From positions 1 to 38,162 of the forward strand of contig JAQVJR010000003.1 of the NCBI GenBank assembly GCA_028695015.1: DNA of 38,162 nt, read 5' to 3'. Every line of letters begins with the position of its first letter. Position 1 is the first letter of the stretch. The notes beneath the pieces are model-generated. The model was given only the letters and a program-made list of their open reading frames with translations. It did not search any database and was not told the DNA's origin. A program made the translations under genes and the position numbers. Shown here in pieces: positions 1 to 38,162 of this stretch. This stretch comes from Minisyncoccota bacterium (GTDB lineage: Bacteria; Patescibacteriota; Minisyncoccia; UBA6257).

Positions 1-39
1 AGATATAGTCTATACTACTAGTGATAGTGGAGTAATATG
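1..39 (+). other. 3' terminal part of a group I intron in the 23S rRNA gene (P7 3' strand and P9 hairpin)
   Basis: AGATATAGTC at 1-10 matches the group I P7 3'-strand region; CTA-GTGA-TAG is a GNRA-capped P9-like hairpin; the segment ends in G (39) directly before 23S-like sequence. Truncated by the window start. Confidence 0.65.
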
Positions 40-62
40 CACCCTATCCTGGGGCTGGAGAA
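40..62 (+). rRNA. 23S rRNA micro-exon between two introns
   Basis: CACCCTATCCTGGGGCTGGAGAA matches the conserved 23S segment CATCCTGGGGCTG..., which normally continues straight into GGTCCCAAGGG; in this window that continuation is at 837. Confidence 0.8.
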
Positions 63-836
63 AACATACCTTCTCTCCCTAATGGAAACATTAGGGTAAT
101 AAACGAACTCAAAACGGTGAAGGCCTTTTACAGTGAATTATTTTGTGTAAATAAATCTTGATTTATTTGCAGGTCCCAGATATAATTCAATTAATATGCA
201 AAAGGTTAACGCCGTGGGAAAGAAATGTTCTGTAGCTGAAAGAGCTTATTTAGCAGGTCTTCTTGATGGAGATGGTGCTATTATGGCTTGCATTGAAAAA
301 CATTCTGAGAAGAAATTTAAATTTCGTGTCAGAATAGTAATAAAGATAACTCAAAAGAAAAAAAGTGATCTAGAATGGATAAAAAACACTTTTAAGATTG
401 GGTTAATAAAGCAAAATAAATCTGTTGTAGATTGGATAGTCAGAGATCAACAGTCAGCAAAATCTTTATTAAAACTTCTTATTCCTTTTCTAAGGATTAA
501 AAAGAAGCAAGCAGAAATAGCACTAAAAATACTAGATATACGTATTGATTCAAGAACAACACTAATAAAAGCAGCTCATTTAGCAGATTCTTTGTCTCGG
601 TTTAACGTTCGATCCCAAAATCGACGTAAAAACTTTGCTTCAATGATCGAAGAATATTTCTCCCCTAACGACTGAGCTAATTTCTTTGGGGAATGAGGCG
701 AGATAGAAAATAATTCTATAATAATATAGAAACTTAGTTCTATAACACGGTTCGCATCTAAATTCTTAGTGGAGACATTAAGAACAAGGTGAAGGAATAG
801 TCTGATACCTATAGTAATATAGGAAAACAATAGTGA
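63..836 (+). other. Group I intron interrupting 23S rRNA, containing a homing endonuclease ORF
   Basis: Interrupts conserved 23S sequence; encodes a LAGLIDADG protein; 3' part has P8-like hairpin TTCTTA...TAAGAA, AATAGTC (P7') and P9-like hairpin CCTATA-GTAA-TATAGG. Junctions are uncertain by one or a few nt. Confidence 0.8.
196..675 (+). CDS. LAGLIDADG homing endonuclease, I-CreI-like single-motif type
   Basis: YLAGLLDGDGAI motif and I-CreI-like layout (KFKFRVRIVIKITQK, LLIPFLRIKKKQAEIALKIL); 159 aa; located inside the intron. Confidence 0.92.
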   Translation: MQKVNAVGKKCSVAERAYLAGLLDGDGAIMACIEKHSEKKFKFRVRIVIKITQKKKSDLEWIKNTFKIGLIKQNKSVVDWIVRDQQSAKSLLKLLIPFLRIKKKQAEIALKILDIRIDSRTTLIKAAHLADSLSRFNVRSQNRRKNFASMIEEYFSPND

Positions 837-1256
<420 letters not shown>

Positions 1257-1287
1257 TAGCGAAAAGAATTTTTTAAAAATATTAAAT

Positions 1288-1398
1288 CTCCCGGTGATTT
1301 AGTTTGGTAGGCTCTACCTGTTCTCATTCCGAACACAGAAGTAAAAATGCCAAACGCCGATGATACTCCTTTTGGGGGAAAGTAGGTTTTGCCGGGGG
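1288..1398 (+). rRNA. rrf: 5S rRNA
   Basis: CTGTTCTCATTCCGAACACAGAAGTAAAA core motif, terminal helix CCCGG/CCGGG, location downstream of 23S, T-rich tail. Confidence 0.92.
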
Positions 1399-1449
1399 TT
1401 TTTTATTTTCTCTGGAAAATTATTAAGTTTTCATGTTATAATAAAAAAC

Positions 1450-2802
1450 ATGAATAAAAGGATAATAAAACAAATAATAATTGCTTTAATAACCTTAGGA
1501 ATTTTTTCTCTTATTGGTGGAGGTATTTATTTAGTTCATCGTCCAGAAGCCACTTGTTTTGATGGTGTTCAAAACCAAGGCGAAGAAGGGATTGATTGTG
1601 GCGGCCCTTGTATCTCTTGTGAATTAAAATATGACCCGCCAATTTTTGTTTCTGAGGATCCCATAATACTTATTAATGAGAATAATAGGATTGATGTTTT
1701 GTTTAAGCTTATAAACCTAAGTGAAGATTGGGGAGCAAAACATCTGTCTTATAAAGTAATTTTCAAAGGTGATAATGAAGCTAAACAGGAGTTTATAAAA
1801 TCTGGTTTTATCTTACCTCATGAAACTAGGTATTTTTTAGCTTCTAATCTTGTTCTTGGTTTTCAACCAACAAATGTTGATATTGAAATTATTAAAGAAG
1901 AAGTTAATTGGGCTCAACCACCTGAAGGAGTTAATTTAGATTTAGGAGATCCTTTTATTTCCAGTAGTGTTAAGATGGTAAAACCAGAAACAATATCAGG
2001 CATGGCTTATAATGTTTATACTTTTACTAAAACCTTGGTACCAGGAATGGAAGATGCTGAAGTTTTTAATCTTCAGAAAGTACTTAGCCTAGATCCTACG
2101 GTGTATTCAGCTGGAGAAATTACTGGCTATTATGGAAAATTAACAGAAGCTGCAGTAATGAAATTTCAAAAGAAATATGGTATTAGGGTTACTGGTGAAG
2201 TTGGTCCTCAAACTAGAGCTAAATTACATGAACTTTATGGACCTCAAGGTAGTCAGAAATTCACCTATATTTTTACTCTTAACTTGAAAAAAGGAGATAA
2301 AGGAGATGAGGTTTTGAATTTGCAAAAAGCTTTGTTATTAGACTCTACAGTTTCTCCTATTGGTTCAATTACTGGTAATTTTGATTCAATTACAGAAAAA
2401 GCTTTAGAAGATTTTCAATTAAAGCATGGATTAAGTGTTACTGGAGAAGTAGATGCTAATACCAGAGCTAAATTAAATGAAATCTTTGGTAATTCTCAAG
2501 GCTCAGTTCAATTGCCAACAGATCAATTTGAAGCTTATGAAGCTAGTTTAGAAGTGAAAGGTGATATTTTTAATGAAACCCCTTATAACTGGCGCCAAGG
2601 AGAGATATTGGTGATTTTATGCGATAAAGATAAAAAGCCCATTTCTGTTGGAATGACTGTGTTAGAAGGTATTCACTCTAAACAAACCCAATCTTTTGTT
2701 ATACGATGGCGAGAAGAATTACCTGAGGGAATTACCATTTGTGAAAAACCAGTTATTAATATCAATATCTTAGAAGAAGAAAACGCTTTCTTAATGCCTT
2801 AG
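1450..2802 (+). CDS. Membrane-anchored protein with two peptidoglycan-binding (PF01471-type) domains
   Basis: N-terminal TM; FDGVQNQGEEGIDCGGPCISC motif; two repeats of LNLQK...ITG..G..TE.A...FQ...G..VTGEV...TRAKL. The ORF track start (1360) lies in 5S; ATG at 1450 is preferred. Confidence 0.85.
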   Translation: MNKRIIKQIIIALITLGIFSLIGGGIYLVHRPEATCFDGVQNQGEEGIDCGGPCISCELKYDPPIFVSEDPIILINENNRIDVLFKLINLSEDWGAKHLSYKVIFKGDNEAKQEFIKSGFILPHETRYFLASNLVLGFQPTNVDIEIIKEEVNWAQPPEGVNLDLGDPFISSSVKMVKPETISGMAYNVYTFTKTLVPGMEDAEVFNLQKVLSLDPTVYSAGEITGYYGKLTEAAVMKFQKKYGIRVTGEVGPQTRAKLHELYGPQGSQKFTYIFTLNLKKGDKGDEVLNLQKALLLDSTVSPIGSITGNFDSITEKALEDFQLKHGLSVTGEVDANTRAKLNEIFGNSQGSVQLPTDQFEAYEASLEVKGDIFNETPYNWRQGEILVILCDKDKKPISVGMTVLEGIHSKQTQSFVIRWREELPEGITICEKPVININILEEENAFLMP

Positions 2803-2803
2803 T

Positions 2804-3880
2804 ATGTTTAAATCTGATTCTGTTTTATTTCTAGCCTTATTTATTTTAATTACCTTAGGGCTGTTGGTTCTTTGGAGCATTTCTTTCCAAGACCAGCCTT
2901 CTTTTTTATCTGTTAAAAAACAATTAATATTCTTAGGTATTAGTATTGGTTTTTTTATTGTTTTTTCTTTATTAGATTGGCGTATTTTTAATAATTCTTC
3001 TTTAATTCTTTTTTTATATTTCTTATCTCTGGGTTTATTGGTTTTAGTTTTATTTATTGGTGATAAAAGCTCTGGTTCTGCTGGTTGGTTTAATTTTGGA
3101 TTTTTTAGTTTTCAACCTGTAGAAGTGGCTAAAATTGCTTTGCTTTTGGTTTTGGCTAAATATTTATCTTCTCGTCATTTGGAAATTTGGCAATGGCAAC
3201 ATCTTTTAGTATCTGGGTTTTTTGCTTTAATTCCTTTTTGTTTAACAGCTATTCAGCCAGATTTAGGTGGCGCTTTAAGTTTTTTTATCATCTGGTTAGG
3301 TTTAGTGCTTATTAGTGGTATTAGAATTAAACAAATTATTCTTTTATTAATTGTTTTCTCTTTAGTAGGTGGTCTAGCTTGGGGGTTTTTATTAGAACCA
3401 TATCAACGTTCAAGAATTCTTAGTTTTTTAAATCCAGAAGAGGATCTATTAGGTGCTGGGTATAATCGGGAACAAGCCTTAATAGCTATTGGTTCTGGAG
3501 GTATTTTTGGTAAAGGACTGGGTTGGGGTTCTCAAACTCATTTGAGGTTTTTACCTTTATCTAAAACTGATTTTATCTTTGCTTCTTTAGCAGAATCCTT
3601 AGGTTTAATAGGGGTTTCCATTCTTTTAATTTGTTTTGTTGTTATCTTCCAACGTTTAATTGTTTGGGCTAATATTTTTTCTTATAACTTTTGTAAACTT
3701 TTTACTGTTGGTTTTACAATTAAGTTATTGTTTGGGGCTTTTATTAATTTGGGTATGAATTTAGGCTTATTGCCTATTATTGGCATTGCCTTACCTTTTA
3801 TTTCTATGGGTGGCTCTCATCTATTAGCAGAATTTATTGGTTTGGGAATAATTAACAGTATGATTCTTCATCAAGCTTAA
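2804..3880 (+). CDS. rodA: FtsW/RodA/SpoVE family cell-shape protein (RodA-like)
   Basis: Polytopic; FQPVEVAKIALLLVLAKY, LPLSKTDFIFASLAESLGLIG, PFISMGGSHLLAE. Confidence 0.85.
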   Translation: MFKSDSVLFLALFILITLGLLVLWSISFQDQPSFLSVKKQLIFLGISIGFFIVFSLLDWRIFNNSSLILFLYFLSLGLLVLVLFIGDKSSGSAGWFNFGFFSFQPVEVAKIALLLVLAKYLSSRHLEIWQWQHLLVSGFFALIPFCLTAIQPDLGGALSFFIIWLGLVLISGIRIKQIILLLIVFSLVGGLAWGFLLEPYQRSRILSFLNPEEDLLGAGYNREQALIAIGSGGIFGKGLGWGSQTHLRFLPLSKTDFIFASLAESLGLIGVSILLICFVVIFQRLIVWANIFSYNFCKLFTVGFTIKLLFGAFINLGMNLGLLPIIGIALPFISMGGSHLLAEFIGLGIINSMILHQA

Positions 3881-3889
3881 TATTTCTTT

Positions 3890-4948
3890 ATGTATAAACA
3901 TCTGATAAAAATTATAATATTTATTATTGTCAGCCTGAGTGTTTTGTTTTTTTATCAATCAATCAGTCAGCCTCTTTCTTGTGAAACAAGTTGTAATTTT
4001 ACAATTACTAAAGGAGAAAATTTAAGAAATATTGCTAATCGTTTGGAAATGGAAAACTTCATTTCTTCTTCGATGATCTTTCAAATCTATTTTAAACTTA
4101 AAGGAGGGGAAAGAGATATTAAAGCTGGGGATTATTGTTTTGATATGCCAGTATCTATTAAAGATGTTTATAATATTATTACTAGCAAACAATCAGCTCA
4201 AAACAATCATTTCTTAATTGCTGAGGGAGAAACTCTTTTAGAAATAGAAGAAAATTTAAAAGAAAAAGGATTAATCGATAAAGATTCTTCTTTGAAAAAA
4301 TGGCAATTAAGGGATTTCTTTGATTTATTAGGCATTAATGAATCACAACCAATTAATTTTGGTATTTTTTCTAAAATGTCTCCTGATGTTTCTTTAGAAG
4401 GGTTTTTATATCCTGATTCTTATCATTTACCCCAAGGATTAACAGAAAAAGAAATTCTTTCTATTTTTATTAAGAATTTTGTTTCTAAGGTTTATAATGA
4501 CTTAAGTAAGGTAATAGAAACTAATTTATCTTTAAATATTAATGGAAAAACAAGAGATTTTTATAATATTCTAATTATGGCTTCTTTATTAGAAAAAGAA
4601 GTTTTATGTTTTGAAGAAAAACAAATGGTGGCTGATATATTATGGCGGAGATTAGATGATGAATTTTTGCTTCAAGTAGATGCCACTATTTGTTATGCTC
4701 AATATGAATCATTTAAAAAATGTTCTTTAAATCGTGATTTATTTAAATTAGATTCTCCTTATAACACTTATCTGTATAAAGGCTTACCACCAACGCCAAT
4801 TAATAATCCAGGCATAGAATCATTAAAAGCTGTTTTACAACCTAAGGCAAATAATTATTGGTATTATTTAACTGATAGAAGTACTGGTGATACTGTTTTT
4901 TCAGAAAATTATGATGATCATCTAGAAGCTAGGGAAAAATATTTTTAA
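3890..4948 (+). CDS. mltG: Endolytic murein transglycosylase MltG
   Basis: LEGFLYPDSYHLP, MASLLEKEV, SPYNTYLYKGLPPTPINNPGIESLKAVLQP. Confidence 0.92.
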   Translation: MYKHLIKIIIFIIVSLSVLFFYQSISQPLSCETSCNFTITKGENLRNIANRLEMENFISSSMIFQIYFKLKGGERDIKAGDYCFDMPVSIKDVYNIITSKQSAQNNHFLIAEGETLLEIEENLKEKGLIDKDSSLKKWQLRDFFDLLGINESQPINFGIFSKMSPDVSLEGFLYPDSYHLPQGLTEKEILSIFIKNFVSKVYNDLSKVIETNLSLNINGKTRDFYNILIMASLLEKEVLCFEEKQMVADILWRRLDDEFLLQVDATICYAQYESFKKCSLNRDLFKLDSPYNTYLYKGLPPTPINNPGIESLKAVLQPKANNYWYYLTDRSTGDTVFSENYDDHLEAREKYF

Positions 4949-4960
4949 AAAATATTACAC

Positions 4961-5015
4961 TTGACAAGAAAATTTTATAGATATACTATGATAATATACA
5001 GATTTGTATATTATC
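4961..5015 (+). promoter_or_regulatory. Promoter (TTGACA-17 bp-TACTAT) followed directly by a 26-bp inverted-repeat operator
   Basis: TTGACA 4961-4966, TACTAT 4984-4989, then GATAATATACA-GATT-TGTATATTATC 4990-5015 (11-bp perfect arms); ATG at 5028. Confidence 0.75.
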
Positions 5016-5027
5016 ACTTGGAATTAT

Positions 5028-5594
5028 ATGAATAATGCAGAACGTTTAGCCATATTAAATAAAACAAATAAAACAACTTTTTCAGCAAAGTTTCTAATTG
5101 ATATTTGGAAAGTTAAAAAAGAATCCTTTGGTGTTATAGTAAAAAGAATGGTAGATAAAGGATTATTATTTAGAATAGCTAGGGGATATTATAGTTTGAA
5201 AGAAGATTTTAATATTTATGAATTAGCAAATACTGTTATTACTCCCTCATATATTTCTTTTAATAGTGCTCTTGTTTATCATGGTGTAGCTTTTCAGGCT
5301 AGTAAAGAAATAGAATCAGCTGCTTTAATTAATTACAAAAGAGAAATGGCTGGTTATATTTTAAAATATTTTGTACTTAAAAAAGAATTATTACTGAATT
5401 CAGAAGGGATTATTCATTTGGAAAATTTTATTATAGCTACTCCTGAAAGAGCTATCTTAGATTGTTTGTATTTAAATATGTTTCCTAATATTGATAATAT
5501 AGAGAAGGTTAATAAATTACGATTAGGGAATTTATTAAAATATTACCCACAATCAGTAAAGAATAAAATTAAAGATTTATTCAATATTTCTTGA
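5028..5594 (+). CDS. AbiEi-like antitoxin (type IV TA, winged-helix)
   Basis: N-terminal wHTH (FLIDIWKVKKESFGVIVKRMVDKGLLFRIARGYYSL), SFNSALVYHGV; followed directly by a nucleotidyltransferase toxin. Confidence 0.8.
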   Translation: MNNAERLAILNKTNKTTFSAKFLIDIWKVKKESFGVIVKRMVDKGLLFRIARGYYSLKEDFNIYELANTVITPSYISFNSALVYHGVAFQASKEIESAALINYKREMAGYILKYFVLKKELLLNSEGIIHLENFIIATPERAILDCLYLNMFPNIDNIEKVNKLRLGNLLKYYPQSVKNKIKDLFNIS

Positions 5595-5597
5595 TTT

Positions 5598-6296
5598 ATG
5601 ACTCAAAAAGGATTTCCTGCTGAAAAGCATAAAAGAATTCTTACAGGGGTTTTATTAGATATATTTAAATACCTAGATGGCAAAATTGCTTTTAAGGGAG
5701 GTACTGCTGCTATGTTATTTTATGGATTACCTCGGCTTTCTTTAGATTTAGATTTTGATGTTATAAAAGATTTAGATTCAGAAGATATAGACAGGATAAA
5801 GATAGTTATTGAAAAATATGGCCGGATTAAAGATTTTTATAATAAAAGGTATGCTTTGTTTTTCTTATTAGATTATGAATTAAATGCTCCTAATATTAAG
5901 CTAGAATTTAGCAAAAGGAAATGGAAAAATAATAACTATGTAACTCACTGGCTTTCTGGGACTGAGGTGAAAATTGTCGATATTCCAACCATGGTTACTC
6001 ATAAAATAATAGCTTTGACTGATAGAAAAGTGCCTGTTGCTCGTGATTTATTTGATGTTTACTATTTTTTGAATAAAGGGTATTCTATTAATCCTGAATT
6101 ATTAAAAGAGAGGATTAATAAATCCCAGAAAGAATATTTAAATGATTTAATTAAGTTTATAGAGAGAAATTATAATTCAAAAAATGTTTTACAGGGCATA
6201 GGTGAATTAGTTAATGAAAAAGAAAAAGAATGGTTAAGAAAAAACTTAGTTACAGAAAGTATAAAAGAAATAAAGAAATACCTAGAGAAATATTAA
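5598..6296 (+). CDS. AbiEii-like nucleotidyltransferase toxin
   Basis: FKGGTAAMLFYGLPRLSLDLDFDV (NTase motif), ARDLFDVYYFL; 3 nt after AbiEi. Confidence 0.87.
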   Translation: MTQKGFPAEKHKRILTGVLLDIFKYLDGKIAFKGGTAAMLFYGLPRLSLDLDFDVIKDLDSEDIDRIKIVIEKYGRIKDFYNKRYALFFLLDYELNAPNIKLEFSKRKWKNNNYVTHWLSGTEVKIVDIPTMVTHKIIALTDRKVPVARDLFDVYYFLNKGYSINPELLKERINKSQKEYLNDLIKFIERNYNSKNVLQGIGELVNEKEKEWLRKNLVTESIKEIKKYLEKY

Positions 6297-6302
6297 TAAA
6301 TT

Positions 6303-7385
6303 ATGAAAGTTTTTATTATATTAGGCACTCGTCCAGAGATTATAAAAATGTCTCCGGTTATCAGAGCTTGTCAGGAAAACAAGGTAAATTTTGCTATTTT
6401 ACATACTAATCAACATTATTCTCAGAATTTAGATAAAATATTCTTTAAAGAATTAAATTTATCTCAACCAAGATATAATTTAAATGTTGGTTCTGGTACT
6501 CATGCTGAGCAAACAGCTAAAATCCTTGTTAGTATAGAGAAGATTTTATTAAAAGAAAAACCAGATATTGTTTTAGTTCAAGGAGATACTAATACAGTTT
6601 TAGCTGGTGCTTTGGCTGCTGCTAAAATCCATATTAAAGTAGGCCATATTGAAGCTGGGTTAAGGTCTTATTTTAGAGAAATGCCAGAAGAAATTAATAG
6701 AATTTTAGCTGACCATTGTTCTGATTTGCTTTTTGCACCAACAAAAAAAGCAAAGGAAATTCTTTTAAAAGAAGGTATTTCTAATAAAAATATATTTGTT
6801 ACTGGTAATACAATAGTAGATGCTGTTTTTCAAAATATGAAACTAGCTGAACAAAGATCAAAGATTTTAAAAAAATTAAATCTTCAAAAAAATCAATATT
6901 TTCTAATAACAGCTCATCGGGCAGAAAACGTTGATAATCAAGAAAGATTAAAAGGGATTTTAAAAGGAATAGAAATGATTAATAAGGAGTTTTCTTTACC
7001 TGTTATTTATCCTATTCATCCTAGAACTAGAAAAATGTTAAAAGAATTTAAATTATCAATTCCTAAAAATATTAAATTAATAGAGCCTTTAGGCTATTTA
7101 GATTTTCTTCTGCTTCAAAAAAATGCTAAACTAATTTTGACTGATTCTGGGGGCATTCAAGAAGAAGCTTGTATTATGAAAGTGCCTTGTATTACCTTAA
7201 GAGATAATACAGAAAGACCAGAAACCCTAATAATTAAAAGTAATATTTTAGCAGGTACTAATCCTGAAAAAATATTAAAATCAGCTAAAAAAATACTCAA
7301 TTCTAAAAGACAATGGAAAAATCCATTTGGAAATGGCTTAGCTGGAGAAAAAATCATTAAGATTATTAAAAAAAGTATACAATGA
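6303..7385 (+). CDS. wecB: UDP-N-acetylglucosamine 2-epimerase (non-hydrolysing)
   Basis: GTRPEIIKMSPVIRA, LVQGDTNTVLAGALAA, HIEAGLRS, TDSGGIQEEA. Confidence 0.93.
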   Translation: MKVFIILGTRPEIIKMSPVIRACQENKVNFAILHTNQHYSQNLDKIFFKELNLSQPRYNLNVGSGTHAEQTAKILVSIEKILLKEKPDIVLVQGDTNTVLAGALAAAKIHIKVGHIEAGLRSYFREMPEEINRILADHCSDLLFAPTKKAKEILLKEGISNKNIFVTGNTIVDAVFQNMKLAEQRSKILKKLNLQKNQYFLITAHRAENVDNQERLKGILKGIEMINKEFSLPVIYPIHPRTRKMLKEFKLSIPKNIKLIEPLGYLDFLLLQKNAKLILTDSGGIQEEACIMKVPCITLRDNTERPETLIIKSNILAGTNPEKILKSAKKILNSKRQWKNPFGNGLAGEKIIKIIKKSIQ

Positions 7386-8530
7386 AGTCAAAATATATTA
7401 TTTTTGTAAATGATACAGCTGCTACAGAAGGAGGAGCATTAACTATTTTAAGACAATTTTTAAGCAATATATCAAAATATTCTCCAGAAAATTTTATTTA
7501 TTATGTTTTTTGCTCATTAGAAGAATTAAAGCAATACGAGAGTGATAACATTAAAATCATTAATGATATTAAAGGGAAAAAAAGAATAGATCGAATTAAA
7601 TGGGATTTGTTTGGTTTAAAAAAATGGAGTCAAAAACATAATATTAAAGCAGATTTGCTTATTTCTCTGCAAAATACTGGGATTCGTTATTATAAAAACA
7701 CTAAGCAAATAGCTTATATACACCAACCACTATCTTTTTATCAAATTAAGAGATGGAAATTGTTTAACAAAGACGAAAGAGGGCTGTGGTTCTATCAAAA
7801 TATTTATAAAAAAATTATTCAATATGGTTTAAGAAAAGATACTCATTTGGTAGTTCAAACAGAAACAATGAAAAAAGCTATGCAAAAACAGCTCAAGAGA
7901 GATGATTCTAAAATAAAAGTAATAAAACCAAGTCTTGAAAAAATAGAGATAGAAAAAATTAAAACCATAGACTTTGGCGATAACAAATTTCATATTTTCT
8001 ACCCCGCAGCTACATTTCCATATAAAAACCATGAAATTATTATTGAAGCATTGAGGTTGCTTAAGAATCAAGAAAAAAATATTTATCAAAATTTAGTGGT
8101 TCATTTTACCTTTGAGGCAGATAAAAAGGCACGAAGCACAAAATTAATTAAATTAATAAATCAAAAAAAAGTAGAAGATGCTATTATTCTTGAAGGGCAA
8201 ATACCTTATGATAAAGCTCTTTCATTATATAAATCCTCTGATTTATTAGTTTTCCCAAGTTATATAGAATCACTTGGTTTGCCTATGATAGAGGCAGCCA
8301 TGTTTGGTTTACCTATCTTAGTTTCTAGTGTGGATATTAATAAAGAGGTTTTACAAGATTATAAAGGTGCTAGATTTTTAGATTATAATAATCCTCAAGC
8401 TTGGGCAGAGGCTATAAAAGATGCTTATTTTAAAAAACAAAAATTCCCTGAGTATAAAGAAAATAATAGCAATAATTGGTCTCAATTTTTTGCTTTGATT
8501 AAGGGATTGATATACAATGAAATAACTTAA
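7382..8530 (+). CDS. Glycosyltransferase family 1/4
   Basis: C-terminal GT-B motif SSDLLVFPSYIESLGLPMIEAAMFGLPILVSS. Confidence 0.87.
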   Translation: MKSKYIIFVNDTAATEGGALTILRQFLSNISKYSPENFIYYVFCSLEELKQYESDNIKIINDIKGKKRIDRIKWDLFGLKKWSQKHNIKADLLISLQNTGIRYYKNTKQIAYIHQPLSFYQIKRWKLFNKDERGLWFYQNIYKKIIQYGLRKDTHLVVQTETMKKAMQKQLKRDDSKIKVIKPSLEKIEIEKIKTIDFGDNKFHIFYPAATFPYKNHEIIIEALRLLKNQEKNIYQNLVVHFTFEADKKARSTKLIKLINQKKVEDAIILEGQIPYDKALSLYKSSDLLVFPSYIESLGLPMIEAAMFGLPILVSSVDINKEVLQDYKGARFLDYNNPQAWAEAIKDAYFKKQKFPEYKENNSNNWSQFFALIKGLIYNEIT

Positions 8531-8535
8531 CATTT

Positions 8536-10152
8536 ATGAAAATACTTACAGGTAAAAAATGGCAAAATGGTCTTTTAGATTATTATTGTAGCAAGAAAGA
8601 ATATAGAATTCAGGTTTTAGCTTGGAAGAATTTGGAAAAAATAGAAGGTGCTTATTATATCAGACCTAAGAGTTTAAAAATGGCTTTAAGGTATTTACCA
8701 GTTGTTGGTTTTTACGGGTTATTTACAAAAGCCTGGTCTAGATTTCGTGAACAAAGGAGAAATGATAAATATGTTTCTTGCGGCATAGGTAAAATTATTG
8801 AAACAGGGGATAATTCAGAATTTAAAAATAATGATATTATAGCCTTTATTGCGCCATTTCATCCTCATTTAGTTGAACGTTTAACTCTACCTCAGGAGTT
8901 TATTTTTAATATTGATAAAGATATTTTACCTCAATTATCATCAAAGGAAATTCTATTATATTCTTTAAATCAAAAAGGTAAATCAAATCATTGGTGGCAA
9001 GATATTATTAGTTGGAGCATATATTCGGGCAGAGATATTTCTCAAGAATTAAAAGAAAAATTAGAACAAGGATTAATTCAGGAAATTAAAAATACTGATT
9101 GGGATAATTGTGAGAAAATTAATATTCAAAACCCAACTGTAATTAAAGAAACAAAAGGTGAAGTTAAGAAACTAGATTCTCGTAAAACAGGAGTTCTTTT
9201 TGGTTTTGGTAATTATGCTAAAACCAATATTATCAGTTTTATGAAGCCTTTTGTTAATATCACGACTATTCATGAAATTGATCCCACACAAATTTGGCAA
9301 AAAAGCGCTCAAAAATGGGACGCAAGTCCTTTCCCAAGAAATAATGAAAAATATGATGTTTATTTTGTTGCCAGTTATAATCATACTCATACCCCAATAA
9401 CTTTACATGCTTTAAAACAAGGCGCTTATGCTGTAGTGGAAAAACCAGTGGCTATGGATTATGAAGAATTAGAAGAAATTGAAAAGGCAATAAAACAATT
9501 TGGACCTAAGGTTTTTATTGGTTTTCATAAAAGATATTCTGTATTTAATGATTGGGCAAAAAAAGATTTAGGGGTTAAATCTGGTGATCCTATCTCATAT
9601 CACTCTGTTGTCTATGAGATAAGTCAGCCTAAGTATTTTTGGTATTCTTGGCCTATTTCCCGAAGTACTTTTTTTGCTAATGGTTGTCATCAAATTGATC
9701 ATTTCTTGCATCTAAATGATTTTAGCCAACCTAAGGATTTTGATATTAAATTATTACAAGATAATGCTATTGAAGTTTGGATAGAATTGGAAAATGGTGC
9801 GGTTTTTACTACAGTTTTCAGTGAAAAAGGCAGTACCCGAATTGGGCCTAGGGACCATGTAGAATTAAAAGTTCCTGGTAGGAATATTAGAATCACTGAT
9901 AATATTTTTTACTTAGCAGAAGATGAAACAAGGATTATTAGGAAAAGAAAAATGTATAAAACTAATAGTTACCGTGATATGTATATTAAGATTGGTAAAA
10001 GAATAGCTAATAATGAACAAGGGGACTCTCTTAAATCTATTATGATTTCAACAAAGTTAATGTTGGATCTAGAAGAAAAACTGCAAAGACAAAAAGGATG
10101 GGGAGATCAATATGTAAAAGCCAAAGAAAAGTTTTGGAGCTATTTTAAATAA
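8536..10152 (+). CDS. Bi-domain oxidoreductase: degenerate MDR-like N-terminus plus Gfo/Idh/MocA domain
   Basis: N-terminus with GIGKIIETGDNSEFKNNDIIAFIAPFHPH (GroES/MDR-like); C-terminal VEKPVAMDYEELEEIE (EKP motif) and FIGFHKRYS. Confidence 0.8.
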   Translation: MKILTGKKWQNGLLDYYCSKKEYRIQVLAWKNLEKIEGAYYIRPKSLKMALRYLPVVGFYGLFTKAWSRFREQRRNDKYVSCGIGKIIETGDNSEFKNNDIIAFIAPFHPHLVERLTLPQEFIFNIDKDILPQLSSKEILLYSLNQKGKSNHWWQDIISWSIYSGRDISQELKEKLEQGLIQEIKNTDWDNCEKINIQNPTVIKETKGEVKKLDSRKTGVLFGFGNYAKTNIISFMKPFVNITTIHEIDPTQIWQKSAQKWDASPFPRNNEKYDVYFVASYNHTHTPITLHALKQGAYAVVEKPVAMDYEELEEIEKAIKQFGPKVFIGFHKRYSVFNDWAKKDLGVKSGDPISYHSVVYEISQPKYFWYSWPISRSTFFANGCHQIDHFLHLNDFSQPKDFDIKLLQDNAIEVWIELENGAVFTTVFSEKGSTRIGPRDHVELKVPGRNIRITDNIFYLAEDETRIIRKRKMYKTNSYRDMYIKIGKRIANNEQGDSLKSIMISTKLMLDLEEKLQRQKGWGDQYVKAKEKFWSYFK

Positions 10153-10167
10153 TGAAAACATTTTTAG

Positions 10168-11382
10168 ATGAAGAAAAATATCTTAATTATCACAGATTCT
10201 TATCCTCCAGAAATCCGTTCAGCAGCGCAATTAATGAAAGATTTGGCTAATGATTTAAATAATAGAGATTATAATATTTGGGTTGCCACCTCTTATCCAA
10301 AATATAATTTAGTTAATACAGAAGAATCTGTTTGGCCAGAGATTAAAGATGAAAACGGGGTTAAGGTTTTAAGAATTAAGACCTTACCTCATCATAAAGT
10401 AAATTTTGTTATTAGAGGATTGGCTCAATTAATGATGCCTTGTCTTTTTTTTAATAAAATAAAAAGAATAATTAAACAGAAAATTGACATTGTAATTGTT
10501 CACAGTCCACCTTTGCCCTTAGCGATTACTGCTTTGAAGATAAAGAATTTTTATAAAGCAAAATATATTCTTAATCTCCATGATATTTTTCCTCAAAATG
10601 CCATTGATTTAGGAATTTTGAAAAACAAACTGATAATCAAATTTTTTGAAAAAATGGAGAAAAAAGCTTATCAGGGCGCTGATTTAATTGTTGTTCCCTC
10701 TAATAGTCATAAAAAATTCTTAGAAGAAAAAAGAAATATTCAGCCTCAAACAATACAAGTAATTCCTCATTGGATTGACATGAAGCCATTATTAAAATTA
10801 CAAAAAACAGATAAATTCAGGAAATTATATAACCTAGAGGATAAATTCATTTTTCTATTTGGTGGGGTTTTAGGTCCTTCTCAGGGTTTAGATTTATTAA
10901 TTAGGATTGCAGATAAAATACAAGAATATAAAGATATTGTTTTTCTTTTTGTTGGTGATGGCTCTGCTAAAAAAGAATTAATAGAATTAACAAAACAACT
11001 TAATCTTAATAATGTTTTATTCAAATCATTTGTTTCTTTAGAAGAATATCCATTATTAGTTAAAGATTGTGATGTTGGTATAATTTGCTTAACAGGGAAA
11101 AACACAACCCCAGCTGTGCCAGCAAAACTTATAGGATATATGGCTTCAGCTATTCCTGTTATTTCTTTTCTGCATGAACAAAGTGACGGAGGGGAGATTA
11201 TTAAAGAAGCTCAGTGTGGTTATGCTTTAAAATCAGGTGATTTAGAAGAAGCTGTAAAAATTATTGAAAAAATGTATAAAGAAAAAAACAAATTACAAGG
11301 GTTGGGCCATAATGGTTTTCAATATGCCTTGAATAATTTTGATATAGATGTTTGTGTAGGTAAATTTGAAGATTTATTTTAA
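10168..11382 (+). CDS. Glycosyltransferase family 4 (WbuB-like)
   Basis: ITDSYPPEIRSAAQLMKDLANDL, LNLHDIFPQNAIDLGIL, GGVLGPSQGLDLLI, PAVPAKLIGYMASAIPVI. Confidence 0.87.
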   Translation: MKKNILIITDSYPPEIRSAAQLMKDLANDLNNRDYNIWVATSYPKYNLVNTEESVWPEIKDENGVKVLRIKTLPHHKVNFVIRGLAQLMMPCLFFNKIKRIIKQKIDIVIVHSPPLPLAITALKIKNFYKAKYILNLHDIFPQNAIDLGILKNKLIIKFFEKMEKKAYQGADLIVVPSNSHKKFLEEKRNIQPQTIQVIPHWIDMKPLLKLQKTDKFRKLYNLEDKFIFLFGGVLGPSQGLDLLIRIADKIQEYKDIVFLFVGDGSAKKELIELTKQLNLNNVLFKSFVSLEEYPLLVKDCDVGIICLTGKNTTPAVPAKLIGYMASAIPVISFLHEQSDGGEIIKEAQCGYALKSGDLEEAVKIIEKMYKEKNKLQGLGHNGFQYALNNFDIDVCVGKFEDLF

Positions 11383-11404
11383 ATTTAATTTTTTTATAAT
11401 TATT

Positions 11405-12319
11405 ATGCAAAAATCAATAAGCAAGGAATCTATCAAAGCTCGATTAATAGGCGGAGAATATTTTTCAGAGTTATTAATAGTTTTAAAAAATGTTTTACTT
11501 GAAAATAAAAAAGGTTCATCTTTAAGGAATAGATATATCATTGAAAAATATTTTCTAGGAACTACATTTGCTATAAACAAGCCATATATATACTTGGATG
11601 AGAGATATGGAAAAAAGCAATACTTTAACTTTGATGGTATTTTGTTTCCCAAGTTTTTATCATTCCAAGCCAAGGCCAATTTAGTTATGACTTGGCTAGA
11701 TTTTATATATCCTTATTTAACCAATGATTACAGCAGTGCCTTTGATGAAGGTCCTTATTTATATAAAAATATTCAAATACGGAAAGGAGATATAGTTATA
11801 GATGCTGGGGCTAATCTAGGTTTATTTTCAGCCTTAGCTTCTTTTTTAGGAGGAGTAGTTTATGCTTTTGAGCCAGTAAAAGAGATAAGAAAAGAATATT
11901 TAGAAAAAACAATTAAATTAAATAAAAATATTTTTTCTATTCCTTATGGGTTGTCAAATAAAAAAGAGTTAATTAATATAAAAGGAAATGTAATAGGTGA
12001 TGCCACTATAATTAGAAAAAGGCAGGAAGATATAAGAAATAATACAATTAACGAATACATTAAGGTAATTGATTTAGATAGCTGGATAAAGGAAAACAAT
12101 ATATCTAGAATAGATTTTATCAAGGCAGACATTGAGGGAGCAGAAAGACTAATGCTGGAAGGAGCACAATGGGCTTTAAAAACATTTTCTCCGAAATTAA
12201 GTATATGCACTTATCACTTACCTGACGATAAAGAAGTTTTAACGAAATTAATTCTTCAGGCGAATCCTAATTATAAAATAGAACATAGGTGGAAAAAATT
12301 ATATGCTTGGGTGGAATAA
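11405..12319 (+). CDS. FkbM family methyltransferase
   Basis: GDIVIDAGANLGLFSALAS, FIKADIEGAERLMLEGA. ATG at 11405 preferred over upstream 11366. Confidence 0.87.
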   Translation: MQKSISKESIKARLIGGEYFSELLIVLKNVLLENKKGSSLRNRYIIEKYFLGTTFAINKPYIYLDERYGKKQYFNFDGILFPKFLSFQAKANLVMTWLDFIYPYLTNDYSSAFDEGPYLYKNIQIRKGDIVIDAGANLGLFSALASFLGGVVYAFEPVKEIRKEYLEKTIKLNKNIFSIPYGLSNKKELINIKGNVIGDATIIRKRQEDIRNNTINEYIKVIDLDSWIKENNISRIDFIKADIEGAERLMLEGAQWALKTFSPKLSICTYHLPDDKEVLTKLILQANPNYKIEHRWKKLYAWVE

Positions 12320-12366
12320 TTTTTAAATTAACGGAATGCAAATAATATGATTTATTACAAAAAAGC

Positions 12367-13848
12367 TTGAAGGTATCTTTGAAAACAGCTAAAAATATTT
12401 CTTACATGCAACCAATTAAAGATAAAATTAAAAGAATTATAGGATTTTTTCCGTCAAAAATAGAAAAATATATTTATAATTATTATTGGTATATACGTAG
12501 TTTCCCAAAATTGTCTGTTCTGTATGTTAAGCTTATAACTCTACCATCAATCATTAAGGAAATTGAAAAAGAAGATTCTTTTATAAAGAAGAAAAATACA
12601 GCAAAGAATCAGGTAAAAAAAGAAAAACAAAACTTGGTATTTAAGGACATAGAAAAGGCACAGCCTCAAATTAATTCTTTATTTCATTCTTCAACATATC
12701 AATATAAGATAGATAAACTAAAAGCCATTGGAGATCTTAAGAAGAGACAAGATATATTTAACCAAATTGCCCCAAACTTCTTTCAAGGGCAGAATTTTTT
12801 AAACATTGGTTGCAATACAGGATATTTTCCTCTTGTAGCGGCACAATTTTTTGAAAAAGTTCAAATTATTGATGAAGATGAAAAGTTTATAAAGTTATGC
12901 AAGACATTAAAACAATCAAACATGGAGGTTTTTCATGATTCTTTTCGTGATTTTATGCCATTGATTGAATTTGATAAAATTTTTATAGATAATGTTCACC
13001 ATCATATTTTTAAACAATGTAGAGGGTGGGAGTGGATTTGTAAATTGGCTGCAATATCTAACGGAGAGGTGTTAATAGAAGGACCGGTAGATACGGATTA
13101 TAAAGATATAAAAACTTTATTTTCTAAAGAATTACAATCAAAGTTTACATTTGAAGATTTTATGCAAGCTATGGATCCATTTTTTTCTTTAGAAAAGAAA
13201 ATAAAGTCTATTAATCCTGACTGTTGGGTAATGTTGTTTAAAAGGAAACTTAATAGAATTAATAATCAAGTTCAATTAGATAATTTACCCATCACAAAGA
13301 TTCTTAAGAATGGAATTCATTCCTTGGTTTATTTAACAAGGTTCAGTGGAAAAAAAATTGTTGCAAAAATAATTCCCCCTCGCTTTGCTCTTAATGATTA
13401 TAAAATTAGAATCCAAATTGCTTCTTTTTCTCCTTTAAGCAACGGTATTACAGGATTCATATATAAAAATAATAAATTTGTTGGATGGTTCGAAGAATAC
13501 GAAGATAAGCGAGTCAATAGAAGTAAAGAAAATCAGGTAGAATTATTAAAGTTAATCTGTGATCATGTTATATTCTTAGCTAAATTAGGCTATTTTGATA
13601 TAGATTGCTCAACACGTAATTTTTTTAAAGAAAGTAATAAATTTTTTGATAAAGGAGGAGTAGTTCATATTAAAACATTAGATTGGAATATAGATGGTAC
13701 TTCTAATTTATCTAAGTTTTTTCAAAACCTGAATGATGGTTTTAATATTATTGATAAAGAGATGTTAGAGATTATTTACAATGCTTTAAATAGTAAAGAT
13801 TTATATTTGATAGAACAAGCATTTATTAGTATTAAAAATCGATTATAA
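12367..13848 (+). CDS. SAM methyltransferase fused to a C-terminal kinase-like domain
   Basis: MTase motif FLNIGCNTGYFPL; C-terminal KKIVAKII (VAIK-like), DIDCSTRNFF (D-x4-N catalytic loop spacing) and LDWN (DFG-like). The ORF start is TTG; ATG at 12406 is an alternative. Confidence 0.7.
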   Translation: MKVSLKTAKNISYMQPIKDKIKRIIGFFPSKIEKYIYNYYWYIRSFPKLSVLYVKLITLPSIIKEIEKEDSFIKKKNTAKNQVKKEKQNLVFKDIEKAQPQINSLFHSSTYQYKIDKLKAIGDLKKRQDIFNQIAPNFFQGQNFLNIGCNTGYFPLVAAQFFEKVQIIDEDEKFIKLCKTLKQSNMEVFHDSFRDFMPLIEFDKIFIDNVHHHIFKQCRGWEWICKLAAISNGEVLIEGPVDTDYKDIKTLFSKELQSKFTFEDFMQAMDPFFSLEKKIKSINPDCWVMLFKRKLNRINNQVQLDNLPITKILKNGIHSLVYLTRFSGKKIVAKIIPPRFALNDYKIRIQIASFSPLSNGITGFIYKNNKFVGWFEEYEDKRVNRSKENQVELLKLICDHVIFLAKLGYFDIDCSTRNFFKESNKFFDKGGVVHIKTLDWNIDGTSNLSKFFQNLNDGFNIIDKEMLEIIYNALNSKDLYLIEQAFISIKNRL

Positions 13849-13968
13849 AAGGTTGTTATTAAATAAAGACAAACAAAAAAAACCAAAATATTGCAAGATT
13901 GGGATATAATTCAACGCTTTAAAGATTCTATAACTAGAAAAAGTTAGTGAATTATATTTAGAATAATT

Positions 13969-15216
13969 TTAAAGATAAGAATAATGTTTTTTTCTCAATT
14001 TGCGGTAGAGATTCATAACAGGGTTTGGTGCAAGTTTCTTTAAAAAAGATTTAATTTTTTCTTTTACCAATGCTTTTTTATGTTTTATATAAGTAATTTT
14101 GGTAATTTTATATTTTGCCTCGATGTCTTTATTGACTTTACTTTTATTTTTTGGCGAAACTAAAACGAGAATTTCTCTCCCGCCTCTGTGTGAATTTAAT
14201 TGTGTGGATAATTGAAAATTCCATTTTTTACCTATTTCTAGAATAATTTTTTCTTGCTCAAAAGGTATTTCAAAAATGATACAGTCTCCCATAGAAAAGA
14301 TATTATCTAGGGCTTTAGAAATGTTTTTTACATGATGAAGCATATTCAAAACTAAAATGATATCAAAGTATTTTTCAAGACATATATTTTCTACTTCACC
14401 TTGCTTGAAAAAGATTTTTGATTTTTTTAAAGCATGGATTTTTTTAGCTACATCTATAATTTCTTTATTTTTTTCTAAACCAACAATGTCCTTGGCACCT
14501 CTTTCTTCAATTTTAAAACTAAAATACCCATAACAACAACCAATATCTAATATTGATTTATCACTAAAATCTACTAGGTTTTGAATTCTTTCCCAAGTTT
14601 TTTCGCTTTCAGAATATCCTTTAATAATAATTCCTGATGGAAGCTCTATTCTGTGATAGTGAAAGAACTGGTTATTGTCAGTATTTGCAAAACCTGAAAG
14701 GAAGATAAGATCCATCCATCTTTTTTTCCAATCTTCTTTTTTAATAAACGCCAATTTATTATTAGTAGTGTCTACGGTTATTAAATTAGGGTTTAAATGC
14801 GCAACATAAATAAAGAGACTGGATGTTAGTTGTTTAATTGCTTGTTCACTATAATCTATTTTACATTTTTTCTTTTTTCGCTTTTCAGTTTGCCGTCTTT
14901 TTATTATATGTGGGGCCGCAAAACAAAAATAGATTTCAGAGCGAAGATCCAGTTCTTTTATTAAATCTTCCAAGTTAATATTTTCACTAAAGCCATCAAG
15001 CACAAGAGTATTAGCTTTAGTTGTTTTTATAATACTTTCTAAGAAATTTAATAATTTCTCTTTTTCTATTTTATTATTACTTGTTTTATAATAATGAAAT
15101 AAGTCAAAATTTATATATTTAGCTTTTTTTTCTTTGCAGAGACGCTTGGCTAAATATGTTTTTCCTGAACCAGGTAATCCATAAATTAATATTAATTTTC
15201 TTTTTTGTTTAGTCAT
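13969..15216 (-). CDS. P-loop kinase-like domain fused to a C-terminal SAM methyltransferase
   Basis: Walker A IYGLPGSGKTYLAK at the N-terminus; SAM motif SILDIGCCYGYFSF; LVLNMLHHV. Only substantial minus-strand gene in the window. Confidence 0.82.
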   Translation of the reverse strand: MTKQKRKLILIYGLPGSGKTYLAKRLCKEKKAKYINFDLFHYYKTSNNKIEKEKLLNFLESIIKTTKANTLVLDGFSENINLEDLIKELDLRSEIYFCFAAPHIIKRRQTEKRKKKKCKIDYSEQAIKQLTSSLFIYVAHLNPNLITVDTTNNKLAFIKKEDWKKRWMDLIFLSGFANTDNNQFFHYHRIELPSGIIIKGYSESEKTWERIQNLVDFSDKSILDIGCCYGYFSFKIEERGAKDIVGLEKNKEIIDVAKKIHALKKSKIFFKQGEVENICLEKYFDIILVLNMLHHVKNISKALDNIFSMGDCIIFEIPFEQEKIILEIGKKWNFQLSTQLNSHRGGREILVLVSPKNKSKVNKDIEAKYKITKITYIKHKKALVKEKIKSFLKKLAPNPVMNLYRKLRKKHYSYL

Positions 15217-15363
15217 AGCTTTTTATTAATAAATCTTAAGAATGTGCTTTACTAAATATTCAAATTTGTTTAGAATTAAATTATACATCTATTTTTTACT
15301 ATATATCAGTAGTTTTTATAATGATTTAGCTTATTATAATGAAAAAATGATTTTTATGCAATT

Positions 15364-16695
15364 ATGTTTTCAATAAAAGAAAAGGTTTCTGCCTTAAATC
15401 ATATATCTGTTACTTTTAGTTCTATGGTAATAAGGTTATCTCTTAATCTTTTAATAGGGATTGTTGTTGCTCGTGCTTTGGGTCCTAACGGAAAAGGGCT
15501 TTTGGCAGTTATCGTAATGATTGGGACAACCATTATTAATTTAGGCAATTTAGGGATTAGTAGCTTTAATACCTTTGCTATTTCAAATAAAAGTGTTGAG
15601 GAAAAAGATATCATCAGTAATTCTTTTTGGTTGGGTCTAATTATTAGTTTAATATCTTTTTTTGTTGTTTTAGTTTTAGCATTTAATCTTCCCATATTCT
15701 TTAGGAATATCCCTAGGAGCTATTTGCTTATTTATCTGGTATCTTTGCCTTTTATTTTTTGGGCTAATTTTTTTGATGGGATATTGATAGGAGAGCAAAA
15801 GTTCAGATTATATAATATTTTTAGTGTTATAACCCAATTAATAAGCTTAATCGGAGTAATTTTATTATTATTGGTATTTAGGCTTAATGTTTTTTATGTT
15901 GTAGTTTGGTATGCATTAATAAATATTATAGATGCTTCGTTGCCAATGAGATCTGTTTTGTCAAGATATGGATTAAGCTTTAAGATTAATGTCAATGTTT
16001 TTAAAAAATCTTTAGACTATGGCTTGAGAATATTCTTAACTGGTATTTTTTCTCTTTTAATATTACGGATAGATTTATATATGGTGAATTTTTTCAAAGG
16101 CATGGTTGAGGCTGGTTTATACTCTTTAGCTTCTACTTTTGGTAACATCTTTTTTTATTTACCTTCTTCAATTACTACTGTAATGTTTCCTAAAATTAAT
16201 ATTGAAAATAAATCAAAAAAAGAATCAGTGGCAAGATATTCTCGAATTTCCTTTTTGTCTGTTTCAGTACTTGCTCTAGGTACTTTGTTGTTTATTAAAT
16301 TTCCAATAGGATTGTTGTATGGTCGAGAATTTCTTTCAGCAGTTCAGCCCATATTATTACTTTTGCCTGGGTTAATAGCTTTATCTGTATCTAATGTATT
16401 AGGTTTATATTTTTTAAGCACCAAATATCCTTTTAAACTTACTATTAGTTGGTTTTTGGCCACAATACTCAATGCCTTATTGAACTTTATTTATATTCCC
16501 CAATATGGGATGGTAGCAGCTGCAATTACCTCAACCATTAGTTATTTATTAGTTTTTGGCTTTCATTATTATTTCTTTCATAAAGAAACCAAGATGGGTT
16601 TTTATGATATTTTAGTGCCCCGGAAAGAAGAAATAAGTAGTATTATTGAGAGAATAATGAAATTTTTGAACAAAGGTATTAAAAATAATACATAA
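15364..16695 (+). CDS. Polysaccharide flippase (Wzx/MATE-like)
   Basis: Polytopic protein; N-terminal VTFSSMVIRLSLNLLIGIVVARALGPNGKGLLAV typical of oligosaccharide flippases. Confidence 0.87.
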   Translation: MFSIKEKVSALNHISVTFSSMVIRLSLNLLIGIVVARALGPNGKGLLAVIVMIGTTIINLGNLGISSFNTFAISNKSVEEKDIISNSFWLGLIISLISFFVVLVLAFNLPIFFRNIPRSYLLIYLVSLPFIFWANFFDGILIGEQKFRLYNIFSVITQLISLIGVILLLLVFRLNVFYVVVWYALINIIDASLPMRSVLSRYGLSFKINVNVFKKSLDYGLRIFLTGIFSLLILRIDLYMVNFFKGMVEAGLYSLASTFGNIFFYLPSSITTVMFPKINIENKSKKESVARYSRISFLSVSVLALGTLLFIKFPIGLLYGREFLSAVQPILLLLPGLIALSVSNVLGLYFLSTKYPFKLTISWFLATILNALLNFIYIPQYGMVAAAITSTISYLLVFGFHYYFFHKETKMGFYDILVPRKEEISSIIERIMKFLNKGIKNNT

Positions 16696-16725
16696 TACAA
16701 GAGAAAACAAGGTATTTTTAGAAGC

Positions 16726-16776
16726 TTGACAATTGTATATATCAAGCATACAATTGTATGTAAATAGCATACAGTT
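16726..16776 (+). promoter_or_regulatory. Promoter (TTGACA-17 bp-TACAAT) embedded in a 21-bp iterated operator with a 14-bp palindrome
   Basis: TTGACA 16726-16731, TACAAT 16749-16754; palindrome CATACAATTGTATG 16747-16760; repeats of 21-bp period starting at 16726, 16747 and 16768; ATG at 16780. Confidence 0.75.
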
Positions 16777-16779
16777 ATC

Positions 16780-17325
16780 ATGATTCCAGCTTTTACAAAA
16801 AACCAATCATTAATCTTAGAGATATTCTTCAATCATTCAGAAGATTCTTATTATCTTCGTCAAATATCCCGTTTTTTAAATAAAGAACCAGGGGTTTTCC
16901 AACGAGATATTAATAATTTAGTCAAAGATGGCATCTTAGAAAGTTATTACCAAGGGAATAATCGATTCTTTAAAATAAATAAAAACTATCCCTTATATAA
17001 AGATTTTAAGAATATTTTTTTTAAAACAATAGGCGCTAAAGGAGAATTAGAAAAAATTCTAAAAAATACAAAAGGAATAAAAGAAGCTTTTATTTATGGA
17101 TCTTTTGCCAGAGGAGAAGAAAAAAAACAAAGTGATATTGATTTATGCATTATAGGTTCAATTAATGAAAATTCTTTAATTAAAAAATTAACTCAATTAG
17201 AAAAAAAGATAAATAGGGAAATTAATTATATCTTATTAAGCGAAAAAGAGTATAAAGATAAATTAAAAAATAAAAACTCTTTTTTAGAAAATATTATTAA
17301 ACAAGAAAAAATATATTTGACATGA
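16780..17325 (+). CDS. wHTH-nucleotidyltransferase (MNT/MntA-like antitoxin candidate)
   Basis: N-terminal winged-helix (YYLRQISRFLNKEPGVFQRDINNLVKDGIL) plus GSFARGEEKKQSDID, which fits GSX10DXD. Confidence 0.85.
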   Translation: MIPAFTKNQSLILEIFFNHSEDSYYLRQISRFLNKEPGVFQRDINNLVKDGILESYYQGNNRFFKINKNYPLYKDFKNIFFKTIGAKGELEKILKNTKGIKEAFIYGSFARGEEKKQSDIDLCIIGSINENSLIKKLTQLEKKINREINYILLSEKEYKDKLKNKNSFLENIIKQEKIYLT

Positions 17326-17783
17326 AGGAGTTTTTAGAAAAATATAAAGACGCAGGGTTTATTAAAGAAGAGCAGATAGGGTTTGATCAAGTAAGTAAGC
17401 ATCTGACAAGGGCGATAGAAGATATAAAAGTTGCAGAGGCAAACACAAGCATTGATACTGGGGTAGCGTATAATTATGCCTATTTGGCAATGTTAAGGAC
17501 TGCTCGGGCTTTAATGTTTTCTTTTGGTTATCGTCCAATTAATGGTCAGCAACACAAAACTGTAGTGTTTTTTGCGGAAAAAACCTTAGGCCCAAAGTTT
17601 TCAGATTTAATAGAATATTTTAATAGAATGAGAAAAAAGCGTAATAGGTTTACTTATGATGAGCCTGATCTTTTAGTATCAGAAGAAGAAACAAAAAATG
17701 CCATTATTACTGCAAAGGCATTTGTTCCAGAGGTAACACAATTTATAAAAAAGAAAAACCCACAAAAAGAATTAAAATTATAA
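17322..17783 (+). CDS. HEPN domain protein (HepT-like toxin candidate)
   Basis: Overlaps the NTase stop codon; all-helical HEPN-like sequence with RMRKKRNRFTYDEP. Confidence 0.8.
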   Translation: MKEFLEKYKDAGFIKEEQIGFDQVSKHLTRAIEDIKVAEANTSIDTGVAYNYAYLAMLRTARALMFSFGYRPINGQQHKTVVFFAEKTLGPKFSDLIEYFNRMRKKRNRFTYDEPDLLVSEEETKNAIITAKAFVPEVTQFIKKKNPQKELKL

Positions 17784-17789
17784 ATCTTT

Positions 17790-18365
17790 ATGAAAACTCT
17801 TTATTATATCTTTCTTAGTTTTCGACCTAAAAAATTGATTAAAAATCTCTTTGTTTTTGTTCCTTTGTTGTTTTCTGGAATGGTATTTAACTTACCATTG
17901 TTTTTAAAAGCTGGAGAAGCTTTTTTGTTATTTAGTTTATTTACAGGAGTGGCTTATTTATTTAATGATGTTTTAGATCAGGAAAAAGATAAAAAACATC
18001 CAATAAAATCTCAAAGACCAATTGCTTCTGGAAAATTAAACCCAAGCATAGCTTTATTTAGCAGTTTGATTTTAATTATCCTTGGTTTATGGTTAAGTTT
18101 GCAAATTAATTTGAAGTTTGCAGTAATTGCTGTTTTGTATTTGATTATTAATATGATTTATACACTTTGGTTAGAGCATGTAAGATATATTTGTTCTTTT
18201 TGCGCTGGACTAGGTTATGTTTTAAGAGTTTTAGCTGGTGGGGCAATAATTAATCTAACTTTAAACATTTGGTACATTATCTTTGGTTTTGTTTTTGGTT
18301 TATTGCATTTTTTTTATAAAAACGCATTTACTGATGAAGGAGTTAATACTCAAATAGCTAAGTAA
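17790..18365 (+). CDS. UbiA-family prenyltransferase, short (N-terminal half)
   Basis: NDVLDQEKDKKHPIKSQRPIASGKL (NDxxDxxxD); polytopic; 191 aa and lacks a second Asp-rich motif. Confidence 0.78.
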   Translation: MKTLYYIFLSFRPKKLIKNLFVFVPLLFSGMVFNLPLFLKAGEAFLLFSLFTGVAYLFNDVLDQEKDKKHPIKSQRPIASGKLNPSIALFSSLILIILGLWLSLQINLKFAVIAVLYLIINMIYTLWLEHVRYICSFCAGLGYVLRVLAGGAIINLTLNIWYIIFGFVFGLLHFFYKNAFTDEGVNTQIAK

Positions 18366-18841
18366 TGGATTTTTTAAATAATTATAAAGATTTTTTTGTA
18401 AAATTATTTGCTACTTTTTTTGGAGTAGGTTATTTGCCTATTTTTTTGGGGGCAGCTGGGGTTGGTTTGGGAGTGATTATTGCTTACTTAATTCATCCAT
18501 TAATTTTTTGGCAAAAAGGATTAATAACTTTAATTCTTATCATCTTTGCAATTCCTTTAACTTCAAGAGCAGAACAACTATTTCAGAAAAAAGATTCTAG
18601 GAAAATCATCATTGATGAAATCATTGGTGTTTTAGTAGCTACAATTTGGTTTTCTGATTTACCTTTATTGATGTTTTTAATAATTTTCTTTGTTTATGGA
18701 ATAATAGATGCCATTAAGGTTTTCCCAGCTAATGTTATTGAATCTTTACCTAAAGGCTGGGGGATTGTTTTTGATGATATTGTAGCTGGAATATATGCGG
18801 CTGTTGTTTTGGTTTTGATTTTTCAATTTTTAAAACTATAA
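18365..18841 (+). CDS. pgpA: Phosphatidylglycerophosphatase A-like
   Basis: IIIDEIIGVLVA and LPKGWGIVFDDIVAGIYAAV match PgpA motifs. Confidence 0.8.
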   Translation: MDFLNNYKDFFVKLFATFFGVGYLPIFLGAAGVGLGVIIAYLIHPLIFWQKGLITLILIIFAIPLTSRAEQLFQKKDSRKIIIDEIIGVLVATIWFSDLPLLMFLIIFFVYGIIDAIKVFPANVIESLPKGWGIVFDDIVAGIYAAVVLVLIFQFLKL

Positions 18842-18864
18842 TATTAGTAAGAAATTGATAAAAA

Positions 18865-20196
18865 ATGTTACAAAATAGAATTAAAACTTTTTATTTGGTT
18901 GTTGGTGATTTGATTGTTTTTTATGTCTCTTTGGTTTTAGCTATTCTTATTAGGCATGGTTGGCCTTTTGATGTGGGGGTTTTTCATCAAAGCTTGTTTC
19001 CATTTTCTTTTATCTTTGTAATCTGGATTATCTTGTTTCTAATTAGTCATCTATATGAATTAAGACATGCGATTAATAGAAGAAAATTCTTTGAAATGGC
19101 TTTTAAATTATTTGGTATTGGAGCTATAATAGGCATAATCTATTTTTACCTTTTTGTACCTTCTTTAGCACCAAAAATAGTTTTATTTTTAACAATTCTT
19201 TTCTCTTTAACTTTGTTTTTAATTTGGCGGGGATTGTTTAACCGAATAATAGAAGTTCCTAAATTAAAAGTTTTTATAATCTCAGATACTGAAGAAGCAA
19301 AGGAAATCAATCTTTTTCTTAAAAAACATCCACAATTAGGCTATCAGATAGAAGAAATATTATCTCCTAAGAATATAGAAGATAAAACAGAGAAAATCAT
19401 TAAAGAGATCAAAGAAAAAGAAATTGATGCTATTGTAGTTGATGCAATTTTATTTGAGAGTTTTTTCTCTCTTTTTTCTAAATTTCCTGATATTTATTAC
19501 AAAATTAAAATTATTAATTTAGTTGATTTTTATGAATCTACTATTCAGAAAATACCAATTAATTTAGTAAATCCTTCTTGGTTTGTGGAAAATTATTATA
19601 GTAAAAACAGAGAATTTTATGAAACTATTAAAAGAATATTTGATATTTTTAGTAGTATAATATTGTTTATTTTTACCTTACCTTTTTGGTTAATAATACC
19701 TTGTTTAATAAAAATAGATTCTCCAGGCCCAATTTTACATAAATCTATTCGCAGTGGTTTAAAAGGAAAAGAATTTTATATTTATAAATTCAGAACGATG
19801 GTAGAAGATGCTAGTAGTATTGGACCAGCATGGACTTTGAAGAATGATTCGCGGATTACAAGGTTAGGTAAGGTTTTAAGATATTTGCATTTAGATGAAC
19901 TTCCTCAAATCTTTAATATTATTAAAGGAGATGTTTCTTTTGTTGGTCCACGGCCAGAAGAAATCAAATTAACAAAACTTTTTAAACAAGAAGTTCCTTT
20001 TTATGAATTCAGGGCTTTAATTAAACCTGGGGCTATTGGTTGGGCTCAGCTTAATTATCCTCATGGAGCTTCTATAGAAGATGCAAAAGAGAAATTAAAA
20101 TATGATTTTTATTACTTGAAAAACCGGAATATCTTTTTTGATGCCATTATTGCTTTAAAATCATGGCGCATTCCTTTTGAAATTCCCACTCATTAA
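18865..20196 (+). CDS. Polyprenyl glycosylphosphotransferase / sugar transferase (WcaJ/WbaP type)
   Basis: KRIFDIFSSIILFIFTLPFWLIIPCLIKIDSPGPILHKSIRSGLKGKEFYIYKFRTM, LDELPQIFNIIKGDVSFVGPRPE. Confidence 0.93.
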   Translation: MLQNRIKTFYLVVGDLIVFYVSLVLAILIRHGWPFDVGVFHQSLFPFSFIFVIWIILFLISHLYELRHAINRRKFFEMAFKLFGIGAIIGIIYFYLFVPSLAPKIVLFLTILFSLTLFLIWRGLFNRIIEVPKLKVFIISDTEEAKEINLFLKKHPQLGYQIEEILSPKNIEDKTEKIIKEIKEKEIDAIVVDAILFESFFSLFSKFPDIYYKIKIINLVDFYESTIQKIPINLVNPSWFVENYYSKNREFYETIKRIFDIFSSIILFIFTLPFWLIIPCLIKIDSPGPILHKSIRSGLKGKEFYIYKFRTMVEDASSIGPAWTLKNDSRITRLGKVLRYLHLDELPQIFNIIKGDVSFVGPRPEEIKLTKLFKQEVPFYEFRALIKPGAIGWAQLNYPHGASIEDAKEKLKYDFYYLKNRNIFFDAIIALKSWRIPFEIPTH

Positions 20197-20200
20197 AAAC

Positions 20201-20229
20201 TTGCTTTTTAAAAAGAAATAGTGTATAAT
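20201..20229 (+). promoter_or_regulatory. Sigma70-type promoter for the murB-upstream RNA
   Basis: TTGCTT 20201-20206, 17-bp spacer, TATAAT 20224-20229. Confidence 0.6.
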
Positions 20230-20233
20230 GCTG

Positions 20234-20453
20234 TTAAGTGAGTGAGTTGTCTTGACGAGAGGTTTTGCCTTTAATTAAGATAACCCTACTATTTGTCGAT
20301 TTTCCGTTCTGTTTTACAGGGCGGAATTTTTTTATCTAGAATAACCTTGCATCTTTTTTTAATATGCTTTAAGATTTAATTGGGCCTTGGAGGCTGCGCA
20401 CTCACTTAATAGACAAATAGTTTAGGAGTCAACCCTTCCAGGGCCCTCTTTTT
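20234..20453 (+). ncRNA. Candidate structured RNA or murB leader with interleaved long-range helices
   Basis: Perfect pairing 20234-20244/20399-20409 (11 bp) and 20288-20297/20412-20421 (10 bp), plus 12-bp stem 20382-20393/20435-20446; no ORF; preceded by a promoter. Confidence 0.55.
20302..20333 (+). terminator. Intrinsic terminator
   Basis: TTCCGTTCTGT-TTT-ACAGGGCGGAA (11-bp stem with G-U pairs) followed by TTTTTTT. Confidence 0.75.
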
Positions 20454-20461
20454 AAAATCAA

Positions 20462-21403
20462 ATGGCAAAATTAAAAACCAAAATCCCTGATTGGATTAAA
20501 AAAGACGTTTCTTTAGGACAGAGCAATACTTTTAGAATAAAAACAAAGACAAGTTATTTAGCAATTATTTCTAATAAAAAACAATTAATAAAAAGCTTAC
20601 AATGGGCAAAAGCTAATTCTTTGCCTTTTTTTATTTTAGGCAATGGTTCTAATATTCTGTTTGCAGGAGAAAAATATCCTGGATTAATAATCAAGATAAG
20701 AAATAATAGAATAAGGAAAATTGATTCTCAAACAATCATTGCTCCTGCTGGGATAATGTTGGAGTTATTGTTGGGAAAATTTATTAAAATGGAATATCAA
20801 GGATTAGAATGGGTATCAGGTATTCCAGGTACTCTAGGCGGAGCCGTTTATGGTAATGCTGGGGCTTTTGGAAATGAAATGAGTCAGATTGTAAAAAAAG
20901 TAAAAACCATAAATACAGAAACTTATAAAGAAAAAACTTATTTGCTAAAAGATTGTCAATTTAAATACAGGGATAGTATTTTTAAAAAAAACAAGGAAAT
21001 AATTTGGACAGTAGAAATCTTTATTAAAAAAGGAAAAAAAGAAAAGATTATTGAACAAGCGAGGGAAAATAGAAATTATAAAACCCAAAGAGGTCTTTTT
21101 AAATACCCTTCAGCTGGAAGTGTGTTTAAGAATATTTATGCTAAAGAAGTAGCTGAAAAATACAGAAAACAAGCTAAGATTCAAGGAGGCAAAATCTCTG
21201 CTGGTTGGTTTATTGATCAATGTGGCTTAAAAGGAACAAAAATTGGTGGGGCAATGATTTCTGATTTTCATGCAAACATTATTATTAATTTTAATGAGGC
21301 AACAGCAAAAAATATTTTAGATTTAATAAGTTTTTGCAAAGAAAAAGTTTTTAAAAAATTTAAAATTAAGTTACAAGAAGAAATAATTGTTATCCACTAT
21401 TGA
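20462..21403 (+). CDS. murB: UDP-N-acetylenolpyruvoylglucosamine reductase
   Basis: LGNGSNILFAG, GLEWVSGIPGTLGGAVYGNAGAFG, YPSAGSVFKN, AGWFIDQCGLKG. Confidence 0.93.
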   Translation: MAKLKTKIPDWIKKDVSLGQSNTFRIKTKTSYLAIISNKKQLIKSLQWAKANSLPFFILGNGSNILFAGEKYPGLIIKIRNNRIRKIDSQTIIAPAGIMLELLLGKFIKMEYQGLEWVSGIPGTLGGAVYGNAGAFGNEMSQIVKKVKTINTETYKEKTYLLKDCQFKYRDSIFKKNKEIIWTVEIFIKKGKKEKIIEQARENRNYKTQRGLFKYPSAGSVFKNIYAKEVAEKYRKQAKIQGGKISAGWFIDQCGLKGTKIGGAMISDFHANIIINFNEATAKNILDLISFCKEKVFKKFKIKLQEEIIVIHY

Positions 21404-21519
21404 CATTAATTTTGTAAGAGTTAAAATTTTATTAGAGAAGTAAAAATACTTTTTGAAAAATAATTTTGGAAAATAATTTCAAAAATTAATTAAAAGAATT
21501 TTGAAGTTATTAAAATATT

Positions 21520-21568
21520 CAGACAGCATCCATTCGGATAATCCTTAAAAGGATTGGTCGGCTGTTTG
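21520..21568 (+). other. Predicted three-way-junction RNA element
   Basis: CAGACAGC...GCTGTTTG closing stem enclosing ATCC-ATTC-GGAT and AATCCTT-AA-AAGGATT hairpins. Confidence 0.5.
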
Positions 21569-21628
21569 AAAAATTATCAGCGCCTAATTGTTTTAAAATA
21601 AAATTAATTAGCAGCGCTCAATAAAAAA

Positions 21629-21829
21629 ATGGCTACAAAAAAAGTTAAAAAAGCCGTTAAAAAAGCAAAACCAAAAGCAAGAAAAACCGTAAAGAAAGCT
21701 AAGCCTAAAGTTAGACCTAAGGCTAAGCCAAAAGCTAAGCCTAAAGCAAAACCAAAGGCAAAAAAGGTTGTTAAAAAAGCTAAACCTAAAGCAAGAAAAG
21801 TTAAGAAAGTAACTAAAAAAAGAAAATAA
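21629..21829 (+). CDS. Histone H1-like / lysine-alanine-proline (KPKA) repeat DNA-binding protein
   Basis: 66 aa, almost entirely K/A/P/R/V/T with tandem KPKA units. Confidence 0.7.
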   Translation: MATKKVKKAVKKAKPKARKTVKKAKPKVRPKAKPKAKPKAKPKAKKVVKKAKPKARKVKKVTKKRK

Positions 21830-21845
21830 GCATTAATTTGCTTTT

Positions 21846-21877
21846 AAACCCGCTCTTGAGAGATCAAGGGCGGGTTT
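21846..21877 (+). terminator. Terminator-like hairpin after the H1-like gene
   Basis: AAACCCGCTCTTGA-GAGA-TCAAGGGCGGGTTT, 14-bp stem with one G-U; T-tract is weak. Confidence 0.6.
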
Positions 21878-21911
21878 GATTTTAGATGTTTTTTTAGGTA
21901 AAATTAGATTA

Positions 21912-22268
21912 ATGAATATTAGAATTAATCCTGTTAATATCAAGTTATTAGATAAACAACAGGAATACTTAGAAAAGAATTTGAAAGTTCTTGAAAAAGT
22001 TACTAAGCATTATAAAGACAAGGCTGACTTAACAGTTAATATAGGTAAAGTTACTTCACAGCAACAAACTGGGGAGATTTTTTTTGCTGAAGCTAATTTT
22101 GCCATTCCTGGAAAAGATATTGTTTATAAAACAACTGGAGGCAGTTTTGAAGAAGTAGTGAAGAAACTGAAGAACAACTTAAAGAGTTTAATTGTCAAAG
22201 ATAAGGGAATGAAAAAAGGTCGTTTTAGAAGATTGGCTCGTCTTTTAAAAAGGAAACTCCATTTGTAA
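21912..22268 (+). CDS. hpf: Ribosome hibernation-promoting factor / RaiA family
   Basis: MNIRINPVNIKLLDKQQEYLEKNL, ADLTVNIGKVT, EANFAIPGKDIVYKTTGGSFEEVVKKLKNNLKSLI. Confidence 0.78.
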   Translation: MNIRINPVNIKLLDKQQEYLEKNLKVLEKVTKHYKDKADLTVNIGKVTSQQQTGEIFFAEANFAIPGKDIVYKTTGGSFEEVVKKLKNNLKSLIVKDKGMKKGRFRRLARLLKRKLHL

Positions 22269-22346
22269 GTTTTTGTATATTAAATATAATTATGATCGCT
22301 ATAAGGTATAGGCGAAAGTAATTTTGGTTATTAATTTTTTTACTTT

Positions 22347-24692
22347 ATGTCTTTATTAGATATTTTTTTTCCTGATTTAAGTGTTCGTTATCAAAAACAA
22401 AAATCAAAAATTGTTGCTGGGATTAATGAAAAGGAAAAAGAGATTAGTAATTTATCTCAATCAGAATTTCCTAAAAGGATAAAGTTTTTAAAAGAACAAA
22501 TTCAAAAAGGCGAAAGCCTAGATGCAATTTTACCAGAGGTTTTTGCCCTAACTCGAGAAGCTAGTAAGCGCACTTTAAAGCAGCGTCATTTTGATGTTCA
22601 GATTTTAGGAGGCATTGCCCTTCATGAAGGAAAAATTATTGAAATGAAGACTGGAGAAGGGAAAACATTAGTGGCTACATTGCCAGCAGTTTTAAATGCT
22701 ATTGAAGGTAAAGGAGTTCATATTGTCACGGTTAATGATTATTTAGCTAAGAGAGATGCGGTTTGGATGGGACAAGTTTATGATTATTTAGGATTAACCA
22801 CTAGTTGTTTAAGTCAAGATGGAAGTTATCTTTATGATTCACAATATATAGAAAAAAAAGACAAAAGAGAAGAATTAGATACAAAGAGAGATGAAATTGG
22901 TGGTTTTAAGGTTTTTAAAGAATTTTTACGCCCTATTGATAAAAAACAAGCATATTTAGCAGATATTACCTATGGTACTAATAGTGAATTTGGATTTGAT
23001 TATTTAAGAGATCATTTAATTTCTTCCTTAGAGGAAAAAACTCAGAGAGAGCACCAATATGTGATTATTGATGAAGCAGATAGTGTATTAATTGATGAAG
23101 CAAGAACACCTTTGATTATCTCGATGCCAGATCAACAAGCTGCTAAGCTGTATCAAGAATTTACTCAAGTGGTGCCTAAATTAAAAAAAGATTTAGATTT
23201 TACTGTTAATGAAAAAGACAGGGCCGTGGCTTTAACTGAAGAAGGATTAAATAAATTAGAAAAAATCTTTGGCTTTAATATCTTTGATGAAAAAGGCCTC
23301 CTGTATGTTCATCATCTAGAAACAGCATTAAAAGCCAATTATCTTTTTCTAAAAGATCGTGATTATATTGTCAAAGAAGGGAAAATAATTATCGTAGATG
23401 AATTTACTGGTCGTTTATTACCAAGTCGAAGATATTCTGGTGGCTTACATCAAGCCATTGAAGCTAAGGAAAGAGTGCCTATTCAAAGAGAGAGTCGCAC
23501 CATAGCTACAATTACCTTGCAAAACTATTTCCGTTTGTATAAAAAACTATCAGGAATGACTGGAACTGCCTTTACTTCATCAGAGGAATTTAAAAAAGTT
23601 TACAATGTTGAGGTTATAGTAATTCCCACTAATAAACCCATGGTGAGAAAAGATTTATCAGATAAAATTTATGAAACTGATGAATCAAAATTAAAGGCTA
23701 TCGTTCAAGAAGTAAAAGAAAAACATCAAGCAGGCCAACCAATATTAATTGGCACGCCATCAGTGGAAAAAAATGAATTATTAAGTTTGTATTTAAAAAG
23801 GGCTGGTATCCCTCATAATATTTTAAATGCTAAGAATCATGAAAGAGAAGGAGAGATAATTGCTCAAGCAGGAAAATTAAAAGCAGTTACCGTGGCCACT
23901 AATATGGCTGGACGAGGAGTGGACATTGTTTTGGGAGGTAATCCTCCAGATAAAGAACAAAAAGAAAAAGTCTTAAAATTAGGCGGCCTTTATGTTATTG
24001 GCACAGAAAGACATGAAGCTAGAAGAATAGATAATCAATTAAGAGGTCGGGCTGGTCGTCAAGGAGATATTGGTTCTTCACAATTTTTCATTTCTTTAGA
24101 AGATGATTTGATGCGTATTTTTGCTCCTAAATATTTATCAGGTATGATGCAGAAATTAGGTTGGCCAGCAGATCAAGCTATTGAACATCCAATGGTAACT
24201 AAATCTTTAGAAGTTGCCCAATCCAAGATAGAAGGCATGTATTTTGATATGAGAAAACATATCTTAGAATATGATGATGTGATTAATAAACAAAGAATCG
24301 CTTTTTATAGAATCCGTGATAATATTTTGGAAAAAGCAGCTATTAAGGAATTAAAAGATTATCTTGAAGAAATCTTTACAGAACTCAATGAAGAATTTCC
24401 TTTAAAAGATTATCAAGAAAAATCCACAGCTATTAGTGAAGAAAAATTATCAGATATTCTCAAAGCAATAATTTTAAGAATTTTAGACACTCTTTGGATA
24501 GAGCATATAGAAAAAATGGAATTCTTAAGAGATTCAACTTCCTTAAGAGCTTATGGCGGTAAAGATTCTTTAGTAGAATACAAAAAGGAAAGCTATTTCT
24601 TTTACAAATCCCTAGAAGAAAGATTTAAGGATTTCTTAGTGAATAATGTAAAAAATATGCTTTTAGCAGAAATACAGATAGAGAAAAAATAG
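22347..24692 (+). CDS. secA: Preprotein translocase ATPase SecA
   Basis: EMKTGEGKTLVATLPA, VNDYLAKRDAVWMG, VIIDEADSVLIDEARTPLIIS, NMAGRGVDIVLGG, QLRGRAGRQGD. Confidence 0.97.
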   Translation: MSLLDIFFPDLSVRYQKQKSKIVAGINEKEKEISNLSQSEFPKRIKFLKEQIQKGESLDAILPEVFALTREASKRTLKQRHFDVQILGGIALHEGKIIEMKTGEGKTLVATLPAVLNAIEGKGVHIVTVNDYLAKRDAVWMGQVYDYLGLTTSCLSQDGSYLYDSQYIEKKDKREELDTKRDEIGGFKVFKEFLRPIDKKQAYLADITYGTNSEFGFDYLRDHLISSLEEKTQREHQYVIIDEADSVLIDEARTPLIISMPDQQAAKLYQEFTQVVPKLKKDLDFTVNEKDRAVALTEEGLNKLEKIFGFNIFDEKGLLYVHHLETALKANYLFLKDRDYIVKEGKIIIVDEFTGRLLPSRRYSGGLHQAIEAKERVPIQRESRTIATITLQNYFRLYKKLSGMTGTAFTSSEEFKKVYNVEVIVIPTNKPMVRKDLSDKIYETDESKLKAIVQEVKEKHQAGQPILIGTPSVEKNELLSLYLKRAGIPHNILNAKNHEREGEIIAQAGKLKAVTVATNMAGRGVDIVLGGNPPDKEQKEKVLKLGGLYVIGTERHEARRIDNQLRGRAGRQGDIGSSQFFISLEDDLMRIFAPKYLSGMMQKLGWPADQAIEHPMVTKSLEVAQSKIEGMYFDMRKHILEYDDVINKQRIAFYRIRDNILEKAAIKELKDYLEEIFTELNEEFPLKDYQEKSTAISEEKLSDILKAIILRILDTLWIEHIEKMEFLRDSTSLRAYGGKDSLVEYKKESYFFYKSLEERFKDFLVNNVKNMLLAEIQIEKK

Positions 24693-24703
24693 TTTTTATC
24701 AGA

Positions 24704-25408
24704 ATGTACGAAATTAAAACCCAACAATTTACTGGACCTTTAGATCTTCTGCTGCAATTAGTAGAAAAGAATAATTTTGAAATTACAGAAATTTCTTTAG
24801 CTGAAGTTACTCAAGATTATCTGGCGCATATTAATAATCAAGATTTAGTGGCTCCTGAGAGTTTGGCAGATTTTTTAGTTATTGCCGCTACTTTGCTTTT
24901 AATAAAATCCAAAACTCTTTTACCAGTTTTAGTTTTAGAACCAGAAGAAGAAGAGGAGATTATGGATTTGGAACAACGTTTGCAATTATACAAACAATAC
25001 AAGGAAAAAGGAAAAGAGATAGAACAATTATGGCAAAAAAAATATTACCTCTATACTAGAACCCCATGGGCAGATGTTGTTAATGAATTTTCACCACCGC
25101 CTCATTTGACTACAGATAATCTTTTACAATCTTTTAAAAAAATCTTATCAGAATTTGAAAAACCTGTTGTTTTAAAAGAAAAAAAGCTTAAGCAGATAGC
25201 CACTCTTAAAGAAAGAATTCAAGAATTAATACAAAAATTAACTCAAGGTAAAGATTATAATTTTAAAGAATTGACCAATTCAAAGCAGGATAATAAAATG
25301 GAATTAATTGTAACTTTTTTAGCTATCTTGTATTTGGCTAAGGAAAACTTAATTAAAATACAACAAGATAAAAATTTTAGTTCTCTATGGATATCAAGTC
25401 AAAAATAG
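24704..25408 (+). CDS. scpA: Segregation and condensation protein A
   Basis: FTGPLDLLLQLVEKNNFEITEISLAEVTQDYL; overlaps scpB. Confidence 0.92.
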   Translation: MYEIKTQQFTGPLDLLLQLVEKNNFEITEISLAEVTQDYLAHINNQDLVAPESLADFLVIAATLLLIKSKTLLPVLVLEPEEEEEIMDLEQRLQLYKQYKEKGKEIEQLWQKKYYLYTRTPWADVVNEFSPPPHLTTDNLLQSFKKILSEFEKPVVLKEKKLKQIATLKERIQELIQKLTQGKDYNFKELTNSKQDNKMELIVTFLAILYLAKENLIKIQQDKNFSSLWISSQK

Positions 25409-25914
25409 AAAGTTTGCTTTTTGCTGCTGGAGAGCCTCTTTCTCTTCAAAGAATAAGCAAAATAATAGAAGAAAAAGAATCCAAGGTTAAAGAAACCTTA
25501 GAGATTTTAAAAGAAGAATTTAATGCTCCAGAAAGAGGGATGAGGATTTTAGAAAATGATGGTCAGTGGTTAATGACAACAGCGCCAGAAGCAACATCTT
25601 TTATTCAAAAATTGAAAAAAGAGGTTTTAGAAGGGGATTTAAGCAATGTGGCTCAGGAAACCTTGGCTATTATTGCTTATCAAGGACCAATTATGAGAAC
25701 AGAAATAAATGAAATTAGAGGAGTTGAATCTACTTATACAATCAATCAATTATTATCTAGAGGGTTAATAGAGCGTTCTCGTCATCCTCAGCGATACAAT
25801 ACTTATCTTTATAGTATTTCTTTTGCTTTTTTACAGCATTTAGGTATTGAGAAAAAAGAAGATTTGCCTCAATTTGATGAATTTAAAAAAGATGGAAAAG
25901 AATCAGAAGAATAA
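25387..25914 (+). CDS. scpB: Segregation and condensation protein B
   Basis: IESLLFAAGEPLSLQRISKII, ALAIIAYQGPIMRTEINEIRGV-like motif. Confidence 0.92.
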   Translation: MDIKSKIESLLFAAGEPLSLQRISKIIEEKESKVKETLEILKEEFNAPERGMRILENDGQWLMTTAPEATSFIQKLKKEVLEGDLSNVAQETLAIIAYQGPIMRTEINEIRGVESTYTINQLLSRGLIERSRHPQRYNTYLYSISFAFLQHLGIEKKEDLPQFDEFKKDGKESEE

Positions 25915-26836
25915 AATTAATAAAAATTCCTTTTATCAATTTGCTCAAGAAAAGCCTTATTTGTTTTGGGCAATGTTTGTTTTAAGCTTAATGGTAGTTA
26001 TTACTGGCATTGTCCTTAGCATAGAAATATTAGAATATTCTTTAGATGACCTTTTTGATTTTCAAACCCCACCTCCAGAATTACAAGCAACAGCTTATCT
26101 AATAGGGGAAATTAACTCTGGAAAAATATTAGCTAAAGAAAACAGTAGACTTCATTTGTTTCCAGCTTCCTTAACTAAATTAATGACGGCAATAATTGTT
26201 TTAGAAAATTCTTCTTTAGATGAAGAGGTTTTTATTAGTGCTTATGCTGTGAGCATGGAAGGAGATGAAGGAGGATTAGTAACTGGAGAAACAATTAAGA
26301 CTGATGATTTATTAAAAATTCTTTTATTGCCTTCTTCTAATGATGCAGCTAAAGCTTTTGAAGAAGCTTTAGAAAAGAAAGGGAAAAATTTTATTGAGTT
26401 GATGAATAAAAAAGCCAAGGAGATAGGGTTGTATAATACAGCTTTTTTTGATCCAAGTGGTTTAGATAGGGAAGGTAATTTTACAAATACTGAAGATTTA
26501 TTTATTTTAAGTAAAGAGATTTATACAAAATATCCTTATTTGGGAGAAATTAGTCGTTTAAAAGAGGCAATTGTTTATTCAACAGACTATCAAGTTGTTC
26601 ATCAGATAGAAAATACAAATATTTTAGCTGGGAAAATAGATAATTTATGGGGAGGCAAAACTGGTACTACCCCAGAGGCAAAAGATTGTCTTTTAACCAT
26701 TTATGAATTTCCTTTTCCAGGAAAAGATGATAAGATAGTAATAGCGATTATCATTTTAAATTCAACAGATCGTTTTGGAGATACAATCAAATTGTATAAC
26801 TGGGTAGAAGAACAATTATTAATGACTTATCAATAA
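25892..26836 (+). CDS. dacA: D-alanyl-D-alanine carboxypeptidase (S11 family)
   Basis: FPASLTKLMTA (SxxK), PSSNDAA (SxN), GGKTGTTPEA (KTG). ATG at 25892 overlaps scpB. Confidence 0.88.
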   Translation: MEKNQKNKINKNSFYQFAQEKPYLFWAMFVLSLMVVITGIVLSIEILEYSLDDLFDFQTPPPELQATAYLIGEINSGKILAKENSRLHLFPASLTKLMTAIIVLENSSLDEEVFISAYAVSMEGDEGGLVTGETIKTDDLLKILLLPSSNDAAKAFEEALEKKGKNFIELMNKKAKEIGLYNTAFFDPSGLDREGNFTNTEDLFILSKEIYTKYPYLGEISRLKEAIVYSTDYQVVHQIENTNILAGKIDNLWGGKTGTTPEAKDCLLTIYEFPFPGKDDKIVIAIIILNSTDRFGDTIKLYNWVEEQLLMTYQ

Positions 26837-26839
26837 TTT

Positions 26840-27898
26840 ATGATCTTTGGTTCGCCAGCTTTTCATATTATTCGTATTCTTTTTCTAGGAGTTTTTACTT
26901 CAATTTTAGCTATTCTTTTAACACCTTTATTAACTCATTTTCTTTACAAGTATAGTATTAGAAAACAAATCCGTTCTGATGAAAATGCGCCAGTCTATAT
27001 GGCGCTTCATCAAAAAAAAGAAGGCACGCCAACAATGGGTGGTATTCTGATTTGGGGTTCAACTATATTTGTAACTTTGTTGTTTTTTATTCTTTCCCAA
27101 GTGACTAATGGGTTTTTTGGTGCTTTAAATTTCTTATCTCGTGCTCAGACCTGGTTGCCTTTAGGTGCAATGTTAGGCGCAGCTTTAGTTGGCTTAGGTG
27201 ATGATTTATTAGGAGTTTTAAGAATAGGGGCTAAAGGCGGTGGTTTAAGAATGAGAGAAAAGATTATTATCTATACTTTAATTGCTTTAATAGGCGCTTG
27301 GTGGTTTTGGGCCAAATTAGAAAGAGATTCTATTTTCATTCCTTTTTTTGGTGTTTTTAGTTTGGGTTCATGGTATCCATTGTTTTTTGTATTTGTTTTA
27401 GTGGCTACTACTTTTTCTATGAATGAAGCTGATGGTCTAGATGGCTTGGCTGGGGGGATTTCTTTAATTGGTTTTGCTTGTTTATTAGTAGTGGCTTTTT
27501 CTCAAGGAATGTATAATTTAGCTGCTTTTCTAAGTGTGATTGCAGGCAGTTTAGTGGCTTTTCTTTGGTATAATGTTTATCCCGCTCGTTTTTTTATGGG
27601 TGATACTGGGGCTATGGCCTTAGGTATTACCATGGGAGTAGTGGCCATGATAACTGATACTGCTTTGTTCTTGCCTTTTTTCTGTTTTATCTTAGTGGCT
27701 GAATCTTTATCAGTGATTATCCAAAAAACATATCGTAGAATTAAAAAGAAAAAGCTTTTCTTATCAACACCGATTCATCATCATTTTGAAGCTAAGGGTT
27801 GGCCAGAAACTAAAGTCACCATGCGTTTTTGGTTAATAGCTGGTGTGGTTGCTGTTTTTGGTTTAGCGCTTTACTTTCTTGATATGTTTTTAGTATAA
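26840..27898 (+). CDS. mraY: Phospho-N-acetylmuramoyl-pentapeptide transferase
   Basis: KKEGTPTMGGILI, EADGLDGLAGG, FMGDTGAMALG, TPIHHHFEAKGWPETKV. Confidence 0.96.
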   Translation: MIFGSPAFHIIRILFLGVFTSILAILLTPLLTHFLYKYSIRKQIRSDENAPVYMALHQKKEGTPTMGGILIWGSTIFVTLLFFILSQVTNGFFGALNFLSRAQTWLPLGAMLGAALVGLGDDLLGVLRIGAKGGGLRMREKIIIYTLIALIGAWWFWAKLERDSIFIPFFGVFSLGSWYPLFFVFVLVATTFSMNEADGLDGLAGGISLIGFACLLVVAFSQGMYNLAAFLSVIAGSLVAFLWYNVYPARFFMGDTGAMALGITMGVVAMITDTALFLPFFCFILVAESLSVIIQKTYRRIKKKKLFLSTPIHHHFEAKGWPETKVTMRFWLIAGVVAVFGLALYFLDMFLV

Positions 27899-27946
27899 TA
27901 TATTAGATAGAAGATAATTTTTAAAATGTTTTAATTTTTTTATAAA

Positions 27947-29011
27947 ATGGATTATCAAAAGAAAATGGCAGAGTTAATGGTTTTAGCAGCTCAACAAGGA
28001 GCTTCTGATTTGCATCTAGGTGTAGGTAAGCATCCTACAGTGAGAATAGATGGGAACTTAGTTCCTATTTCCAATGAAGCGATTTTAACTCCTGAAATGA
28101 CTGCAGGTTTAATAGGCGCCTTATTAACAGAAGAACAGCAAGATAAGTTAATTAGTGAAAGAGAAATTGATTTTGCTTTTGCTTTTGAGAATAAAATTCG
28201 TTTTAGGGTTAATGTCTATTTTCAAAAAGGATATCTTTCTGCAGCCTTAAGGTTAATCCCAGTGCATATTAGAACCATAGAAGAATTAGGTTTACCTTCA
28301 ATATTACATGAATTTACAAAATATCAGCAAGGGTTCTTCTTAGTAGTGGGTCCGGCTGGGCATGGAAAGACAACTACTTTGGCTGCTTTAATAGATGAAA
28401 TTAATCATAAAAGGATGGAACACATTATTACGATTGAAGAGCCAATTGAATATACTTTTAGCCAAGACAGAGCTTTAATAGATCAAAGAGAAGTGGGCAC
28501 AGATACAGTAAGTTTTCATCGGGGCTTACGTTCTGTTTTGCGTCAAGACCCTGATGTGATTATGATTGGGGAAATGCGAGACCCAGAATCAATTTCTATT
28601 GCCTTAACAGCAGCAGAAACCGGTCATTTGGTATTTTCTACTTTGCATACTAATTCAGCTAGCCAAACCATAGATAGGATTGTTGATAGTTTTCCTGGAT
28701 CTCAGCAAAGCCAGATTAGTTCTCAATTAGCCACGACTTTAATTGGTATTGTTTCTGAGAGATTAATTCCTCGGATTTCTGGTGGCCGAGTACCTGCTTG
28801 TGAAGTTATGTTTGCTAACTCAGCTATTAAGAATTTAATCAGGGAAAAGAAAAGCTATCAGATTGATTTGGTTATTGAAACCAGTGTTCAAGAAGGCATG
28901 GTTTCTCTAAATCGTTCTTTAATGGAATTGGTTCGCAAAAGAGAAATATCTTTGGAAACAGCAGAAAATTATTCCTTAAATCCAACAGAGCTAAGACAAT
29001 TATTAGGTTAA
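27947..29011 (+). CDS. pilT: Type IV pilus ATPase PilT
   Basis: GASDLHLGVGKHPTVRIDG, GPAGHGKTTTLAALID, IITIEEPIEY, VLRQDPDVIMIGEMRD, AAETGHLVFSTLHTN. Confidence 0.94.
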   Translation: MDYQKKMAELMVLAAQQGASDLHLGVGKHPTVRIDGNLVPISNEAILTPEMTAGLIGALLTEEQQDKLISEREIDFAFAFENKIRFRVNVYFQKGYLSAALRLIPVHIRTIEELGLPSILHEFTKYQQGFFLVVGPAGHGKTTTLAALIDEINHKRMEHIITIEEPIEYTFSQDRALIDQREVGTDTVSFHRGLRSVLRQDPDVIMIGEMRDPESISIALTAAETGHLVFSTLHTNSASQTIDRIVDSFPGSQQSQISSQLATTLIGIVSERLIPRISGGRVPACEVMFANSAIKNLIREKKSYQIDLVIETSVQEGMVSLNRSLMELVRKREISLETAENYSLNPTELRQLLG

Positions 29012-29018
29012 TAAATAC

Positions 29019-30227
29019 ATGAAATATATTTATCGCGCTAAAGACAAACAAGGAAATATTAAAACAGGAAGAGTAGAAGCTCGTTCCTTAGATGTGGCCA
29101 TAAATATTCTTCAAGGCTATGGCTTAATAGTTGTTGAAATTACTCCTGAAAGAAAAGCTACAATTCTAGATGGAATTTTTGGCAGACAAGCTAGGGTTAA
29201 TAAAAAGGATTTATCTATTTTCCTTCGTCAATTTGCTACTTTATTACAATCTCAGGTTCCTTTAATCGAAGCCTTAAGAACTCTTTATCTTCAAGCAGCC
29301 ACACCAACAATTAAAGATTTAGTTTTTGAATTAATTTCTGATTTAGATGCTGGTTTACCTCTTTCTAAAGCAGTAAGTAAAAGAGATGATGTGTTTGGAG
29401 AATTTTATAGCCAGATGATGAAATCTGGAGAAATCTCAGGACGCTTAGAAGAGGTGGTTACATATTTAGCAGATTATGCTGAACATGAAAATGATTTGAG
29501 AAATAAAATGAAATCAGCTTCAACTTATCCCATATTCTTATTTGCTACTTTTGCCTTTATCGCTATAATCGTTACTGTTACTTTAGCTCCGCAAATGGTT
29601 TCAATTTTTGAAGAATTTGGAGCTACACCTCCTCTTGGCACCAAGATTTTAATTGTCATTGGCGAGTTTTTTAAAAATTGGGGATTAGTAGCTGCTGCTT
29701 TATTAGCTGGGTTTGCCTGGTTTCTACTAAATTATTTTCGTTCAGCAGAAGGTAGGAGGTTTTTAGGTATTTATATGCTAAGAGTTCCTATCTTAGGAGA
29801 AATCTATAAAAAAATATTTATTACTCGTTTTTGTGAAACCATAGGTACTTTAGTACTTGGTGGTATTCCTATTGTCACTGCTTTTGAAGTAGCTGGAGAG
29901 GCAACAGGTAATTATGTTTATCAAACTATTGGTTATAATGTAGCAGAAAGCATTAGAAGAGGTGAGAGTATTAGTAAAACTTTAGCTAACTATCATAAGT
30001 ATTTACCACCTTTGGTTAGTCAAATGGCTGCAGTAGGAGAGAGCACTGGTCGTTTAGAAAATATTTTAAGAATAGTAGCTGGATATTATCAAAAAGAAGT
30101 TGACCGAGCCTTTTCCTCAATGATAGATTTATTACAACCAATTCTAGTTGTTATTATTGGTATTTTAGTAGCTTTCTTAGTTTCAGCTATTTTATTACCT
30201 ATTTACCAATTAGCCCAAAGCGTATAA
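29019..30227 (+). CDS. pilC: Type IV pilus inner membrane protein PilC / GspF family
   Basis: KKDLSIFLRQFATLLQSQVPLIEALRTL, GESTGRLENIL, C-terminal TM. Confidence 0.93.
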   Translation: MKYIYRAKDKQGNIKTGRVEARSLDVAINILQGYGLIVVEITPERKATILDGIFGRQARVNKKDLSIFLRQFATLLQSQVPLIEALRTLYLQAATPTIKDLVFELISDLDAGLPLSKAVSKRDDVFGEFYSQMMKSGEISGRLEEVVTYLADYAEHENDLRNKMKSASTYPIFLFATFAFIAIIVTVTLAPQMVSIFEEFGATPPLGTKILIVIGEFFKNWGLVAAALLAGFAWFLLNYFRSAEGRRFLGIYMLRVPILGEIYKKIFITRFCETIGTLVLGGIPIVTAFEVAGEATGNYVYQTIGYNVAESIRRGESISKTLANYHKYLPPLVSQMAAVGESTGRLENILRIVAGYYQKEVDRAFSSMIDLLQPILVVIIGILVAFLVSAILLPIYQLAQSV

Positions 30228-30282
30228 TAGATGGGGATAATAATTAATAAAGGTCGGATAATATAATTAATAATATAAAAAG

Positions 30283-30744
30283 ATGAAAAATAAAAAAGGT
30301 TTTACACTTATTGAAATGTTAATCGTAATTACGATTATTGCCGTTCTAGCCTCTTTGATATTAGTTGGTATGGGAGGGGCTCAAGCAAGATCTCGGGACT
30401 CAAGAAGAATAGCTGATTTGCATAATATGATGAATGCACTGGAGCTTTATAATTCCAAACATGGTCTTTATCCAGATTATAAACAAGGGAAAATTGCCTC
30501 AGCTGATGATTGGGATAATTTTACAAAAGATTTAAAACCTGAGACAGGGGTAAGTAGTTTCCCAAGAGATCCTTTGAGCACTACTAAGTATTTTTATCGA
30601 TATGTAGCAAGCGATGAGTTAACTGATTATATTTTAGCAGCAGTCTTAGAGCAAGAAAACCCTGCTTTAAGAGAAACAGAAGAAGAAACTGTATTAGGTA
30701 TTAGCTGTGGTATATCACACATGACTTATTGTATTAGACCTTAA
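30283..30744 (+). CDS. Type IV pilin / GspG-like prepilin
   Basis: KKGFTLIEMLIVITIIAVLASLILVG class III signal; RDSRRIADLHNMMNALELY. Confidence 0.88.
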   Translation: MKNKKGFTLIEMLIVITIIAVLASLILVGMGGAQARSRDSRRIADLHNMMNALELYNSKHGLYPDYKQGKIASADDWDNFTKDLKPETGVSSFPRDPLSTTKYFYRYVASDELTDYILAAVLEQENPALRETEEETVLGISCGISHMTYCIRP

Positions 30745-30750
30745 AATTTA

Positions 30751-31650
30751 ATGGAATTTAGTTTTTTACTTCCTTTAGTTTTTTTATTTGGCACGATAAT
30801 AGGTAGTTTTCTAAATGTTATTATTGATAGAGCTGATACAAAAGAATCCCCTTTAAAAGGGGGTTCTTATTGTCCTCATTGTCAAAAATCCTTAAAATGG
30901 TGGGAATTGATTCCAATTTTTAGTTTTCTTTTTTTAAAAGGAAAATGTTCTTCTTGTAAACATAAATTATCTTGGCAATATCCTTTAGTAGAGACAATAA
31001 CTGGTTTGCTTTTTATGTTTATTGTGATGAGGTTTTTACGTTTTTCTTTTATTAATCCTTATTTGTGGCAAAATATTAATCTGGAAAATATTTTAATAAT
31101 CTTGAATTTCTTGTTTTGGTTTTATTGGATTAGTGTTTTAATTGTGATTTCAGTTTATGATTTTAAAAAATATTTAATCTTAAATGATGTTTTAATTCCA
31201 GGTATTATAATTACTTTTACTTGGAGAATATTATTAGGGTTTTTAATACAAAAGAATTCTTTAAATATCTTGCCGTATTTTTTTAGATATTTAGGGGATA
31301 AAAGTTTTCTTTTTGGTTATCATTCTTATTTTTCTTCTTTATTTTTAGGAATTGCTTTTTTCTGTGGCCTTATCTCTTTATTAGCTTGGTTAACTCAAGA
31401 GAAAGCTATGGGTTGGGGTGATGCTATTTTAGCGTTTTTCTTAGGCTCTATCTTAGGTTGGCCAGAATCATTAATTGCTTTAATAATTGGCTTTTTAATT
31501 GGTGGTTTTGTTTCTGTAGTATTGATTGCTTTTAAAAAAAAGACAATGAAAAGCTATTTACCCTTTGCTCCTTTTCTTTCTTTTGGAGCGCTGACAGTTT
31601 TGTTTTTTGGTGATATAATAATAAAGATGTATCTGTCATTAATATTATAA
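30751..31650 (+). CDS. pilD: Prepilin peptidase (PilD/GspO)
   Basis: GSFLNVIIDR, YCPHCQKSLKWWELIPIFSFL...KCSSCKHKLSWQYPLVETITG, MGWGDAILAFFLG. Confidence 0.93.
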   Translation: MEFSFLLPLVFLFGTIIGSFLNVIIDRADTKESPLKGGSYCPHCQKSLKWWELIPIFSFLFLKGKCSSCKHKLSWQYPLVETITGLLFMFIVMRFLRFSFINPYLWQNINLENILIILNFLFWFYWISVLIVISVYDFKKYLILNDVLIPGIIITFTWRILLGFLIQKNSLNILPYFFRYLGDKSFLFGYHSYFSSLFLGIAFFCGLISLLAWLTQEKAMGWGDAILAFFLGSILGWPESLIALIIGFLIGGFVSVVLIAFKKKTMKSYLPFAPFLSFGALTVLFFGDIIIKMYLSLIL

Positions 31651-31662
31651 GGGAATATTAAG

Positions 31663-32256
31663 ATGTTTATTGATAAAATTAAAAATTATAAAATTATACA
31701 ACTAGGCAATAAAGGGTTTACTTTAATAGAGATGCTGGTTACCTTAGGTATTGTGACTTTATTGTCAACAATGATATTAGCTTATTCAAGAAAAAGTGAA
31801 TCAGTTTCTAATTTAGTTAGAGAAGGAAATAGAATTGTTTTTGAAATTCAAGAAGCTAAAAACTCAGCAATGCTCACTTTGCAAAAAGATAATTTAGGGG
31901 AAAAGAAAATTTGCGGTTGGGGTATACATTTTGATCAGGATTTAAAAAATAGCTTTATAGTTTTTCAGGATTTTTGCATAGCTGATACAGGGGATCTAGA
32001 AGGCAGTGGAGATTATGATGGAGAAGAGGAAATGGTAGAAACCATAGAGCTTTTAAAAAATGTTGAAATATTTGAAACCAATGTTTCTTCAATTGTTTTT
32101 GTGCCTCCAGAGCCAAAAATCATATTTAAGCCTGAATTATTTAGTTCAGAAGAAGCTAGTATAAAAATCGGTTTAAAAGAGCATCAAAATCAATATTTTG
32201 AAATTAAGGTTTCTCCAGTTGGTCAAATCTATAAACGATTGATAACTAATCAATAA
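31663..32256 (+). CDS. Prepilin-like minor pilin
   Basis: NKGFTLIEMLVTLGIVTLLSTMILAYS. Confidence 0.82.
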   Translation: MFIDKIKNYKIIQLGNKGFTLIEMLVTLGIVTLLSTMILAYSRKSESVSNLVREGNRIVFEIQEAKNSAMLTLQKDNLGEKKICGWGIHFDQDLKNSFIVFQDFCIADTGDLEGSGDYDGEEEMVETIELLKNVEIFETNVSSIVFVPPEPKIIFKPELFSSEEASIKIGLKEHQNQYFEIKVSPVGQIYKRLITNQ

Positions 32257-32274
32257 ATTAATAATTCTTAATTA

Positions 32275-32805
32275 ATGGATTTAAGCAGATTACAATATTT
32301 TTCTAATAGTTATAGAAAAGAAAAAAAAGCCTTTACTTTGGTTGAAGCTTTAGTGGCTATTTCCATTATGCTTATTGGTATTTTATCAGCTCTTATCTTA
32401 GTGACCAGAGTTTTATACAGTACTTCAATTATTCAAAACAGATTAACAGCTAGTTTTCTAGCTCAAGAAGGAATGGAATTAATAAGACAGAAAAGAGATT
32501 CAAATTTTGTTAAAGGGCTTGGAGATAGCGCAGGATGGTTGGATGGACTAGGTTCAGGTGAATACAGGATTGATGCTAAGGATATGATTTTACAACAAGA
32601 AGGAATAGATGAACCTTTGCGTTATGATAAAGGAGGCTTTTATAATTATACGGTTGGTGAATTAACTCCTTTTAAAAGGAAAATTACAATTGAACAGATA
32701 GATGAAAATCAAATTTGGGTAAAGGTTTTAATGGAATGGAAAACCAAGGGAATGTTTTTTGATTTAGAGGTTGAAGATTATTTATTTAATTGGTTAGGGA
32801 TATAA
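32275..32805 (+). CDS. Prepilin-like minor pilin (PilV-like)
   Basis: KKAFTLVEALVAISIMLIGILSALILV. Confidence 0.82.
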   Translation: MDLSRLQYFSNSYRKEKKAFTLVEALVAISIMLIGILSALILVTRVLYSTSIIQNRLTASFLAQEGMELIRQKRDSNFVKGLGDSAGWLDGLGSGEYRIDAKDMILQQEGIDEPLRYDKGGFYNYTVGELTPFKRKITIEQIDENQIWVKVLMEWKTKGMFFDLEVEDYLFNWLGI

Positions 32806-32810
32806 TTAAA

Positions 32811-33341
32811 ATGTTTAACATTAATTTGAATTTTTTAAATAATAAAAGAAAAGGGTTTACCTTGGTTGAAGTTTTAGTTTCTGTGGGCATTTTTGTAATG
32901 ATTGTCATGGCTATTTCTCAAATCTATATTGCTGTCTTGCATTCAGAGCAAGTAGCTTATGCTTTATTAAATAGTGAAAACAATATTAGAGATAATTTGG
33001 AATTTATGGCTCGGGCTATCAGAATGGGTAAAGAATTTCAAGTAAGTAGTGATAAGAAAGAAATTTCTTTTGAATATTTTTCTGGAAAACAATGGGAAAC
33101 AGTTAGGTTTTATTTTAATGAATCTAACAACAATTTATACAAACAAGATTTAGATAATAATCTACCTCTTTTTGATTCTTCTGTTACCAAAGTTCAAGAT
33201 ATTCGTTTTAGTATTAAAAATAATGAGGCTGAAAGTCAGATAATAATAATTATTGTTCTAGAGGCGATGACAACAGTTAAAAAAACAGATTATATGTTTC
33301 ATGTTGAAACTGCTGTAACGCCAAGGGTGTTGCCGATATAA
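32811..33341 (+). CDS. Prepilin-like minor pilin (PilW/GspJ-like)
   Basis: RKGFTLVEVLVSVGIFVMIVMAISQIY. ATG at 32811 preferred over 32790. Confidence 0.82.
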   Translation: MFNINLNFLNNKRKGFTLVEVLVSVGIFVMIVMAISQIYIAVLHSEQVAYALLNSENNIRDNLEFMARAIRMGKEFQVSSDKKEISFEYFSGKQWETVRFYFNESNNNLYKQDLDNNLPLFDSSVTKVQDIRFSIKNNEAESQIIIIIVLEAMTTVKKTDYMFHVETAVTPRVLPI

Positions 33342-33359
33342 TAAAATATTTTAAAATAT

Positions 33360-35805
<2,446 letters not shown>

Positions 35806-35819
35806 TAAGTTTATTTTAT

Positions 35820-36104
35820 ATGGATAAAAAAGAAATAATTAATTTATCAGAATTAGCTAGGATAGAATTATCTTCTCAAGAGATAGAAAAAATTCAATTA
35901 GATTTTGAAAAGCTTTTAGAATATGCAAAACAATTACAACAAATAGATACTATAAATATAGAATTCGTATTAAGAGGAAGTAGAACAAAGAATGTTTTTA
36001 GAGAAGATGTTATTAATGAAAAAAAATTAAATCAAAGAGAAATATTAATAAAATCTGCTTTTGATACAGAAGGAGATTATTTTAAAACTCCACTTGTATT
36101 TTAA
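35820..36104 (+). CDS. gatC: Asp-tRNA(Asn)/Glu-tRNA(Gln) amidotransferase subunit C
   Basis: LSELARIELSSQEIEKIQLDFEKLLEYAKQLQQID; directly upstream of gatA. Confidence 0.85.
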   Translation: MDKKEIINLSELARIELSSQEIEKIQLDFEKLLEYAKQLQQIDTINIEFVLRGSRTKNVFREDVINEKKLNQREILIKSAFDTEGDYFKTPLVF

Positions 36105-36116
36105 ATATTTAAAATT

Positions 36117-37532
36117 GTGATTAAAAAACTTCATCAAAAATTAATATCAAAGGAAATTACGGCTAAGGAATTAGCAGAAGGTTGTTTGGAAAAGATAGAA
36201 AAACAAGACAAGGAAATTAAAGCTTTTATATCTTTAAATGAAAAGGATTTAATTCTAGAACAAGCGAAGACAGTAGATGAGAAAATTAATAAAGGGGAAG
36301 AGATTAATCTTTTAGAAGGGATTCCTTTTGCTGTTAAGGATAATATTTTAGCTTTAGGAACACGAACAACAGCTGGTTCAAAAATGTTAGAAAACTATGA
36401 ATCTAGTTTTGAAGCTACGATAGTTGAAAAATTAAAAAAACAAGGGGCAATATTAATAGGGAAGACTAATCTAGATGAATTTGGTATGGGATCTTCTACT
36501 GAAAATTCAGCTTTTTTTACTACTAAAAATCCTGTTGATTTAGAAAGAGTAGCTGGTGGTTCTTCTGGTGGTTCAGCAGCAGCTGTTAAAAGCGGAATGG
36601 TTCCTTTTGCCATTGGTTCTGATACTGGTGGCTCTGTAAGACAGCCTGCTAGTTTTTGTGGTGTTGTAGGTTTTAAACCAAGTTATGGCACTGTTTCTCG
36701 TTATGGTCTTATTGCCTTAGCTTCTTCTATGGATACTATTTGTCCTTTAGTTAATTCTGTAGAAGATGCAGAGATAGTTTTTAAAGCTATTCAAGGAAAA
36801 GATTTTATGGATGCGACTTCTCAGACACTTTGTGAAAAAGATAATTCAAAATTAAATATTAAGAATTTAAGAATAGGCTTACCTAAAGAATATTTTGAAA
36901 AAGAATTAGACAAAGAAGTTAAAGAATGTATTGAAGAAGCAATAGAGAAAATTAAATCACAAGGAATTGAAGTTAAAGAAGTTAATTTACCAATGGCTCC
37001 TTATGTCTTGCCTTGTTATCATATTATTATGTCAGCTGAAGCAAGTGCTAATTTAGCACGCTTAGATGGTATTCGTTATGGCAGAGATAAGGATTTGAGA
37101 ATAGAAAATTTACAAGACTTATATTTTAAAAACAGGGGAAAGAATTTAGGTCCTGAAGTAAAAAAAAGAATCATTTTTGGTGTTTATGTTTTATCCAGTG
37201 GTAATTATGATGCTTATTATAAAAAAGCCTTACAAGTAAGAAAATTAATCATTGAAGATTTTGATAAAGTTTTTAAGCAAGTTGATTTTCTATTAACGCC
37301 AACTACTCCATTTTCTGCTTTTAAGATAGGAGAAAAAGTTAATAATTCTTTAGCCATGTCTTTTTCTGATTTACTAACTGTTGGTGCTAATTTAAGTGGC
37401 ATTCCAGCAATTAGTTTGCCTTGTGCTGTTAAGCAAAATGCTTTACCTATTGGTTTACAACTCATGGGTTCTTATTTATCTGATTATTCTTTATTAAATT
37501 TAGCAAAATTTATACAACAAATTATTAATTAA
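36117..37532 (+). CDS. gatA: Asp-tRNA(Asn)/Glu-tRNA(Gln) amidotransferase subunit A
   Basis: GIPFAVKDNI, VAGGSSGGSAAAVKSGMVPFAIGSDTGGSVRQPASFCGVVGFKPSYG; GTG start. Confidence 0.97.
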   Translation: MIKKLHQKLISKEITAKELAEGCLEKIEKQDKEIKAFISLNEKDLILEQAKTVDEKINKGEEINLLEGIPFAVKDNILALGTRTTAGSKMLENYESSFEATIVEKLKKQGAILIGKTNLDEFGMGSSTENSAFFTTKNPVDLERVAGGSSGGSAAAVKSGMVPFAIGSDTGGSVRQPASFCGVVGFKPSYGTVSRYGLIALASSMDTICPLVNSVEDAEIVFKAIQGKDFMDATSQTLCEKDNSKLNIKNLRIGLPKEYFEKELDKEVKECIEEAIEKIKSQGIEVKEVNLPMAPYVLPCYHIIMSAEASANLARLDGIRYGRDKDLRIENLQDLYFKNRGKNLGPEVKKRIIFGVYVLSSGNYDAYYKKALQVRKLIIEDFDKVFKQVDFLLTPTTPFSAFKIGEKVNNSLAMSFSDLLTVGANLSGIPAISLPCAVKQNALPIGLQLMGSYLSDYSLLNLAKFIQQIIN

Positions 37533-38044
37533 TGGTTACTTCTGTTTTTATTTATTTTGTTTATCTTAAGATTATTGTTTTAATTCTTTGTGGAATTTTT
37601 TTAATTGGTATTGTTTATTATATTAAGAAATTAAAAATCATTTCTCAATGGAAAGAAAGCTGGCAAGAATGGTGGGGGATAATTCCTTCTATGATAACTA
37701 CTAGTAAAAGTCATAAAGAATGGCAAAGAATAGAAAGTTTCCTAGCTGAACCTTATGAATCTTCATGGAAATTAGCTGTTATTCAAGCACAAGGAATAAT
37801 TAAAAAAACATTAAATTCTATTGGTTATTCTGGACAAGGGGGTGATAAGGATAAAGATGATTTTGAGCAGATTTTAGAAGAATTAAAAGCTAGGAATTAT
37901 CAAAACCTAGAGATTCTTTATCAACTGCATCAGGTTAGACAAAGAATTATTAGTGATAAGAATTTTTCTTTATCTCAAAGCAAAGCTAAAGAAATGGTAG
38001 GTATTTATAAAAAGTTCTGGGAAGAATTATTAGAAGTATTATAA
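37532..38044 (+). CDS. Hypothetical membrane-anchored protein
   Basis: ORF with N-terminal TM and charged helical C-terminus; no family recognised. Confidence 0.65.
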   Translation: MVTSVFIYFVYLKIIVLILCGIFLIGIVYYIKKLKIISQWKESWQEWWGIIPSMITTSKSHKEWQRIESFLAEPYESSWKLAVIQAQGIIKKTLNSIGYSGQGGDKDKDDFEQILEELKARNYQNLEILYQLHQVRQRIISDKNFSLSQSKAKEMVGIYKKFWEELLEVL

Positions 38045-38046
38045 AG

Positions 38047-38075
38047 TTGCAATTATTCATTTTTTATTTTATAAT
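38047..38075 (+). promoter_or_regulatory. Promoter upstream of tRNA-fMet
   Basis: TTGCAA 38047-38052, 17-bp spacer, TATAAT 38070-38075. Confidence 0.6.
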
Positions 38076-38092
38076 GAGATACCCCAATTGAT

Positions 38093-38162
38093 CGCGGGGT
38101 GGAGAAGTAGTATCTCACGAGGCCCATAACCTCGAGACGTCGGTGCAATTCCGACCCCCGCA
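38093..38162 (+). tRNA. Initiator tRNA-fMet (CAT), truncated at window end
   Basis: Cloverleaf with CAT anticodon (38125-38127), acceptor CGCGGGG/CCCCGCA with C1-A72 mismatch, T-stem GTCGG/CCGAC. Ends at position 72 of the tRNA. Confidence 0.9.

Follow-up and report, generated by a model that had tools for sequence, protein, structure and literature searches.

What reaction is catalyzed by a protein that joins a P-loop kinase to a methyltransferase, and on which substrate? The question is raised by a gene, here called K-MT, in a 38,162-nucleotide stretch of DNA (the window; contig JAQVJR010000003.1, assembly GCA_028695015.1) from a Minisyncoccota bacterium. Its genome comprises 516,567 bases and is 99.8% complete, and its phylum also takes in candidate division Kazan. 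Our answer, which we judge to have an even chance of being right, is that K-MT caps glycans in a WbdD-like manner as one protein, but with a swapped domain order and a P-loop kinase non-homologous to that of WbdD, and that it works in a serotype-like variable locus of the Wzx type.

Architecture of the fusion protein and its kinase domain

K-MT is a single intact open reading frame of 415 amino acids with an ATG start and no internal stops, and its GC content (26.7%) is in keeping with its locus. A first-pass annotation of the sequence had called it the only substantial minus-strand gene, and the list of open reading frames agrees: the other minus-strand frame of at least 100 amino acids encodes just 101 and overlaps the FkbM gene. 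The proposed order of a P-loop kinase followed by a methyltransferase was likewise borne out by the Pfam placement, and a basic amphipathic tail closes the protein (Table 1). An AlphaFold model built from three family members gave pLDDT values mostly of 75-92 for the kinase, a moderately confident methyltransferase and two C-terminal helices. Over its last 60 residues the window protein has a net charge of +17, and the two relatives for which the charge was counted have +11 and +13, so that the amphipathic tail would fit peripheral membrane attachment near a lipid-linked glycan.

Table 1. Coordinates of the features discussed, in the window unless a locus is named.
Feature	Position	Strand	Evidence
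WecB UDP-GlcNAc 2-epimerase	6303..7385	+	TIGR00236, 7.6e-137
Species-specific insert FkbM/MT-K/K-MT/Wzx/MNT-HEPN	11366..17783	.	Comparison with sister genome G003 (L051/L052)
MT-K: weak methyltransferase domain and C-terminal domain with kinase-like motifs, WbdD-like order	12367..13848	+	Pfam, motifs
K-MT, kinase-methyltransferase fusion gene	13969..15216	-	ORF calling, Pfam, three full-length homologues, alignment
Basic amphipathic helical tail (residues 357-415), putative membrane attachment	13972..14148	-	Charge count; two helices in AlphaFold model
Class I SAM methyltransferase domain, residues 185-356	14149..14664	-	Pfam; PDB matches ToxA, WbdD, CmoB
S342-H343-R344-x-x-R347 (H343 ~ WbdD H197, R347 ~ WbdD R203)	14176..14193	-	Three MAFFT modes; invariant in 4/4 members
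H294-H295, counterpart of WbdD H132-H133	14332..14337	-	Alignment; invariant in 4/4 members
P-loop kinase domain, residues 1-175	14692..15216	-	Pfam AAA_33/AAA_14, PDB profile match, AlphaFold model, invariants
Wzx-type polysaccharide flippase, divergent neighbor of K-MT	15364..16695	+	Pfam Polysacc_synt, 2.6e-16
Polyprenyl-phosphate glycosylphosphotransferase (lipid-linked glycan initiation)	18865..20196	+	TIGR03025 over cut-off
GT-K-MT gene pairs, same-class genome and Kazan MAG	L058:5800-8306 and L028:8064-10557		WecB-like/RmlD-like pair near both

Two P-loop families of Pfam match residues 1-133 (AAA_33 at 8.5e-7, AAA_14 at 1e-7). With AAA_33 the window protein scores 29.8 bits as a whole and 33 bits for the domain alone, against a cut-off of 27, and the scores of its relatives fall slightly under it. 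The motifs comprise a Walker A, GLPGSGKT (residues 13-20), followed by D/E38, D74-G75, R108, K112 and D149-T-T-N152. The first-pass label of a zeta-like kinase was too loose, since the Zeta_toxin model (PF06414) reaches only E=0.014 and 15.3 bits, below its gathering score of 22.3; AAA_33-like or adenylate-kinase-like describes the domain better, and a Fap7-type adenylate kinase (4cvn) is matched by PDB profile at 1.2e-7. The substrate of the kinase cannot be read off the sequence. A sugar substrate would have a precedent, in favor of the capping reading, in the zeta toxins, which are P-loop kinases that phosphorylate UDP-GlcNAc (PMC4179160).

Relatives and genomic settings of K-MT

We found three further full-length homologues, with 37-40% identity to the window protein, in candidate division Kazan bacterium RBG_13_50_9, in the Dehalococcoidales MAG STD1_192 and in G1046, a genome from the same class as the window. 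Any two of the four members share 37-47% identity over the whole protein, 46-55% over the methyltransferase and 31-42% over the kinase. Both domains are fused in all four of these distant genomes with both catalytic centers intact, and the nucleotide- and SAM-binding residues are conserved: invariant or nearly so are Walker A G16, K19 and T20, D/E38, D74-G75, R108, K112 and D149-T-T in the kinase, and D224, E248, H294-H295, E316 and S342-H343-R344..R347 in the methyltransferase. These shared residues indicate that the fusion is old and has been selected as a unit. The family is certainly under-counted, because the scan of the genome collection used two short, insensitive peptide patterns; the G1046 copy surfaced in a profile search of 384 genomes of the class. 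Phages, plasmids and viral contigs yielded matches to the methyltransferase domain or short matches to the kinase domain and no full-length homologue. No second member was found among 393 genomes of the class of the Dehalococcoidales MAG, so its copy could have arrived by recent transfer or could reflect faulty binning.

All four genes lie in surface-glycan clusters, the setting that the first-pass annotation had supposed for the window gene, and K-MT is thus no mobile passenger found in unrelated contexts. In the window the order is WecB, GT4, Gfo/Idh, GT4, FkbM methyltransferase, MT-K (the neighboring candidate fusion), K-MT and Wzx, and beyond Wzx lie UbiA, PgpA and the polyprenyl glycosylphosphotransferase. 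Wzx adjoins K-MT, no Wzm/Wzt was seen within the window, and an O-antigen-ligase/Wzy protein is encoded elsewhere. The Kazan gene is flanked by a GT on each side. That of the Dehalococcoidales MAG has GT4 on one side and Wzx on the other, and upstream lie RmlD-like, FnlA/PseB-like and WecB-like genes. In G1046 K-MT overlaps the end of an upstream GT by 4 bp, close to Wzx, an initiating transferase, an O-antigen-ligase-like protein and the same three sugar-nucleotide genes. The upstream GT is 57% identical between Kazan and G1046, which shows the GT-K-MT gene pair to be conserved between different classes. The sugar-nucleotide trio is complete in two of the other loci, and in the Kazan locus only its WecB-like and RmlD-like members were seen; these genes hint at a sugar of the N-acetyl-L-fucosamine type.

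A comparison with the nearly identical sister genome G003 outlined a variable insert. In G003 the 6.4-kb segment is missing and the flanking GT4 and UbiA genes lie 74 bp apart, while the proteins of the flanking genes are 89-100% identical to those of the window. Elsewhere in its locus G003 has a Wzx of its own and another sugar set (RmlA/RmlB-like genes, an aminotransferase, a UDP-sugar dehydrogenase and other GTs). The difference between the two genomes is a serotype-like switching of the surface-glycan locus.

Two toxin-antitoxin-like pairs flank or lie inside this variable locus, AbiEi/AbiEii (5004-6296) and MNT-HEPN (PDC-M05; 16780-17783), and where the window has its AbiE pair, G003 carries one that has diverged from it (27-34% identity). 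A peptidoglycan-binding-domain-like protein with two LKKGDKGDEVLNLQKALLLD-type repeats (1360-2802) is 100% identical in G003.

The presence of the AbiE and HEPN/MNT pairs in the locus, together with weak matches of K-MT to mad2, BrxF, mad8 and Zeta_toxin, would be consistent with a role in defence or as a toxin (a zeta-like kinase toxin, or a MADS- or BREX-like component) in a variable island. We regard this as the most improbable of the readings considered here: the matches span generic P-loop or methyltransferase stretches, no antitoxin accompanies K-MT, and its relatives lie in glycan operons rather than in defence islands.

The neighboring gene MT-K had been read as a second fusion, of opposite domain order and with an unrelated kinase, that would share a coupled chemistry with K-MT. 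Of these two fusions with swapped order the K-MT side stood, whereas the kinase half of MT-K is a reading of motifs by eye (VAK...DCSTRN...LDW). Its methyltransferase is weakly recognized (Methyltransf_11 at 6.7e-4, just below the cut-off), and its C-terminal half matched no Pfam or PDB family. An hhalign comparison of the latter with the WbdD kinase did not rise above the level of shuffles, so the kinase identity of MT-K is unproven. A single-sequence AlphaFold model was unusable (pLDDT 36), and neither 101 relatives nor 287 genomes of the phylum included a full-length relative. With a layout resembling that of Klebsiella O7 ORF6-N and no full-length homologue in any of the searches, MT-K is an orphan candidate glycan terminator.

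The idea that both proteins work jointly on one substrate is largely refuted, and we give it little credence. The two genes are convergent neighbors within one insert, and their methyltransferases match the mad2 methyltransferase model and, weakly, each other. However, convergent genes are not co-transcribed, MT-K has no clear counterpart of WbdD R203, and a co-occurrence check found MT-K in none of the three other K-MT loci, being absent from the Kazan and Dehalococcoidales genomes and from the G1046 locus; this absence is where the idea fails. By analogy with WbdD, one K-MT protein should suffice for both phosphorylation and methylation. The gap between the two genes is 120 bp, and no intrinsic terminator was found in it. 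The mad2 (MADS) matches of both methyltransferase domains, to the C-terminal part of the model at about 8e-10, beat those of most other defence models, and a shared methyltransferase subtype is possible.

The methyltransferase domain and the predicted reaction

The Pfam families Methyltransf_11, 25 and 31 match K-MT residues 218-308 at about 1e-12, and the lead-in to the domain, IELPSG...GYS.S.KTWER, is invariant across the family. Its closest relative in the PDB is ToxA, an N-methyltransferase, rather than WbdD, which is among the better profile matches (1e-8); overall similarity therefore does not point specifically to the methylation of a phosphate. In Escherichia coli O9a, WbdD first places a phosphate on the 3-OH of the terminal mannose and then adds a methyl group to this phosphate; its mutants H132A, H133A, R203A and Y16F lose methylation and keep phosphorylation, H197 lines a sulphate/phosphate pocket, and its structural neighbors NodS and RebM are reported to be without R203 (PMC3482155). 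We aligned the methyltransferase of WbdD, taken from E. coli HS, with K-MT. All three MAFFT modes placed H132/H133, H197 and R203 on H294/H295, H343 and R347, while only one of the three placed Y16 on Y187. With hhalign the core aligned at an E value of 9e-10, in an alignment that ends short of the R347 region. As controls we used 26 related methyltransferases, gathered by similarity searches with both window proteins, and five from E. coli as reference. The HH pair after motif IV is common by itself (4/26), and the complete set with H343 and R347 was present in 0/26 and 0/5. The conservation of this set in K-MT and its absence from the controls favor phosphate methylation, and so the phosphomethyl cap guessed at in the first-pass annotation is supported as a prediction.

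Under the capping model, the basic tail would hold the enzyme at the inner face of the membrane, and there the P-loop domain would move the ATP gamma-phosphate onto a hydroxyl of the sugar at the non-reducing end of a lipid-linked glycan. The fused methyltransferase would then methylate that phosphate from SAM, with H294, H295 and R347 surrounding the methyl group like H132, H133 and R203 in WbdD. Because the neighboring export route, unlike that of WbdD, is Wzx, the cap would precede flipping: the methyl phosphate may stop sugar addition, or mark the end of the glycan, before the adjacent Wzx flips it.

The same domains could act in another way, with a sugar hydroxyl being O-methylated directly and the kinase phosphorylating another position or a small precursor (a sugar or sugar phosphate), so that no methyl phosphate is formed. 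The glycan setting, the generic small-molecule kinase motifs, the resemblance of the methyltransferase to many non-phosphate methyltransferases and the stand-alone glycan methyltransferases common in K-MT loci are consistent with this. We consider it rather unlikely all the same, since a fusion kept without exception in four distant genomes suggests that the two domains act in turn on one substrate, and the phosphate-binding set of WbdD is conserved in K-MT.

A further alternative is an enzyme of RNA end repair or modification, a polynucleotide kinase with a methyltransferase like bacterial Pnkp/Hen1. The kinase domain weakly matches 4gp6/4gp7 (4e-4), deposited as 'Metallophosphoesterase', which we take to be the Clostridium Pnkp kinase domain, and the methyltransferase matches CmoB by fold and sequence. 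Yet K-MT has no phosphatase or ligase domains or neighbors, its four loci are glycan clusters, its tail is basic and amphipathic, and the gene is missing from the nearly identical sister genome; an RNA substrate is therefore very improbable.

Comparison with known capping systems

The capping model returns K-MT to chemistry that is already described. The first-pass annotation knew of no system with such a pair, and as far as the chemistry goes this is mistaken: WbdD of E. coli O9a and Klebsiella O3 is a methyltransferase-kinase that caps the non-reducing end of the O-antigen with methyl-phosphate (PMC3482155), and ORF6-N of Klebsiella pneumoniae O7 is a methyltransferase-kinase terminator for the same cap, with an AmiN/aminoglycoside-kinase-like kinase unlike that of WbdD (PMC11231755). 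For a version with a P-loop kinase the statement may hold, as our literature search, with thin coverage of subscription journals, found no P-loop kinase-methyltransferase glycan terminator.

The two documented kinase types for this cap are thus the protein-kinase fold of WbdD and the AmiN-like kinase of O7, and the latter offers a precedent for kinase swapping (PMC11231755). A P-loop kinase would be the third. We tentatively propose, at somewhat short of even chances, that K-MT represents a third, independently evolved route to methyl-phosphate capping, in which a P-loop kinase has been placed in front of a WbdD-like methyltransferase. Under this proposal the gene has been exchanged among Patescibacteria, has reached at least one genome assigned to Chloroflexota, and serves glycan assembly of the Wzx rather than the ABC type. 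If this is true, three kinases that are unrelated or highly diverged have led to the cap, and the cap would itself be the target of selection; a phosphorylated, methylated surface glycan would be predicted in bacteria of almost unknown envelope chemistry, and K-MT would be a compact enzyme for labelling glycan ends.

Other relatives share single parts with K-MT. Kinases of the AAA_33 (PF13671), zeta and adenylate kinase types have its Walker A, acidic residue after strand 2, D74-G75, basic lid and D-T-T, whereas K-MT differs from them in its methyltransferase fusion, a Zeta_toxin score below cut-off and the lack of an antitoxin. The CmoB/DUF1698 model (PF08003) weakly recognizes the methyltransferase core, but CmoB acts on tRNA and is without the HH/H/R set at these positions. 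Klebsiella O7 ORF6-N is like K-MT a methyl-phosphate terminator (a predicted one in the case of K-MT) whose kinase is unlike that of WbdD, and it shows that the kinase can differ; unlike K-MT, it has the methyltransferase first and contains a CBM, a coiled coil and GT modules, a layout to which MT-K is closer than K-MT.

With WbdD, K-MT shares a kinase and a class I SAM methyltransferase in one protein, a glycan locus, a C-terminal region suited to membrane contact and, over about 100 alignable residues with 27-28% identity, a methyltransferase with the residues of phosphate methylation, the equivalents of H132, H133 and R203 that mark the WbdD family being present by alignment. In contrast, its kinase has a P-loop NTPase fold and is N-terminal, whereas that of WbdD is protein-kinase-like and C-terminal to the methyltransferase. 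Instead of the C-terminal coiled coil with which WbdD recruits the polymerase, K-MT has ~60 residues of short basic helices, and it lies beside Wzx, while WbdD and O7 ORF6-N belong to ABC-exporter pathways and have long coiled coils. By kinase fold, domain order and coiled coil K-MT is not a WbdD, but it plausibly works like one.
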